Shown here one piece after another: positions 1 through 64,000 of a DNA stretch of 64,000 nucleotides (position 1 is the first letter of the stretch; every line of letters starts with the position of its first letter). The stretch spans positions 654,820 through 718,819 of the forward strand of contig NZ_AYPQ01000001.1 in assembly GCF_000633635.1 (NCBI RefSeq). Reading direction: 5' to 3'. Position numbers and translations under genes: made by a program. A model generated the notes under the pieces. The model was not told the origin of the DNA. It ran no database searches and saw only the letters and a list, made by a program, of their open reading frames with translations. The stretch comes from Enterococcus crotali. Lineage in GTDB: Bacteria > Bacillota > Bacilli > Lactobacillales > Enterococcaceae.

Positions 1-1722
1 AAAAAACAAGCAGATACAAAAGTCGACCCAGAAGCTAACGAAGCTGAACAGCTTAAAACAGAGGCCGTTCCACCAACTGAGAAGACTGATGAGCTAGTGA
101 ATACTGCTGCGCTGGATCAATATATTAATGAACATAAAAATGATAAACTAAACTCAGAAAATTCCACTAAAGTTGAACAAGAAACAACGAAACTAGGGCA
201 ATCGACGGAAGAAAAACAACAAAATACTGAGCAAGTTTTAACTACTGGTGATCATTCAGAATTAGAAGATAAAGAACATGATGAAGCGAAGCCGAATGAA
301 TCAGAACATAATTCATTAACCCCTGCGGATAACGACCTAAATCAAGAGGAAAAAAAGGAATCGACAGAAGATATTACAAAATTTACTAAACCAGAAGAAA
401 TAGTCGAAGAAGCCAAAACAATTGGTCCTAAGGCACTGCCAAAAAGCACAGCTTCAGAAATCTCATCTAAAAGTAAAAAACCGGATGAAATCGAGATGGA
501 TGCTGCACCTATTTTCTTTAAAGATGGTGAAGAAGAGACTGGCTCGACAGATCCATTTGAAAAAACGGTTAAGGGAGATCCATCGCCAAAAGTGTCAAAA
601 AGCGAAACTTCTTCTAGCAAACCAGCAGGGAAAAATTATAAAAAAATGTCACTCATTTTAGCTGCGGTCGTTGTACTTGCTGGTGGTTCTTGGTATGCTT
701 ACAGCCAAACACAAAATAAAACTGCCACTGGCGGTCAAGTAACGCAACAGCAGGAAAAGCTAGCAGAACAAACAGAAAAAGAGTTAAATAGTTATTTTAC
801 GGATGATAAACAACTATTTCTTAAGCCAGAAATGGTGAGCGTCAGTCCTCAAAAGATCAAAGAAACTCTTGACACACTTAAAGAGGATTCAAAATATAAA
901 AATTTAGAAGCTGTTTATAAAAAAGTAGTGGATAAACAAACCGCGATCACAAGCGTCAATGAATTGTTTGCTCAACCAATTATTGACGGCAATAAACTAA
1001 ATGATGCTGCGATTAAAGCGGATAAAAAAATTGATCTTGCCAAACGCGAAGAAAAAGATGCGTTTGACAAATTGCTAAATCAAGCAACTGATCAAGCAAC
1101 TAGTCAATATGATCAACTGCAAAAAGCAAAAGCTGCAGTGGCTGTTTTTTATAAAGAGAATGAATTAACAGAAGCGTTAAACAGAGAGAATTATGCAGCA
1201 GCAAAAACAGAAGTAGATCAGGTTAAAAGTGATTCTTTGCGTAAACCACTAACTGATGTATTGACCAAAGCTGATAAAGCGTTAACCGATGCAGAAGCAG
1301 TTGCAGCTTCACAACAAACTAACTCTGCTCAAACGCCGGTTCAACCAAATGAAACTCAAACGGCTGTCGATCAAAATAACAACGCACAGACGACCAATGG
1401 TATACAGCCGGATTCCAATACGTTTTCTGCACCAAACGCAGAGGGTGTTTATACTGCACCAGTATATTCTGTTGATGAAAATGATGTTAGTGATATGAGT
1501 AATCCTGCATGGAGTTGGGCTCCAGGGGTTCAAGAGAAAGTCATTGCGACCTGTATTGAACGCGGATATATTACAGCTGGCGGGTATTCGTTGCAACCAG
1601 CGAGAATCATTAACGGGGAAGGCTATTACAATCTGTATGGATCAGACAATCAGTATTTAGTCACGATCAATGCAAAAACTGGTTGGTTTAAAGGAAACGC
1701 GTCAAGAAATGCCGGTAGATGA
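1..1722 (+). CDS. mapZ: MapZ, mid-cell-anchored division site protein (5' partial)
   Basis: The frame is open from the first base of the window, so the true start lies upstream; 573 residues are visible. MapZ (LocZ) is known in streptococci and enterococci as a membrane protein that marks the division site and guides FtsZ. Visible here are a long acidic, Lys/Glu-rich cytoplasmic part, one membrane segment at nt 646-705 (about residues 216-235 of the visible part), a helical extracellular region, a Gln/Asn/Thr-rich linker, and a compact C-terminal domain with NPAWSWAPG and TIN(A)KTGW-type motifs, as in the MapZ C-terminal domain. It sits alone ahead of azlC. The recognition rests mainly on the architecture and the C-terminal domain. 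Confidence 0.85.
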   Translation, partial: KKQADTKVDPEANEAEQLKTEAVPPTEKTDELVNTAALDQYINEHKNDKLNSENSTKVEQETTKLGQSTEEKQQNTEQVLTTGDHSELEDKEHDEAKPNESEHNSLTPADNDLNQEEKKESTEDITKFTKPEEIVEEAKTIGPKALPKSTASEISSKSKKPDEIEMDAAPIFFKDGEEETGSTDPFEKTVKGDPSPKVSKSETSSSKPAGKNYKKMSLILAAVVVLAGGSWYAYSQTQNKTATGGQVTQQQEKLAEQTEKELNSYFTDDKQLFLKPEMVSVSPQKIKETLDTLKEDSKYKNLEAVYKKVVDKQTAITSVNELFAQPIIDGNKLNDAAIKADKKIDLAKREEKDAFDKLLNQATDQATSQYDQLQKAKAAVAVFYKENELTEALNRENYAAAKTEVDQVKSDSLRKPLTDVLTKADKALTDAEAVAASQQTNSAQTPVQPNETQTAVDQNNNAQTTNGIQPDSNTFSAPNAEGVYTAPVYSVDENDVSDMSNPAWSWAPGVQEKVIATCIERGYITAGGYSLQPARIINGEGYYNLYGSDNQYLVTINAKTGWFKGNASRNAGR

Positions 1723-1835
1723 TTTTATTTGATTGAAAATAAAAAATGAAGGTATCGATACAGTGGAGCAGAATGTTTCACTTCAAGAGATGAGGAGAAA
1801 TCGCTTTTGCCCCTGTTATTGATTTAAATTATAGG

Positions 1836-1874
1836 AGAGTGGGATGTGACTTATGCAAAGTTGTGTCCCACTCT
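1836..1874 (+). repeat. Dispersed intergenic hairpin, copy 1
   Basis: Perfect 9-bp arms AGAGTGGGA and TCCCACTCT enclose an inner segment of the type TGTGACTTAT..AGTTGTG. It lies between mapZ and azlC and has no T-run, so it is not a canonical terminator. The inner segment resembles those at 27933-27970 and 61436-61474, although the outer arms differ. Confidence 0.6.
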
Positions 1875-1959
1875 TGATCCGCTTAAATGTAGTAATGTCA
1901 GTGGAATCATTCAAGCAAAACGATCAATGACGATTGATTTAGCACAAGGAGAATCAGGT

Positions 1960-2664
1960 ATGGAAAAAAGAGAATATTTAACCTTTAGAGAAGGTGTTAG
2001 CGCATGTATTCCGACGATTTTAGGCTATTTAGGCATTGGGATCGCTGCCGGGGTAGTTGGTAAAAATGTTGGTTTATCTATAGTAGAGATTGCTTTAATG
2101 TCGATTTTAGTATACGCTGGCGGAGCACAATTTATTATTTGTGGGATGTTAGCCATTCATTCCCCAATATCGGCTATTATTTTTACTACATTTTTAGTTA
2201 ACTTACGGCACTTTTTAATGAGCATGTCGGTTGCTTCTTATTTTAAAAAAGAGCCATTGATCACGAGTATCGGTATAGGAACTCTTTTGACAGATGAATC
2301 TTATGGTGTGCTCATGACGGTTTTGAATAATGAAAATCGAGTCAGTTCAGCGTGGACTCACGGATTGAATATCACAGCCTACTTAACTTGGATTCTATCA
2401 ACCATTGTTGGTGGGTTACTGGGGACATGGATTCCAGATCCTTACTTACTTGGATTAGACTTTGCCTTAGTTGCAATGTTTGCGGGACTATTTATTTTAC
2501 AAATAGATGTTCCAATTAGAAAACAAACAAAAAAAACATTGATTGTTTTAGGTGTAGTCTGCTTGTCACTTTACTTTTTTATGGGCTTTTTTTCACCAGA
2601 GCTTTCGGTTTTATTCGCAACTCTTTTAGGTTGTGCAGTTGGGATGGTGAATCATCATGAGTAG
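1960..2664 (+). CDS. azlC: AzlC family branched-chain amino acid exporter, large subunit
   Basis: A 234-residue multi-pass membrane protein of the AzlC family, the large subunit of two-component branched-chain amino acid (and azaleucine) exporters. The family's N-terminal pattern (FREGVSACIPTILGYLGIG) and the segment YAGGAQF are visible, along with several hydrophobic helices. The start at 1960 is chosen because AAGGAG lies about 9 bases before it; a longer in-frame reading from 1846 would begin inside the hairpin repeat at 1836-1874 and has no ribosome site. Its stop overlaps the start of azlD, so the two are translationally coupled. Substrate specificity is inferred from the family only. 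Confidence 0.85.
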   Translation: MEKREYLTFREGVSACIPTILGYLGIGIAAGVVGKNVGLSIVEIALMSILVYAGGAQFIICGMLAIHSPISAIIFTTFLVNLRHFLMSMSVASYFKKEPLITSIGIGTLLTDESYGVLMTVLNNENRVSSAWTHGLNITAYLTWILSTIVGGLLGTWIPDPYLLGLDFALVAMFAGLFILQIDVPIRKQTKKTLIVLGVVCLSLYFFMGFFSPELSVLFATLLGCAVGMVNHHE

Positions 2665-2983
2665 CAATTATGTATTGTTGACGATTTTAGGTTGTTCATT
2701 GGTCACTTGGATTCCAAGGATTGTTCCTTTTGTGATTTCAAAGCGAGTTGACTTTCCAGAATGGTTCCTCCGTTTTTTATCTTATATTCCAATTTGTATC
2801 TTGACCGCGCTCTTGTTTCAGAGTATTTTAGAAGTTCAGGCAACAGGCTTTCCTAAAGTAAAAACGTTAGAAGCGTTAAGTTGTATTCCTACTTTACTTG
2901 TTGCTATTCGAACAAAAGATTTAATGAAAACTGTTGTGGTAGGAATTGTTACAATTGCATTACTACGTATTTTTTTAGGCTAA
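2657..2983 (+). CDS. azlD: AzlD family branched-chain amino acid exporter, small subunit
   Basis: A 108-residue protein with about four hydrophobic segments and the AzlD-type start (LLTILGCSLVTWIPRIVPF). AzlD is the small partner of AzlC in branched-chain amino acid export. It overlaps azlC by 8 bases, which supports one transcript and a shared complex. CodY, the branched-chain amino acid sensor, is encoded far downstream in this window at 42396-43187; any regulatory link is only a possibility. Confidence 0.85.
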   Translation: MSSNYVLLTILGCSLVTWIPRIVPFVISKRVDFPEWFLRFLSYIPICILTALLFQSILEVQATGFPKVKTLEALSCIPTLLVAIRTKDLMKTVVVGIVTIALLRIFLG

Positions 2984-3002
2984 GTGCCAGAAGGAGAAAA
3001 TT

Positions 3003-3872
3003 ATGAACGAATTATTAGCGCAAATTTTTACAGCATTGGTAATTGATGAAAATGAAAGTTACTACTTTTTACAAAAAAATGGGATCACGTTACGCTTGTC
3101 AAAAGAAGAAGGGCATCATGAAATCGGCGAAGCGGTAGAGGGTTTTGGTTATATGAATCAAAAACAAGAACCGGAAATGACTACAACGATTCCAATTGCT
3201 CGAGTGGGGCAATTTGCTTTTGGAACAGTGACTGGCACAAGACGTGATTTAGGCGCCTTTGTGGACATTGGTCTAAAGGATAAGGATATTGTCGTCTCTT
3301 TAGATGAACTGCCTGTAATGCGTGAATTATGGCCGAAAAAAGGCGATCAACTGATGGTCTCTTTAAAGGTTGATAACAAAGAACGTATTTGGGGCGAATT
3401 AGCAGACGAGAAAATATTTAAAGCGATGGCTAAACCTGGAACAGAAACCTTAAAAAATGAAAATATCAGTGGAATTGTCTATCGTTTGAAGATGATTGGT
3501 TCATTTGTCCTAACAGATGATTTTTATATTGCATTTATTCACCCTTCAGAGCGTTACCAAGAGCCTCGTTTAGGTGAACGTGTGAATGGGCGTGTGATCG
3601 GTGTACGTCCAGACGGTATTATCAATATTTCATTAAAACCACGTGCTCATGAAGCAATCGGGGATGATGCATCTATGATATTAACTTTTTTGGAGCGGGC
3701 AGTGGATCATAAAATTCCATTTACTGATAAATCAAATCCGGAGGAAATCAAACAGACTTTCGGGATCAGCAAAGCTCAATTTAAGCGTGCGATAGGGAAT
3801 TTATTGAAGCAGGGAAAGATTGCTCAAAAAGATGGATTTACGCTATTAAAAGAAGAACAACAGGAACAATAA
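3003..3872 (+). CDS. cvfB: CvfB family S1-type RNA-binding protein
   Basis: A 289-residue protein matching the CvfB/YitL family: consecutive S1-like beta-barrel RNA-binding domains (TVTGTRRDLGAFVDIGL is typical of one) and a C-terminal winged-helix part (about residues 225-285). In staphylococci CvfB affects virulence gene expression, probably after transcription. AGAAGGAG lies just ahead of the ATG at 3003. It sits 19 bases after azlD, so it may be co-transcribed with it. It is soluble and cytoplasmic, with no signal peptide. Confidence 0.85.
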   Translation: MNELLAQIFTALVIDENESYYFLQKNGITLRLSKEEGHHEIGEAVEGFGYMNQKQEPEMTTTIPIARVGQFAFGTVTGTRRDLGAFVDIGLKDKDIVVSLDELPVMRELWPKKGDQLMVSLKVDNKERIWGELADEKIFKAMAKPGTETLKNENISGIVYRLKMIGSFVLTDDFYIAFIHPSERYQEPRLGERVNGRVIGVRPDGIINISLKPRAHEAIGDDASMILTFLERAVDHKIPFTDKSNPEEIKQTFGISKAQFKRAIGNLLKQGKIAQKDGFTLLKEEQQEQ

Positions 3873-3880
3873 TTGTTTTC

Positions 3881-3899
3881 TGATTCTAATTGAGAATCA
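3881..3899. promoter_or_regulatory. Palindrome upstream of fur, candidate operator
   Basis: TGATTCTAATTGAGAATCA is an inverted repeat with perfect 7-bp arms and a 5-base centre. It ends directly before the -35 element of the likely fur promoter. It has the look of a regulator site of the Fur kind, but the classical Fur box has arms separated by one base, so the assignment is tentative. Confidence 0.35.
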
Positions 3900-3900
3900 C

Positions 3901-3929
3901 TTGCAAATATTTCTGAGTTAATTTATACT
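3901..3929 (+). promoter_or_regulatory. Predicted promoter of fur
   Basis: TTGCAA (3901-3906), a 17-base spacer and TATACT (3924-3929). A second TATAAT at 3933-3938 lacks a good -35 at the right distance. Confidence 0.5.
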
Positions 3930-3964
3930 TATTATAATTTGATACAGTTAAATATTGTTCTAGA

Positions 3965-3979
3965 TTAAAATAATTATAA
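3965..3979. promoter_or_regulatory. PerR-box-like element in the fur leader
   Basis: TTAAAATAATTATAA matches the B. subtilis PerR box TTATAATNATTATAA at every defined position but one. It lies just upstream of the fur ribosome site and downstream of the predicted promoter. PerR control of fur is known in B. subtilis; here it is inferred from the motif only, in an AT-rich context where chance matches are not rare. Confidence 0.4.
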
Positions 3980-3995
3980 ATAAGGGGCTGCTTTC

Positions 3996-4472
3996 ATGGA
4001 TTCTACTGCTGCTTTAAAAAAAACTAAACAACAATTGCATGAATCTGGTTTCAAACTGACGCCTCAACGAGAAGCAACAGTCTTGGTACTATTGGAAAAT
4101 GAGAAGGATCATTTATCGGCAGAAGAAATTTATTTCTTAGTTAAACAAAAAAGTCCGGAGATTGGTCTTGCAACAGTTTATCGTACATTAGAAATTTTAA
4201 CTGACTTAAAAGTCGTAGACAAGGTAAGCTTCAATGACGGGTTAGCTCGTTATGATTTACGAAAAGAAGGTGCAAAGCACTTTCATCATCATCTTTTATG
4301 TTTAGAATGTGGCAACATTGAAGAAGTGGAAGAGGATTTATTAGGCGAAGTAGAGCAAGTAATCGAACAACGCTATCATTTTGTGGTAAAAGACCACCGC
4401 TTGACGTTTCATGGCATTTGTCAAGAATGTCAACAAAAAAAGAAAACTCAATCAAACCAAGAAGCGAACTAA
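3996..4472 (+). CDS. fur: Ferric uptake regulator family protein, probably Fur
   Basis: A 158-residue Fur family metalloregulator. The N-terminal winged helix (about 1-85) has the family signature LTPQREATV and IGLATVYRTLE; the C-terminal dimerisation domain carries the His cluster HFHHH (residues 95-99) and two CxxC pairs (Cys102/105 and Cys142/145) for structural zinc. The overall sequence, including LSAEE.Y.LVK.KSPEIGLATVYRTLE and DHRLTFHGIC, resembles B. subtilis-type Fur more than PerR or Zur. Start at 3996 follows AAGGGG. The leader carries a PerR-box-like site and a palindrome, so redox or iron autoregulation is plausible. Confidence 0.8.
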   Translation: MDSTAALKKTKQQLHESGFKLTPQREATVLVLLENEKDHLSAEEIYFLVKQKSPEIGLATVYRTLEILTDLKVVDKVSFNDGLARYDLRKEGAKHFHHHLLCLECGNIEEVEEDLLGEVEQVIEQRYHFVVKDHRLTFHGICQECQQKKKTQSNQEAN

Positions 4473-4550
4473 GAGCTTTCACATTATGAGTAAAAGTTGT
4501 CCTTAGATTTAAAATCTTTGGAGTGCCTACTTGATTCTCGGAGGTTAAAC

Positions 4551-4602
4551 GTATTTGCTATACTCTCTTGTTGCTGCGTAGAGTAAATACAATTTTTCAT
4601 TT
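4551..4602 (+). terminator. Possible terminator after fur
   Basis: GTATTT..ACTCT pairs with AGAGT.AAATAC around a loop, with a small bulge, and is followed by ATTTTTC. It would separate fur from the T-box leader downstream. Confidence 0.35.
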
Positions 4603-4617
4603 CCTTATGAAAAAAGA

Positions 4618-4646
4618 TTGACAATTCTCAAAGAATCTCATACAAT
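4618..4646 (+). promoter_or_regulatory. Promoter of the T-box leader and DAHP synthase
   Basis: TTGACA (4618-4623), 17-base spacer, TACAAT (4641-4646): a near-consensus sigma-A promoter placed so that transcription starts around 4653, just before the stem I region of the T-box. Confidence 0.75.
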
Positions 4647-4652
4647 GACTTC

Positions 4653-4930
4653 AATAAACAATAAAAGTCTTGATAAGAACTAGTAAGATACTACAGGTGT
4701 ACAGAAAGCAGCCGGTTGTTGAGAGGCGCACAAACCTAATGTATCTGAATTCCTCTTTGAACTTCACACCGAATCGAGTAGCTGTGACGGTTAAGCGCAC
4801 CCGTTATTGTGCCAGGGTATAATTTTGTACCTGACAAGTCAATGAGTGTAAGCTGATTGTAAACAAAGGTGGTAACACGGATCATTCGGTCTCGTCCTTT
4901 TCAGAAATGAAGAGGACGAGGCTTTTTTTA
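4653..4930 (+). ncRNA. T-box riboswitch leader of the DAHP synthase gene
   Basis: The hallmark antiterminator sequence AAAGGTGGTAACACGG stands at 4865-4880, followed by an intrinsic terminator (CTCGTCC..GGACGAG then a T-run, 4891-4929) and, 38 bases on, the DAHP synthase start. The stem I region carries an AGTA element and a GTTG box. The TGGT in the T-box would pair with a tRNA ending ACCA, which suits Phe or Tyr tRNA (discriminator A) better than Trp. The best candidate specifier by position is TTC (Phe) at 4763-4765, but I could not fold the leader, so the amino acid is unproven. Confidence 0.88.
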
Positions 4931-4967
4931 TTGTTTGATTAAAAGAAAAATGAAGGGAAGTTATCGT

Positions 4968-5996
4968 ATGAGTTTTAAATCATTAAGCCAACCAATCAAT
5001 TTTGAACAAGTCAAATCCTTATCTAAATTAACACCCGCACAAGAGCAAATAAAGGCAATTCGGGATCAAGAGTTAAAAGAAATCATCGAGGGAAAAAGCG
5101 ACAAAATTCTTTTAGTGATCGGTCCTTGTTCTGCTCATAATGAAGAAGCTGTGATGGAGTATGTCATTCGTCTAGCTAAACTACAAGAAAAAGTCCAAGA
5201 TAAAATTTTTATGGTGCCTCGCGTTTATACCAATAAACCTAGAACCAATGGCGACGGCTATAAAGGTTTGTTGCATCAGCAAAATCCAGAAGGCGAAAGC
5301 AATTTAATCAAAGGAATTGCAGCGGTTCGTAGTTTGCACAATCGTGTTATCAGTGAAACTGGTTTGACGACAGCTGATGAGATGCTCTATCCAGAAAACC
5401 TTGAATTTGTTCAAGATTTAGTCAGCTATATTGCAGTTGGCGCGCGTTCTGTTGAAGATCAACAGCATCGTTTTGTTGCTAGTGGAATCGACCAGCCAAC
5501 AGGCATGAAAAATCCAACTAGCGGCAATCTTAAAGTATTATTCAATTCACTATACGCAGCACAACAAAAGCAAGAATTTATTTTTAATGGACTTGAAGTA
5601 GAATCTAGCTCTAATCCGTTAGCGCATGTTGTTTTAAGAGGTGGTTTGAATGAATATGGTGAGAATATCCCTAATTATCACTACGAAGATTTGCTAAAAG
5701 TGGTTGATCTTTATAAAGCAGGCAATTACCAAAATCCGTTTATTGTTATTGATACGAATCATGACAATTCAGGAAAACAATATAAAGAACAAATCAGAAT
5801 CGTCAAAGAAACGTTGTTTAATCGCTCGTGGAATAAGGATATGAAGCAATGGGTACGTGGGTTTATGATCGAAAGTTTCCTTGAAAGTGGTCGTCAAGAA
5901 GCTGATGGAAAAATTTTTGGACAGTCTATTACGGATCCATGTTTAGGCTGGGATGAGACAGAGGAATTAGTGAACTATATTGCAGAACATGCTTGA
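4968..5996 (+). CDS. 3-deoxy-7-phosphoheptulonate (DAHP) synthase, class I
   Basis: A 342-residue enzyme that condenses phosphoenolpyruvate and erythrose 4-phosphate, the first step of the shikimate pathway. It is of the AroF/G/H (E. coli-like) kind, shown by LLVIGPCSAHNEEA, VPRVYTNKPRTNGDGYKGL, DQPTGMKNPTSG and IDTNHDNSGKQ. Start at 4968 is preferred over an upstream in-frame ATT/ATG region because GAAGGGAAG lies 9 bases before it. It has no chorismate mutase fusion. The gene stands alone, controlled by the T-box, so uncharged aromatic tRNA should raise expression; there is no other aro gene next to it. Confidence 0.92.
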   Translation: MSFKSLSQPINFEQVKSLSKLTPAQEQIKAIRDQELKEIIEGKSDKILLVIGPCSAHNEEAVMEYVIRLAKLQEKVQDKIFMVPRVYTNKPRTNGDGYKGLLHQQNPEGESNLIKGIAAVRSLHNRVISETGLTTADEMLYPENLEFVQDLVSYIAVGARSVEDQQHRFVASGIDQPTGMKNPTSGNLKVLFNSLYAAQQKQEFIFNGLEVESSSNPLAHVVLRGGLNEYGENIPNYHYEDLLKVVDLYKAGNYQNPFIVIDTNHDNSGKQYKEQIRIVKETLFNRSWNKDMKQWVRGFMIESFLESGRQEADGKIFGQSITDPCLGWDETEELVNYIAEHA

Positions 5997-6011
5997 TTGA
6001 TCAATTAAAAT

Positions 6012-6050
6012 AAACCTCTTAGAACTGATAAAATCAATTCTAAGAGGTTT
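6012..6050. terminator. Bidirectional terminator between DAHP synthase and gap
   Basis: Perfect 13-bp arms AAACCTCTTAGAA and TTCTAAGAGGTTT, flanked by A- and T-rich sequence, between convergent genes. Confidence 0.7.
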
Positions 6051-6078
6051 ATCTATTTAATTTATAAAAAATAATTTT

Positions 6079-7089
6079 TTATAAATTAGCAAATTTTTCT
6101 AATAAACGAATCATTTGGCAAGTAAACCCATATTCGTTATCATACCAAGCGACGGTTTTAACTAATTGGAAGTCACCAGAAGTTGTCACTTCCGTTTGAG
6201 TTGGGTCAAAAATAGAGCCTTCTGTTGTTCCAATGACATCACCAGAGACGATTTCGCGATCATCATAGCCAAATGATGGGTTATCGATTGTATGTTTCTT
6301 AATCGCTTCATTTACTTGATCAGCTGTTACTTTTGTTTTTAAAATAGAGACTAATTCAGTTAAAGAACCATCCACGACAGGAACACGTTGTGCATGACCT
6401 TGCAGTTTTCCATTTAATTCTGGAATAACTAAACCAATAGCTTTAGCAGCTCCTGTTGAATGAGGGATCGTATTATCAGCGGCAGAACGTGCTGCTCGCA
6501 AATTGCCACCTTTTACTGGACCATCTAATAACATTTGAGTAGAGGTATAGGCATGAACAGTAGTCATTGTACCCACTTCAATTCCAAATTCATTATTTAA
6601 GAAGTAAGCCATAGGCGCTAAACAATTAGTTGTACAAGATCCAGCAGAAATGATTGTATCTTCCGGAGTCAAGGTATCATCATTCACATTATAAACGATT
6701 GTTTTCATATCACCAGCTGGCGCTGAAATCACAACACGTTTTGCTCCTGCATCTATATGAGCTTGTGCTTTTGCTTCAGAAGTGTAAAAACCAGTACATT
6801 CTAAAACAATATCCACACCGTTTTCTTCGACCCATTTTAATTTGCTGGCATCAGCTTCCGCATAAACCTTTGTTTTTTCACCATCAACTACGATTGAGTC
6901 TTCTGTGGCTGTGACTTTTCCTGGATATGTTCCATGAGTTGAGTCAAATTGGAGTAATTGTGCTAACATAGTGGGGCTTGTCAAATCATTGATTGCTACA
7001 ACTTCGATATCATCAGAAACTTCTTTGATGCGACGGAATGCAAGACGACCAATACGTCCAAAACCATTGATTCCTACTTTTACTGTCAT
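6079..7089 (-). CDS. gap: Glyceraldehyde-3-phosphate dehydrogenase, type I
   Basis: A 336-residue phosphorylating GAPDH of glycolysis. The NAD-binding start [11 protein letters not shown] and the catalytic SCTTNC with Cys152 are intact, and the C-terminal [12 protein letters not shown] is typical. The start at 7089 is chosen because GGAGGAAATT precedes it; a longer frame to 7146 has no ribosome site. The gene stands alone, not in a cggR-gap-pgk operon; enterococci commonly carry such an extra copy. It converges on the DAHP synthase and diverges from the DUF4003 gene. A palindrome lies in the divergent region at 7241-7259. Confidence 0.93.
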
Positions 7090-7192
7090 ACTAAATTTCC
7101 TCCTTAAAATTAACTGCGAAACGAGCTCATCTACCTTTAATAACATAGGGTGCTAGACATCATTGAAATGAGTAGCATCATAGAATCCCTTA

Positions 7193-7221
7193 TTTAAAAA
7201 GAAGATAATATACGCTATACT
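7193..7221 (+). promoter_or_regulatory. Possible promoter of the DUF4003 gene
   Basis: TTTAAA (7193-7198), 17-base spacer, TATACT (7216-7221), about 70 bases before the start at 7290. The -35 is weak. Confidence 0.35.
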
Positions 7222-7240
7222 TGTAGCATGAACGCATTTC

Positions 7241-7259
7241 AGATTTTTGTCAAAAATCT
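7241..7259. promoter_or_regulatory. Palindrome between gap and the DUF4003 gene
   Basis: AGATTTTTGTCAAAAATCT is a perfect 9-bp inverted repeat around one base. On the minus strand it contains TTGACA, a possible -35 for gap, though no good -10 stands at the right distance. It could be an operator for either gene. Confidence 0.35.
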
Positions 7260-7289
7260 TGTCTTTTAAGTACCAAAGGAGGGGGAAAA

Positions 7290-8276
7290 ATGAATAGAAA
7301 GCAAGTTGTTGAGTTACTTCAAATGAATTATCAGGAAATCAAAGCTGGGAAAGGAAAATGGTTTGATAAGCAGTCAGCGTACACGATCGCCCAATCGTTC
7401 GCAGCTAAATCGCGTCATTTCTCAGATAACGAATATCGTCGTTTAGAACAAGTGCTTCAAGCTGAATTAGCTGTGTTTAATGTTTTGGGACAGCCGCTTA
7501 GAGGTATTCTACTAGGAATGTTATCAGCAAATGGAAAGACCAAGGAGTTGGATATTCATACGTTGATTACAGACTATCAACGGTTGCGTGATGTTGGATT
7601 TCAGTCATCCTCTTACTCGTATTTTTCAGCTTATTTGCTTCAGTTCACTGAAATAGCTGAAAAAGAATTGATTGTTCGTAGAGGAAAAAGTATTTTTGAA
7701 GAAATAAAGAGCCACCATTATTTTCTTACTGGTGCTGAAGATGGAATGATCGCAATCACTTTAGCTCAGCAAGAAAAATTAGAGTCATTAACAACAAGTC
7801 AAATCGGCATGTTAGTGGAAGAGTACTATCAGGCATTAAACGATCATGGTTTTCATAAATCGAATGAGCTTCAATTTGCGGCTGCAACAGCAGCCATGCT
7901 GACTGGTTCTTTTTCTAATGAGTTGATTGAACAACTTGATCAAACAATAGAAACGGTGAACGCATTTGGGATTCGTTTGAAACCAGAATTTTATAATAAT
8001 ATTGTCACGCTTACTTTTTTGAGGACTTTAAAGAAAATTAATTTCCAAGCATTAGGGGAGTATGTAGAACTACTTGAAGAAAAAACACATTTGCGTTTCT
8101 ACAAGAATTTTCGATACTCACTTGCATTAGGGTTATTGATCCATGAAGAGATGGCCCATTTATCTAATGATAACTTGAACATATCTGCTTTAACTGTCAC
8201 GATGATGTTAGCACAAGAAGCAAATGTAGCAGTAGCTGTTATTGCGGCATCAGCAGCCTCTAATTCTAGTTCATAA
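7290..8276 (+). CDS. DUF4003 family protein, function unknown
   Basis: A 328-residue soluble protein rich in helices, with no signal peptide or membrane segment. I assign it to DUF4003 on general resemblance and length (family members are about 320-330 residues), not on a catalytic motif. The C-terminal tail, with alternating Ala/Val and a run of Ser, is typical of such proteins. A strong AAAGGAGGGGG site precedes the ATG. It is transcribed away from gap and lies upstream of obg, from which about 200 bases separate it. No role can be deduced. Confidence 0.6.
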   Translation: MNRKQVVELLQMNYQEIKAGKGKWFDKQSAYTIAQSFAAKSRHFSDNEYRRLEQVLQAELAVFNVLGQPLRGILLGMLSANGKTKELDIHTLITDYQRLRDVGFQSSSYSYFSAYLLQFTEIAEKELIVRRGKSIFEEIKSHHYFLTGAEDGMIAITLAQQEKLESLTTSQIGMLVEEYYQALNDHGFHKSNELQFAAATAAMLTGSFSNELIEQLDQTIETVNAFGIRLKPEFYNNIVTLTFLRTLKKINFQALGEYVELLEEKTHLRFYKNFRYSLALGLLIHEEMAHLSNDNLNISALTVTMMLAQEANVAVAVIAASAASNSSS

Positions 8277-8483
8277 AAACGAGTTTGGCTAGACAAATTC
8301 TTGTTTAACCTTTACAATAAGAAAGGCTTTCAAACAGAATATGTTATAAAAAAGCGAAGTAAAAATGAATAACTAGATTTGTAAAAAAGCAAACCCAAAG
8401 AATTAGTAAGGTAAAGATTGTCTTTTTCATCTATGATGATGAAGCACTTTATCCCAATTTCTTTAAGATAGGAGGACAAAAAT

Positions 8484-9796
8484 ATGTCCATGTTTTTAGA
8501 TCAGGTAACAATTGATGTCAAAGCCGGTAAAGGCGGAGACGGAATGGTTGCCTTTCGTAGAGAGAAATATGTACCAGACGGCGGACCTGCCGGAGGTGAC
8601 GGTGGTCAAGGTGGAGATGTGATTCTTGTTGTAGAAGAAGGATTACGTACTTTGATGGATTTCCGTTTTAACCGTCATTTTAAAGCACAACCTGGTGAAA
8701 ATGGAATGAGTAAAGGGATGCATGGCCGCGGTTCAGAAAATACATTTGTTAAAGTTCCGCCTGGCACCACAGTACGTGATGCGGACACGGGTGTCTTGAT
8801 CGGAGATTTAATCGAGAATGGTCAAACCTTGACAGTAGCCAAAGGCGGAAGAGGTGGTCGCGGAAATATTCGTTTTGCTTCTGCAAAAATCCTGCTCCTG
8901 AAATCGCTGAAAATGGTGAACCAGGGCAAGAAAGAAAAATCGAGCTGGAATTGAAAGTTTTAGCTGATGTTGGTCTAGTCGGCTTCCCATCTGTGGGAAA
9001 ATCGACATTGCTTTCTGTAATTTCCTCAGCACGACCTAAAATCGGTGCGTATCATTTTACCACTTTAGTCCCTAATCTGGGCATGGTTTCAACGAGTGAT
9101 GGACGAAGCTTTGCAGCAGCTGACTTACCTGGTTTAATTGAAGGTGCATCTCAAGGCGTTGGACTTGGAACTCAGTTTTTACGTCATATCGAACGTACCA
9201 GAGTTATTCTACATGTGATCGACATGAGTGGGATGGAAGGACGCGACCCTTATGAGGATTATCTGGCAATCAACAAGGAATTAGCCTCACATAACATGCG
9301 TTTAATGGAACGTCCGCAAATCATCGTAGCGAATAAAATGGATATGCCGGAAGCAGAAGAGAATCTGAAAAAATTCAAAGAACAGATTGAAAAAGAACGG
9401 ACAGATGAATATGCTGATTCGCTACCTATTTTTCCGATTTCAGGTGTTTCGCGCAAAGGAATCGAGCCTTTGCTTAACGCAACAGCAGATTTAATCGATG
9501 TAACGCCGGAATTCCCATTATATGAAGAAGAGATAGTAGAAGATACGGTTCACTATGGCTTCCAGCCAGAAGGACCAGAATTTACGATCGATCGTGATTC
9601 AGATGCGACATGGATTTTATCAGGAGAATCATTAGAAAGATTGTTCGAAATGACAAACTTTGAACATGATGAAAGTGTTATGAGATTTGCACGTCAACTA
9701 CGTGGTATGGGCGTGGATGAAGCCTTGCGTGCTCGTGGAGCAAAAGATGGAGATATTGTTCGAATTGCAGAATATGAATTTGAATTTGTAGATTAA
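8484..9796 (+). CDS. obg: GTPase Obg, reading frame broken by a 1-base deletion
   Basis: Obg is a ribosome- and stress-associated GTPase, essential in B. subtilis. The N-terminal Obg fold, rich in Gly ([18 protein letters not shown]), is read from 8484; the G domain ([10 protein letters not shown]1, [14 protein letters not shown]) and the C-terminal OCT domain are read in another frame to 9796. The shift is at the A-run 8885-8889: adding one A restores the expected [16 protein letters not shown] and a 437-residue protein of normal length. GGAGG precedes the ATG. Because the gene is essential and the defect sits in a homopolymer, I judge it a consensus error, not a pseudogene. Confidence 0.9.
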
Positions 9797-9816
9797 GAGA
9801 AGAGTGAATAAAGAAG

Positions 9817-9846
9817 AGAGCTGATGACTTATTAGCTCTTTTTTTT
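9817..9846 (+). terminator. Terminator of obg
   Basis: AGAGCT pairs with AGCTCT around a short loop, followed by seven T. Confidence 0.6.
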
Positions 9847-9921
9847 ATTGACGATAGTGATTGAATTCACAAGATGAAGTCTACCGATTGCTAAAGCAAT
9901 AGATAGTGTTTTTCACTTAAA

Positions 9922-10362
9922 CTAATGATCAGTATTAAGGTAGAACTGATTTTCTACAGCAGTTTCTAAAACGATTGAGCTTTTGACATTCGCAAACGTC
10001 ATCCACTTGGCTAGTAAGTTCTTCATTTCTGTCGTATTAGCTACTGTTGCTTTGACTAAGTAATTGACATCACCACTAACAATATGCACTTCGTTTATGC
10101 AAGGGGTACTTTTTAATAAGGCTAAAGTTTTTTCAACAGAAAGAGTGACTTGACTTAGTTCAGTGAAAAAGGTGATCGTTTGTTCAACCTGCTCCATAGA
10201 AACTTGAATCGTAAAGTTTTTGATGATGCCTTGTTCCACTAACTTATTGATTCTTTCTTTCACGCTAGGTCGACTCAAATTGATTTTTTGAGATAGTTCA
10301 ACGATTGAGATACGTGAGTTTTCGTGTAGAATGTTTAATAGTTTGCGGTCAGTTTTATCCAA
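9922..10362 (-). CDS. Lrp/AsnC family regulator, probable KynR-like control of the kynurenine cassette
   Basis: A 146-residue Lrp/AsnC regulator: N-terminal helix-turn-helix (DRKLLNILHENSRISIVEL, then LSRPSVKERINKL, about 5-50), a linker, and a C-terminal RAM-type ligand-binding domain. It is divergent from, and 333 bases away from, the MFS-kynU-ald genes. Lrp-type regulators are known to control alanine dehydrogenase genes, and KynR of Pseudomonas is an Lrp family activator of kynurenine genes, so control of the neighbouring cassette is likely but inferred. Effector candidates are kynurenine and alanine. Confidence 0.8.
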   Translation of the reverse strand: MDKTDRKLLNILHENSRISIVELSQKINLSRPSVKERINKLVEQGIIKNFTIQVSMEQVEQTITFFTELSQVTLSVEKTLALLKSTPCINEVHIVSGDVNYLVKATVANTTEMKNLLAKWMTFANVKSSIVLETAVENQFYLNTDH

Positions 10363-10695
10363 TGGTCTACCTCCTTGTTAATTATACTAACAGTAACATT
10401 TTGTCTATTAATTATAGTGGATAACTAGTCTCATTTCCAGATAAAATTAGTTTTACCAGCTTTCAATTTAGTGTATCTTTAAATATCATCCGTTATAAAA
10501 GGGGGGATTCCAGATTGTAAAAATAATTGACACACTTTTTCTAAATCGGAAAGAAAACGGTTACATTTCGTTCATATATTTATATACAAAAAGCTTGAAA
10601 GTTCGATATGATGAAGCTATCTTAAGATGATTCGTATGTTACTAGTAATTGTATTGTTTCTTCAATAAAAGACAAACCAAAAAGGAGCATTCTTT
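10363..10695. promoter_or_regulatory. Divergent control region lrp / kynurenine cassette
   Basis: A gene-free region. A 9-base direct repeat TTAATTATA occurs at 10378-10386 and 10408-10416, 30 bases apart, so on the same face of the helix, which suits an Lrp-type multimer. The copies sit within 55 bases of the lrp start, and TATAAT of a likely lrp promoter lies here on the minus strand. The remaining sequence is AT-rich, with no small gene that I can support. Confidence 0.4.
10595..10623 (+). promoter_or_regulatory. Predicted promoter of the kynurenine cassette
   Basis: TTGAAA (10595-10600), 17-base spacer, TATCTT (10618-10623), about 70 bases before the MFS start. Confidence 0.45.
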
Positions 10696-11883
10696 ATGGT
10701 AAGAAACAGATGGCTAAAATTTTTGTTGTTGTATGTAGGCGGCGTGGTCGTTTCGTTAAGTCAATTAAAATTGGTGCCGATCCAAAATGAATTGGGTCAG
10801 GATTTGGGCGTAAGTCTTTCCCTTGTGTCGTGGTTAATGTCGATTTTTACAGTTTCTGGCATTTTTTTAGCAATTCCGGGAGGTGCATTGGTTACAAGGT
10901 TTGGTCCTAAAAAATTATTAGTTGGCTTGATGGGTTGCTTGGCAATCGGAAATATCTGGGGAGCTTTTTCTAACAATTTTTGGTCTTTATTAATTTCGAG
11001 AGCGATCGAGGGCATTTCTTTTTCAATGATTATCATGGTAGGAATCGTCTTGATCAACTTTTGGTTTAAAGATGGTAGTAGCGGGATTGCCACGGGGCTT
11101 TGGGGGACCTTTTCGGCTTTAGGTTCGATGTTGGCAATGAATTTGTTTAAACCTTTAGCTGTGGCTTATGGTTTGCATTCGCTCTGGCTGATTATCGCAG
11201 GTTTATCTGTGTTGTTGTTGTGTTTGTATCTTTTTTTACTGGATGAGCCGACTAGCCGCACGATTGCTGAGCAAAAAAATGACAAGGGATTAATGACAAA
11301 AGCAATAACAAATAAGTCGATTTGGCTGTTGGCCTTTGCTCAAGGTTGTATGGCATTTATACTATTTGCTTTTATCAATCTGTACCCGCAGATGTATACC
11401 CAGCAGTATGGTTTATCAGAGTCATTGGCTAATAGTTACACGGGTTATTTCGGATTATTCGGTATTCCCTTTGGTGCTTTGGCAGGTTACTTGATCGATA
11501 AAACTAAAAAAGGGCAAATTATCATTTTCTGTTCCTTTATGTTGATGCTTGGGGCAACGCTTTGGATGGGCTATTTAGGAAGCAACGTGACTTTTATTGC
11601 ACAGCTTTTTGCACTCTCAGCTGGTGCCAGTTTGTCTTCTTCTTGTGTGATGATTTTAGCACCAAAAGTTGTGAAACAAGAGCGTTTGATAGGTGCTAGT
11701 ATTTCATTTATCAATTTATTTTATTATATAGGTATCTTTATAGGAACACCGCTTGTCACAAAAATTAGTGAATCCAGCCAATCTTGGACAGTAGCTATAT
11801 ATGTACTCAGCAGTGTGGGAGTTGTCGCACTGTTGGCAGTAGTGGGATTTGTTAAGCTAAACAAAAAAAATGTGTTGTCCTAA
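10696..11883 (+). CDS. MFS transporter of the CynX/NimT type, in the kynurenine cassette
   Basis: A 395-residue membrane protein with about 12 helices. The MFS signature after helix 2 (GGALVTRFGPKKLL) and the mid-protein equivalent (GALAGYLIDKTKKGQ) are present. AAAGGAG precedes the ATG. It is the first gene of the set followed by kynureninase (79 bases on) and alanine dehydrogenase, so the likely cargo is kynurenine coming in or anthranilate going out; the sequence alone cannot distinguish these. MFS family membership is clear, the substrate is inference. Confidence 0.8.
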   Translation: MVRNRWLKFLLLYVGGVVVSLSQLKLVPIQNELGQDLGVSLSLVSWLMSIFTVSGIFLAIPGGALVTRFGPKKLLVGLMGCLAIGNIWGAFSNNFWSLLISRAIEGISFSMIIMVGIVLINFWFKDGSSGIATGLWGTFSALGSMLAMNLFKPLAVAYGLHSLWLIIAGLSVLLLCLYLFLLDEPTSRTIAEQKNDKGLMTKAITNKSIWLLAFAQGCMAFILFAFINLYPQMYTQQYGLSESLANSYTGYFGLFGIPFGALAGYLIDKTKKGQIIIFCSFMLMLGATLWMGYLGSNVTFIAQLFALSAGASLSSSCVMILAPKVVKQERLIGASISFINLFYYIGIFIGTPLVTKISESSQSWTVAIYVLSSVGVVALLAVVGFVKLNKKNVLS

Positions 11884-11962
11884 TTTATCGTATTCAAAAA
11901 GAAGTATTTTCATTTAAAAATGATGCTTCTTTTAAATAAAAAAACTTGGAAGGTGACGAATA

Positions 11963-13234
11963 ATGGAAAGAATATTTCAAACAGACCTTGCTTTTGCAAA
12001 GGAAATGGACCAAAAGGATCCACTTAGAAGTATCAGAGACCGATTTTATGTTCAACCTGGTGAAATATACATGGACGGTAATTCATTAGGTCTGGCGTCA
12101 AAGGATGCTGAAAAAGCGTTGCTGAATATGATGGATATCTGGAAAACTGAAGGAATCAAACTGTGGGATGGTTTGTTCCATTATGCAGGGAAATTAGGTG
12201 AGATGTCGGCACCGTTGATTAATGCTCATCCAGATGAGGTCGTAATCACAGGCAGTACCACAATCAACATCCATCAATGTATCAGTACATTATACAAACC
12301 AACAAAAGATCGATATAAAATTTTAGTGGACGACTTAAATTTTCCAACTGATCGTTATGCGATCGACAGCCAAGTTCGTTTAAAAGGTTATGACCCGAAT
12401 GATGCAGTGAAAGTTGTAAAAAGTGCAGATGGACGGTTGATCGATGAGTCAGCTGTTATTGAAGCAATGACAGATGATGTGGCGATCATCTTATTGCCAA
12501 CCGTGTTATACCGCAGTTCACAAGTATTGGATATGAAACGAGTGACAGAAGCGGCACATAAAAGAGGAATTTTGATTGGTTGGGACTTATGTCATGCGAT
12601 TGGTGCAATACCGATGGATTTCAAAGATGTCGATCCTGATTTTGCCATCTGGTGTACGTATAAATATTTATCAGCAGGACCAGGTTCGATCGCGGGCTTA
12701 TATATGAATCAAAAACATTTTAAAGAAACACCAGGATTAGCAGGCTGGTGGGGAAATAAAGATGATACACAGTTTGAATTGAAACACGAGTTTGAGCACC
12801 AACGTGATGCGAGCGGTTGGCAAATAGGTTCCCCAAGTTTCTTGGCGATGGCGCCATTAGAAGGAACATTAACGATTTTTAATGAAGTAGGGATGGATAA
12901 GATTCGAGCAAAATCATTATCTATCACCGCTTATCTAATGTATTTGATCGACGAAAAACTTGCAAAATATGGTTATGCTGTTGGCAATCCCCGTGAAGAT
13001 AGTAAACGCGGAGGACACGTTTGTTTAGAACATGAAGAAGCGTATCGGATTTGCAAAGCGTTGAAGGAAGCGAATATCATTCCAGATTTTAGAGAGCCTA
13101 ATGTGATTCGTTTAGCGCCAATTGCGTTGTACAACACCTATGAAGAAGTATACACCTTAGTTGAAACGTTAGAAGATATTGCTGTAAATAAAAAGTATGA
13201 GAATTTCAGTAATGAACGGACATTAGTTGTTTAA
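11963..13234 (+). CDS. kynU: Kynureninase
   Basis: A 423-residue PLP enzyme that cleaves L-kynurenine to anthranilate and L-alanine. It is recognised by the kynureninase motifs YMDGNSLGL (36-44), the FPTDRYAIDS segment (127-136), DLCHAIGA with Asp208, CTYKYLSAGPGS with the PLP lysine at Lys234, AGWWG, QIGSPSFL and RGGHVCLEH. Length is normal and the reading frame intact. The start has an AAGGTG site. It lies 79 bases after the MFS gene and 23 before the alanine dehydrogenase start. No tryptophan dioxygenase, formamidase or kynurenine monooxygenase gene is nearby, which points to use of kynurenine made elsewhere. Confidence 0.93.
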   Translation: MERIFQTDLAFAKEMDQKDPLRSIRDRFYVQPGEIYMDGNSLGLASKDAEKALLNMMDIWKTEGIKLWDGLFHYAGKLGEMSAPLINAHPDEVVITGSTTINIHQCISTLYKPTKDRYKILVDDLNFPTDRYAIDSQVRLKGYDPNDAVKVVKSADGRLIDESAVIEAMTDDVAIILLPTVLYRSSQVLDMKRVTEAAHKRGILIGWDLCHAIGAIPMDFKDVDPDFAIWCTYKYLSAGPGSIAGLYMNQKHFKETPGLAGWWGNKDDTQFELKHEFEHQRDASGWQIGSPSFLAMAPLEGTLTIFNEVGMDKIRAKSLSITAYLMYLIDEKLAKYGYAVGNPREDSKRGGHVCLEHEEAYRICKALKEANIIPDFREPNVIRLAPIALYNTYEEVYTLVETLEDIAVNKKYENFSNERTLVV

Positions 13235-13257
13235 AATAAATCAGTGAGGTGAAAATC

Positions 13258-14370
13258 ATGCGTATCGGTATTCCAAAGGAAATCAAAAACAATGAAAATA
13301 GAATTGCTATTACGCCTGCTGGAGTCGTTAGTCTGATCAATAATGGTCATCAAGTAGTTATTGAAAGCGAAGCAGGACTTGGCTCAGGCTTTACAAATCA
13401 AGAATTTCAAGAGGTTGGTGCCGAAATTGAACAAGATGCCGCAGCAGTTTGGCAGTCTGACATGGTTATTAAAGTAAAAGAACCACTAAAAGAAGAGTTT
13501 CAATATTTTCATGAGGACTTGATTTTATTCACCTATCTACATTTGGCACCAGAACCTGAATTAACAGACTCATTGATCGCAAATAACGTAACAGCTGTAG
13601 CGTATGAAACAATGAGTCTAAATCATACCTTGCCATTATTAACGCCGATGAGCGAAGTAGCAGGTAGAATGTCTGTCCAAGTCGGTGCACAGTTTTTGGA
13701 AAAACCCAAGGGCGGAGAAGGGATTTTACTGTTTGGTGTACCAGGCGTCGAAAGAGGAAAAGTTGTGATTATCGGCGGTGGCGTTGCAGGGACTAACGCA
13801 GCGAAAATCGCGATTGGTTTAGGCGCAAAAGTGACAATTTTAGATGTTAATCCTAATCGTTTGGCAGAATTGGATGATCTTTTCGGTAACAATGTCCAAA
13901 CACTGATTTCTAATGCGTATCATATTGAAAATAAAGTAAAAGAAGCCGACGTTGTGATTGGCGCCGTTTTGATTCCAGGAGCAAAAGCACCAAAATTAGT
14001 GACTGAGAAAATGGTCAAGCAAATGAAACCAGGTGCGGTAATTGTTGATATTGCAATCGATCAAGGCGGGATTTTTGAAACAACTGATCAAATCACGACC
14101 CATGATAATCCAACCTATGTCAAACATGGTGTTGTACATTATGCAGTAGCTAATATGCCAGGTGCAGTTCCTAGAACATCAACCTTTGCTTTGACTAACG
14201 CCACGATTCCATACGCGGTCACGATTGCCAACAAAGGAATTGTCCAAGCGGCGAAAGAAAATTCTACGGTTTCAACGGGAATCAATACGTACAAAAAACA
14301 TTTAACAATGGAAGCGGTAGCAAAGGATCAAAACAAAGAATACACGCCAGTATGTGAGTTGTTAAAATAA
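13258..14370 (+). CDS. ald: Alanine dehydrogenase
   Basis: A 370-residue NAD-dependent enzyme that deaminates L-alanine to pyruvate and ammonia, reversibly. The family start [20 protein letters not shown], the His of FTYLHLAPE, and the Rossmann motif [16 protein letters not shown] with LDVN are all visible. Start at 13258 is preferred to an in-frame GTG nine bases earlier because AGGTG sits 8 bases before it. It directly follows kynU, whose second product is L-alanine, so the pair would convert the kynurenine side chain into pyruvate and ammonium. It is closed by a strong terminator. Confidence 0.93.
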
Positions 14371-14383
14371 AAATACTTTTTTT

Positions 14384-14438
14384 AGATGAGGTTGGGTCAG
14401 AAGAGGTTGCTTCTGATCCCAGGCTCATCTCTTTTTTT
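14384..14438 (+). terminator. Terminator of the kynurenine cassette
   Basis: AGATGAG and TTGGGTCAGAAG pair with CTTCTGATCCCA and CTCATCT, then a run of seven T. The inner part, AGAGGTTGCTTCTG, recurs in inverted form at 44158-44171 near plsY, so it may belong to a dispersed terminator family. Confidence 0.75.
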
Positions 14439-14499
14439 CGCTTTAAGCTTCATTTATGGTTCCTCTTATACAATGAATTTAGTCAAAGGAGGAGATAAA

Positions 14500-15228
14500 A
14501 TGGTGAAACTAAAAAACAGCTTTCAACGGAAAGAAAAAAAATACCCACTGACAAATGAAAAATATTATCTGCTTAGAGAAAGATTACAGCCTTATATGCA
14601 AGAAGACGAATATGGACTACATACAATTATTTCTATTTATTTTGATACGGCAGATTATGAGATGATTCGACATTCTGTCACAAAACCAATATATAAGGAA
14701 AAATTCCGGATTCGCAGCTATGGCATTCCGAATGAAACATCAACTGTTTTTATGGAAATTAAAAAGAAAGTCAGTGGAGTCGTCTACAAGAGAAGGATTG
14801 CTCTTTCGTATCAATCCGCTAAAGAGTATATCCAGCATCCACATTCATGCAAATTTGAACAAACCAAAGACCAGCAAATCAAACAGGAAATTGACTGGTT
14901 AGTCGCTAGAAAAAGATTAGAGCCTAAAGTGATGATTGCCTATGATCGACGAGCGCTTTTTGATACAGAAAACGAAGATTTTCGTATTACATTTGATTTT
15001 AATATTCGTTATCGAAAAGAAGAATTAACCCAAGCGTTAGATGATAAAGGAGAACGAGTGGCATCTGAAATCGATGTGTTGATGGAAGTGAAAGCTTTAG
15101 GTGCTTATCCTCTTTGGTTTTCAGAACTGTTAGCAGAACTTGAAATCTATCCAGCCTCGTTTTCAAAGTATGCTCAAACTTATCAAAGATATTTATATTG
15201 TAAGGAGGATTTTTTTAATGTTGTCTAG
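14500..15228 (+). CDS. VTC domain protein (polyphosphate polymerase-like)
   Basis: A 242-residue soluble protein of the VTC domain, a triphosphate-tunnel fold used in eukaryotes to make polyphosphate. Basic and acidic strand residues expected of the tunnel are visible: RKEKKYPL at the start, ISIYFDT, KEKFRIRSY, FMEIKKK, YKRR, MIAYDRR, ITFDFNIRYR and LMEVKALG. Start at 14500 follows AAAGGAGGAG. It overlaps the next gene by 11 bases and forms an operon with a DUF4956 membrane protein and a lipoprotein, a combination seen in many bacteria. Whether it makes polyphosphate or modifies another polymer is unknown. Confidence 0.8.
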   Translation: MVKLKNSFQRKEKKYPLTNEKYYLLRERLQPYMQEDEYGLHTIISIYFDTADYEMIRHSVTKPIYKEKFRIRSYGIPNETSTVFMEIKKKVSGVVYKRRIALSYQSAKEYIQHPHSCKFEQTKDQQIKQEIDWLVARKRLEPKVMIAYDRRALFDTENEDFRITFDFNIRYRKEELTQALDDKGERVASEIDVLMEVKALGAYPLWFSELLAELEIYPASFSKYAQTYQRYLYCKEDFFNVV

Positions 15229-15895
15229 TTTATTAGTCGAAAGTACCGTGGAATTGTCATTCAAGCAGTTGTTACTTTGTATCGTTACTTCTATTGCGCT
15301 GGGACTTTTAGTTGCATGCGTTCATATGTATAGAAATGTTTATAGTAAAAATTTTGTGATCACGCTAGCTGTTTTACCAGTATTAGTTCAGTTGGTGATC
15401 ATGTTAGTCAATGGAAATCTAGGAACAGGAGTGGCAGTTTTAGGGGCGTTCAGCTTGATTAGATTTCGTTCAGTAGCCGGTGGAGCAAGAGAAATCACGA
15501 GTATTTTTTGGTCGATGGGAATTGGTTTAGCTACTGGCATGGGATTTGTGAGCTACATTGCTATTTTTTCCGTAATCATTGCCTGCTTCTTATTGTTTTT
15601 AAATACGATTCATTTTGGAGAAAAGCAAAAAGTGACGGAACGTGAAGTTAAAGTTACCATTCCAGAAGATTTAGATTATCCTGGTTTATTTGATGATTTA
15701 TTTCAGCAATATGCCTATACATCTAACTTAGATTCAGTAAAAACAACCAATATGGGCAGTTTGTATGAACTACGTTATCGAATAACACTAAAAGATAGTC
15801 AAATGGAAAAAGAATTGATGGATGCTATGCGTGTTAGAAATGGTAATTTAACGATTATTTCAGGCAAGGTTTCAACAAATAGAGAAGAATTGTAG
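15218..15895 (+). CDS. DUF4956 family membrane protein
   Basis: A 225-residue protein with about four membrane segments in the first 145 residues (including the typical GAFSLIRFRSVAGGAREI loop) and a soluble C-terminal domain with an alternating strand pattern. DUF4956 proteins habitually neighbour VTC-domain genes and are of unknown function; a joint role in membrane-coupled polymer handling is inference. Start at 15218 is set by AAGGAGG at 15202-15208, inside the end of the VTC gene. The loop RFRSVAGGARE is the best conserved part and could bind phosphate. Confidence 0.8.
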   Translation: MLSSLLVESTVELSFKQLLLCIVTSIALGLLVACVHMYRNVYSKNFVITLAVLPVLVQLVIMLVNGNLGTGVAVLGAFSLIRFRSVAGGAREITSIFWSMGIGLATGMGFVSYIAIFSVIIACFLLFLNTIHFGEKQKVTEREVKVTIPEDLDYPGLFDDLFQQYAYTSNLDSVKTTNMGSLYELRYRITLKDSQMEKELMDAMRVRNGNLTIISGKVSTNREEL

Positions 15896-15904
15896 GTGAG
15901 GATC

Positions 15905-17782
15905 ATGAAAAAAACAAAATTTGGTTTAGCTGTATTAACGATATTGCTTATGCTGCTAACAGGATGTGCCAAAGAAACCACCCAAACGACAACTACTTCA
16001 ACTTCGAAAAGCAAAGAACAAGTTGTTGCGGTTCAAGAGGCTAACAAATCAGCTGATAATAAATACGGTGCTTATTCTGAAGAAGATTTTAATGAAAGTT
16101 ATGACGAAAAAAATGCTACCAAAATTGAATTGAAAGATTCTGGCAGCAAAATAACTGGAACAGGCGCTTCGGAAAAGGATCAAACAATCACTATTACTAC
16201 TGGTGGTACTTATATTGTATCAGGGAGCTACAACGGACAAATAAAAATCAAAGCGAATGAAGAAAATGTTCATCTCGTTCTAAACGGAGTATCGATAACT
16301 AATGATTCGTCGTCAGCAATTTATGTAGAACAAGCAAAAAAAGTAATTACGACTTTAGCACAAGATACAAAAAACAGCCTTATAGATGGTTCTGAATACA
16401 CGTTTGCTACAGCAGGTGAGACAGAACCAGATGCCACCTTTTTCAGTAAAGATGACTTAACGATCAATGGCACTGGAACACTAGAAGTTACAGGTAATTA
16501 TAGTAACGGGATTCGTAGTAAAGATGATTTAGTGATTACGAATGGAATAATCAGTGTTACAGCTAAAAATAACGCAATCAAAGGCAAAGATTCTGTATCA
16601 ATCGCAAATGGAACCTTCTCAATAAAGACAACTGAAGGTGACGGTATCCAAGCAAATAATAGCACAGACGCGGATAAAGGATGGGTCGCGATCGATGGTG
16701 GGACGTTTACGATTAAATCAGGTAACGATGGGATTCAGGCAGAAACAAATTTATCTATTGCGAAATCTGATATCAAGATACAAACAGCAGCGGGGTATAA
16801 TGACCAATCAATTGACACGACAGCCAGCTATAAAGGATTAAAAGCCTCAGGAAATATTATTGTAGACGATGGTACGTTTGACTTAAACACGGCCGATGAT
16901 GCAATCCATTCAAATGCGACCGTTACAATCAATAACGGTACTTTCACAGTAGCAAGTGGAGATGACGGGATTCATGCAGATACTGATTTGCTGATCAATA
17001 AGGGAAAGATAATAGTCAATCACTCTTATGAAGGATTGGAAGGTGCAACGGTAACGATTAACAACGGCGATATTTCTGTTAATGCAACAGATGATGGCAT
17101 CAATGCAGCTGGTGGTAGTTCAGGTGAGCAAGAGCAAGAAGGACAATTTGGTGCAGATTCATTTGGTGAACCTGGCGGTGGACAGCCCGGTGGTGGCGGT
17201 GATAGCACTAAATTTATAGAAGTAAACGGCGGAACGACCTATGTAAATGCAGACGGCGACGGGATCGATAGTAACGGTGATATTCGAATGACTGCAGGCA
17301 CACTAATCGTAAATGGGCCAACTAATGATGGAAATGGAGCACTTGATTACGATGGAACCTTTACAATAGATGGTGGAATCTTTGTTGCAAGCGGCAGCTC
17401 TGGTATGGCAATGAGCGCAAGCGATGCGTCTTCTCAAGCAGCGCTGAGTCTTTACTTTGACGATACTCAAACAGCAGGAACTCTTGTCAATCTTAAAAAT
17501 GCTGCAGGGAATACAATCATTTCATTTGCACCAGAAAAGGATTTTTCTCATATCGCAATCAGTTCATCTGATCTAAAAGTGGGCGAAACAGTAACATTAT
17601 CTACTGGCGGTAAGGATTCTGGGGAAGCAAAACATGGTTTGTATAGTGACAGTAGTTATTCAGATGGAACAGAACAGGCAAAAATTTCGATCAACGACAT
17701 AATAACATCAGTCGATCAATCTGGCGCAGAAGTTACTGGTAGCCAAATGGGCGGAGGGCCTGGAGGGCAACCACCAAGATAA
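15905..17782 (+). CDS. Lipoprotein with beta-helix-like repeats (carbohydrate-binding domain family)
   Basis: A 625-residue exported lipoprotein. The lipobox LLTGC places the lipidated Cys at residue 21. After a Thr/Ser-rich linker come many short repeats of the form TINNGTF.V.SGDDGIHA, as in the carbohydrate-binding (DUF4353-like) family, probably forming a right-handed beta-solenoid on the cell surface. A Gly/Pro/Gln-rich insertion lies around residue 420, and the C-terminus ends in a similar GGGPGGQPPR tail. It follows the VTC and DUF4956 genes directly and likely shares their transcript. In other bacteria such operons often include CotH; none is visible here. Confidence 0.75.
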   Translation: MKKTKFGLAVLTILLMLLTGCAKETTQTTTTSTSKSKEQVVAVQEANKSADNKYGAYSEEDFNESYDEKNATKIELKDSGSKITGTGASEKDQTITITTGGTYIVSGSYNGQIKIKANEENVHLVLNGVSITNDSSSAIYVEQAKKVITTLAQDTKNSLIDGSEYTFATAGETEPDATFFSKDDLTINGTGTLEVTGNYSNGIRSKDDLVITNGIISVTAKNNAIKGKDSVSIANGTFSIKTTEGDGIQANNSTDADKGWVAIDGGTFTIKSGNDGIQAETNLSIAKSDIKIQTAAGYNDQSIDTTASYKGLKASGNIIVDDGTFDLNTADDAIHSNATVTINNGTFTVASGDDGIHADTDLLINKGKIIVNHSYEGLEGATVTINNGDISVNATDDGINAAGGSSGEQEQEGQFGADSFGEPGGGQPGGGGDSTKFIEVNGGTTYVNADGDGIDSNGDIRMTAGTLIVNGPTNDGNGALDYDGTFTIDGGIFVASGSSGMAMSASDASSQAALSLYFDDTQTAGTLVNLKNAAGNTIISFAPEKDFSHIAISSSDLKVGETVTLSTGGKDSGEAKHGLYSDSSYSDGTEQAKISINDIITSVDQSGAEVTGSQMGGGPGGQPPR

Positions 17783-17851
17783 TTGATTTTCATTGCTTTA
17801 ATGGCTAGTTTATTGATAGAATAAGGATATCAAATAGAACGAGGTGGTCGT

Positions 17852-18424
17852 ATGTCTAAACGTGTTATTATTATGCATTTCGAAGTAGAGAGCCAAGCTT
17901 ACCAAGCATTTTCAGAAATAAAGAAATTGTATGCTGAGAAAAAAATAAAAGGCGAACAAATGGCTGTAGTAACCCATGTTAATGATGGGGTTCATCAGTT
18001 TAAAATCGATGATTTTCTTGATTTTACTGGTAATAACCATACGGCGAAGAACAGTATGATTGGGATGCTGATCGGCATTTTAGGTGGTCCATTAGGGATT
18101 CTGCTAGGTTGGTTTGCAGGAAGTTTATTTGGTGCTTCTCAAGATGCAAAAGAAATTCAAGGTGCTCAAACAGTTTTTGAACATGTAACAAAACAAATCG
18201 GTGAAGGCGAAACAGGCTTGATTTTAATTGCGGAGGAAGATGATAATCGTCCATTGAACCAATTGATCATGAATGAATTAGGCGGCGAAATTACCCGTTT
18301 AGATTTTGAAGATGTTGAAAAAGAAATCACGGATGCCAAAGCTGTTGAGAAAGAAACAAAAGATTCAGCAGAAAAATCTTGGCAAGATAAAAAACAAGAG
18401 CCAACTGAAAAAACAGAAAATTAA
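17852..18424 (+). CDS. DUF1269-like protein with a glycine-rich membrane segment
   Basis: A 190-residue protein. An N-terminal alpha/beta part (VIIMHFEVESQAYQAFSEIK) is followed at about residues 70-95 by a Gly-rich hydrophobic stretch (MIGMLIGILGGPLGILLGW) that resembles a glycine zipper or membrane hairpin, then a soluble part and a highly charged Lys/Glu tail. The layout fits DUF1269 proteins, of unknown function. GAGGTGG precedes the ATG. It lies between the lipoprotein gene and the two-component system. It might be stress related, but nothing in the sequence shows it. Confidence 0.5.
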   Translation: MSKRVIIMHFEVESQAYQAFSEIKKLYAEKKIKGEQMAVVTHVNDGVHQFKIDDFLDFTGNNHTAKNSMIGMLIGILGGPLGILLGWFAGSLFGASQDAKEIQGAQTVFEHVTKQIGEGETGLILIAEEDDNRPLNQLIMNELGGEITRLDFEDVEKEITDAKAVEKETKDSAEKSWQDKKQEPTEKTEN

Positions 18425-18568
18425 ATATTTTGTAGGGATAGATGCAAGTTATTGGCTAAACTTGTCTCTATTCCTACACTTAAAAATGAATAAAAAGGGA
18501 AGCTAGAGGACGGGACAAGAAATTTTTTCCACTAGTCTTCTTTTTTGATTATAAGGATGTGATAATAA

Positions 18569-19272
18569 ATGCTGAAAATACTATTAGTAGAAGACGATGA
18601 AATTTTATCAGATAGTATCTTAGAAATATTAGCAGAAATAGGCGATATTGTTCAAGTATACGATGGGGAAGAAGCCTGTACGAAGGCGAGCGGGGAATTT
18701 ATGACTTGATCGTATTGGACTTGATGTTGCCGTTAATGTCTGGCGAGCAGGTTTTAACAGCTTTGAGAAAGAAAAATATTTATACACCTGTTTTGATTTT
18801 AACAGCTAAAGATGGGCTAGAGGATAAAGTCAATGGGTTTAAAAATGGTGGGGATGATTATTTAACTAAACCCTTCCACCGAGAAGAGTTATTATTGCGT
18901 GTTCAGGCACTTGCTCGTCGTTCTTTAGGAATGAACGGGAAAAATGAATTAGTAGTTGGAGACTTATGTTTGGACATGGATAATCGCCAAGCTAGTTTCA
19001 ATGGTTTGGAGTTGGTTCTCCAAGGAAAAGAATTTGATTTATTGCATTATCTTATGCAGAACAAGGGACGAATTATTACAAAAGACCAATTGTTCGATCG
19101 TATTTGGGGATTTCAATCCGACACGACTTTGACAGTGGTTGAAGTGTATATGAGCAATTTGAGAAAAAATTTAAAACCATTTGGAATCGACCGATGGATC
19201 AAAACTTTGCGAAATGTCGGTTATCTTTTCGAACTACCAGAGGAGCTGAAGCATGAACAAACAACTGAGTAA
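18569..19272 (+). CDS. OmpR/PhoB family response regulator, frame broken by a 1-base deletion
   Basis: The receiver domain starts MLKILLVEDDEILSDSILE with the acidic pocket, then the frame is lost near 18675-18679. Adding one base after GCC (reading EALYEGERGIYDLIVLDLMLP) restores the phosphorylated Asp (VLDLMLP), the Lys of LTKPFH, and a C-terminal winged-helix DNA-binding domain (QNKGRIITKDQLFDRIWG), 234 residues in all. Its end overlaps the histidine kinase gene by 20 bases. The missing base does not lie in a long homopolymer, so a true mutation cannot be excluded as firmly as for obg or topA. Confidence 0.8.
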
Positions 19273-20548
19273 AAAGCAACGAATCAATTATTTCGCGATT
19301 AATCTGATTTCATTTGCTAGCATTTTTCTCATTCTAGGTTTGATTGTCTTCCAACTTGTTCAAACGTCGATTTACCAGTCAGTTGACCATGATTTGAAGC
19401 GCCTTTCTGAGGATGAAAAATTTTTGCAGCATCAGCTTATGCAAATTGAACAGCCACAAGGAATACCAGCCCAGTTGGGTAAATTTAATACACCACCGCC
19501 AAATAATTTCCAACAACAAGTGATTCTGTGGTCCAAAGAAGGGAAAATTCTCAATGAATCTGAACTAGGTTCACGTTTTTATGATTTTCAAAATTTGAAA
19601 TTATCAACTGAAAATTTACATAAAATCAGCAATGTGCAAACAAAAGACAGCAACGATCGCTCTTTACAATTCCGTTCGATCACACTTCCTGTTGAAAATC
19701 AGCAAGAGGTGGCGTATCTGCAACTTTTAGTCAATACTGACCCGATCAGAGGAACGGTCGAGCAGTTCAAACAAATCCTGATTATTTGCATGATTATTTT
19801 TGGCTTGCTATCGATTGCTTTGAGTTACTTTTTGTCTAAGTGGTTTATGAAACCGATCTTAACCTCATGGAAAAAGCAACAGGAGTTTGTCGAAAATGCT
19901 TCTCATGAGCTAAGGACACCACTAACCATTATTCAAGCCAAACTAGAAAAATTATTTACCAAACCCAATCATACCATCTTAGAAGAATCTGAAACGATCG
20001 CGCTATCATTAGAAGAGGTTCAACGCTTGAGTCAATTAACAAGCGACTTGCTTTTATTGGCTCGCTCGGACTCTGATGCATTGACCTTGGAAAAAGAACC
20101 AGTGAAAATCAACTGCTTTTTAAATACGGTACTCTTACCTTATCAAGAATTAGCGTCAGCAGAAGACAAAGAATTTATCATTGATCTTGGGAAGGAGCAG
20201 CAAGTCTTTTTTGATAAAAAGCGGGTCCATCAATTATTGATTATTTTACTGGATAATGCATTAAAATATACGAATTCGTGTGAGAAAATAATCGTCTTTT
20301 CAAGTGTGAAAAATAATGAATGGCTCATAAAAATCAGTGATACGGGCAGTGGGATTCCCGATGAGAAAAAATCAGCTGTTTTTGAACGCTTTTATCGTGG
20401 AGAAGAGTCTAGAAACCGAAAAACAGGCGGCTACGGAATCGGTCTTGCGATAGCTAAGTGGATCGTGGATGAGCATCAAGGGAAAATTGAATTAATCGAT
20501 AATTTGCCAAAAGGTACGACTGTGATAGTGCGATTTCCTATAAAATAA
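19253..20548 (+). CDS. Sensor histidine kinase
   Basis: A 431-residue membrane kinase paired with the upstream response regulator. Membrane segments are at about 13-36 and 174-194, enclosing an extracytoplasmic domain of some 135 residues with a Pro-rich patch near 80-84. The H-box VENASHELRTPLT carries the phospho-acceptor His218; the N-box LLDNALKYT, DTGSGIPD and GGYGIGLAIAK complete the ATPase domain. No clear HAMP domain is seen. The signal is unknown. It could control the neighbouring VTC/DUF4956/lipoprotein genes, which is only inferred from position. Confidence 0.88.
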   Translation: MNKQLSKKQRINYFAINLISFASIFLILGLIVFQLVQTSIYQSVDHDLKRLSEDEKFLQHQLMQIEQPQGIPAQLGKFNTPPPNNFQQQVILWSKEGKILNESELGSRFYDFQNLKLSTENLHKISNVQTKDSNDRSLQFRSITLPVENQQEVAYLQLLVNTDPIRGTVEQFKQILIICMIIFGLLSIALSYFLSKWFMKPILTSWKKQQEFVENASHELRTPLTIIQAKLEKLFTKPNHTILEESETIALSLEEVQRLSQLTSDLLLLARSDSDALTLEKEPVKINCFLNTVLLPYQELASAEDKEFIIDLGKEQQVFFDKKRVHQLLIILLDNALKYTNSCEKIIVFSSVKNNEWLIKISDTGSGIPDEKKSAVFERFYRGEESRNRKTGGYGIGLAIAKWIVDEHQGKIELIDNLPKGTTVIVRFPIK

Positions 20549-20616
20549 ATATTATTTGCTAAAGTGGCGACTTTCTTCTAAAATAAAGAAGAAGTTTAAG
20601 GAAAGTTAGGTAGCCA

Positions 20617-21548
20617 ATGGAATTACAATTTTTAGGTACAGGAGCTGGAGTTCCAGCAAAACATCGAAATGTGAGTAGTATCGCATTAAAATTATTAGAT
20701 GAAAGAAATGCCGTATGGTTATTTGACTGCGGTGAAGGAACACAATTACAAATTTTGAAAAGTAATATCCGCCCAAGAAAAATCGAGAAAATATTTATTA
20801 CTCATTTACACGGAGATCATATCTTTGGTTTGCCTGGTTTATTGAGTAGCCGCTCATTTCAAGGTGGAAATGAACGACTAGAAATTACGGACCACCTGGA
20901 GTTGCAGAATTTGTCCGAACAGCATTGAAAGTATCGCAAACGAAACTCTCTTATGAACTAAAGTTTATCGAAATCAAAGACGAAGGAATCATTTTTTCAG
21001 ATAAACAATTTACGGTCTCTTGTTTGCCTTTAGAACATGGGATTCTTAGTTTTGGTTATCGTATAGTAGAAGCGGATCATGAAGGTGAGCTTCAAGTAGA
21101 CAAATTAGCAGCCTTAAATATTCCGTCAGGTCCGATCTATGGGAAAATTAAACGTGGTGAAACTGTGACCTTGCCTGATGGAAGAATAATCAATGGTAAA
21201 GACTTCGTCGGTGAAAAAAAATCTGGTAGAATCGTAACGATTTTAGGAGATACCAGAAAGACAAATAATAGCGTTCAACTTGCTGAAAATGCTGACGTAC
21301 TTGTTCATGAAAGTACGTTTAATAAAGATGAGGAAAAAATGGCTAGAGCATATTTTCATTCAACGAGTCATCATGCTGCCCAAGTTGCGTTGAAAGCCAA
21401 TGTAGCAAAACTAATACTGACACATATCAGTGCGCGTTATTTAACAGGTGATATTATTCAGTTAGAAAATGAAGCCAGAGAGATTTTTCCAAGGACAAAA
21501 ATCGTGAAAGATATGGAAATCGTAGAAGTACCTTTTAAAGATGAGTAA
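20617..21548 (+). CDS. rnz: Ribonuclease Z, frame broken by a 1-base deletion
   Basis: RNase Z removes the 3' trailer of tRNA precursors. [13 protein letters not shown] and the zinc motif THLHGDH (His63, His65, Asp67, His68) are read from 20617; the rest, with LGDTR and LILTHIS.RY, continues in another frame to 21548. One T missing at 20885-20886 (TT for TTT) explains the break: restoring it gives [18 protein letters not shown] and a 310-residue protein of normal length. It is followed by SDR, lapA-like, recJ and apt genes, a common order in lactic acid bacteria. Confidence 0.9.
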
Positions 21549-21560
21549 GGGGGAATTAAA

Positions 21561-22361
21561 ATGTATCATAACCAAGATTTAACAGATAAAGTAGTTGTAG
21601 TTACAGGTGGATCGGCTGGTTTAGGTGAGCAAATCTGCTACGAAGCTGCCAAAAGAGGAGCAATCGTAGTTGTTTGTGCCAGACGTATCAATTTGATCGG
21701 TAAAGTAAAAGAAACTTGTGAAGAATTAAGCGGGAAATCAGCGTTCTCATTTCAATTAGATATTGCGGATCCTGAAAATGTAGAAACTGTTTTTGAAAAA
21801 ATCGAGGCAGAAGTAGGTGTTATCGATGTGTTAGTAAATAATGCAGGCTTTGGTATTTTTGAAAACTTTGTGGATATTGATTTAGCTGTAGCTAGAAATA
21901 TGTTTGAAGTCAATGTATTAGGAATGATGGTTTTTACCCAAAAAACAGCGATCCAAATGGCTGAAAGAGGTACAGGTCATATTATCAATATTGCTTCTAT
22001 GGCAGGGAAAATGGCAACAGCAAAATCAACAGTTTATTCTGCTACAAAATTTGCAGTTTTAGGCTTTTCAAATGCCCTCCGTTTGGAATTAAAACCATTA
22101 GGTGTCTCTGTAACAACAGTTAATCCAGGACCAATCAAAACTGAATTTTTTGATAAAGCAGATCCTTCAGGGGACTATTTAGCCTCAGTTGATTTACTGG
22201 TTTTAGAACCAAATAAGCTAGCCAAAGAAATTGTTAATGCAATGGGAACATGCAAACGCGAGATCAATCGTCCCCGTGTTATGGAAGGTGCTTATCGCCT
22301 CTACACATTATTCCCTCATATAGGAGATCTATTAGCAGGCGGATTGTTAAATAAAAAATAA
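21561..22361 (+). CDS. Short-chain dehydrogenase/reductase family protein
   Basis: A 266-residue oxidoreductase of the classical SDR family. The cofactor motif TGGSAGLG, the NNAG motif and the catalytic Ser-Tyr-Lys (YSATK, with the Ser of INIASMAG) are visible. CARR after the second strand suggests preference for NADP. The C-terminal extension is of the YqjQ type. It lies 12 bases after rnz with its own AAGGGGG site, and its product is unknown; the position between rnz and recJ is conserved and says little about the substrate. Confidence 0.85.
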   Translation: MYHNQDLTDKVVVVTGGSAGLGEQICYEAAKRGAIVVVCARRINLIGKVKETCEELSGKSAFSFQLDIADPENVETVFEKIEAEVGVIDVLVNNAGFGIFENFVDIDLAVARNMFEVNVLGMMVFTQKTAIQMAERGTGHIINIASMAGKMATAKSTVYSATKFAVLGFSNALRLELKPLGVSVTTVNPGPIKTEFFDKADPSGDYLASVDLLVLEPNKLAKEIVNAMGTCKREINRPRVMEGAYRLYTLFPHIGDLLAGGLLNKK

Positions 22362-22374
22362 GGAGGAAAAAACG

Positions 22375-22809
22375 ATGAAAAATCAGTGGCGTGTGGTTGT
22401 GGGGCTTGTTTTGGTTCTGATTGTTGTGATATTTGCTGTGCTAAATAATCAGACAGTGCCCGTTAACTTCGGCTTTACTAAAATCTCTGGTCCATTGATC
22501 CTCATTATTTTAGGATCGGCAATAGTTGGTGCTTTGATTGGTTTACTAACATCAACAACAACCATGTGGAAACAGAAAAAACAAGTCAAAGAGTTAAGAA
22601 AAGAGATCGAAGGATACAAAACGGATACAGATAAATTGGTCCAAGAGGAAGCTGAAAAAATAAAACGATCATATGAAAATCAGCTAACTGAATTACAAGC
22701 AAAATATGATGCTGTAAAAACCCAAGAGCCGATAGAACCGATGGTAGATACAGAACCCGTTGGCAGTAGAGTCGACCATTTTACTAAGCCAAGAAATAAT
22801 GAAGAATAA
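22375..22809 (+). CDS. LapA domain (DUF1049) membrane protein
   Basis: A 144-residue protein with two membrane segments near the N-terminus (about 8-26 and 40-62, the typical LapA pattern VVIFAVLNNQTVPVNFGF between them) and a coiled-coil, Lys/Glu-rich cytoplasmic tail. Function in Gram-positive bacteria is unknown. GGAGG precedes the start, 13 bases after the SDR gene. Confidence 0.8.
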   Translation: MKNQWRVVVGLVLVLIVVIFAVLNNQTVPVNFGFTKISGPLILIILGSAIVGALIGLLTSTTTMWKQKKQVKELRKEIEGYKTDTDKLVQEEAEKIKRSYENQLTELQAKYDAVKTQEPIEPMVDTEPVGSRVDHFTKPRNNEE

Positions 22810-22820
22810 ATATAACACGG

Positions 22821-22867
22821 AAAAAGCAAAGATAAAGCAGCAATCGTTTATCTTTGCTTTTTATTTT
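22821..22867 (+). terminator. Terminator after the lapA-like gene
   Basis: Perfect 16-bp arms AAAAAGCAAAGATAAA and TTTATCTTTGCTTTTT around a 10-base loop, then T-rich sequence. Confidence 0.75.
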
Positions 22868-22890
22868 GCAGTTCTTTTTAGGATACTTTC

Positions 22891-22919
22891 TTTAGTTTTT
22901 CGATTCTATTTGATATAAT
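22891..22919 (+). promoter_or_regulatory. Possible promoter of recJ-apt
   Basis: TTTAGT (22891-22896), 17-base spacer, TATAAT (22914-22919), 22 bases upstream of the recJ start. The -35 is weak. Confidence 0.4.
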
Positions 22920-22940
22920 TACTTGGTTAGGAGTGACGTC

Positions 22941-25253
22941 GTGAAAAAACCAAAATATATGTGGCAATTGCGAGAAACAACAGAGTTGCCAGAAGAATTT
23001 TCGAATATATTAACAGATGAACAAATCAATCCATTACTAGGACAATTGTTATGGCATCGCAACATTCAGTCAAAAGAGAGCTTAGATCTTTTTTTGCATC
23101 CAACAGTAGAAAATCTATATGATCCATTTTTAATGTATGATATGGAAAAAGCTGTAAATCGGCTTCAAGAAGCCGTAGCACAGGGAGAAAAAATCTTAGT
23201 CTATGGAGATTACGATGCGGATGGGATCACAAGTACAACGGTTATGAAAGAAGCGATTGAGCTGATTGGTGGAGAAGTAGAGTATTTCTTGCCAAATCGC
23301 TTCGTTCATGGCTATGGACCAAATTTAGCGGTCTTTAAAGAACAGATCGAAAATGGCGTCCAATTGATCATTACCGTCGATAATGGGGTTGCAGGTCATG
23401 AAGCGATCCATTATGCTACAGAACAAGGCATTGATGTCATTGTTACAGATCACCATGAACTGCCTCCAGTTTTACCAGATGCTTATGCAATCATCCATCC
23501 AAAACATCCACAAGGACACTATCCCTTTGGTGATTTAGCTGGAGTAGGCGTTGCATTTAAAGTCGCAACAGCCTTATTGGGCGAATTGCCTGCTGAATTT
23601 CTTGATTTAGTTGCAATCGGTACAATAGCAGACTTAGTTTCCTTAACCGATGAAAATCGAGTTTTGGTTAAAATGGGATTGGAAATGATTCGAACTGGTG
23701 AAAGAATCGGTCTCGATATTTTGATCCATTTAGCTGAGCTTAAAAAAGAAGCAATTAGCGAAGAGAGCATTGGTTTTACGATCGCTCCGCGTTTAAATGC
23801 CTTAGGCCGTTTAGGTGATGCAGCTCCTGGGGTAGAATTAATGACGACTTTTGATGAAGAGGAAGCTGAGCGAATCGCAACATATATCAATAGTCAAAAT
23901 GATGAGCGTAAAGAGATCGTTGCTACAATCACAAAAGAAGCTTTCCAGCTTATTGTGCCGACTGATCCAATTCATATCGTGGCAAAACAAGGCTGGCATG
24001 AAGGCGTTCTGGGGATTGTTGCTGGAAGAATTATGCAAGATACCGGAAAACCAACGATTGTGTTAACGATTGATGAGAACAATGAAACTGCTAAAGGTTC
24101 TGGTCGTAGTGTTTCTGCCCTGAACTTGTTTGACGCACTAAGTGAGATCCGTGAAGCGTTTACTCATTTTGGCGGTCATCATATGGCTGCTGGAATGACT
24201 TTGCCTGTCATGAATATCGATAGAATGAGAGAACATTTGATCGGCTATCTAAAAGAAAATCAGATAGACCTTGCTCAAGGGCAAGAATTATTGATTGATG
24301 AGTCGCTTAAAATAGAAGATGCAACAATTCCATTTATTCAACAACTTAAGATACTTGCTCCGTTTGGAACAGATAATCCCGTACCCAATTTTTTATTTGA
24401 AGATATAACTGTCGAGCAATGCCGACAAATCGGGGCAGATAAAAGCCATCTTAAATTCCAACTAAGCCAAGCTGGTGCAAAATTAGATGCTATTGCTTTT
24501 CAAATGGGGGATCAAGCAGACGAATTTGGGCAAGGAACAACTAACATTGTTGGGCAGCTATCAATCAATGAGTGGAATGGCAATAAAAAACCACAACTGA
24601 TGGTCAGTGATTTTTCAGTAGATGGCGTTCAATTATTTGACCTTCGAGGGAAAAATGGTCGCCAAAAAGAAATTCCTGTGGCAAATACAATGTATATATA
24701 CTTCAATTCAGATAGCCAAAAATTAATTGATCATCAGGCAAGTCATCAACAGCTGTTTACGACAGTCGAGGAAACCGTTGAGCAAATCAACAAAACAAAT
24801 AGCCAGCAGTTAGTTTTTGTTGATTGTCCAGATAATATTGATTTGCTAAAACAAATTACTCAAGCTGGAAAAATCGAGCGCGTTTATCTGATGGGCATTT
24901 CATCGGAAGAAGCGTATCTAAACGGAACTGGGACAAGAGAGCAATATGCTCAACTTTACAAATTTGTAAGACAACAAGAGCAAGTAGATGTTCGTTACAA
25001 ATTAAATGTAGTAGCACAGCACTTAAAAATCCAAGAAAAATTATTAATTTTTATGATACAGGTGTTTTTTGATCTAGGATTTGTTACAATAGAAAACGGT
25101 GTTTTAAGAAAAGTTGAGAGTCCTGAAAATCATCCATTAACGGAAAGTAAGGTTTATCAAACTCGCTTAAAAAGAATCAAAACAGAAGAGTTTTTGTTAT
25201 ACAGCGATCGTGAGACATTACAACAATGGCTGTGGAATGAGGAGGAAGTATAA
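22941..25253 (+). CDS. recJ: Single-stranded-DNA-specific exonuclease RecJ
   Basis: A 770-residue DHH-superfamily 5'-3' exonuclease used in recombination and mismatch repair. The metal motifs VYGDYDADGITS and VIVTDHHELPP and the DHHA1 motif FGGHHMAAGM are present, followed by an OB-type domain and a Firmicutes-specific C-terminal extension. I take GTG at 22941 as the start, since AGGAG at about 22929-22933 is well spaced for it; a TTG six codons earlier would lie ahead of that site. It is coupled to apt, 3 bases downstream. Confidence 0.93.
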   Translation: MKKPKYMWQLRETTELPEEFSNILTDEQINPLLGQLLWHRNIQSKESLDLFLHPTVENLYDPFLMYDMEKAVNRLQEAVAQGEKILVYGDYDADGITSTTVMKEAIELIGGEVEYFLPNRFVHGYGPNLAVFKEQIENGVQLIITVDNGVAGHEAIHYATEQGIDVIVTDHHELPPVLPDAYAIIHPKHPQGHYPFGDLAGVGVAFKVATALLGELPAEFLDLVAIGTIADLVSLTDENRVLVKMGLEMIRTGERIGLDILIHLAELKKEAISEESIGFTIAPRLNALGRLGDAAPGVELMTTFDEEEAERIATYINSQNDERKEIVATITKEAFQLIVPTDPIHIVAKQGWHEGVLGIVAGRIMQDTGKPTIVLTIDENNETAKGSGRSVSALNLFDALSEIREAFTHFGGHHMAAGMTLPVMNIDRMREHLIGYLKENQIDLAQGQELLIDESLKIEDATIPFIQQLKILAPFGTDNPVPNFLFEDITVEQCRQIGADKSHLKFQLSQAGAKLDAIAFQMGDQADEFGQGTTNIVGQLSINEWNGNKKPQLMVSDFSVDGVQLFDLRGKNGRQKEIPVANTMYIYFNSDSQKLIDHQASHQQLFTTVEETVEQINKTNSQQLVFVDCPDNIDLLKQITQAGKIERVYLMGISSEEAYLNGTGTREQYAQLYKFVRQQEQVDVRYKLNVVAQHLKIQEKLLIFMIQVFFDLGFVTIENGVLRKVESPENHPLTESKVYQTRLKRIKTEEFLLYSDRETLQQWLWNEEEV

Positions 25254-25256
25254 AAA

Positions 25257-25769
25257 ATGGATTTAAAAGATTATATTGCTAGTATTCCAGATTATCCGGA
25301 AAAGGGAGTGATCTTTAGAGACATCTCCCCGTTGATGGCCAATGGAGAGGCGTATCGTGAAGCAACAAAACAAATCGTTGATTATGCAAAAGAAAAAAGA
25401 ATCGATATGGTTGTTGGACCAGAAGCACGTGGCTTTATCGTAGGCTGTCCTGTGGCGTACGAATTAGGAGTAGGTTTTGCTCCTGTTCGTAAAAAAGGAA
25501 AATTACCTCGTGAAACGATCGAAGTAACCTATGATTTGGAATACGGTACTGATACGTTAACACTTCATAAAGATGCAATTCAACCTGGGCAAAGAGTATT
25601 GATTTGTGATGATCTATTAGCAACTGGCGGTACGATCAAAGCAACCATCGAACTAATTGAAGCATTAGGCGGGATCGTTGTCGGTTGTGCATTTTTAATT
25701 GAATTGATGGATCTACATGGACGAGATAAAATTACTGGCTATGAAATTGTTACATTGATGGAATATTAA
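25257..25769 (+). CDS. apt: Adenine phosphoribosyltransferase
   Basis: A 170-residue enzyme that salvages adenine to AMP with PRPP. The PRPP-binding motif [13 protein letters not shown] and the family pieces [15 protein letters not shown] and GPEARGF are intact. GAGGAAG ahead of the ATG lies within the recJ end. The recJ-apt pair is widespread in Firmicutes. Confidence 0.95.
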
Positions 25770-25806
25770 AAAACAGCTCCCAGAAATATAAGGGAGCTGT
25801 TTTTTC
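25768..25806 (+). terminator. Terminator of recJ-apt
   Basis: AAACAGCTCCC pairs with GGGAGCTGTTT around a short AT loop, followed by T5. Confidence 0.8.
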
Positions 25807-25826
25807 GCTGTTTCATATTAGAAATA

Positions 25827-25853
25827 AGGTGACCGTAAAACTGAAGGTCACCT
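25827..25853 (-). terminator. Possible terminator of the SOS-controlled small gene
   Basis: AGGTGACC and GGTCACCT form a perfect 8-bp stem just beyond the minus-strand stop; the T-run on that strand is short. Confidence 0.4.
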
Positions 25854-25874
25854 ATAAATCAATTATACTTTGAC

Positions 25875-26075
25875 CTATGGGTATTTACGGTAAATATAAT
25901 GTTGATGCTCATTCTTTTTTCTTGTATGAGAATATCGTTTCTCATCCCATAACATGAACCATATAATAAACAGAGGACTAACAATAAGTAAAGCTGAACG
26001 TAGCCCTAATGTACCCAAGAAAATACCAATAATCAATACTACAAATAATAACCCACCACGACGAACTGCTTTCAT
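25875..26075 (-). CDS. Small membrane protein under LexA-type boxes
   Basis: A 66-residue protein that I do not recognise. It has a basic N-terminus (MKAVRRGG), a hydrophobic region at about 8-44 that could be one long or two short membrane segments, and a His/Lys/Arg-rich tail. GAGGTGA stands upstream of the ATG. Its promoter contains two LexA/DinR-type boxes (26100-26113 and 26127-26140), one between -35 and -10, so it should be repressed by LexA and induced by DNA damage. Small SOS-induced membrane proteins in other bacteria (YneA, SidA) delay division; a similar role here is a guess, as it shows no sequence likeness to them that I can see. Confidence 0.7.
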   Translation of the reverse strand: MKAVRRGGLLFVVLIIGIFLGTLGLRSALLIVSPLFIIWFMLWDEKRYSHTRKKNEHQHYIYRKYP

Positions 26076-26099
26076 CCTTAATCACCTCATAATTTTTAT

Positions 26100-26113
26100 C
26101 GAACAAACGTTTG
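26100..26113. promoter_or_regulatory. LexA/DinR-type box, promoter-distal
   Basis: CGAACAAACGTTTG fits the Gram-positive SOS box pattern CGAAC-RNRY-GTTYG at all positions. It lies downstream of the -10 on the minus strand, over or just after the expected transcription start of the 66-residue protein gene. Confidence 0.7.
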
Positions 26114-26120
26114 TATAGTT

Positions 26121-26149
26121 ATTATACGAATGTTTGTTCGGTTTGTAAA
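26121..26149 (-). promoter_or_regulatory. Promoter of the SOS-controlled small gene
   Basis: On the minus strand TTTACA (26149-26144), 17-base spacer, TATAAT (26126-26121). The spacer holds a LexA-type box, the arrangement expected for tight repression. Confidence 0.75.
26127..26140. promoter_or_regulatory. LexA/DinR-type box within the promoter spacer
   Basis: CGAATGTTTGTTCG differs from the SOS consensus in one arm position (T for C). Its centre is 27 bases from that of the box at 26100-26113, and the two together form a larger imperfect palindrome with arms matching at 16 of 18 positions. Confidence 0.7.
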
Positions 26150-26162
26150 GAGATAAATACAA

Positions 26163-26203
26163 AAAAGGCATTTCTTTTTTGATAAATCAAAAAGAAACGC
26201 CTT
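26163..26203 (-). terminator. Terminator of hlyIII
   Basis: On the minus strand a long stem AAGGCGTTTC..GAAATGCCTT with one mismatch, then a T-run, 30 bases after the hlyIII stop. Confidence 0.65.
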
Positions 26204-26234
26204 AACCCTTTTAAACAAAGGAATCATATGAAGT

Positions 26235-26905
26235 TTAAGTATAAAGTAAAATCGAAAAGAACATGAAACCGGCGCCTAACATAACGAACAGATGCCAAAC
26301 TACGTGCATGAAACGAACACTTTTTAAGCTGTAAAAAGCAGCACCCAATGTATAAGAGACACCACCGGCTACTAGTAAGGCAACGCCAGTAAATCCTAAA
26401 GAATCATACAATGGTTTGGCAGCAACAACACAAAGCCAACCCATAATAATATAAATGACAGTAGAAATATTTTTCACGGTCTCTTGTTTATGCAAGGTTA
26501 AAGATTTATAAACAACACCGCTAATTGCCATCAGCCAGATAAGTATAAATAATAACCAGCCGAGCCAACCATCAATACTTAATAAACAAAAAGGGGTATA
26601 GCTACCAGCTATCAATAAGAAAATAGAACTATGATCAAAAACTTGAAATACTTTTTTAGCTTTCGTAAAAATCAAGCTATGAAATAAGGTGGATGATAAA
26701 AATAAAAGAATCAGCGTAGAACCATAAATGGCATAAGAGACGACATGAACAGGGGAGCCCAGGCGTGCACCTTTCACCAGCAAGATGATCAAGCTACAAT
26801 ACTTAAGCCAGCTCCAATCCCATGTGTGACCGCATTAAGCACTTCGTTTAAAATCATATATTTTCTGGAGAATTTTACTTTTTCCAAGAAATCAACTTCC
26901 TTCAT
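26235..26905 (-). CDS. Hemolysin III family (HlyIII/PAQR) membrane protein, frame broken by a 1-base deletion
   Basis: Seven-helix membrane protein of the HlyIII/YqfA family, about 223 residues after repair. The family motif NEVLNAVTHGIGAGLSI is encoded at the 5' end in one frame; the remainder, with SSTLFH, FDHSSIFLLIAGSYTPF and the C-terminal HVVWHLFVMLGA (metal-ligand His residues), is in another. Restoring one T on the minus strand (26791-26792, AA for AAA on the plus strand) joins them as VALIILLVKG. The ATG at 26905 has no ribosome site; a TTG six codons on, with AAGGAAG before it, may be the real start. Hemolytic activity should not be assumed. Confidence 0.8.
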
Positions 26906-26931
26906 TTTAATTTGGTGAAAAATAATTCTTA

Positions 26932-26953
26932 GTCTGTTATAATAAAAACAGAC
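26932..26953 (+). promoter_or_regulatory. Extended -10 promoter of degV with an overlapping inverted repeat
   Basis: TGTTATAAT (26935-26943) is an extended -10 without a clear -35. Arms GTCTGTT and AACAGAC (7 bp, 8-base spacing) flank it, so a repressor could bind here. Confidence 0.4.
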
Positions 26954-27017
26954 ATTCAAGCCTCAAAAGTATTTTACCACGAATTGAGGTTGTTTTTAAA
27001 GAAAGAGTGATAAAATT

Positions 27018-27860
27018 ATGACAAATGTTAAAATTGTGACTGATTCTTCTTGTACGATGCTTAGAAGTGTACGCGATGAATTAGCTATTCACATGATTCC
27101 GTTATCCGTAATGATCGATGGTGTAGTATATGCTGATGATGATCATTTAGAAGGTGAACACTTTATGGAATTGATGAGTACATCAAAAGCATTACCTAAA
27201 ACCAGCCAGCCGCCAATCGGTGAGTTTGTTGAGCTTTATGATCGTTTAGGTGCTGACGGCAGTGAGGTTGTTTCAATCCACATGACAAAAGGTCTAAGCG
27301 GTACAGTAGAAGCAGCTAGACAAGCCGGAAATCTTAGCTCTGCGAATGTGACAGTGATTGACAGTGATTTTACTGACCAAGGCTTATCCTTTCAAGTAAT
27401 ACAAGCAGCTAAACTTGCTAAAAATGGAGCAAGTGTTCCAGAGATTTTAGCAGAAATCAATCATGTTAAAGAAAATACGAAGCTTTTCATTGGGATCTCT
27501 ACATTGGATAATTTGGTTAAAGGTGGCCGTATTAGCCGCGCGACAGGACTTTTATCTAGTATTTTTAATATGAAAGTAGTAATGGATTTCGATCATACCG
27601 AACTGATACCAGTTGCCAAAGGTCGAGGATTGAAAACATTCAATAAATGGTTTGATGAGCTTAAAACTGAGTTGAGCACTTTGTCAAATGTACGACAAAT
27701 TGGGATTTCTTATGCAGACGGATTAGAGCTTGCGAACAGTTTTAAAGACGGTCTGCAAGCATTATTTCCAGATATGGACATTCCTGTACTGCACACAAAC
27801 CCTGTGATTGCGACGCATACAGGTAAGGGTGCATTTGCGATTATGTACTATACAGACTAA
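27018..27860 (+). CDS. DegV family fatty-acid-binding protein
   Basis: A 280-residue soluble protein of the DegV/FakB fold, which binds fatty acids; FakB partners present them to the FakA kinase. Seen are the start VKIVTDSSCTM, a TSQP motif, THTGKGAF near the C-terminus and GGRISRATG. No fakA neighbour is present. It stands alone, with a hairpin terminator after it. DegV paralogues are numerous in enterococci and ligand choice cannot be read from the sequence. Confidence 0.85.
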   Translation: MTNVKIVTDSSCTMLRSVRDELAIHMIPLSVMIDGVVYADDDHLEGEHFMELMSTSKALPKTSQPPIGEFVELYDRLGADGSEVVSIHMTKGLSGTVEAARQAGNLSSANVTVIDSDFTDQGLSFQVIQAAKLAKNGASVPEILAEINHVKENTKLFIGISTLDNLVKGGRISRATGLLSSIFNMKVVMDFDHTELIPVAKGRGLKTFNKWFDELKTELSTLSNVRQIGISYADGLELANSFKDGLQALFPDMDIPVLHTNPVIATHTGKGAFAIMYYTD

Positions 27861-27932
27861 GTGTCAGCTATTTGAAGGAGTGTTTCATTCCAAATGGTTG
27901 CTACTGGTCTCACCGTTTATACGGATTTTTCA

Positions 27933-27976
27933 AGAGTGGGATATGACTCGTAGAGTTATGACCCCACTCTATTTTT
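27933..27976 (+). repeat. Dispersed hairpin, copy 2, acting as terminator of degV
   Basis: Arms AGAGTGGG and CCCACTCT enclose ATATGACT..AGTTATGA; a T-run follows, so this copy could terminate transcription. It belongs with the copies at 1836-1874 and 61436-61474. Confidence 0.6.
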
Positions 27977-28101
27977 ATAAATTTTACTGTACAAATCGAT
28001 TAAAAATAGAGATAATTTAAAGTATTAAGACTAAAAACTCCAAATACTGTAAACGAGTAAATTACGATTTTTCTATGGTTTACAGCAAAGAAAGGGATAG
28101 A

Positions 28102-28988
28102 ATGAAGAATTTTTTCAAAAATAATTGGTCAAGCTTTGCGCTTTTTTTCGCCACGATCATTGGTATTTTTTTACTTTTGTTCTTAATCGTGCCTAAGGCT
28201 AAACCAATTCTAGGAACTGGGGCACAACAAATAGCCAAAAGTGAAACAAAAGAAGTCATCCATTACGTTGCAATTGGAGACTCTTTAACAGAAGGAATTG
28301 GGGATCTGACGAATTCCGGAGGTTTCGTACCGTTAGTTGCCAAAGATTTGCAAGAGCAGTATCATTTGAACGGTGTTCAAACGGACAATTTCGGGAAAAA
28401 TGGTGACCGCAGCGACCAAATTCTTAAACGAATCAAAAAAATGAAACCATTCAAGATGGTTTAGCAACAGCCGATGTCATCACATTGACTGTTGGCGGAA
28501 ATGATTTAATGAAAGTTATAAAAGGCGATATTTTTCGTTTAACAAAAGACTCATTTAAACGGCCATTAACAAGCTATCAAAAAGAAGTAGATAAGTTATT
28601 GACAGAGATTCGCAAATACAACACAGATGCACCAATCTATGTTTTAGGAATATATAATCCGTTCTATCTGTATTTTCCTGATATTACTGAAATGCAGGAA
28701 ATCGTTGATAATTGGAATGCTGGTACAGAGGAAATTGTTAAGGCAGAAAAAAATGCTTATTTTATTCCTATCAATGATTTACTTTATAAAGGTGTTGGGG
28801 ATGAAGTGGGGATCGTTAGCAGTGAAAATACGATGACCTCAAGTGAAGAAGTCGACATCAAAAATAATGCCCTGTATGAAGAAGACCATTTCCATCCTAA
28901 TAATCTAGGGTATCAAATCATGGCAAGCACGGTTCGCGATAAAATGGTAAAAACACAAGATAAATGGCTCAAAAAGGGAAGTGAGTGA
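28102..28988 (+). CDS. SGNH/GDSL-type esterase or lipase, membrane-anchored, frame broken by a 1-base deletion
   Basis: After repair a 295-residue protein: one N-terminal membrane segment (about 14-35), then an outward-facing SGNH hydrolase domain with AIGDSLTEGIGD (Ser block I), VGGNDLM (block III) and DHFHPNNLGY (block V, Asp and His). The break is in an A7 run at 28435-28441; adding one A gives RIKKNETIQDGLATADVITLTVGG. An AAAGGGA site precedes 28102. The YpmR-type neighbour order with a ypmS-like gene, overlapping its end, supports a Firmicutes ypmR-ypmS pair. The substrate is unknown. Confidence 0.85.
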
Positions 28989-28993
28989 TACAA

Positions 28994-29692
28994 ATGACAA
29001 ATGAATCAGAAGAAAAAAAGGTCGCGCCAAAAACTACTAAAAGAAGAAAAAAAACACCGGAAGTCAAAAAAACGATCAATCGCTGGAAAGTCGCTTTTCT
29101 TGTTTTGATTGCTCTTATTATTGGAAGTCTTGCTTTTATTTTTGTTAGAATTACTCAAGTTAGAGAGCCTAATTATAAACCTGTTCCCGAATTAGTCGAA
29201 AAAGATGGTACCCCCGTCATTGCGATTCAATCGAATAAAAAACAAGTAAATGCCTTGATTGATTTTTATCTAAAGGATTTCCAAAAAGGCTCTGATATTA
29301 CCTATAAATTCTATTTAGAAAATGAAGCTATGTTGAATGGTACTTTTGAAGTATTGGGCCATCCGATTCAGTTTTATCTGTATTTTGATCCTTATGTGAT
29401 GGATAATGGCAATGTCCAATTAAAAGCAAAAAGTTTATCCATTGGAACATTGGGACTACCTATGAAAGAAATCTTGAAATTTGTACAAAGGGATTACAAG
29501 TTACCAAATTGGGTAGAGGTGAACCCTGAAGATAGTACCGTATTATTACGCTTAGATCAATTCAGAATGCAAAATGGTCTGTTTATCCGAGCAGAAAAAA
29601 TCAACCTAGTTGATGATGATATTCGCATGAATATTTATTTACCAAAAGACAGTGCTGATACAGCTAAAGATGTGAAGGAGGAAACCAATTGA
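28994..29692 (+). CDS. YpmS family protein (DUF2140)
   Basis: A 232-residue membrane-anchored protein: Lys-rich N-terminus, one membrane segment (about 29-49), then an extracytoplasmic beta-rich domain. The phrase [14 protein letters not shown] and the spacing fit the YpmS/DUF2140 family. Its function is unknown. It starts 6 bases after the SGNH esterase and its stop overlaps the msrA start. Confidence 0.8.
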
Positions 29693-30198
29693 GCGAAAAA
29701 GCAATATTTGCTGGTGGCTGTTTTTGGTGCATGATCCAGCCCTTTGATACCCAACCTGGCATTCATTCAGTCGTTTCGGGATATACAGGGGGACATGTCG
29801 AAAATCCAACGTATGAACAAGTTTTAAGTCACACTACGGGTCATACTGAAGCGGTTGAAATTGAATTCGACCCGACTATAATGTCTTATGAAAAATTAGT
29901 AGAAATATACTGGCAGCAGACAGACCCCACAGATGCGTTGGGACAATTTGAAGACCGTGGAGATAACTATCGCCCGGTGATCTTTTATACAAGCGAGCAA
30001 CAAAAAGAAATCGCCGAAAAAAGTCGTCAAGCGTTGCAAGAGAGCGGTCGTTTTAGTGAACCGATCGTAACCTCGATCGAGCCGGCAATGACTTTTTATC
30101 CCGCTGAAGATTATCATCAAGATTTTTATCAAAAAGATCCTGAACGTTTTGAAAATGCCCATGAGAATCGAGCAAATTTTATAGAAGAGAATTGGTGA
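29689..30198 (+). CDS. msrA: Peptide methionine sulfoxide reductase MsrA
   Basis: A 169-residue repair enzyme that reduces the S form of methionine sulfoxide. The catalytic motif GGCFWC with Cys11, the [15 protein letters not shown] segment and QYRPVIFY-like DNYRPVIFY are visible. The start is TTG at 29689 with AAGGAGG before it, overlapping the ypmS stop by 4 bases. The catalytic Cys is followed by Met (WCM) where many MsrA have WCMIQPF in the same form. No msrB is fused or adjacent. Confidence 0.93.
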
Positions 30199-30202
30199 TT
30201 AT

Positions 30203-30421
30203 ATGAGAAGAAGCTTCTATCATTATTTAATGACATTGAGAGCGCCCAAAAAAACTGAAGAGAGCCAATTTGCAAATGATGCGGCAAAAGATATTCAGTT
30301 TCCGAAACAATCTGAGGATTACCATGAATTATCAAGTTATTTAGAGATGGATGCTGATTACTTAACTAATATGCATATTTTTGATGAGTTGTGGGAAAAA
30401 TATGTAGAAAACAATAAATAA
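30203..30421 (+). CDS. YozE family protein (UPF0346)
   Basis: A 72-residue soluble protein of the YozE/UPF0346 family, recognised by RSFYHYLMTLR, FPKQSEDYHELSSYLE and the Asp/Glu-rich end. Function unknown. It starts 4 bases after msrA and is closed by a strong terminator. Confidence 0.88.
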   Translation: MRRSFYHYLMTLRAPKKTEESQFANDAAKDIQFPKQSEDYHELSSYLEMDADYLTNMHIFDELWEKYVENNK

Positions 30422-30463
30422 AAAAGGAAGGAAAGGTAAAGAAAGCTTTTCCTTCCTTTTTTT
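30421..30463 (+). terminator. Terminator after yozE
   Basis: AAAAAGGAAGGAAAG pairs with CTTTTCCTTCCTTTTT. Confidence 0.75.
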
Positions 30464-30515
30464 CATGGTAAACTGGAAAACATGCAATGATAATTTTATA
30501 GAAAGAGATGACTAT

Positions 30516-31958
30516 ATGAAAAATAAACAACAAGTGCCTTTTCACCAATACATTATTTCGCTTGCATGTGTCGCTTTTTTGACCGGCGGCAGTTGCTATA
30601 TTTATTTTGACTCTCAATATAAAAAACAACTTGCGGATAGTCCTGCTCAAAGTGCTAATCTAAGAAAAGTTGATAATCTATATAATGAAATCGTCAATAA
30701 TTATGTAGGGAAAGTTGATGAAGAAAAGTTAGTTGATGGTGCTTTAAAAGGCATGACAGAGGCTTTAGATGATCCTTACTCCAGTTATTTAAACGAGCCA
30801 GAAGCCGATGAGTTAGACCAAAGTCTTGCAGGCAGTTTTGAAGGAATTGGCGCGACAATGACTATGACAGATGAACTGCCAACGGTTGCTCAAGCTCCGA
30901 TCGAAGGCTCACCAGCAGCTAAGGCAGGGATGAAGACGAATGATACGATTTTAAAAGTGGATGACGAAGAAACGCAAGGCAAAACTCTTTCTCAAGTTGT
31001 CAGTAAAATTCGTGGAAAAAAAGGAACAGAAGTCAGTTTGACCATTAAACGTGGTGAAGAAACCTTTGAATTGAAATTAAAAAGAGATACGATTCCAATC
31101 GAAACAGTCAAAGGGGTATTAGATAAAGACGACGATTCAATCGGCTCGATCAAAATCACTTCATTTGGCGAAAATACGTACAAAGAACTTCAAGAAACCA
31201 TCAAGACATTAAGAAAAGACGGAGCAACCTCTTTTGTGATCGACTTACGCCAAAATCCAGGTGGATTACTTGATCAAGTGGAAAAAATGGCCAGCATGTT
31301 CCTTAAAGACGGTAAAACGATTCTTAAGTTTGAAGATAAAGCTGGGAATACTAGTGAAGAAGTGGCTTCTAGTGAACTCGATGGCGGTTTTAAAGTAACT
31401 GAACCGACTGTTGTTTTAGTTGATGAAGGCAGCGCTAGTGCATCTGAGATTTTTGCAGCTGCCTTAAAAGAATCTGGGAATAAAGAGATTATCGGAACTA
31501 AAACTTTTGGAAAAGGAACTGTTCAAACGGTTAAAAACCTGAATGACAAAAGCGAAGTCAAATTAACTGTCTTAAAATGGTTGACGCCAAAAGGAAAGTG
31601 GATCCATGAAAAAGGATTAGAACCTACGATCAAGGCTGATTACCCCGAGTATGCTTATCTTTCACCAATCTCTAGAGATAAAATATTAAAATTAGGAGAT
31701 TCTTCTCCAGTTGTCAAAAATATAAATGCTCTATTAAACGCACTGGGTTATGATGTCAATGCACAGGCCAGTGATTTTTCGGAGCAAACAAAAGCCGCAA
31801 TCAGTGCTATACAGACTGATAATAATCTTCCCGTTACAGGAGAAGTAGATAATGAAACGGCGGCTCAAATCGAAACGGAGATAGGTAAAAAAATCAAAGA
31901 AAATGATCAAGCGTATGCTGCTGGAATCAAAGAACTTCAAAAAGAAGATAAAAAATAG
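30516..31958 (+). CDS. S41 family C-terminal processing protease (CtpA-like) with PDZ and peptidoglycan-binding domains
   Basis: A 480-residue exported protease. Order: one N-terminal membrane segment (about 12-30), a PDZ domain (IGATMT..PIEGSPAAKAGMKTNDTI), the S41 catalytic core with Ser in GSASASEIFAA and Lys in TKTFGKGTVQ, and a C-terminal peptidoglycan-binding domain (SSPVVKNINALLNALGY). Start at 30516 follows AGAGATG, and the membrane segment begins right after it. It probably trims exported or membrane proteins at the cell wall; substrates are unknown. Confidence 0.9.
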   Translation: MKNKQQVPFHQYIISLACVAFLTGGSCYIYFDSQYKKQLADSPAQSANLRKVDNLYNEIVNNYVGKVDEEKLVDGALKGMTEALDDPYSSYLNEPEADELDQSLAGSFEGIGATMTMTDELPTVAQAPIEGSPAAKAGMKTNDTILKVDDEETQGKTLSQVVSKIRGKKGTEVSLTIKRGEETFELKLKRDTIPIETVKGVLDKDDDSIGSIKITSFGENTYKELQETIKTLRKDGATSFVIDLRQNPGGLLDQVEKMASMFLKDGKTILKFEDKAGNTSEEVASSELDGGFKVTEPTVVLVDEGSASASEIFAAALKESGNKEIIGTKTFGKGTVQTVKNLNDKSEVKLTVLKWLTPKGKWIHEKGLEPTIKADYPEYAYLSPISRDKILKLGDSSPVVKNINALLNALGYDVNAQASDFSEQTKAAISAIQTDNNLPVTGEVDNETAAQIETEIGKKIKENDQAYAAGIKELQKEDKK

Positions 31959-31969
31959 TAAGGAGAATG

Positions 31970-32015
31970 GGTGTCAAAACTGGCTATAAACAAAATAAAA
32001 GCCTTTTTTTACACC
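31970..32015 (+). terminator. Probable terminator after ctpA
   Basis: GGTGT.AAAA..GGC pairs with GCC.TTTT..ACACC; T7 is part of the stem. Confidence 0.45.
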
Positions 32016-32123
32016 TTTCACATCCTTTATTTATTGATGCTTCGTTTTTTACTTTAAATTAGTCGCTTTTTTTGGTGTTTTTCCTTTATAATAGAACCAG
32101 TAAGTAAAAGGGAGAGAGTAATA

Positions 32124-32678
32124 GTGGAAAAACGAAAATCTTATATTGGCTCCTTTATTTTTTTCATGAAACTGCTTATTCCTTCGTTACTGTTGTTATT
32201 TATACTGAGAGGCTTTATTCTGATCCCTGTTCCTGTAGATGGAAATTCAATGGAGAAAACATTGAGTCAAGGAGATATGATTGCAATGGAAAAGTTTACA
32301 TCGATCAAGCGCTTTGATGTAGTCGTATTCAAGTTACCAAATGGCGCCATTTATATTAAACGCGTGATTGGACTGCCTGGAGATGCCGTTCGCTACGAGG
32401 ATGATCAGCTATATATCAATGAGCAACCCGTTGAAGAATCATTTTTAGAAAAAAATATCAAAAAAGATCATGAGACGGCTCCTTACACAACTAATTTTAA
32501 TTTAAGTGATCTCATCACAACAGATGTATTACCTAAAGACAGTTATTTTGTATTGGGAGATAACCGTAGAATGTCAAAAGACAGTCGTTCTTTTGGTGCT
32601 GTCGAGAGTAAATATATTTTAGGAAAAGCTCAGTTTGTTTACTACCCAATAACACATATGAAATTCATACCAAGATAG
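32124..32678 (+). CDS. lepB: Signal peptidase I
   Basis: A 184-residue type I signal peptidase. One N-terminal membrane anchor (about 14-36) precedes the catalytic Ser42 in GNSMEKTL and Lys79 in [11 protein letters not shown]; the C-terminal box is [18 protein letters not shown] is the start, with GGGAGAG ahead of it. It lies 8 bases before rbgA, the usual place in lactic acid bacteria and bacilli. Confidence 0.93.
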
Positions 32679-32686
32679 GTGATAAA

Positions 32687-33549
32687 ATGACAATACAATG
32701 GTTCCCAGGACACATGGCAAAAGCCAGAAGAGAAGTATCTGAAAAAATAAAGTATGTTGATATCGTTTTTGAATTAATCGATGCAAGACTTCCACTCTCA
32801 TCGCGAAATCCGATGATGGATCAAATCGTCCAACAAAAACCTCGGTTGATCCTATTGAATAAAGGAGATTTAGCGGATAAAGAGCAGAATCAAAAATGGC
32901 AGCATTATTTTCAGGAAAAAGGCTATCACACGCTGATTATTAATGCTCAACAAAATAAAGGCGTCAATAAAATTGTGCCTGAGGCAAAAAAAGCACTAAA
33001 AGAAAAACTGGATCGAGAACGATCAAAAGGAGTAAAACCACGCGCAATTCGTGCAATGTGTATCGGTATTCCTAATGTAGGAAAATCTACTTTAATGAAT
33101 CGTTTAGTTGGAAAGAAAATCGCACAAACAGGAAACAAACCAGGTGTAACAAAAGGTCAGCAATGGCTGCGCTCTGGGACAGATTTAGAGCTACTTGATA
33201 CGCCAGGGATCTTGTGGCCTAAATTTGAAGACCAAGAAATCGGGAAAAAGTTAGCACTGACAGGTGCTATCAAAGATCAACTACTGCATTTAGATGATCT
33301 TGCGATTTATGGCTTATCGTTTTTTTCACAATTTTACCCTCAGCGTTTGGTTGAACGCTATAATCTAACAGAGGAAGACACTTTGCTACCCGCTGCCGAA
33401 CTTTTGATGCTGATCAGTCAAAACGCGGTTATCGTGATGATTATGATCGCGCAAGTGAAATGATCATTCAGGAAATTCGCAGCAGCAAATTAGGTCCATA
33501 TACTTTAGATCGTTGGGAAGAATTAGGAGCACTAAAAGATGAAAACTGA
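32687..33549 (+). CDS. rbgA: Ribosome biogenesis GTPase RbgA (YlqF), C-terminal frame broken by a 1-base deletion
   Basis: A circularly permuted GTPase for late 50S assembly, essential in B. subtilis. The N-terminal [13 protein letters not shown] and the permuted order, G4 (LLNKGDL) before G1 (GIPNVGKST) and G3 (DTPGILWP), are visible. The reading frame stops early at 33463; adding one A at 33420-33423 gives [20 protein letters not shown] and restores the conserved tail to 33549, 287 residues. Its end then overlaps rnhB by 11 bases. The error is in an A-run of an essential gene, so I treat the gene as intact. Confidence 0.9.
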
Positions 33550-34305
33550 ATCAATTCAGCAAATTAAAGCAGCGTTAGCTACTATTGAGACAAGAAATGA
33601 TGAACGGATCGAACGATGGAAAAAAGATGAACGTAGCGGTGTTCAGCAGGCTTTGGCCCAGTGGGATCGAAGAATCCAACGTTATGAAAAAGAGCTGGCA
33701 CTATTTGAAGAAATGCAAGAGTTTGAAAACAACGCTCGAGCTCAAGGTCATCGTTTAATCGTAGGGATCGATGAAGTAGGCCGTGGACCATTAGCAGGAC
33801 CTGTTGTAGCTGCAGCAGTAATCTTCCAGAAGGGTTCAAATTGCTTGGAGTAAATGATTCTAAAAAGTTATCAGCTAAAAAAAGAGATGAACTTTATAAT
33901 GAAATTCAAAATCAAGCCATTTCAATTGGAATCGGCATGGTGGATCATAACAAAATCGATGAAATTAACATCTATCAAGCTTCAAAACTGGCGATGGGTA
34001 TAGCTCTTGAAGATTTGTGTTTTATTCCTGATTATTTATTGATCGACGCAATGAAATTAGATGTTAACATTCCACAAGAAAGTATCATTAAAGGGGATGC
34101 TCGTTCTATATCGATTGCAGCGGCAAGTATTGTTGCCAAAGTTATTCGTGATCGCTTGATGGAAGACTATGCTAAAATGTATCCTGGATACGGGTTTGAA
34201 CACAATGCAGGCTATGGAACAAAAGAACATTTATTAGGGATAAAACAGCAAGGAATCTGTACGATTCACAGAAAAACATTTGCTCCAATTAAAGACCTGT
34301 GTTAA
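33539..34305 (+). CDS. rnhB: Ribonuclease HII, frame broken by a 1-base deletion
   Basis: RNase HII removes ribonucleotides from DNA. The N-terminal helix and [13 protein letters not shown] (active Asp-Glu) are read from 33539; [14 protein letters not shown], the DAMKLD site, [18 protein letters not shown] and the C-terminal GYGTKEH are in another frame to 34305. A base missing at 33821-33827 explains it: with it, [16 protein letters not shown] is read and the length is 255, normal for the family. The exact missing base is uncertain. The start overlaps the repaired rbgA end. Confidence 0.9.
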
Positions 34306-34372
34306 AAAAATAAAAAGCGCCTTTTTTTGCGGATACTTACTATAACAAGTATTTGTGAAAGAAGGTTTTTTT

Positions 34373-35254
34373 ATGGAAGATAAACAACGAAATTTATTAT
34401 TTAAACTGGTAGTTTGTAATGGTATTGGCAATTTAGGGATACTAAAAGTGTTAGATTTTTCAATGAAATATAATAACTGTACGGATTTCTCAAAGGAAGA
34501 AATCATTCAAATTGCTGGTATCACATCATATCAAAAATTATTTTCAGAGTCATGGGATCATTGGACAAAAGAATCTGAGAAATTGGTCAAGTACCAATTT
34601 GATCATACGTTTATCACTATTTTAGACTCGTATTATCCCTATTACTTAAAACAAATCTATAATTGTCCTGTTCTATTATTCTATAAAGGAAACATAGAAC
34701 TTTTAAAAAATAATTGTTTGTCTTTTATTGGAGCCAGGGCAGCTTCAGTTTATGGTATAAATGTTGTCCGTCAATTGATCCCTGATATGATCAGAAACGA
34801 TTTCACAATTGTCAGTGGATTGGCAAAAGGAATTGATAGTGTTAGCCACCAAGTCACTATGCAACATGGTGGAAATACAATTGGTGTTATCGGAACTGGA
34901 CTGGATATTTGTTACCCAAAAGAAACTGCCCATATTCAACGAAAAATGATGACAGATCAATTAGTGGTCAGTGAATATCCGAACGGTGTAGGTCCTCGAA
35001 AATATCATTTTCCAATGCGAAATCGAATTATCGCTGGTATAAGTTTAGGGACTTGTGTGATCGAAGCTCGAAAAAAGAGTGGTTCTTTGATTACAGCACA
35101 AGCAGCATTAGAGTATGGTCGTGAAGTTTTCGCTGTACCGGGGAATCTATTTGAAGCCCAATCTGATGGCTGTCATGGCTTGATTCAAGAAGGGGCAAAA
35201 TGTACGATTTGCCCTCAGGATATCCTAGAAGAAATTCAATTTTTTTCAATTTAA
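34373..35254 (+). CDS. dprA: DNA-processing protein DprA
   Basis: A 293-residue Rossmann-like ssDNA-binding protein that loads RecA in natural transformation. Visible are SFIGARAASVYG, IVSGLAKGIDSVSHQ, GNTIGVIGTGLDICYPKE, FPMRNRIIAG and KKSGSLITAQ.ALEYGREVFAVPGN in short pieces. Start at 34373 follows GAAGGT; a GTG six codons earlier is less likely. It lies between rnhB and topA, as in bacilli. The family C-terminal winged helix found in some bacteria is absent. Confidence 0.92.
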   Translation: MEDKQRNLLFKLVVCNGIGNLGILKVLDFSMKYNNCTDFSKEEIIQIAGITSYQKLFSESWDHWTKESEKLVKYQFDHTFITILDSYYPYYLKQIYNCPVLLFYKGNIELLKNNCLSFIGARAASVYGINVVRQLIPDMIRNDFTIVSGLAKGIDSVSHQVTMQHGGNTIGVIGTGLDICYPKETAHIQRKMMTDQLVVSEYPNGVGPRKYHFPMRNRIIAGISLGTCVIEARKKSGSLITAQAALEYGREVFAVPGNLFEAQSDGCHGLIQEGAKCTICPQDILEEIQFFSI

Positions 35255-35374
35255 CTGTATCAATCCTTGACAAACCTTTAATGAATAGATATGATGAAGT
35301 ACGATTTGTGAGTTCTCTACATTTTGATATATATAATAGAAGAAACACAAAAACCGAAAGGAGCCACACGTTGA

Positions 35375-37452
35375 ATGGCGTATAAATATCTAGTTATTGT
35401 AGAATCACCAGCTAAAGCCAAAACGATTGAAAAATATTTAGGAAAAACTATAAGGTTGTTGCCAGTGTTGGGCATATTCGAGATTTACCCAAAAGTAAAA
35501 TGGGCGTTGATACTGAAAATAATTATGAACCGCACTATATCTCAATTCGAGGTAAGGGCGATGTAATCAAAAGTTTAAAAGCGGCTGCTAAAAAAGCTCA
35601 AAAAGTTTATCTCGCAGCCGATCCGGACCGAGAGGGAGAGGCCATCGCTTGGCATTTGTCTTTCCTTCTTGGCTTGGATTTGAATGATAAAAACCGTGTT
35701 GTATTTAACGAAATTACTAAAGAAGCTGTAAAATCCGCTTTTAAAGAACCGCGTACGATCAATTTGGACTTGGTTGACGCACAACAAGCTCGACGCATTT
35801 TGGATCGCTTAGTTGGTTACTCTCTTAGTCCGATCCTATGGAGAAAAGTCAAAAAGGGCTTAAGTGCTGGCCGAGTTCAATCTGTTGCGCTTAAGATCAT
35901 CATCGATCGCGAGAATGATATTCGCAAATTTATTCCTGAAGAATATTGGAGTATCGACGGTAATTTCCAGAAAGCTAAGAAAAAGTTTAAAGCGAATTTC
36001 TGGGGTGTAGATGGCAAAAAGAAAAAATTACCTAACGCTGAAGCCGTAAAAGAAGTGACTACTCGAATCAAAGGCAAAGAGTATGACGTAACGAAAGTTG
36101 AGAAAAAAGAACGCAAGCGGAATCCGGCGTTACCTTTTACAACTAGTAGTTTGCAACAAGAAGCTGCCAGAAAATTAAACTTCAGAACACGAAAAACCAT
36201 GATGGTTGCTCAACAACTATATGAAGGAATTGCTTTAGGTAAACAAGGTACCGTAGGGTTGATTACCTATATGCGTACAGATTCAACTAGAATCGCGGAT
36301 TCAGCCAAAGCAGAAGTAGCGGAATATATTGAAAAAACGTATGGTAGTGAGTTTTCAGCTCATGGCGGACGGAAAGTCAAGAATGCTCAAGGGGCTCAAG
36401 ATGCCCATGAAGCAATCCGTCCTTCTAGTGTGATGCGTACGCCAGAAGAGATCAAACAATACTTAGATAAAGATCAATTGAAACTTTATACATTGATTTG
36501 GTCACGTTTGGTTGCCAGTCAAATGACGCCTGCTGTGTTAGATACCATGAAAGTAACACTAGAACAAAATGGTGTGATTTTCATTGCGAATGGAGCAAAA
36601 GTCAAATTCAAAGGGTTTATGCAAGTTTATGTTGAAGGCCGTGATGATGGTAAAGAAGATAAAGAAAATATCCTGCCAGATTTAGCTGAAGGGGACAAAG
36701 TCAATGCCCTTGATATTGAACCAAAACAGCACTTCACACAACCACCAGCAAGATTTAGTGAAGCAACCTTGATTCGTGCATTAGAAGAAAACGGCGTAGG
36801 ACGTCCATCTACCTATGCGCCAACCTTGGAAACAATCCAAAGAAGGTACTATGTCAAACTAACAAATAAACGTTTTGAACCGACTGAATTAGGCGAAATC
36901 GTTAATTCACTCATCGTTGAATTTTTCCCACAAATCGTCGATGTTCACTTTACCGCTTCAATGGAAGGTGATCTAGATAAAATTGGTGTGGGTAAGGAGA
37001 AATGGGTCGAAGTTGTTGATCGTTTTTACCGCCCATTCGAAAAAGAATTGACGAACGCAGAAGAAAAAATCGAAAAAATCCAAATCAAAGATGAACCAGC
37101 TGGATTCGATTGTGACCTTTGTGGCCATCCAATGGTAATCAAGTTAGGTCGCTACGGTAAATTTTTTGCTTGTAGCAATTTTCCAGAATGTCGAAATACA
37201 AAAGCAATCGTCAAAGAGATCGGTGTGACTTGTCCTGTTTGTAATGAAGGTCAAGTGATTGAGCGTAAATCGAAAAAGAATCGATTATTCTATGGCTGTA
37301 GTCGTTATCCAGAATGCGATTTTACTTCGTGGGACAAACCAATCGGACGACCATGTCCAAAATGTGGACAGTATCTCGTTGAGAAGAAAGTCAAAGGCGG
37401 CAAGCAAGTCGTATGTATCAATGGCGATTATGAAGAGAATGTTCAAAAATAA
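35375..37452 (+). CDS. topA: DNA topoisomerase I, frame broken by a 1-base deletion
   Basis: Relaxes negative supercoils; essential in most bacteria. The Toprim start [20 protein letters not shown] is read from 35375, then the frame is lost in the A-run 35443-35447; one more A gives [20 protein letters not shown] and joins the long downstream part. There the Toprim acidic DPDREGEA, the active-site Tyr in YMRTDSTR, and three Cys4 zinc ribbons at the C-terminus (CDLCGHPM.., CPVCNEG.., CPKCGQ..) are seen. Repaired length 692, as expected. AAAGGAG lies 11 bases before the ATG. I regard it as intact. Confidence 0.93.
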
Positions 37453-37477
37453 ACAACACCCACAAAATAGAAAATTT

Positions 37478-37510
37478 AAAAACCAGCGGAGAAGCCCGTT
37501 GGTTTTTTAA
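37478..37510 (+). terminator. Terminator after topA
   Basis: AAACCAGCGG pairs with CCGTTGGTTT (one G-T pair), then T-run. Confidence 0.6.
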
Positions 37511-37526
37511 AGAAAAGAGGAAATAG

Positions 37527-38851
37527 ATGACTACTTCTGTAACAGTTATCGGCGCAGGATTAGCGGCAGTGAAGCCGCTTGGCAAGTTGCTCAGGCAGGT
37601 GTCCCAGTAACGCTGTATGAAATGCGTCCAGTAAAAAACACTCCAGCACACCAAACTGAAAATTTTGCCGAATTAGTATGTTCCAATTCGCTGAGAGGAA
37701 ACAACTTAACGAACGCTGTTGGCGTGTTAAAAGAAGAAATGCGTCGTTTGGATTCAATCATCATCACTAGCGCAGACAAAACTGCTGTGCCAGCAGGTGG
37801 AGCATTAGCAGTTGATCGTGACACATTTTCACAAGAAATTACTGATAAAATCAAAAATCATCCATTGATTACAGTAAAAAATGAAGAAATCACTGCAATT
37901 CCAGATGGAATCGTAATTATTGCAACAGGGCCGTTAACGTCAGAAGCATTAGCAGAGCAAATCAAAGAGTTTAACGGCTCAGATGGTTTTTACTTCTATG
38001 ATGCAGCGGCACCAATCGTTGATAAAGCTACGATCGATATGGACAAAGTTTACTTGAAATCTCGCTACAATAAAGGCGAAGCTGCCTACTTAAATTGTCC
38101 AATGACAGAAGAAGAGTTTAAAGCTTTTTATGAAGCGTTAATTTCTGCAGAAGTTGCACCTTTAAAATCGTTTGAAAAAGAGAAATTTTTTGAAGGTTGT
38201 ATGCCAATTGAAGTAATGGCCAAACGTGGTATCAAAACGATGTTATTTGGTCCTTTAAAACCAGTTGGATTAGAGGATCCTAAGACCGGAAAACGTCCAT
38301 ATGCGGTTATTCAATTACGTCAAGACAATGCTGCTGCTTCACTATATAACCTTGTAGGTTTCCAAACGCATCTAAAATGGGGGGAACAAAAGCGTGTTTT
38401 CCAAATGATTCCTGGTTTAGAAAATGCTGAATTTGTCCGTTATGGTGTTATGCACCGGAATAGTTTTATGAACTCACCAGAACTATTAAAACCAACCTAC
38501 CAATCTCAAAAAAGAGAAAACTTATTCTTCGCTGGTCAAATGACTGGGGTCGAAGGCTATGTCGAAAGCGCGGCTAGCGGTTTATTAGCAGGTATGAATG
38601 CAGCACGTTTGGCTAAAGGAGAAGAACCTGTAGTTTTCCCGAGAGAAACAACTTTAGGAAGTATGGCCTATTACATTACACATGCAGAAGGCAAACATTT
38701 CCAACCAATGAACGCTAACTTCGGCTTATTCCCTGAATTACCAGAAAGAATCCGCGATAAAAAAGAACGCTACGAAGCAATTGCGGATAGAGCTTTGACG
38801 ACATTAGCACAAGTAACAAACGAGCAAAATCTTGTAGAACAAACTAACTAA
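37527..38851 (+). CDS. trmFO: tRNA (uracil-5-)-methyltransferase TrmFO, frame broken by a 1-base deletion
   Basis: The folate/FAD-dependent enzyme that makes T54 in tRNA. The FAD start [14 protein letters not shown] is read from 37527; the rest ([34 protein letters not shown]-like [27 protein letters not shown]) is in another frame to 38851. One G missing at 37565-37566 (GG for GGG) restores LAGSEAAWQ and gives 441 residues. AAGAGG precedes the start. Its place between topA and xerC is the Firmicutes norm (gid). Confidence 0.92.
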
Positions 38852-38897
38852 TCAAAAGACCAAGACAAATCAAAATTTTTGTCTTGGTCTTTTGATT
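38850..38897 (+). terminator. Terminator of trmFO
   Basis: A 20-bp perfect stem: arms 38850-38869 and 38878-38897, starting AATCAAAAGACC and ending GGTCTTTTGATT. Confidence 0.65.
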
Positions 38898-39070
38898 TAT
38901 CGTGACAAGCGAACACTAGATTAAATTACGCTTATAATTTATGAGCATTTAAAGGCAAATATGAATAAATTGTTACCAAATTTGAAAATATTGATTAAAT
39001 TCTGACAATTCGTTTGTTTTTTCAAAATGGTTATGCTAAAGTTACTGTGTAATTTAATGGAGGAAGATCT

Positions 39071-39970
39071 ATGCATGAGAAAAATTGGTCTGAGTTGTTT
39101 CTAAATTATTTGATCGTTGAACGTGGTTATTCCCAAAAAACCAAGATTGCTTATGAAGAAGATATGCTTAATTTTTTTGATTTTCTAAAGGATTCAGGAG
39201 AAGCTGATTATTTAAGTGTTGATCATTTGGATATTCGTACTTACCTAAGTTTTCTCTATGACAAAGAATATAGTCGGAATTCTATTAGCAGAAAAATTGC
39301 CAGCTTACGCTCATTTTATCAGTTTTTACTTAAAAATGAAGTAATCAAAGAGAACCCTTTTTCATATGTTCACATGAAGAAAAAGCAATTACGACTTCCT
39401 CGTTTTTTCTATGAAAAGGAGATGGATGCTTTATTTGATAGCGCTAAGGGTTCAAAGCCTTTAGATTTAAGGAATCAAGCATTATTAGAAATTCTTTATG
39501 GTACTGGAATCCGGGTAAGTGAATGTACTAATCTAACGTTGCAGTCCATTGATTTTTCTGCAAATGTGTTATTGATTCACGGAAAAGGGAATAAAGATCG
39601 CTATGTTCCTTTTGGTTCTTTTGCTCAGGATGCATTGAAAGAGTATTTAGAACATGGACGTGCTCCTTTGATGGAAAAGTATCATCAAGCACATCCTTTT
39701 GTCTTTGTGAACCATCATGGTGAACAAATCACGCCAACAGGTATTGAATACGTGTTGAATCAACTTATTAAAAAAAGTACGTTAAATAGCGATATTCATC
39801 CTCATATGTTACGGCATACATTTGCAACACATCTGTTGAACAATGGAGCTGATATGCGGACGGTACAAGAATTACTAGGGCACTCTGACTTATCAACAAC
39901 ACAAATTTATGCCCACGTAACAAAAGAAAGCTTACAAAAAAAATATCGAACGTTTCATCCTCGTGCATAA
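39071..39970 (+). CDS. xerC: Tyrosine recombinase XerC
   Basis: A 299-residue tyrosine recombinase for chromosome dimer resolution. N-terminal SAM-like core-binding domain (about 1-90), then the catalytic domain with Arg in GTGIRVSE, Lys in HGKGNKDR, HPHMLRHTFATHL (His-x-x-Arg), LGHSDLSTTQ and the nucleophilic Tyr in QIYAHV. GGAGGAA precedes the ATG. The place ahead of hslV-hslU-codY marks it as chromosomal XerC (codV), not a phage integrase. Confidence 0.93.
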   Translation: MHEKNWSELFLNYLIVERGYSQKTKIAYEEDMLNFFDFLKDSGEADYLSVDHLDIRTYLSFLYDKEYSRNSISRKIASLRSFYQFLLKNEVIKENPFSYVHMKKKQLRLPRFFYEKEMDALFDSAKGSKPLDLRNQALLEILYGTGIRVSECTNLTLQSIDFSANVLLIHGKGNKDRYVPFGSFAQDALKEYLEHGRAPLMEKYHQAHPFVFVNHHGEQITPTGIEYVLNQLIKKSTLNSDIHPHMLRHTFATHLLNNGADMRTVQELLGHSDLSTTQIYAHVTKESLQKKYRTFHPRA

Positions 39971-40132
39971 CGAGGGAAATTTTGTCTAGCTATGCGGGCT
40001 AGCGCTACGCTCTGCTTCGATCTCAACAATTCCAAAGAGCGACAGCTCTAAGGAGTGAAGGTTTTGAAAAAAAAGATAAAAAGCGAATGTGTCACAGAAT
40101 GTCACAATCAATTTTTCTTTTTTTACTGCAGA
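39971..40132 (+). other. Intergenic region xerC-hslV
   Basis: About 160 bases without a gene. It has a hairpin CTAGC..GCTAG near 39986-40003, a repeat GTCACA-x6-GTCACA at 40090-40106, and poly-T stretches before the SD-hairpin. The hairpin type recurs between hslU and codY (near 42264-42281). Confidence 0.4.
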
Positions 40133-40168
40133 GCTGAATGAGCCTGTTCAGCTTTTAAATTAGGAGGA
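40133..40168 (+). promoter_or_regulatory. Hairpin-plus-SD module before hslV
   Basis: GCTGAA, an 8-base loop and TTCAGC, then TTTTAAATTAGGAGGA. Outside the loop it is identical to the module before codY at 42353-42388, including the SD. It may set mRNA stability, processing or translation. Confidence 0.6.
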
Positions 40169-40174
40169 ACTATA

Positions 40175-40723
40175 ATGGTTGAATCACAATTTCATTCGAC
40201 AACGATTTGCGCTGTTGAAAAAGATGGAAAATTTGCGATGGCTGGTGACGGTCAAGTAACAATGGGCGAATCAGTTGTTATGAAAGGAACTGCAAAAAAA
40301 GTTCGTAGAATCTATAACGATGAGGTAGTTGTCGGTTTTGCTGGAAGTGTTGCAGACGCTTTTACATTAGAAGAAAAATTTGAAGGTAAATTAAACGAGT
40401 ACAATGGCAATCTAACCAGAGCTGCAGTTGAATTAGCGCAAGAATGGCGTATCCAACAATCTATGCAAAAATTAGAAGCCATGTTGATCGTGATGAATGA
40501 TAAAGAAATGCTGCTAGTTTCAGGTACTGGTGAAGTGATAACTCCAGATGATGGCATCTTAGCCATCGGATCAGGTGGTAACTTCGCATTATCCGCAGCT
40601 CGTGCTATGAAACATTACGGAGATAAAGAAATGTCTGCTAAGGAAATCGCGAAAAATGCCTTGAATATCGCAGCAGATATTTGCGTCTTCACAAATCACA
40701 ATATCATTGTAGAAGAAATATAA
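40175..40723 (+). CDS. hslV: ATP-dependent protease subunit HslV (ClpQ)
   Basis: A 182-residue proteasome-like peptidase of the HslUV complex. [21 protein letters not shown] and [13 protein letters not shown] are family motifs. The TTI that starts mature E. coli HslV corresponds to Thr9-Thr10-Ile11 here, behind an 8-residue leader (Met-Val-Glu-Ser-Gln-Phe-His-Ser). B. subtilis ClpQ uses an N-terminal Ser at position 2; here position 2 is Val, so a leader must be removed or Thr/Ser exposed in another way. It precedes hslU with no gap. Confidence 0.92.
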
Positions 40724-40738
40724 ATGGGGATAACGACC

Positions 40739-42142
40739 ATGAACGAATTAAATAAAACACCAAGAGAAATCGTAACAGAACTAGATGAATATATCATCGG
40801 ACAAGAAACCGCTAAGAAATCTGTTGCAGTCGCTTTAAGAAATAGATACCGTCGTTTGCAACTTGAAGAAAAAATGCAGCAAGATGTAACGCCTAAAAAT
40901 ATGCTGATGATCGGACCAACAGGTGTCGGAAAAACAGAAATCGCTAGGCGCTTAGCAAAAATCGTCAATGCCCCTTTTATCAAAGTAGAAGCAACTAAAT
41001 TTACAGAAGTTGGTTATGTTGGTCGGGATGTAGAATCGATGGTTCGAGATCTAGTTGAAAACGCGATTCAAATCGTTGAAAAACAACAATACAGTAGAGT
41101 TTACTCTCAGGCCCTAAAAAAAGCGAATAATCGCTTAGTAAAAGTTCTAGTACCTGGGATCAAAAAAGAACAAAAACAAGCATCGAACAATCAGTTTGAA
41201 CAAATGATGCAAATGTTCAATAATGCGCAACAACCCCAAGAATCACAAGAAGAAGTGACTGAAGAAATCAAAGTAAATCGCAAGACGATTCTGGAGCAAC
41301 TAGAAAAAGGGCTGCTGAATAACCGTGAAGTAACCATTGAGATCGATGAACCTAAAAAAACGATGCCTGCGATGAATACAGGGATGGAACAAATGGGGAT
41401 CGACCTAAACGAGACATTGGGCGCTTTATCTCCTAAGAAAAAAGTTGAACGCACAGTTACCGTGAAAGAAGCACAAGAGTTATTAGTAAAAGAAGAATCT
41501 GCGAAAATCGTCAAAGAGGCAGATATTCATAGCGAAGCGATCCGTTTAGCTGAAAGCAGCGGAATCATTTTCATTGATGAATTTGATAAAATCACTTCCA
41601 AAAGCCAACAAAACTCAGGTGAAGTATCTCGAGAAGGTGTACAGCGCGATATTTTACCCATCGTTGAAGGTTCACAAGTCAACACGAAATATGGTGCAAT
41701 CCAGACAGACCACGTTTTATTTATTGCCTCTGGTGCATTTCATTTATCTAAACCAAGTGATTTGATTCCCGAGTTACAAGGTCGTTTTCCAATTCGCGTT
41801 GAATTAGACGATCTTACTGCTGAAGACTTCGTGCGAATTCTAACTGAACCAAATAACGCATTGATCAAACAATATATTGCCTTAATTGGTACTGAAAATG
41901 TCACAGTGATTTTTACAAAAGAAGCGATTGAGCGCATTGCTAATATTGCCTTTGATGTGAATCGTGATACGGATAATATCGGAGCTCGTCGTCTGCACAC
42001 TATTTTGGAACGGTTGTTGGAAGACTTATTGTTTGAAGCACCAGATATGCAAATGGGCGAGATCACGATAACAGAAGCTTATGTAAATGAAAAACTGAAC
42101 AGTATTGTTCAAAATGAAGACTTAAGCCGATATATTCTTTAA
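40739..42142 (+). CDS. hslU: ATP-dependent protease ATPase subunit HslU (ClpY)
   Basis: A 467-residue AAA+ unfoldase that feeds HslV. Walker A is GPTGVGKTE, Walker [11 protein letters not shown], the pore motif GYVGRD, and a Gln-rich intermediate (I) domain runs at about 150-215. I choose ATG 40739 since the shorter N-terminus [21 protein letters not shown] is the family norm and GGGGAT lies 9 bases before it; an ATG at 40724 is possible. Confidence 0.93.
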
Positions 42143-42300
42143 AATTACCTAGATTTATGTTTTTCAGTGTTTGCTTTGAAACGTGCTAAGAAACGCAAGT
42201 AAGAAGTGAAATGCTGCTAATTGGTTAATGTGAAGCAACGTGGAACAGTCTTGCCATGTATTATCTAGCTTTAAGAGCTAGCCTTTCAAGGAGAAGATAA

Positions 42301-42335
42301 AAAATAAATGAGACAAAAGCGTCTCATTTATTTTT
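42301..42335 (+). terminator. Terminator between hslU and codY
   Basis: AAATAAATGAGAC and GTCTCATTTATTT form a 13-bp perfect stem with a 6-base loop, then T-run. Confidence 0.8.
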
Positions 42336-42352
42336 CCTATTTTCTTTTCAAG

Positions 42353-42388
42353 GCTGAACAAGCTCTTTCAGCTTTTAAATTAGGAGGA
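42353..42388 (+). promoter_or_regulatory. Hairpin-plus-SD module before codY
   Basis: GCTGAA, loop CAAGCTCT, TTCAGC and TTTTAAATTAGGAGGA. It is the twin of 40133-40168: the two copies agree in all 28 bases outside the 8-base loop. Confidence 0.6.
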
Positions 42389-42395
42389 GTACAAA

Positions 42396-43187
42396 ATGAC
42401 TACTTTATTAGAGAAAACCCGTCAGATCAACAAGCTTTTACAACAAAAAAATACTTTTGATCAAAAAGCTGATTTGCCTTATGACAAAATGGCGGTGATT
42501 TTAGGGGATGTGCTAGAAAGCAATGCCTATATCATAAGTAACGAAGGTGTTTTATTAGGGTATAACGAAAAGCTAGATGTTAATAATGCACGAGTGAAAC
42601 ATATGTTTGAAGAAAAACGTTTCCCTCAAAGTTATACAGATGCTGCAGACAATTTAATCAAGACTGAAGCCAATATTTCGATTGCCAGTGATTTAACAGC
42701 ATTTCCAGTTGAACTACGTGAAAAATATCCTTTTGGGCTAACAACGATCGTACCTATGTTTGGTGCGGGGGAACGCTTGGGTACAATTATTTTAGCTAGA
42801 GTAGAGCAATCATTCAATGAAGAAGATTTAGTCTTAGCTGAATATAGCGCGACAGTTGTTGGGATGCAGATTCTCTATCAACAATCAAGAAACATCGAAG
42901 CCAACGTCCGCAGCGCAACTGCAGTCCAAATGGCGATCAATACGTTATCTTACAGCGAATTAAAAGCAGTCCAAGCTATTTTCAAAGCTCTGGATGGCGA
43001 AGAAGGCAGATTGACAGCTTCTAGTATTGCTGATGAAATCGGAATCACGCGTTCAGTTATTGTAAATGCATTACGAAAATTAGAGTCTGCTGGGATTATC
43101 GAATCAAGATCCTTAGGAATGAAAGGCACATATCTGAAAGTATTGAACAAGCAATTTATCAAAGAATTGGAAAAAGATAACCAGTAG
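42396..43187 (+). CDS. codY: Global transcriptional regulator CodY
   Basis: A 263-residue regulator that represses nutrient-acquisition genes when GTP and branched-chain amino acids are plentiful. The N-terminal GAF domain (start LLEKTRQINKLLQ) has the ligand pocket; the winged helix near the C-terminus is ASSIADEIGITRSVIVNAL. It follows hslU as in other Firmicutes but behind a terminator, so it may be transcribed separately. The SD is in the hairpin module. Confidence 0.95.
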   Translation: MTTLLEKTRQINKLLQQKNTFDQKADLPYDKMAVILGDVLESNAYIISNEGVLLGYNEKLDVNNARVKHMFEEKRFPQSYTDAADNLIKTEANISIASDLTAFPVELREKYPFGLTTIVPMFGAGERLGTIILARVEQSFNEEDLVLAEYSATVVGMQILYQQSRNIEANVRSATAVQMAINTLSYSELKAVQAIFKALDGEEGRLTASSIADEIGITRSVIVNALRKLESAGIIESRSLGMKGTYLKVLNKQFIKELEKDNQ

Positions 43188-43199
43188 GAGGCAGCGGAC

Positions 43200-44075
43200 A
43201 TGACTGTACAAATTGAAAATGAATTTTTGATCGCAACTATTGCAGAAGACGGTGCTGAATTAATCAGCTTAAAATCAAAGAAAAATAATATCGAGTATAT
43301 TTGGCAGGGGGATCCAGCTTTTTGGGGGCGTCATGCACCCGTTTTGTTTCCTGTTGTGGGTCGTTTAAAAGACGATCAATATACCTATGAGAACAAAACA
43401 TATCCGATGAGTCAGCATGGTTTTGCTAGAGATAGTCTTTTTGAAGTTATTGAGCACGGAAGTGAACTTGTTTCATTATCACTAAAAAGTAGTAAAAAAA
43501 CAAAAGACGTCTATCCTTTCGACTTTGAACTGATTCTTTCTTATGCCTTAGAAGCCGATAATTTAGTCGTTCATTATCAGGTTGAAAATACAGGGATTGA
43601 TGAGATGTATTTTTCAATAGGGGGGCATCCTGCGTTTAACGTTCCTTTAGAACAAGACTTAACGTTTGATGATTATTATTTAAGTTTTTCTCCTAAAAAA
43701 TCTCGCACTCAAATTCCTTTAGCGGGACCTTTTGCAGATTTTGAACATAAAACGTTGGGTCAGACCAACACCAGTCTTGATATTCGCAGAGAACTGTTCA
43801 AAGATGATGCAATCGTTTTTGAAACTAAAGGGGCTAATGCTTTTACAATCGAGACAGATGAAGGCTCACATAGTATTAGTTTAAGCTACACAGATATGCC
43901 TTATGTAGGAATTTGGTCTCCTTATCCACAAGAAGCGCCATTTGTTTGTATCGAACCATGGTGCGGTATCGCTGACGAAGTCAATGCAACAGGAAACCTC
44001 GTAGATAAAAAAGGAATCAACAAATTAGCTCCATCAGACGTTTTTAAAACGCAGTATACTCTTACAGCTAAATAA
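43200..44075 (+). CDS. Aldose 1-epimerase family protein (LacX-like)
   Basis: A 291-residue protein of the galactose mutarotase superfamily, LacX branch. Family pieces: WGRHAPVLFPVVGRL, MSQHGFARDS, SIGGHPAFNVPL (His-Pro-Ala-Phe) and CIEPWCG. It probably interconverts anomers of a hexose or related sugar. It starts 12 bases after codY with its own AGGAGG site. No sugar operon is present nearby. Confidence 0.85.
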   Translation: MTVQIENEFLIATIAEDGAELISLKSKKNNIEYIWQGDPAFWGRHAPVLFPVVGRLKDDQYTYENKTYPMSQHGFARDSLFEVIEHGSELVSLSLKSSKKTKDVYPFDFELILSYALEADNLVVHYQVENTGIDEMYFSIGGHPAFNVPLEQDLTFDDYYLSFSPKKSRTQIPLAGPFADFEHKTLGQTNTSLDIRRELFKDDAIVFETKGANAFTIETDEGSHSISLSYTDMPYVGIWSPYPQEAPFVCIEPWCGIADEVNATGNLVDKKGINKLAPSDVFKTQYTLTAK

Positions 44076-44090
44076 TGATAGTTAAAAACT

Positions 44091-44135
44091 AGAGCCCGAA
44101 AACAAAACTGATTTTTAGTTTTGTTTTCGGGCTCT
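44091..44135. terminator. Strong bidirectional terminator between lacX-like and plsY
   Basis: A perfect 19-bp stem: 44091-44109 (AGAGCCCGAAAACAAAACT) and 44117-44135, loop of 7. It serves the convergent genes on both strands. Confidence 0.8.
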
Positions 44136-44176
44136 AAATTCGGATAACTGGTGGTAACAGAAGCAACCTCTAGTTT

Positions 44177-44809
44177 TTAATTTCCTTTTTTTACGCCTAA
44201 TCCAAAAGGGACGCGACTTTCAGTACCATCTTTGATTCGTTTTATATTATCTTTGTGACGGACGAAAATAAAAATCGTCAAAGCTAGTGCAATCAGCGTC
44301 AATAACCAATCAAACTGAGGCAATATAGCTGGGATAGCAAATGGGAGAATAACCGTTGAAAGAGTGATCAATACAGCGCTGATCATACTTGTCAAACTCA
44401 CCATGCTGGTAATGTATAACATAATAATGAAAATTAAAGCAGAATAAACAAAAAATGCCGGATTGTAAGCCAAAATCATCCCTGCGCTTGTTGCAACAGC
44501 TTTTCCTCCTTTAAAATTTGCGAAAACTGGAAACGTATGTCCTAAAACGGCAGCAACACCAAAAACTAAAGGATTAACATTCAGAGAAAACAGCAATGGT
44601 AAACTAGTTGCTAATGTCCCTTTCAAAATATCCATCAGCAAAACCGCTACGCCAGCTTTTTTACCTAAAACTCTAAACGTATTTGTCGTTCCGGTATTAC
44701 CACTGCCAAATTGACGAAGATCCTTTTTAAAAAAGAGTTTTCCTACCCAAACACCGGAAGGAATAGAACCAAGTAGATAAGCTATAATTAATAGCACAAA
44801 GAATTTCAT
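44177..44809 (-). CDS. plsY: Glycerol-3-phosphate acyltransferase PlsY
   Basis: A 210-residue membrane enzyme with about five helices that transfers acyl from acyl-phosphate to glycerol 3-phosphate. The three motifs are seen: YLLGSIPSGV.., SGNTGTTN, and GHTFPVFANFKGGKAVATSAG. Start at 44809 follows AGAGG; a longer frame to 44827 is less likely. It is divergent from the CoA-binding protein gene. In many Gram-positive bacteria plsY lies next to parE, as here. Confidence 0.93.
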   Translation of the reverse strand: MKFFVLLIIAYLLGSIPSGVWVGKLFFKKDLRQFGSGNTGTTNTFRVLGKKAGVAVLLMDILKGTLATSLPLLFSLNVNPLVFGVAAVLGHTFPVFANFKGGKAVATSAGMILAYNPAFFVYSALIFIIMLYITSMVSLTSMISAVLITLSTVILPFAIPAILPQFDWLLTLIALALTIFIFVRHKDNIKRIKDGTESRVPFGLGVKKGN

Positions 44810-44925
44810 TGAGCAACCTCTTTCCATTCAAACTAGCACTTATTTTATCATGAATAGAAACAGCTAACAATAATTAAATATTCGTTGTATAATGAAAGGA
44901 AGAGAAATTAGAAAGGAAGATCAAA

Positions 44926-45351
44926 ATGCCGATAGAAAACCCTTCACAAGAACAAATTTTTGATTACTTAAAACAAGCTAAACGAATCGCAGTCGTTGGG
45001 CTAAGCGCAAAAGAAGATCGCACAAGTTATAAAATTGCTAAATTACTACAAGAATATGGCTACGAAATCATTCCTGTAAATCCAATCTTAGCTGGACAAG
45101 AAATCCTTGGTGAAAAAGTCTATGAGAAATTACAAGATGTGCCTGGCCAAATCGACATCGTCGATATTTTTCGCCGAAGCGAGTTTTTACCAGAAGTTGC
45201 GAAAGATTTCATTGAGACTGATGCAAAAATCTTTTGGGCTCAATTAGGGCTTGAAAGTCAAGAAGCTGCTGAAATCTTGAAAAAAGCAGGAAGAAATGCT
45301 ATTATAATGAATCGTTGCATTAAAATTGAACTAGCAGAAATGCCGAAATAG
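44926..45351 (+). CDS. CoA-binding domain protein (YccU type)
   Basis: A 141-residue Rossmann-fold protein with the CoA-binding signature (IAVVGLSAKEDRTSYKIA near the start, IPVNP, DIVDIFRRSE, IMNRCIKIE at the end). Function unknown. AAAGGA precedes the start. It is between plsY and parE and closed by a terminator. Confidence 0.85.
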   Translation: MPIENPSQEQIFDYLKQAKRIAVVGLSAKEDRTSYKIAKLLQEYGYEIIPVNPILAGQEILGEKVYEKLQDVPGQIDIVDIFRRSEFLPEVAKDFIETDAKIFWAQLGLESQEAAEILKKAGRNAIIMNRCIKIELAEMPK

Positions 45352-45368
45352 ATGCAAATAATTTTAAG

Positions 45369-45402
45369 AAAGAGTTACCGAATAGGAAAGCTCTTTTTTT
45401 TT
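45369..45402 (+). terminator. Terminator before parE
   Basis: AAAGAG.TT pairs with AAGCTCTTT and runs into T8. An alternative stem AAAGCTCT/AGAGCTTT overlaps it (to 45411). Confidence 0.6.
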
Positions 45403-45421
45403 GAGAGCTTTTAGAGTATTA

Positions 45422-45451
45422 TTGTAATGATGTGGCCTTGCGCCCTATAAT
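45422..45451 (+). promoter_or_regulatory. Predicted promoter of parE-parC
   Basis: TTGTAA (45422-45427), 18-base spacer, TATAAT (45446-45451), 22 bases upstream of parE. Confidence 0.5.
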
Positions 45452-45461
45452 TCAAGAATAA

Positions 45462-47549
<2,088 letters not shown>

Positions 47550-47561
47550 GGAGTGACGAAT

Positions 47562-50033
47562 TTGGAAAAACGCCAAGATATTCAAGAGTTAACACTTGAA
47601 GAAGTAATGGGCGATCGTTTTGGAAGATATTCCAAATATATCATTCAAGAACGGGCCCTACCTGATATTCGTGATGGACTAAAACCTGTACAACGCAGAA
47701 TTTTATTTTCCATGAATAAAGATGGCAATACCTTTGAAAAAAGCTTTAGAAAATCCGCAAAATCTGTCGGTAATATCATGGGGAATTATCATCCTCATGG
47801 TGACAGTAGTATATACGAAGCTATGGTTCGCTTAAGTCAGGACTGGAAGCTTCGCGAAGTATTGATCGAAATGCACGGAAATAACGGTAGTATGGATGGG
47901 GATCCGCCAGCGGCAATGCGTTATACTGAAGCTCGCTTATCCGAACTGAGTGGAGAACTTTTAAGAGATATCGAAAAGGATACCGTCGATTTCGTTTGGA
48001 ATTTCGATGATACTGAAAAGGAACCTACAGTACTGCCCGCTAAATATCCTAATTTATTAGTAAATGGCTCCACTGGTATCTCGGCAGGTTATGCCACTGA
48101 AATTCCTACGCATAATTTAGCGGAGATCATTGACGGTACGATTTATTTAATTGATCATCCCAATGCGACACTAGATAAATTAATGGAATTTATTCCAGGT
48201 CCTGACTTTCCCACAGGTGGTATTTTGCAAGGAAAAGAAGAAATCAAAAAAGCCTATGAAACAGGTCGCGGAAAAGTGATTCTTCGTTCTAAAACTAGAA
48301 TTGAACCTTTAAAAGGCGGTAAACAACAAATTATTGTGACTGAAATCCCTTATGAAGTCAACAAAGCAACTTTAGTTAAAAAGATGGATGAAGTCCGCTT
48401 AAACAAAAAGATCGATGGTATTGCGGAAGTTCGTGATGAAAGTGATCGAACTGGGTTGCAAATCGCGATCGAACTTAAAAAAGATACAAATGCTGAAGGG
48501 ATTTTAAACTACCTTTTTAAAAATACCGAATTGCAAATCAACTATAATTTCAATATGGTAGCAATTGATAACATGACGCCGCAACAAGTCGGCTTAAAAC
48601 GTATTTTAGATAGTTATATTGCCCACCGTAAACAAGTGATCACTAACCGCAGTCAATATGAATTGAATAAGGCTAAAAAACGTCAACACATCGTTGCTGG
48701 TTTGATCAAAGCATTATCGATCTTAGATAAAGTAATTGAAACGATCCGTGGTAGTAAAGATAAAAAAGACGCTAAAATGAATTTAGTCAAAGCCTATGCA
48801 TTTACAGAAGAACAAGCAGAAGCAATCGTTACTTTACAATTGTATCGTTTAACCAATACAGATATTACGCAGCTTGAAAAAGAAGCGGAAGAGTTAAACC
48901 ACCTTGTTACAGAGCTAACGAAAATTCTAAGTGATGAAAAAGAATTATTCAACGTCATGAAAAAAGAATTACGTGAGGTCAAAAAACAATACGGAAATCC
49001 TCGCCTAACACGAATCGAAGATGAAATACAAGAAATCAAGATCGATACAAAAGTTCTGATCGCTCAAGAAGATGTAGTGGTTACTGTTACACATGAAGGG
49101 TACATCAAACGTAGCAGCTTACGCTCATACAGTGCATCAAAACCAGAGGAAGTTGGAATGAAAGATGGCGACTTCTTACTTTATACAGGTGAAGTCAATA
49201 CGCTCGATCATATTTTATTGATCACAAACAAAGCAAATGTAATCTATCGACCTGTCCACGAACTTCCAGATTTGAGATGGAAGGAAATAGGTGAACATAT
49301 TTCACAAGCTATTTTAAACCTTTCAGTCGATGAGTCAATCATTGCTGTCTACACCTACAAAGAGCTTTCTCCAACGAAAACATTTGTTTTCATGACAAAA
49401 GAAGGAATGATCAAACAGAGTAAAATGACCGACTTTGAACCATGGAGAACGTATAAGACTCGTCCGACAAACTGTATGAAGCTAAAATCTGAAACAGATG
49501 AAATCGTAAATGTCTATTTAACCAATGAACAAAAGATTTTAGACGTCTTTTTAGTTAGCCACCGCGGGTTCGGTTTACGTTATCCTTTAGAAGAGGTTCC
49601 TGTTGTAGGTGCTAAAGCGGCAGGTGTTAAAGCAATGAACTTGAAAGAAGAAGACTATGTTGTCAATGGCTTATTAGTTCATGAAGAGGGGGATACCCCA
49701 ATAGTGATCTTGACCCAACGAGGTAGTATCAAACGTATGCTAGCTCAAGAATTGCCACAACTCGGGCGTGCTAAACGTGGACTGATGGTTCTTAGAGAAT
49801 TGAAAAAGAATCCTCACCGTGTAACGTTTATGTCTGAAAGCAGTCCATTAGAATTACTAGTAACTACACAAAATGGGCAACAATACACAATTGATTCTGA
49901 AAAATATCCTATCAACGATCGAACGTCTAACGGTTCCTTTATGCTTGATGAAAAGCAAGATGGGGAAATTTTAGAGGTTCATGAGATGCACACTGCAGAA
50001 TTAGAACCAAAAACAGAAGAGCAGTCTAGTTAA
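47562..50033 (+). CDS. parC: DNA topoisomerase IV subunit A
   Basis: An 823-residue cleavage subunit. The N-terminal GDRFGRYSKYIIQERALPDI, the quinolone pocket HPHGDSSIYEAM and the catalytic Tyr in AMRYTEARLS are seen, then coiled coil and the C-terminal six-blade domain. TTG at 47562 is preferred to GTG 47553 because AGGGAG is 8-10 bases before it. In the quinolone region Ser82 and Glu86 (E. coli Ser80 and Glu84) have the susceptible residues. It overlaps none of parE, 12 bases away. Confidence 0.93.
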   Translation: MEKRQDIQELTLEEVMGDRFGRYSKYIIQERALPDIRDGLKPVQRRILFSMNKDGNTFEKSFRKSAKSVGNIMGNYHPHGDSSIYEAMVRLSQDWKLREVLIEMHGNNGSMDGDPPAAMRYTEARLSELSGELLRDIEKDTVDFVWNFDDTEKEPTVLPAKYPNLLVNGSTGISAGYATEIPTHNLAEIIDGTIYLIDHPNATLDKLMEFIPGPDFPTGGILQGKEEIKKAYETGRGKVILRSKTRIEPLKGGKQQIIVTEIPYEVNKATLVKKMDEVRLNKKIDGIAEVRDESDRTGLQIAIELKKDTNAEGILNYLFKNTELQINYNFNMVAIDNMTPQQVGLKRILDSYIAHRKQVITNRSQYELNKAKKRQHIVAGLIKALSILDKVIETIRGSKDKKDAKMNLVKAYAFTEEQAEAIVTLQLYRLTNTDITQLEKEAEELNHLVTELTKILSDEKELFNVMKKELREVKKQYGNPRLTRIEDEIQEIKIDTKVLIAQEDVVVTVTHEGYIKRSSLRSYSASKPEEVGMKDGDFLLYTGEVNTLDHILLITNKANVIYRPVHELPDLRWKEIGEHISQAILNLSVDESIIAVYTYKELSPTKTFVFMTKEGMIKQSKMTDFEPWRTYKTRPTNCMKLKSETDEIVNVYLTNEQKILDVFLVSHRGFGLRYPLEEVPVVGAKAAGVKAMNLKEEDYVVNGLLVHEEGDTPIVILTQRGSIKRMLAQELPQLGRAKRGLMVLRELKKNPHRVTFMSESSPLELLVTTQNGQQYTIDSEKYPINDRTSNGSFMLDEKQDGEILEVHEMHTAELEPKTEEQSS

Positions 50034-50060
50034 ACGAATGATCTGTTCTATAGAATTAAG

Positions 50061-50100
50061 AAAAGCGCCTTTCTGTACTAGTACAGAAAGGCGCTTTTTT
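50061..50100 (+). terminator. Terminator of parEC
   Basis: A 38-base perfect palindrome, AAAAGCGCCTTTCTGTAC centred on CTAG, ending in TTTTTT. Confidence 0.85.
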
Positions 50101-50240
50101 ATAACAGATTTCTTACTTTGTAAACTTCGCAATCCATTGTTAGTACACTAAATCACAAAGATTAAACCTTGATATATCAGCATTTTAAAGGTATTTTTCG
50201 AAAAATAAAGAAATAAGTTCAAAATATAGTAAGGAAAGGC

Positions 50241-50280
50241 TTGCATAAAAATGATGATGTGTTATACTAATCACATAAAG
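50241..50280 (+). promoter_or_regulatory. Promoter of pflBA with a Rex-like operator
   Basis: TTGCAT (50241-50246), 16-base spacer, TATACT (50263-50268) with an extended TGT. TGTG-x10-CACA overlaps the -10 (50258-50275), one base longer than the Rex consensus TGTGA-x6/7-TCACA. Redox control of pflB by Rex is known in relatives; here it is inference. Confidence 0.45.
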
Positions 50281-50319
50281 CTGTTACAATAGATTTCAGC
50301 ATACTAAGGAGGCCCCAAA

Positions 50320-52566
50320 ATGGAGCAATGGAAAGGCTTTAAAGGCGACAAATGGCAAACATCAGTAGATACACGTGACTTTATCCAAAGAAACTACACT
50401 GAATACACAGGTGATGATTCTTTCCTAGAGCCAATCGCGCCAAGTACTGATAAATTATGGACAAAATTACAGGAATTATTTGAAGTACAGCATGAAAAAA
50501 ATGGTGTATATGACATGGACACAAATATTCCTGCAACTGTTACTTCTCATGAACCTGGATACTTGATCAAAGAAGAAGAAAAAATCGTTGGTTTACAAAC
50601 AGATGTACCTTTGAAACAAGCATTTATGCCATTTGGTGGTATCAATATGGCAAACAACTCTTTAACTTCAAATGGTTACGAAGTAGACGCAGAAATGTCT
50701 AAAATCTTTACAGAGTGGAGAAAAACTCATAACCAAGGTGTTTTCGATGCCTATACTCCAGAAATGAGATCAGCTCGTAAAAATAAAATCATTACAGGTC
50801 TTCCAGATGCTTATGGCCGTGGTCGTATTATTGGTGACTACCGTCGTATTGCTTTATATGGTATGGACTTCTTGATTGCTGAAAAGAAAAAAGATTTAAG
50901 TAACACTGGTAACAAAGTAATGACAGACGATGTTATTCGTTTAAGAGAAGAAATTTCTGAACAAATCAGAGCAATGGCTGATCTTAAAGAAATGGCTTCA
51001 ACTTACGGTTTTGACATTTCTAAACCAGCAGCAAACGCTAAAGAAGCGATCCAATGGTTATACTTTGGTTACTTAGGCGCTATCAAATCACAAAATGGTG
51101 CAGCTATGTCTATCGGACGTATCTCTGCATTCTTAGATATCTATATCCAACGTGATTTAGAAGCTGGGGTAATCACTGAATTTGATGCACAAGAAATGAT
51201 CGATCACTTGATCATGAAATTACGTATGGTTAAATTTGCTCGTACGCCTGAATACAACCAATTATTCTCTGGTTACCCAATCTGGGCAACATTATCAATC
51301 GCTGGTATGGGCTTAGACGGACGTTCATTAGTAACTAAGAGTGATTTCCGTATCTTACACACATTAACAAACATGGGTCCATCTCCTGAACCTAACTTAA
51401 CTGTATTATACTCTTCACATTTACCAGTTGGATTTAGAACATTCGCTTCTAAAATTGCGAAACAAAGTTCATCTATCCAATTTGAAAATGATGACTTATT
51501 ACGCGCTAACTGGGGATCAGATGACTGTGCAATTGCATGTTGTGTATCTGCAACAGTTATGGGTAAAGATATGCAATTCTTCGGTGCTCGTGCCAACTTA
51601 GCTAAAGCTGTCCTTTATGCAATCAATGGTGGGGTAGACGAAAAAACGAAAATGCAAGTAGCTCCTAAATTCCGTCCAATGACTGGCGATACTTTAGACT
51701 ACAACGAATTTATCGATCGTTATAAAGATATTATGGATTGGTTAGCTGAATTGTATGTAAATACATTAAATGTTATCCACTACATGCATGATAAATATTC
51801 TTATGAAGCCGCTCAATTAGCTTTCATGGAAAGTAATTTACAACGTACATTCGCAACTGGTATTGCAGGGATTTCACATGCTGCAGACTCAGTAATGGCG
51901 ATCAAACACGGTAATGTACAAGTAATCCGTGACGAAGATGGTTTAGCAATCGATTATGTTCCTCAAAATGAGTTCCCAACTTATGGTAACGATAATGAAG
52001 AAGCAGACGCAATGGCTAACTGGATCCTTGAGTACTTCATGACTCAAATCAGACGTCAACATACGTACCGTAATGCGAAACCAACAACATCATTATTAAC
52101 AATCACTTCAAATGTTGTTTATGGTAAAGCAACTGGTAATACTCCAGACGGACGTCGCGCTGGCAAACCATTAGCACCAGGTGCTAACCCAAGTTACCAA
52201 GACGGAAAATTCTTAGGTGAGAAAAACGGTCTTTTAGCATCACTTAACTCAACTGCTAGATTAGAGTACACAAGTGCATTGGATGGAATTTCTAATACAC
52301 AAACAATCAACCCTAACGGTTTAGGTAAAGATGATGATACAAGAATCGACAACTTACGTAACGTAATGGACGGCTACTTTGACAAAGGTGGTTACCACTT
52401 GAACGTTAACGTGTTCACAAACGAATTATTATTAGATGCACAAGCACATCCAGAAAAATACCCTAACTTAACGATTCGTGTATCTGGATATGCCGTGAAA
52501 TTCCGTGACTTAACTCCTGAGCAACAAGCAGACGTTATCTCTAGAACTTCTCACGACAGACTATAA
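50320..52566 (+). CDS. pflB: Formate acetyltransferase (pyruvate formate-lyase)
   Basis: A 748-residue glycyl radical enzyme that cleaves pyruvate with CoA to acetyl-CoA and formate in anaerobic mixed-acid fermentation. The active-site pair Cys407-Cys408 stands in [11 protein letters not shown], and the radical Gly in RVSGYAVKF close to the C-terminus. AAGGAGG precedes the ATG. Codon use is markedly biased (frequent GGT, GTT, CCA), as for a highly expressed gene. It is followed by pflA. Confidence 0.95.
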
Positions 52567-52580
52567 TAAACTAAAAATTG

Positions 52581-52610
52581 AAGGGTTGACCTCGTGTCAG
52601 CCCTTTTTTT
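52581..52610 (+). terminator. Terminator between pflB and pflA
   Basis: AAGGGTTGAC pairs with GTCAGCCCTT (one G-T pair), then T-run. It may reduce but not abolish pflA expression. Confidence 0.7.
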
Positions 52611-52631
52611 AAAAGAAATGAGGAACAAGAA

Positions 52632-53396
52632 ATGACAACTCCTGTTATCGGTAGAATCCACTCTACAGAAAATTTTGGGACCGTTGACGGCCCTGGCGTT
52701 CGTTTCATCGTGTTTACACAAGGCTGCCGTATGCGCTGCCAATTTTGTCATAATCCTGATACTTGGAAAATCGGTTCTGGTGGACGTGAGGTTACAACGG
52801 ATGAAGTCTTAGATGAAGCAATCAAGTATCGTTCATATTGGGGCGAAAAAGGTGGAATCACTGTCAGTGGGGGCGAACCTTTACTTCAATTAGCTTTTTT
52901 AACAGACTTATTTAAAAAAGCCAAAGAAAAAGGAATACATACAACAATCGATACTTGTGGTAAACCATTCACAAGAGAAGAACCATTTTTCAGTGAATTT
53001 GAAGAACTAATGAAATATACTGACTTATTGTTATTTGACATCAAACATATTGATAATGAACAACATAAATTACTTACTTCATTAGGAAATGAAAATATTC
53101 TAGAAATGGCTCAATATCTTTCAGAAATCGGTAAACCCGTTTGGATTCGTCATGTGTTAGTTCCTGAACGCAGCGACTATGATGACTATTTAATTCGCTT
53201 AGATAGTTTTATTAAAACATTGAAGAATGTCGATAAGGTAGAAGTGTTACCTTATCATACGATGGGTAAATATAAATGGGATGAATTAGGCTTAAAGTAT
53301 CCACTAGATGGAATCGAACCGCCTAAAGAAGACCGCGTAGCAAATGCTAAAAAGTTACTTCATGTCAATGACTATCAACGATACGCAACAAGATAG
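52632..53396 (+). CDS. pflA: Pyruvate formate-lyase activating enzyme
   Basis: A 254-residue radical SAM enzyme that installs the glycyl radical on PflB. The 4Fe-4S motif CRMRCQFC (Cys-x3-Cys-x2-Cys), GSGGREVT and SGGEPLLQ are seen; the C-terminal VEVLPYHTMGKYKW is characteristic. AATGAGGAA precedes the ATG. It follows pflB, 65 bases downstream. Confidence 0.94.
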   Translation: MTTPVIGRIHSTENFGTVDGPGVRFIVFTQGCRMRCQFCHNPDTWKIGSGGREVTTDEVLDEAIKYRSYWGEKGGITVSGGEPLLQLAFLTDLFKKAKEKGIHTTIDTCGKPFTREEPFFSEFEELMKYTDLLLFDIKHIDNEQHKLLTSLGNENILEMAQYLSEIGKPVWIRHVLVPERSDYDDYLIRLDSFIKTLKNVDKVEVLPYHTMGKYKWDELGLKYPLDGIEPPKEDRVANAKKLLHVNDYQRYATR

Positions 53397-53401
53397 TTGA
53401 G

Positions 53402-53447
53402 AAAAATAGAAAAGAGCGGCATTTATTGTTGTTTCTTTTCTATTTTT
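53402..53447 (+). terminator. Terminator of pflA
   Basis: AAAAATAGAAAAGA and TCTTTTCTATTTTT form a 14-bp perfect stem. Confidence 0.65.
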
Positions 53448-53491
53448 GTTATTATTAATAATGAAGAAAAAAGAAGGAGTGAACTATTTTT

Positions 53492-54418
53492 ATGTCAAAA
53501 ATACTCGTTTTCGGACATCAAAATCCTGATACAGACGCAATTGGAGCTGCAATCAGCTTTGCATACTTACAAAAAGAACTTGGGAAAGAAACAGAAGCTG
53601 TAGCTTTAGGTGCACCTAGCGAGGAAACACAATATGCACTGGATTACTTCAATGTCGATGCACCAAGAATCGTAGAAAGTGCTGCTAGCGAAACAAATCA
53701 AGTAATGCTTGTCGATCACAATGAATTCCAACAAAGTATTTCCGATATTGCAGATCTAAATATCCTTGCAGTAGTCGATCACCATCGTATCGCGAACTTT
53801 GAAACAGCAGATCCGTTGTATTATCGTGCAGAACCAGTAGGATGTACAAGTACGATCGTATTAAAGATGTTTAAAGAAAATAATATCACCATTCCAAAAC
53901 CGATTGCTGGTATGATGGTATCAGCAATCATTTCTGATACGTTATTATTTAAGTCACCAACATGTACACAAGAAGATATCGATGCAGCGAATGAATTAGC
54001 CGATATTGCTGAAATCAATTTAGATGGTTATGGTTTAGACCTGTTAAAAGCCGGCACGAATCTAAGTGATAAAACGGCTGAAACTTTATTAGATTTGGAC
54101 GCTAAAAGCTTCCCTATGGGGGATAAGAACGTCCGTATCGCTCAAGTCAATACTGTTGACCTAAATGAAGTATTAGATCGTCAAGAAGAGCTTGAAGCTG
54201 CTATGAACAGCGCAAACGCTACAAACAACTATGATTTATTTGTATTGATCATCACGAACATTCTAAACAGTGATTCTGAGCTATTAGTTATTGGAGAATC
54301 AATCGACAAGGTGGAAGCTGCGTTTAATGTAAAACTTGATAACAATCGTGCGTTCTTAAACGGTGTTGTTTCTCGTAAAAAACAAGTTGTTCCTCAATTA
54401 ACAGAAGCATTTAGCTAA
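53492..54418 (+). CDS. ppaC: Manganese-dependent inorganic pyrophosphatase
   Basis: A 308-residue family II pyrophosphatase of the DHH superfamily. Metal motifs: [12 protein letters not shown] (His, Asp, Asp), the DHNE segment, VVDHHRI and [11 protein letters not shown]. It hydrolyses pyrophosphate from biosynthesis. AGAAGGAG precedes the ATG. In streptococci the same neighbour, a DUF1803 gene, follows. Confidence 0.94.
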
Positions 54419-54453
54419 AATTACACATCTGATTTATGAATTAGCAGCTTAAT

Positions 54454-54496
54454 AAACTACAGGTGGTGTTTTATATACTCCATCTGTAGTTTTTAT
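54454..54496 (+). terminator. Terminator of ppaC
   Basis: AAACTACAG.TGG pairs with CCA.CTGTAGTTT, then T-rich. Confidence 0.65.
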
Positions 54497-54528
54497 TTTA
54501 TCTAGGGGAAAGAAAGAGTGATGTTACT

Positions 54529-55463
54529 ATGGAAAATACAAGCTATTATTTTACCTCAAACAAAAACGAAAAAGAGCTAGATAACATAATTTCTGATCCA
54601 TTATTCAAAAAAATAATTGATTACCTTTCAGAGCACAAAAATCAAGAAGTGATTCTACGCCAAATAAAAGCAGCTATTCCAACTGATAGTAATTTGGAAT
54701 TATACTTGGACAAATTAATTAAATATAACCTAATTGAACGGAAAAACAGAAGATATTCGTTAGTATTTCCCGTTTATTCCGCTGAAGAAAAATTATTGGT
54801 TCCTGACTCAATAACTGATCTGTTAGAAAATCTTATTCAAGCAACGCCACCCCAAATCCATTACTTTATATTTGGAGAATGGTTATGGCCTTTACTTTTT
54901 GAAGAAGAGCAAGACAGTTATTTTTTGGTGTTCAAGCTTCCTCAAATACTATCCCACTCTTTCGTAAAAGAGAAGAGGGGAATAGTACGCTACAGTTTGT
55001 GTCTATTTATCAGGATGAAGTGATCCCTTTAGACTTAGCAAATTATTTCAACTTACTTTCAAAAAGACAAAAACTACCTGAACATTTTAAACCATTACAA
55101 GCAATCATCGGTGATGTTGATATCAATTATTTTATAGCACAAGTCCAAAAAGTGATTCGATCTGTCAAACGAAACACGTCAAGAGTCAAAAAGCAAAATA
55201 TCTTTGAACAGGCCTTGTTAACAACGAAGGATCTAAAAAGAAATCCTGAAGGAAAATTAATCTTGACGGCAACTCAACTTGATGATGTTACACTTTCTGA
55301 AGAAAATAAAATTATGCTAGACATGCTGAAAACGGAGTTAGTTCTATTTGGAACAACAATTGAAGAACGTAACCAACGTATATTCCTTAAAATGCAACTA
55401 TACAGTACTCTATTTAGCATTTGTTTTCCAAATCAAAAAAATATCAATTATTTTAAAGATTAG
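54529..55463 (+). CDS. DUF1803 family protein, frame broken by a 1-base deletion
   Basis: Recognised by the DUF1803 N-terminal pattern DPLFKKIIDYLSEH..VILRQIKAAIP and LIERKNRRYSLVFP. The frame is lost at about 54960-54980: a missing T in TTT (54960-54962) or G in GGGG (54977-54980) would join it to the downstream part, read as REEGNSTLQFVSIYQDEVIPLDL. Repaired length 311. Position after ppaC agrees with streptococcal genomes. Function unknown. The C-terminal part has no recognised motif. Confidence 0.7.
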
Positions 55464-55503
55464 TTCACTATAATTATATTATGTAAACTTAAAAAGAAAA
55501 TAG

Positions 55504-55542
55504 ACACCGTAACTTGATTTATGAATGGTCAAGCTACGGCGT
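55504..55542. terminator. Bidirectional terminator between DUF1803 and DUF2179 genes
   Basis: ACACCGTAACTTGA pairs with TCAAGCTACGGCGT (two mismatches or wobbles) around an AT loop. Confidence 0.55.
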
Positions 55543-55546
55543 TTAA

Positions 55547-56080
55547 CTAATTATTTCTTTTCCGGACCTTCTTTGTCCAAAAACCTCCAGATATAAATTT
55601 TGGTTCATATGAAATGATAAATGCTCTAGGCTCTTGCTCATTAATTAGTTTATAGAGACTACGTTCATTCTTACGTGGAGATAGAATTTCTAATATCATC
55701 CGTTCACCTTCACGACCGGCACCAAAACTTTGCGTAACGCCATATCCATGGTCTCTCAATATTTCCGGCAGATTCAGTTGCTCTGTAGAAGAGGGAAGGA
55801 TAGCCGTTACCATAATATAGCCTAGTGCTAAGTAATCTTCAATTTTAATGCCGACGCTGATTCCTACAGCATAACCAAGCGCATATACGACCAGATTCAG
55901 CGGATTATCTAAACGATTTAGCACCATGCTAAGGCCTAATACATAAATCGTTATCTCAGCCATACTAACTAAAGGAGCAATTAAGCGATAGCCTTTCATT
56001 GTAAGCATAAAACGGATCGTATTCAATGTGATATAAGAAAAATTGACCACAAAGATAGTGAGTAACATTTTAATATCCAT
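55547..56080 (-). CDS. DUF2179 (UPF0316, YebE-type) membrane protein
   Basis: A 177-residue protein: three membrane segments (about 7-25, 35-55, 61-78), the family pattern FSYITLNTIRFML, GYAVGISVGIKIEDYLALG, then the soluble DUF2179 domain with RDHGYGVT.. and GREGERMILEIL. Possible ligand-sensing domain; function unknown. GAGGAAT ahead of the start on the minus strand. It is transcribed alone and diverges from cls. Confidence 0.85.
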   Translation of the reverse strand: MDIKMLLTIFVVNFSYITLNTIRFMLTMKGYRLIAPLVSMAEITIYVLGLSMVLNRLDNPLNLVVYALGYAVGISVGIKIEDYLALGYIMVTAILPSSTEQLNLPEILRDHGYGVTQSFGAGREGERMILEILSPRKNERSLYKLINEQEPRAFIISYEPKFISGGFWTKKVRKRNN

Positions 56081-56225
56081 TTTTATTCATTCCTCTTTCC
56101 AATTAACGATATCAGCATATTATAGTACAACATTATGAGAAATGAAATAGGGAAAATCAAAATATAAGAACAGTTAAGATTTAGACAATGAGAACAACTG
56201 ATTATATGATATTCAGTGTTATTTC

Positions 56226-56254
56226 TTGGATGAATCTGTTGTTTTTGCTATAAT
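56226..56254 (+). promoter_or_regulatory. Promoter of cls
   Basis: TTGGAT (56226-56231), 17-base spacer, TATAAT (56249-56254) with an extended TGC before it. Confidence 0.65.
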
Positions 56255-56291
56255 CACTATATTACGTATTTTAAGGGAGAAATGAAATCGG

Positions 56292-57752
56292 ATGAGAATC
56301 TTTATCATCATACTTGTTCTGTTAGTGTTATTAAATACAACAGCAGCACTTATTACAGTTTTTAGAAAACCAAGAAGTATTTCAAGTGTTTTAGCTTGGA
56401 TCATGACTTTAGTATTTTTACCAGGAATCGGATTTATTATTTACCTCTTTTGCGGTAGAGGAATCAACGGTCAAAAAGTGTTTAAATTGACCGCACATGA
56501 CAAAGAAAAAATCACTGAGATCAAGAAAATGGTCGATGACGATAATCTAAAGTCAAATGAAAAATTGGATATCAATTTATTGACTGATGCACGTGTGTTG
56601 AACAAATACTTTAGAAATATGGATTCTTCACCATTAAGTAAACGAAATAGTTTAAAAATCTACACAGACGGGAAAGAAAAATTTGAAGCCTTATTCGAAG
56701 ACATCCGTCAGGCGAAAGAAACTGTTCATGTCGAATATTATTCTTTTTTTAATGATCGTATCGGGAATCAATTTTTAGATTTACTAGGCGAAAAAGTGAA
56801 AGAAGGAGTCGAAGTCCATCTGATCTATGATCCTTGGGGCTCTCCTGGAGCAAATAAAAAGTTTTTTGCAGCATTCGTTGCTTTGGGTGGGAAGGTAGCT
56901 CCTTTCATCACCTCCAAAAATATGATCAGTAAAACTCGCTTGAACTATCACTTACATCGCAAAATTGTCGTAATTGATGGGAAGATAGGGTGGACAGGTG
57001 GCTTTAACGTAGGTGATCAATATTTGGGTGAGAGCAAAAAATTCGGTTATTGGAGAGACACGCATATTCGTTTAGTCGGAACATCTGTTTTCTCATTGCA
57101 GGAAATTTTCATCATGGACTGGAATGCGTCCATTCAAGAAGAGTCTCACAAAATGGAATACTCAGAAAACTATTTCCAAATTGCTGAAGACAATGAACTT
57201 GGTGATTTAGCATTGCAAGTTGTTTCTGACGGACCTGATTCTGAAGAAGAAATTTTGAAAAGTGGTTTTATCAAAATGATTTTATCTGCTGAAAAATCGG
57301 TTTGGATCCAAACGCCGTATCTGATTCCGGATGACAGCATGATCAACGCTATTTTGATTGCAGTTCGCTCTGGAATCGACGTTCGAATTATGATTCCCTG
57401 TATGCCTGATCATCCGTTCATTTATCGTGCTACTCAGTACTACGCAAATTATTTACATAAGCGTGGTGTGAAAATTTATATGTATCAAAACGGCTTTTTA
57501 CATGCTAAAACGATGATCATTGATAATGAGATCTGCATGGTTGGAACAACAAATCAGGATATTAGAAGTTATGCATTGAATTTTGAAGTGAGCACGTTTA
57601 TCTATGATACGAGAATCGCATGGAAATTAACTCAAATTTTTGAATCTGATATGGATAAAAGTATTCTATTAACAGACGAAATAATCAAAAACCAATCTCA
57701 CTGGTTACGATTTAAACAAAATTTCTCACGATTATTATCACCAATATTATGA
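56292..57752 (+). CDS. cls: Cardiolipin synthase
   Basis: A 486-residue PLD-superfamily enzyme that makes cardiolipin from two phosphatidylglycerols. Two N-terminal membrane helices (about 2-22 and 33-53) are followed by two HKD motifs: HLHRKIVVIDG and HAKTMIIDNE. AAGGGAG precedes the ATG. In enterococci Cls changes are known in daptomycin resistance; whether this one is the implicated paralogue and carries such changes cannot be told here. Confidence 0.93.
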   Translation: MRIFIIILVLLVLLNTTAALITVFRKPRSISSVLAWIMTLVFLPGIGFIIYLFCGRGINGQKVFKLTAHDKEKITEIKKMVDDDNLKSNEKLDINLLTDARVLNKYFRNMDSSPLSKRNSLKIYTDGKEKFEALFEDIRQAKETVHVEYYSFFNDRIGNQFLDLLGEKVKEGVEVHLIYDPWGSPGANKKFFAAFVALGGKVAPFITSKNMISKTRLNYHLHRKIVVIDGKIGWTGGFNVGDQYLGESKKFGYWRDTHIRLVGTSVFSLQEIFIMDWNASIQEESHKMEYSENYFQIAEDNELGDLALQVVSDGPDSEEEILKSGFIKMILSAEKSVWIQTPYLIPDDSMINAILIAVRSGIDVRIMIPCMPDHPFIYRATQYYANYLHKRGVKIYMYQNGFLHAKTMIIDNEICMVGTTNQDIRSYALNFEVSTFIYDTRIAWKLTQIFESDMDKSILLTDEIIKNQSHWLRFKQNFSRLLSPIL

Positions 57753-57761
57753 TATTCAAAG

Positions 57762-57825
57762 AATCATATAAGCAAAAACAACGAGTCCGCTAGTAAAAGA
57801 ACTCGTTGTTTTTGCTTATATGATT
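57762..57825 (+). terminator. Terminator of cls
   Basis: A perfect 25-bp stem (57762-57786 and 57801-57825) with a 14-base loop; the outer part is AATCATATAAGC and GCTTATATGATT. Confidence 0.75.
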
Positions 57826-57962
57826 AAAACTGTAAAGAGGGAGAGAAGTTCTTGTGTATTTTTAATTTTATATTCTAGTTAACATAATATACATTATGCA
57901 AAGTAGATTTTAGATTAGGAAAAAGTACTTACTCTCTGATCTTTGTATCAATTGGGATTAAA

Positions 57963-58759
57963 CTACTTGAAAAAACGTTGAATTTCTGTAATCACTTTCT
58001 GACGTTCGTCCAATTGTAAATTATGACCAGCGGTATCAATCAAAACAAACTCACCATTTAGAAATTGATTTCGATAGTTTAAAATATCTTTATAGCCAAC
58101 AACATCGTCTTGCTTACCTAAAATAATTAAACTATTACATGCAACTAATTCGCCGAAAAGATTTTTTTCAAAATCAAATGCATAACCCGTTTCTTGAAAA
58201 GACTTTTGGAAGCGGCGGTCACCAACGCATAATCCGGAATGGATTTCAGTGATATAATATTCATATCCTTTTTCGTGATGTTAACAGCAGAAGTTTTGTA
58301 TTCTTCAAAAAGACTTTTCTCCTCAACCTCAAAAAAGACTTCTTTCGTCTTGAGTCTTTTCGGTAGTTTTCTCTTTTCACTGTCGGCTATAACTACTGGT
58401 GCTAATAAGACTAATTTTTCAATTCTTTTAGGAACTAATTTTACTAATCCCAAAGCTAGATAACCACCGTAAGAATAGCCTAGAATAGAAAATGATGCTT
58501 CTTTTCCTAGAATTGTGTCTATAAACTCAAGCAAGCTGTTTAATAGATCGTCCGCATTAATCGGTTTATTAGGTGCTGGTGATTTTCCCATACCAGGTAG
58601 ATCGATATAAATCCGTTTATACATGTTCGCCTGTAAAGACTCTTCAGCGGTTCCTTTTAAACTTCTATGATCAATAGCAAATCCGTGAATAATCAGTAGT
58701 GGCTCCCCTTCTCCCACAATATCGTAGTACATATTTATTTCTTCATTAGAATAATACAT
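57963..58759 (-). CDS. Alpha/beta hydrolase, frame broken by a 1-base deletion
   Basis: After repair a 265-residue alpha/beta hydrolase: oxyanion HGFAIDHRS, the GYSYGG nucleophile elbow, VLLAPVV and, in the other frame, GKQDDVVGY (acid) and DTAGHNLQLDE (His). The break is at 58222-58223 (CC for CCC on the plus strand), where one more G on the coding strand gives YALGDRRFQKSFQETGYAF. Start at 58759 follows AAGGAGAG. Its substrate is unknown. It is not essential, so a real mutation is possible, but the pattern matches the others. Confidence 0.8.
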
Positions 58760-58809
58760 TTTGTACTCTCTCCTTTTTGAATAGCCCTTCAATAATAAAA
58801 AAAGTCTTT

Positions 58810-59262
58810 CTATTTTTGATGTCTAGTGAAGTAGTTTTTAACCTCATTTAACATGAAATTTTCAATCAGCTCTACTTGATTGATAGTAGATCCTTGTTCC
58901 AGCACAGTTTTGCATTTTATGAAAGACCAGTCTGGCAGCGAACCCCTGAATCTGGGATCATTAGCGTATACAACTCCATCAATTCCACTCCAAATGACTG
59001 CAGATGAACACAATGGACAAGGTTCAAATGTTGAATACAACCAATAACCTGGCGGGAACGTATCAGTCTGTAAGAGTTCACAAGCAGATCTGATAGCATT
59101 GATCTCGGCATGTGCTGTCGGATCATTTGTTTGAGCAACAGTTGTTCTGCCGATAGAAATAATCTCTGATTTTTCGTTTACAACTGCAGCGTAAATAGAA
59201 TGCTCTGACCATTGTTTTTCAATTAATTCTGTCATGATTTTTGTACTTGGGTGTTGAGTCAT
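58810..59262 (-). CDS. Nucleoside deaminase (guanine deaminase-like, CDA fold)
   Basis: A 150-residue zinc deaminase. THAEINAI-type HAEINAI and PCPLCSSAV supply the His and two Cys zinc ligands and the catalytic Glu. The N-terminal SIYAAVVNEKSEII and the length match guanine deaminase or other purine deaminases of the family rather than TadA; the substrate is not proven. It follows the GNAT gene on the minus strand with 28 bases between. Confidence 0.8.
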   Translation of the reverse strand: MTQHPSTKIMTELIEKQWSEHSIYAAVVNEKSEIISIGRTTVAQTNDPTAHAEINAIRSACELLQTDTFPPGYWLYSTFEPCPLCSSAVIWSGIDGVVYANDPRFRGSLPDWSFIKCKTVLEQGSTINQVELIENFMLNEVKNYFTRHQK

Positions 59263-59290
59263 TTTGCCCTCCTTTTATAATTAAGTCTTT

Positions 59291-59767
59291 TCACTTTATT
59301 TGTCTTGTCATACTAATATCTGTTGCTATAAAACCCGTTTGCTCATATAGATGAATCGCACCTTTATTGTGAGCGAATACATGTAAGTCGATCTGTGATA
59401 CATTCATTTCTTTTGCTTTTTCAGCCAGACAAGCAATTGTTTGTTTACCGTAACCTACATTTCTAAATTCTTCAAACACAATAAAATCATAAATGAATAA
59501 TTTTGAATCATATGGTGTTTTATTTAAATGAACCCATAAATAGCCGACATTCTTATCAAACGAATCTTCCTTAATAGAATAAAGAAAATCATTTTTTGTA
59601 TCCGTGCCTTCTGGCAGAAGTTCGTTAAAACTTTCTGTTGCTAACTGAATCGCTTCTTTCTCATTCCAAGTTCCAGCTGTAATTTTATCTTGAGCATAGT
59701 CTTTAATTGCGAAAGATAAATAATTTTTATAGTCAGTTTTTGACATCTTTTCTAACCTAATTGTCAT
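59291..59767 (-). CDS. GNAT family N-acetyltransferase
   Basis: A 158-residue acetyltransferase of the GNAT fold. Motif A, FRNVGYGKQTIACL (acetyl-CoA pyrophosphate loop Gln/Arg-x-x-Gly-x-Gly), and the later ALYE-like IHLYEQTGF are visible. It could act on a small amine or protein N-terminus; no substrate can be inferred. It precedes the deaminase and may share its transcript. Confidence 0.85.
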   Translation of the reverse strand: MTIRLEKMSKTDYKNYLSFAIKDYAQDKITAGTWNEKEAIQLATESFNELLPEGTDTKNDFLYSIKEDSFDKNVGYLWVHLNKTPYDSKLFIYDFIVFEEFRNVGYGKQTIACLAEKAKEMNVSQIDLHVFAHNKGAIHLYEQTGFIATDISMTRQIK

Positions 59768-59821
59768 TGTTTTTCCACCTATTCTAGTTATTTAGTCAAA
59801 TAATACCATTTTTATTGTATG

Positions 59822-59859
59822 AAAAAAAGACTACAGTACGCATATGTTACTGCAGTCTT
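59822..59859 (-). terminator. Terminator of npr
   Basis: On the minus strand AAGACTGCAGTA pairs with TACTGTAGTCTT, then T7. Confidence 0.75.
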
Positions 59860-59872
59860 ATACTTTTAAAGC

Positions 59873-61216
59873 CTATTGTTCGTTTTTCATAGCTACCAGT
59901 GCCGCTGTATTGATAATATTCCAAGGTTTATCAAACGATGGTTGGAAGAAAAAGTCGGCATAAGCTAAATCTTCAATCGTCATTTTCGCTTTAATTGCTA
60001 ATGAAATTGCATTGATGTTTGCTGTAAGGTCTGCTTTTGACATCAATTGAGCCCCTAAAATTTGTGTTGTTTCAGGGTCATAAACTAGCTTAAACCACGC
60101 TTTTTGTTTATCAGGATTAAAATCCATTAGATAGTCTTCAACAACGATTGCAGATTTCGTCTTCATGTTCAATTTTTTAGCCATTTCTTCGTTGATACCT
60201 GTAGAAGCAAATTTGTAATCAAAGACAGCTAAACCTGATGATCCTTGAATACCAGGGAACGGTTTTACTGGTCCGTTTAAGTTTTTCACTGCAAAACGTC
60301 CTTGTTTTCTTGCGTTAGTTGCTAGAGCAATGTTTACTTCTGTTTCGCCAGGATTATATTTGATCAAAGTAGCATCTCCTACTGCAAATACATCCTTCGC
60401 GCTCGTTTGCATATACTCATCTGTTTTAATCAAGCCGTTAGGATGTAATTCTAAAGTATCCTTTAACCATCCAGTATTTGGACGAACGCCGACTGCTACA
60501 ACAACAAGATCAGCATCATATTCCCCTTTATCTGTTACAACTTTTTGAACATGTCCTTCACCTTTATAACTTTGAACTGTTTCATTGGTTACTACGTTGA
60601 TATTGTTAGCTTCCATTTCTTCTGTCAAAACATCTGTGAATTCTTTATCTAAATACACGCCTAAAGGTCGATCTAAAATATCGATCACTGTTACTTTTTT
60701 ACCAGCTTTAGCAAATGATTCTGCAGCTTCAATTCCGATATATCCGCTACCGATCACAACAACATTGTTCACCTCAGGATCAACTGTTTTTGCTTTCAAT
60801 TTGATCGCCCATTTTCTGCCACGCATCAAATAGATATTTTCTAAGTCTTTACCTGGTACATTTAATTCAAACGGAACTGCTCCAGGACTGATGATTAATT
60901 TGTCATACTCTTCCACTCGCTCTGTGTCCGTTAATAAATCTTTGACAACAACTTTATGCTCTTCTGGTTTGATAGCCGTGATCTCTGTATTAGAGAATAC
61001 ATTGACACCTCTGCTCTCCATTTTTTCACCTGTCATATAGCGTACAGAATTGACATCTTTTACTTTACCTTCTAAATAAAGCTGCATGCCGCATGATAAG
61101 AAAGAAATAAAATCTCCTTTTTCATACCATTGAATCTCTGCATTTGGATGTAAGTTTAATAATTCTTCAACTGCTTCATAGCCTCCGTGTGATGAACCTA
61201 GAACGATTACTTTCAT
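59873..61216 (-). CDS. npr: NADH peroxidase
   Basis: A 447-residue FAD enzyme that reduces hydrogen peroxide to water with NADH. Close to E. faecalis Npr as I recall it: [15 protein letters not shown] with His10, FISFLSCGM with Cys42 (redox sulfenic acid), [14 protein letters not shown] and [12 protein letters not shown]. The C-terminal WNIINTAAL is also typical. Start at 61216 is set by GGAGG 7 bases before. It is monocistronic, with an AT-rich hairpin in its upstream region (61292-61330), and should be induced in oxidative stress by regulators not identified here. Confidence 0.95.
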
Positions 61217-61291
61217 TTCATATACCTCCAATATTATTTATTATATAATAAAGAGTATCATATAATCGTATGTAAACACAAGCGTTTAACC

Positions 61292-61330
61292 AAAACATTC
61301 TCAATTAAGTTTTATAATTGAGAATGTTTT
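61292..61330 (-). promoter_or_regulatory. 15-bp hairpin in the npr leader
   Basis: Arms AAAACATTCTCAATT and AATTGAGAATGTTTT are perfectly complementary with a 9-base loop. It lies 76-114 bases upstream of npr. It could be an attenuator or operator; TTGAGAAT also occurs in the palindrome upstream of fur. Confidence 0.45.
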
Positions 61331-61435
61331 GTCATAATAATCTATTATATATGATATAAGTGTAAATGATTTTTTTATTATCTCTTTCATTTTAGTTTAC
61401 ATAAAAATATTATGTTTAACTAAAACAAGAAATAC

Positions 61436-61474
61436 AAGACTGAGACATAACATTATAAGCCATACCTCAGTCTT
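61436..61474 (-). repeat. Dispersed intergenic hairpin, copy 3
   Basis: On the minus strand AAGACTGAG and CTCAGTCTT enclose GTATGGCT..ATGTTATG. It stands just downstream of the amidohydrolase gene and could end its transcript, although the T-run is weak. Inner bases resemble copies 1 and 2. Confidence 0.55.
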
Positions 61475-61547
61475 ATCCAATTAAGATAAAGGAGGAACCT
61501 TCGTTGCATCACCTTAAAGTAGAAATGCGTTTAGCTCCTACTAACCC

Positions 61548-62771
61548 TTATTTATAAATAGTCACTTCTTTTTTTACTTCCACTGTAATTTTCCCATTCT
61601 TAATAACATAATTTCTTTCTGGAATATCAATGATAGCATTCGCTTTTACTTTCGTATCTAGTAAGACTAAGTCAGCATTGTCACCCACTTGAAGACCATA
61701 ATGTTCTAACCCTAATGCTTTTGCTGGGTTTTCTGTAATCATCGGCAAGACCGTCGGCAAATCATCTGCTCCACCAAGATGGCCTACAGGAATCGCTAAC
61801 ATTGCAATTTGCATTAAATCACCATTTCCATAAGGTGTAAAGGCATTACGAATATTATTAGTAGCTAGACAAACATTAACGCCAGCATCACGTAGTTTTC
61901 TGATTGGAGTTACCGCTCTTCTTACATTATACGTATCATTTCTAGCACCCAAATGTAAATCAGTTGCTGGTAAAGCCATGACACTGATTTGAGCTTCGGC
62001 CATCAATGTTAAAATTTCGTTTAATCGTTCAGGTTCCAAGGCATGGAGTGCTGTCAAATGCCCAACAGAAACTCTGCCCTGATAGTTTTCTGCAATCGTC
62101 TTTTTACACAAATACTCAATCGAAATATCCGTTGCTTCATCACTGAAATCTTGATGAAGATCAATGTCTTTATCATATTTTTTAGCAATTTCAAAAACTA
62201 AATCGATGTGTTTATCTGCTGGTGCATCATTATAAGGAATGCCTCCAACAACATCTGCGCCCATTTCCATTGCTTCATACATCATTTTTTCCGTACCTGG
62301 CGCCTTAAAAATTCCTTCTTGTGGAAACGCAACGATTTGCATATCGATCAAATCCCGATATTCTTCTTTTAATTTCATAATCGTTTTAAAGCCAGAAAAG
62401 CCTTGTGCAGGATCAAATTCTGCGTGTGTTCTAACTGCTGTCACACCGTGAGAAATAATCATTTCCAGTGCTTTTTTTGCCCGTGCGTAAATGTCTTCTT
62501 CCGTAAATGTGGGTTTCAGTTCAGCAGTAACACTAATCGCTTCTTGTAAAGTTCCAGACTTATTTGGTTTTCTATCTGCAATCAGTGCTTTATCTAAGTG
62601 AATATGACTTTCTACTAGGCCCGGGATCAATACTCGACCTTGCGCTTCGATCACAGTAACTGCATTGTCAGTCAACTTTTCTGAAATCGCGATGATTTTT
62701 CCGTCTTTAATTCCTACATCTTGTAGTTCTTCTCCATCACTTAATCGTGCTTGTTTAATTAAAATATCCAT
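61548..62771 (-). CDS. Amidohydrolase family protein (cytosine deaminase-like)
   Basis: A 407-residue metal-dependent hydrolase. The HIHLDKAL motif, HGVTAVRTHAEFD, the DLHQDFSDEA segment, SVGHLTALHAL and CLATNNIRNAFTPYG are those of the CodA/AtzC-like amidohydrolases. Substrate may be a cyclic amide, cytosine or similar; not settled. It is 20 bases downstream of the permease gene, so the two probably import and deaminate or hydrolyse one compound. Confidence 0.8.
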   Translation of the reverse strand: MDILIKQARLSDGEELQDVGIKDGKIIAISEKLTDNAVTVIEAQGRVLIPGLVESHIHLDKALIADRKPNKSGTLQEAISVTAELKPTFTEEDIYARAKKALEMIISHGVTAVRTHAEFDPAQGFSGFKTIMKLKEEYRDLIDMQIVAFPQEGIFKAPGTEKMMYEAMEMGADVVGGIPYNDAPADKHIDLVFEIAKKYDKDIDLHQDFSDEATDISIEYLCKKTIAENYQGRVSVGHLTALHALEPERLNEILTLMAEAQISVMALPATDLHLGARNDTYNVRRAVTPIRKLRDAGVNVCLATNNIRNAFTPYGNGDLMQIAMLAIPVGHLGGADDLPTVLPMITENPAKALGLEHYGLQVGDNADLVLLDTKVKANAIIDIPERNYVIKNGKITVEVKKEVTIYK

Positions 62772-62791
62772 TCTTGAACACCCTTTCTATT

Positions 62792-64000
62792 TTAAATAAA
62801 GAATCCAATGGCAATCAATACAACTGAAGCTAAACTGATCCATTTCACATTGCCTTTTACCACATCTAAAATTGGAATTTGGAAGCCGGATGATAAGGCT
62901 TGCATCGTGATATTCACAAAACTCATTTGGCTACCTAAACCTACGCCCACTGCAACCAATCCAAGCTCAATAGAAGAAAAACCAAGAGATACCGCAACTG
63001 GCAGAACCAGTGTCAACACAGAACCCACGTAAGCACCTGCTGGAACACCAATTAAAATACCAGTTAAAATCGCAACTGGAACCATGATCAATGTAGGCGC
63101 AGCACTTGCAATACCTGCAATAACAGCAAATGTACCTGTTTGAGCGATGATATTAATAAATGCTAAGAAAATTCCAACCTGAAATAATCGTGTTAAAATA
63201 TACGTTGACCCATCCACCATTGCTTCCACCGACTGATTCAATGAGAAATCTGAACAAATAAATATTAAAGCCAATGTCAAAACCATATAAACTAAAGGTG
63301 TCAATAATGGAAAACCAACTAGATCATTCACGACAGGTCCGAAAATTACAGCAAATAATAAAAAGATTGCAGGCAATGTCAACTTAAATAATGCCTTATT
63401 ACTCATTGAAGCATACTCATCATCATCGTTTTCTTTAAATCCGATATTCCGACGTTTCGTTCCCCAAAAAGCTAAAATAATAGCTAAAGCACAAAAAAGT
63501 AACCAAATTGGGCGCATATCGGAAACGTATTTGGCCACACTGAAATCACCCAACTTAGAGACGATACTAGATTCTAGTGAAGCAGGTGAAGTTGTAAATG
63601 AAACGGCTGCTGCCAATGACATTGCTGCAATCAGCTCAGGAACTGCGCCAACGGCTACAAAAGCTAAAGGTGCGATTACCATTGCGCTACCACCGCCGAT
63701 CCCTGACATATAAGTCGCTGCGGCTAATAAAATCACGATAAAAGCTGAGACGTATTCCACTTTACCTTTGGTTCCACGTTTAGCAAGAGTCAACGCCGCA
63801 GAATAACCGCCTGATTTAAATACAGCCATTGCAACAGCTGAGTTGATGATCGGGACAGTGATTCCAAGCATCGTTGGTATCGTTTCTAATAACTGTTTAT
63901 TCGCTTGTTCTAATCCGATCCCACCAATAATCATTGCTAAAACGCCACCAACAAACCCTGCAATGATCATATCCACTTTCATAAATAATAAAACTAAAAC
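62792..64000 (-). CDS. Putative membrane permease paired with the amidohydrolase (5' end may lie beyond the window)
   Basis: At least 396 residues with about 11 hydrophobic segments, one cytosolic charged loop near residue 190 (ENDDDEYAS), and Gly/Ser-rich segments such as MSGIGGGSAM. The family is not clearly recognised; it looks like an ion-driven carrier of the DcuC or IT-superfamily type. ATG at 63982 lacks a ribosome site, and codons upstream of it in frame (Val-Leu-Val-Leu-Leu-Phe) are open and hydrophobic to the window end, so the true start is probably outside. Substrate presumably that of the amidohydrolase. Confidence 0.65.
   Translation of the reverse strand, partial: VLVLLFMKVDMIIAGFVGGVLAMIIGGIGLEQANKQLLETIPTMLGITVPIINSAVAMAVFKSGGYSAALTLAKRGTKGKVEYVSAFIVILLAAATYMSGIGGGSAMVIAPLAFVAVGAVPELIAAMSLAAAVSFTTSPASLESSIVSKLGDFSVAKYVSDMRPIWLLFCALAIILAFWGTKRRNIGFKENDDDEYASMSNKALFKLTLPAIFLLFAVIFGPVVNDLVGFPLLTPLVYMVLTLALIFICSDFSLNQSVEAMVDGSTYILTRLFQVGIFLAFINIIAQTGTFAVIAGIASAAPTLIMVPVAILTGILIGVPAGAYVGSVLTLVLPVAVSLGFSSIELGLVAVGVGLGSQMSFVNITMQALSSGFQIPILDVVKGNVKWISLASVVLIAIGFFI

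Follow-up and report, generated by a model that had tools for sequence, protein, structure and literature searches.

The window, by which we mean the whole stretch of 64,000 nucleotides analysed here, carries on its minus strand a small gene (66 codons with an ATG start in the program-made list of open reading frames) that encodes a protein of 66 amino acids. The gene trhA/hlyIII lies upstream of it on the same strand, and apt converges on it from the other side. The gene and the elements around it are as follows.

25257..25769, plus strand: apt (phosphoribosyltransferase), the convergent neighbour, given for context only; identified from its ORF and Pfam, and part of the presumed ancestral order lexA-gene-apt-recJ
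25875..26075, minus strand: gene of the 66-aa membrane protein with two predicted membrane segments (ORF, alignment, hydropathy, dN/dS)
26081..26088, minus strand: Shine-Dalgarno sequence GAGGTGAT (from the sequence; similar by eye in most orthologues)
26100..26113, minus strand: LexA box B, CAAACGTTTGTTCG, directly 3' of the -10 element and over the expected start site (matrix; conservation)
26121..26126, minus strand: -10 element TATAAT (promoter scan)
26127..26140, minus strand: LexA box A, CGAACAAACATTCG, inside the spacer between the -35 and -10 elements, with the same letters as the recA box (matrix; comparison with recA)
26144..26149, minus strand: -35 element TTTACA (promoter scan)

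A sequence-only reading of this DNA had described a TTTACA-17-TATAAT promoter on the minus strand with one LexA-type box in its spacer and a second past the -10 element, 27 bases from the first, and all of these were recovered at the positions listed above. The two hexamers match the promoter consensus at 11 of 12 positions, and boxes A and B, whose starts are 27 bp apart with the -10 element between them, together form an imperfect dyad. Measured against the LexA consensus CGAACN4GTTCG, the spacer box has the single mismatch that had been reported for it, while the second box, reported as a full match, is one only if GTTYG is allowed and otherwise has one mismatch. No terminator-like site was found by scanning between trhA and the 66-aa gene, and read-through from trhA is therefore possible and may add to transcription from the gene's own promoter. 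The leader is short, with about 25 bases from box B to the gene in most orthologues. In E. viikkiensis and E. devriesei (L157, L158) a leader of about 280 bp containing a repeated segment separates the box pair from the gene.

Taken one at a time these elements are common. Five promoter-like sites were found in the region against a mean of 2.9 in shuffled sequences, which is barely above chance; allowing one mismatch, the core GAACN4GTTC occurs in the window about as often as chance would have it (24 times, where 22.7 are expected), and across the genome the full box pattern shows no excess either (34 sites against 85 for a backward-pattern control). A lone box, or the promoter by itself, would therefore carry little weight. 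Pairs of boxes at a spacing of 24-35 bp, counted at one threshold throughout, stand at 61 of the 68 gene starts in a set of related loci, compared with only two such pairs in the other 376,286 bases of these loci. In a matrix built from six other SOS boxes, sites A and B rank 1 and 2 of 63,987 window positions, scoring 18.1 and 17.8 where the next-best position scores 14.4; the training set leaves out the 66-aa gene and includes the recA box of the same genome, to which box A is letter-identical, so that the rank depends in part on this identity.

The boxes also match those of other SOS genes in the same genome. Boxes with at most one mismatch stand, one each, within 220 bp upstream of recA, lexA, uvrB and the genes for a UmuC-like protein, a radical SAM protein and an SbcD/YhaO-like phosphoesterase, where domains were assigned by Pfam, the radical SAM match being slightly under the cut-off and the SbcD/YhaO name given by eye. 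Seven other SOS-type loci have matching boxes, with one box each, and the 66-aa gene has two. Palindromes of this kind also resemble the operators of other repressors, and a core pattern that is not enriched on its own would fit boxes that serve a TetR-like or some other repressor and not LexA. We regard this as highly improbable, given that box A has the letters of the recA box, that similar boxes occur at lexA, uvrB, the radical SAM gene and two Y-family polymerase loci, and that in the loci read no other regulator gene was seen by eye beside the 66-aa gene; a TetR-type operator was rejected on the ground that the box is common to the recA, lexA and uvrB promoters. The 66-aa gene is almost certainly under LexA/SOS control, whereby LexA would bind its promoter and DNA damage would induce it.

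Two observations concern the rest of the SOS set. At one locus (L056, G000:C6:207996) the earliest potential start codon of an HD-domain gene with dinB behind it is overlapped by a LexA-type box, so the dinB operon of the window genome is probably SOS-controlled. An identical box, AGAACGTACGTTCG, lies upstream of a radical SAM/HhH protein and of a UmuC-like polymerase (L065, G000:C1:454064; L073, G000:C2:151590).

Absence of the boxes upstream of orthologues had been named in the sequence-only reading as a result that would tell against it, and we found the pair to be widely kept. It is present in 38 of 38 oriented orthologues (30 + 8), with no more than two mismatches in each box and a similar promoter, and among 68 loci from Enterococcus, Vagococcus, Tetragenococcus and two Lactobacillales MAGs, found with a profile-derived pattern, it lies within 140 bp of the start in 61, or in 64 once longer leaders are allowed. 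In these counts each box was permitted up to two mismatches and the start codons of the 38 orthologues were assigned by script; the two sets overlap in species, and their counts are not additive. Seven loci at first failed the test for a pair: in three of them a longer leader separates the pair from the gene, another three keep a single box, and the last, the sole boxless locus of the 68, has none of its own, the gene lying about 28 bp behind lexA. The spacing is 27 bp in most orthologues and 28-33 bp in L024, L029 and L095, and 51 distinct promoters in which it is 27 bp give the consensus TCTTTACAAAnCGAACAAAcaTTCGTATAATAaatATACaAACatttGTTCG.

The protein itself is under strong purifying selection, with dN/dS values of 0.008-0.19 against ten relatives (two further comparisons were saturated at synonymous sites). 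Matches at E 0.01 were obtained in 40 of 60 genomes, two of them weak, and the E. ureilyticus protein is 98% identical to that of the window. Among 295 genomes of the order the family was found in 73, namely 45 of family f1 and 28 of family f8 and no other, and a sample of 398 genomes at the level of the class gave matches in 9, all from f1 or f8. There is usually one gene per genome; two f1 genomes (G088, G178) have two strong family copies each. The gene can be lost, since G033 and G232 at least, both genomes of the taxonomic family, do not have it and the orthologue of an f8 genome matches in two pieces (G189:C1:2168778-2168977), which is likely a broken copy.

In 53 of the 68 loci lexA is found no more than 1.5 kb upstream on the same strand, and 38 of these also have the convergent apt downstream; nine of the others have the trhA/apt setting of the window, five have apt only, and one is at a contig edge. 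Here lexA, apt and trhA were located by short motifs within 1.5 kb, which leaves room for an intervening gene at loci not read individually; where loci with both genes were read individually, lexA directly adjoins the 66-aa gene. The window genome has kept apt and the promoter and has lexA about 57 kb away, which we interpret as loss of the linkage, the ancestral order probably having been tkt-ynzC-lexA-gene-apt-recJ. A published account places the genes of SOS division inhibitors next to lexA in Bacillus, Listeria, Staphylococcus, Mycobacterium and Corynebacterium (PMC6851548). The 66-aa gene shares this trait of the YneA family at those 53 loci, though with lexA upstream and co-directional, and does not share it at the window locus.

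A small gene with a basic start and one or two membrane segments had been proposed, and its product does have basic residues among its first eight and two hydropathy peaks. The peaks are centred near residues 16 and 35, the trough separating them is itself hydrophobic (1.35), and the protein would appear to have two membrane segments rather than one. Three of the first eight residues are K or R in 53 of the 68 members, two in 11 and one in 4, and by the positive-inside rule the N-terminus is probably inside. The second segment is followed by WDEK and then by a variable tail, for a total length of 58-90 residues; the side on which the tail lies is less sure, because its charge varies among members, being basic in many though not all (net charge -12 to +6). 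Conserved positions are R5-R6, G17/G21/G24, P34, W39 and W43-D44, and across 20 diverse members M1, R5, W39, W43 and D44 do not vary. Neither Pfam nor NCBIfam has a family that fits the protein, Pfam finds no LysM domain in the window protein or in the 20 aligned members, and there was no plasmid match and no PADLOC family. The sole Pfam match of the window protein, to the major facilitator superfamily, scored 16.7 bits where the cut-off is 33.4 and was rejected, as were matches to SecD and other Pfam, NCBIfam and PDB entries, which were weak or below cut-off and lay on hydrophobic helices.

A protein so small and hydrophobic, encoded by a doubly boxed gene, could also be a membrane toxin like TisB or DinQ, induced by the SOS response, that would depolarise or otherwise disturb the membrane, slow metabolism and raise tolerance of damage and drugs without having a specific target in the divisome. 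Type I toxins have long structured leaders, whereas the leader here is short, and the invariant charged and aromatic residues R5, W39, W43 and D44, together with the long variable tail, suggest that the protein has a partner. We consider a toxin of this sort unlikely.

Small SOS membrane proteins such as YneA and SidA stop division. YneA is like the 66-aa protein in being small, membrane-bound, LexA-boxed and a neighbour of lexA, and two of three Listeria-type loci also have two boxes between yneA and lexA. It differs in having one membrane segment, a LysM domain on the outside and a gene divergent from lexA, whereas the 66-aa protein has two predicted segments and no LysM domain and is encoded downstream of lexA on the same strand. 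The sequence-only reading had seen no likeness to known inhibitors, and for Listeria-type YneA, the one known inhibitor compared by sequence, this stands: three such proteins gave an hhalign probability of 0.2 and no hmmsearch match.

The two kinds of gene also occur in different genomes. A LysM-like YneA-type protein divergent from lexA was found in three genomes of family f7, and no YneA-type protein was seen by eye at the other 20 lexA loci read or at 12 further ones (G047 being in both sets). Of 295 genomes of the order searched, 36 gave a YneA, each of them from f7, which we take to be Listeria, and the 66-aa family was found only in f1 and f8; both searches used the same draw of genomes, as far as the listed genomes show, and many families among the 295 show neither gene. 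Because this split follows family lines it may reflect only one or two events, and it is therefore suggestive and statistically no proof.

Other inhibitors could be compared by description. SosA of Staphylococcus aureus is similar in having 77 amino acids, no LysM domain and lexA as its neighbour in staphylococci, and differs in its one membrane segment, its predicted outside C-terminus and the cleavage by CtpA that has been proposed for it (PMC6851548). SidA and DidA of Caulobacter, which belongs to another phylum, are likewise described as small, controlled by DNA damage and acting late in division. The known analogues act late, on septal wall synthesis, and the membrane segment of YneA binds TM7 of FtsW, its LysM domain also being needed (PMC13396833); SosA needs its extended outside part.

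Relatives of the protein are found in phages. The window protein matches phrog_1270 over residues 8-58 (E 5.6e-9), a homologous phage family without assigned function to which gp12 of Enterococcus phage phiFL3A belongs, and a profile of 20 host copies aligned with one of seven distant copies over 57 columns at a probability of 99.2%. The distant copies of the phrog_1270 type differ from the host gene in that all nine examined lack a LexA box within 160 bp, and most of these nine lie, by eye, in prophage-like early operons with repressor-like, excisionase-/antirepressor-like and YqaJ-like neighbours. In the E. faecalis phages phiFL2A and phiFL3A the homologue comes after cI and the anti-repressor and before the YqaJ and RecT genes, the match in phiFL2A being in two pieces between annotated genes. 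A tblastn search of phages with one prophage-like copy gave no match, and a search with another gave 12 records, OR846632 among them. This record and OR847331 were set aside as phage evidence, their neighbours being chromosomal (recJ-apt-gene-trhA and lexA-gene-apt). Labelled Enterococcus and Listeria phages, OR846632.1 and OR847331.1 (L213, L214) look like fragments of bacterial chromosomes, and the lexA-gene-apt order of the "Listeria" record is of the enterococcal type.

Division blockers are known from the early regions of temperate phages, lambda Kil being an example. Homologues in phage early regions, and a sequence that names no target, would also suit an SOS-linked modulator of some other membrane process, such as general wall synthesis, prophage fate or a protease, and not of division as such. 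The link to lexA and the tight control would seem to point to an acute arrest function, and we think such a modulator improbable.

Our preferred reading, to which we give a probability of about 0.6, is that the 66-aa protein is a membrane effector that the Enterococcus/Vagococcus/Tetragenococcus lineage makes in its SOS response, and most likely a division inhibitor that holds the place of YneA in Listeria and Bacillus. In undamaged cells, LexA dimers on the two boxes would lie across the start site as well as the -35/-10 spacer and keep the gene nearly silent; the leak would be very low because polymerase would be barred at both places, as expected for a product that is harmful when idle. Upon damage, RecA would drive the self-cleavage of LexA, both boxes would clear, and the short leader would permit a burst of protein. 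The product would insert as a two-helix hairpin, its N-terminus probably inside, and its glycine-rich first helix and P..W..WDEK second helix could bind a membrane protein of septal wall synthesis, perhaps FtsW or a partner of it, delaying closure of the septum until repair is done. With no domain outside the membrane, the protein would be left with its membrane segments as the only means of action, and this is the weakest step of the proposal. In favour of a division brake are the seven other boxed SOS loci, the presence in this genome of boxed genes for every other slot of an SOS response, the paired boxes, the lexA linkage, the family split with respect to YneA, the phage relatives and the low dN/dS; against it are the outside parts that YneA and SosA need, which are absent here, and the fact that short hydrophobic proteins fit other roles.

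A broader proposal, which we offer tentatively and would not expect to hold in full, is that one family of two-segment membrane proteins is common to the host SOS response and to temperate phages. Enterococci and vagococci would use a double-LexA-boxed copy as a division brake instead of YneA, phages would use their early-region homologues to stop host division on induction, and the protein would act within the membrane without a wall-binding domain. On this view hosts and phages alike would take small membrane brakes of one kind from a single family, and the convergent set of YneA, SosA, DivS, ChiZ and SidA would gain a differently built case. As an SOS membrane effector the protein would be of a kind already known, but its family has neither a Pfam nor an NCBIfam model, is built differently and has phage relatives. 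No paper on this gene was found in the literature searched, outside which most subscription journals lay, nor was anything found there on how division is restrained in enterococci exposed to DNA damage or quinolones; the excerpt of PMC3998124 does not mention enterococci. Enterococci are important hospital bacteria, and the analysis offers a testable candidate gene, present throughout the lineage, for the holding of division during DNA damage.

Several genes seen in the course of the analysis are split. A ribonuclease Z-like gene of the window (named by eye; 20617-21548) is divided into overlapping ORFs at 20617-20928 and 20925-21548, which suggests an assembly frameshift or a pseudogene. The window's GDSL-lipase-like gene (by eye; 28075-28988) is in two ORFs, and its relative in L213 is one ORF of 302 amino acids. 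In L034 cinA is likewise in two ORFs, which together with the split GDSL-lipase-like gene hints at frameshift errors of assembly.
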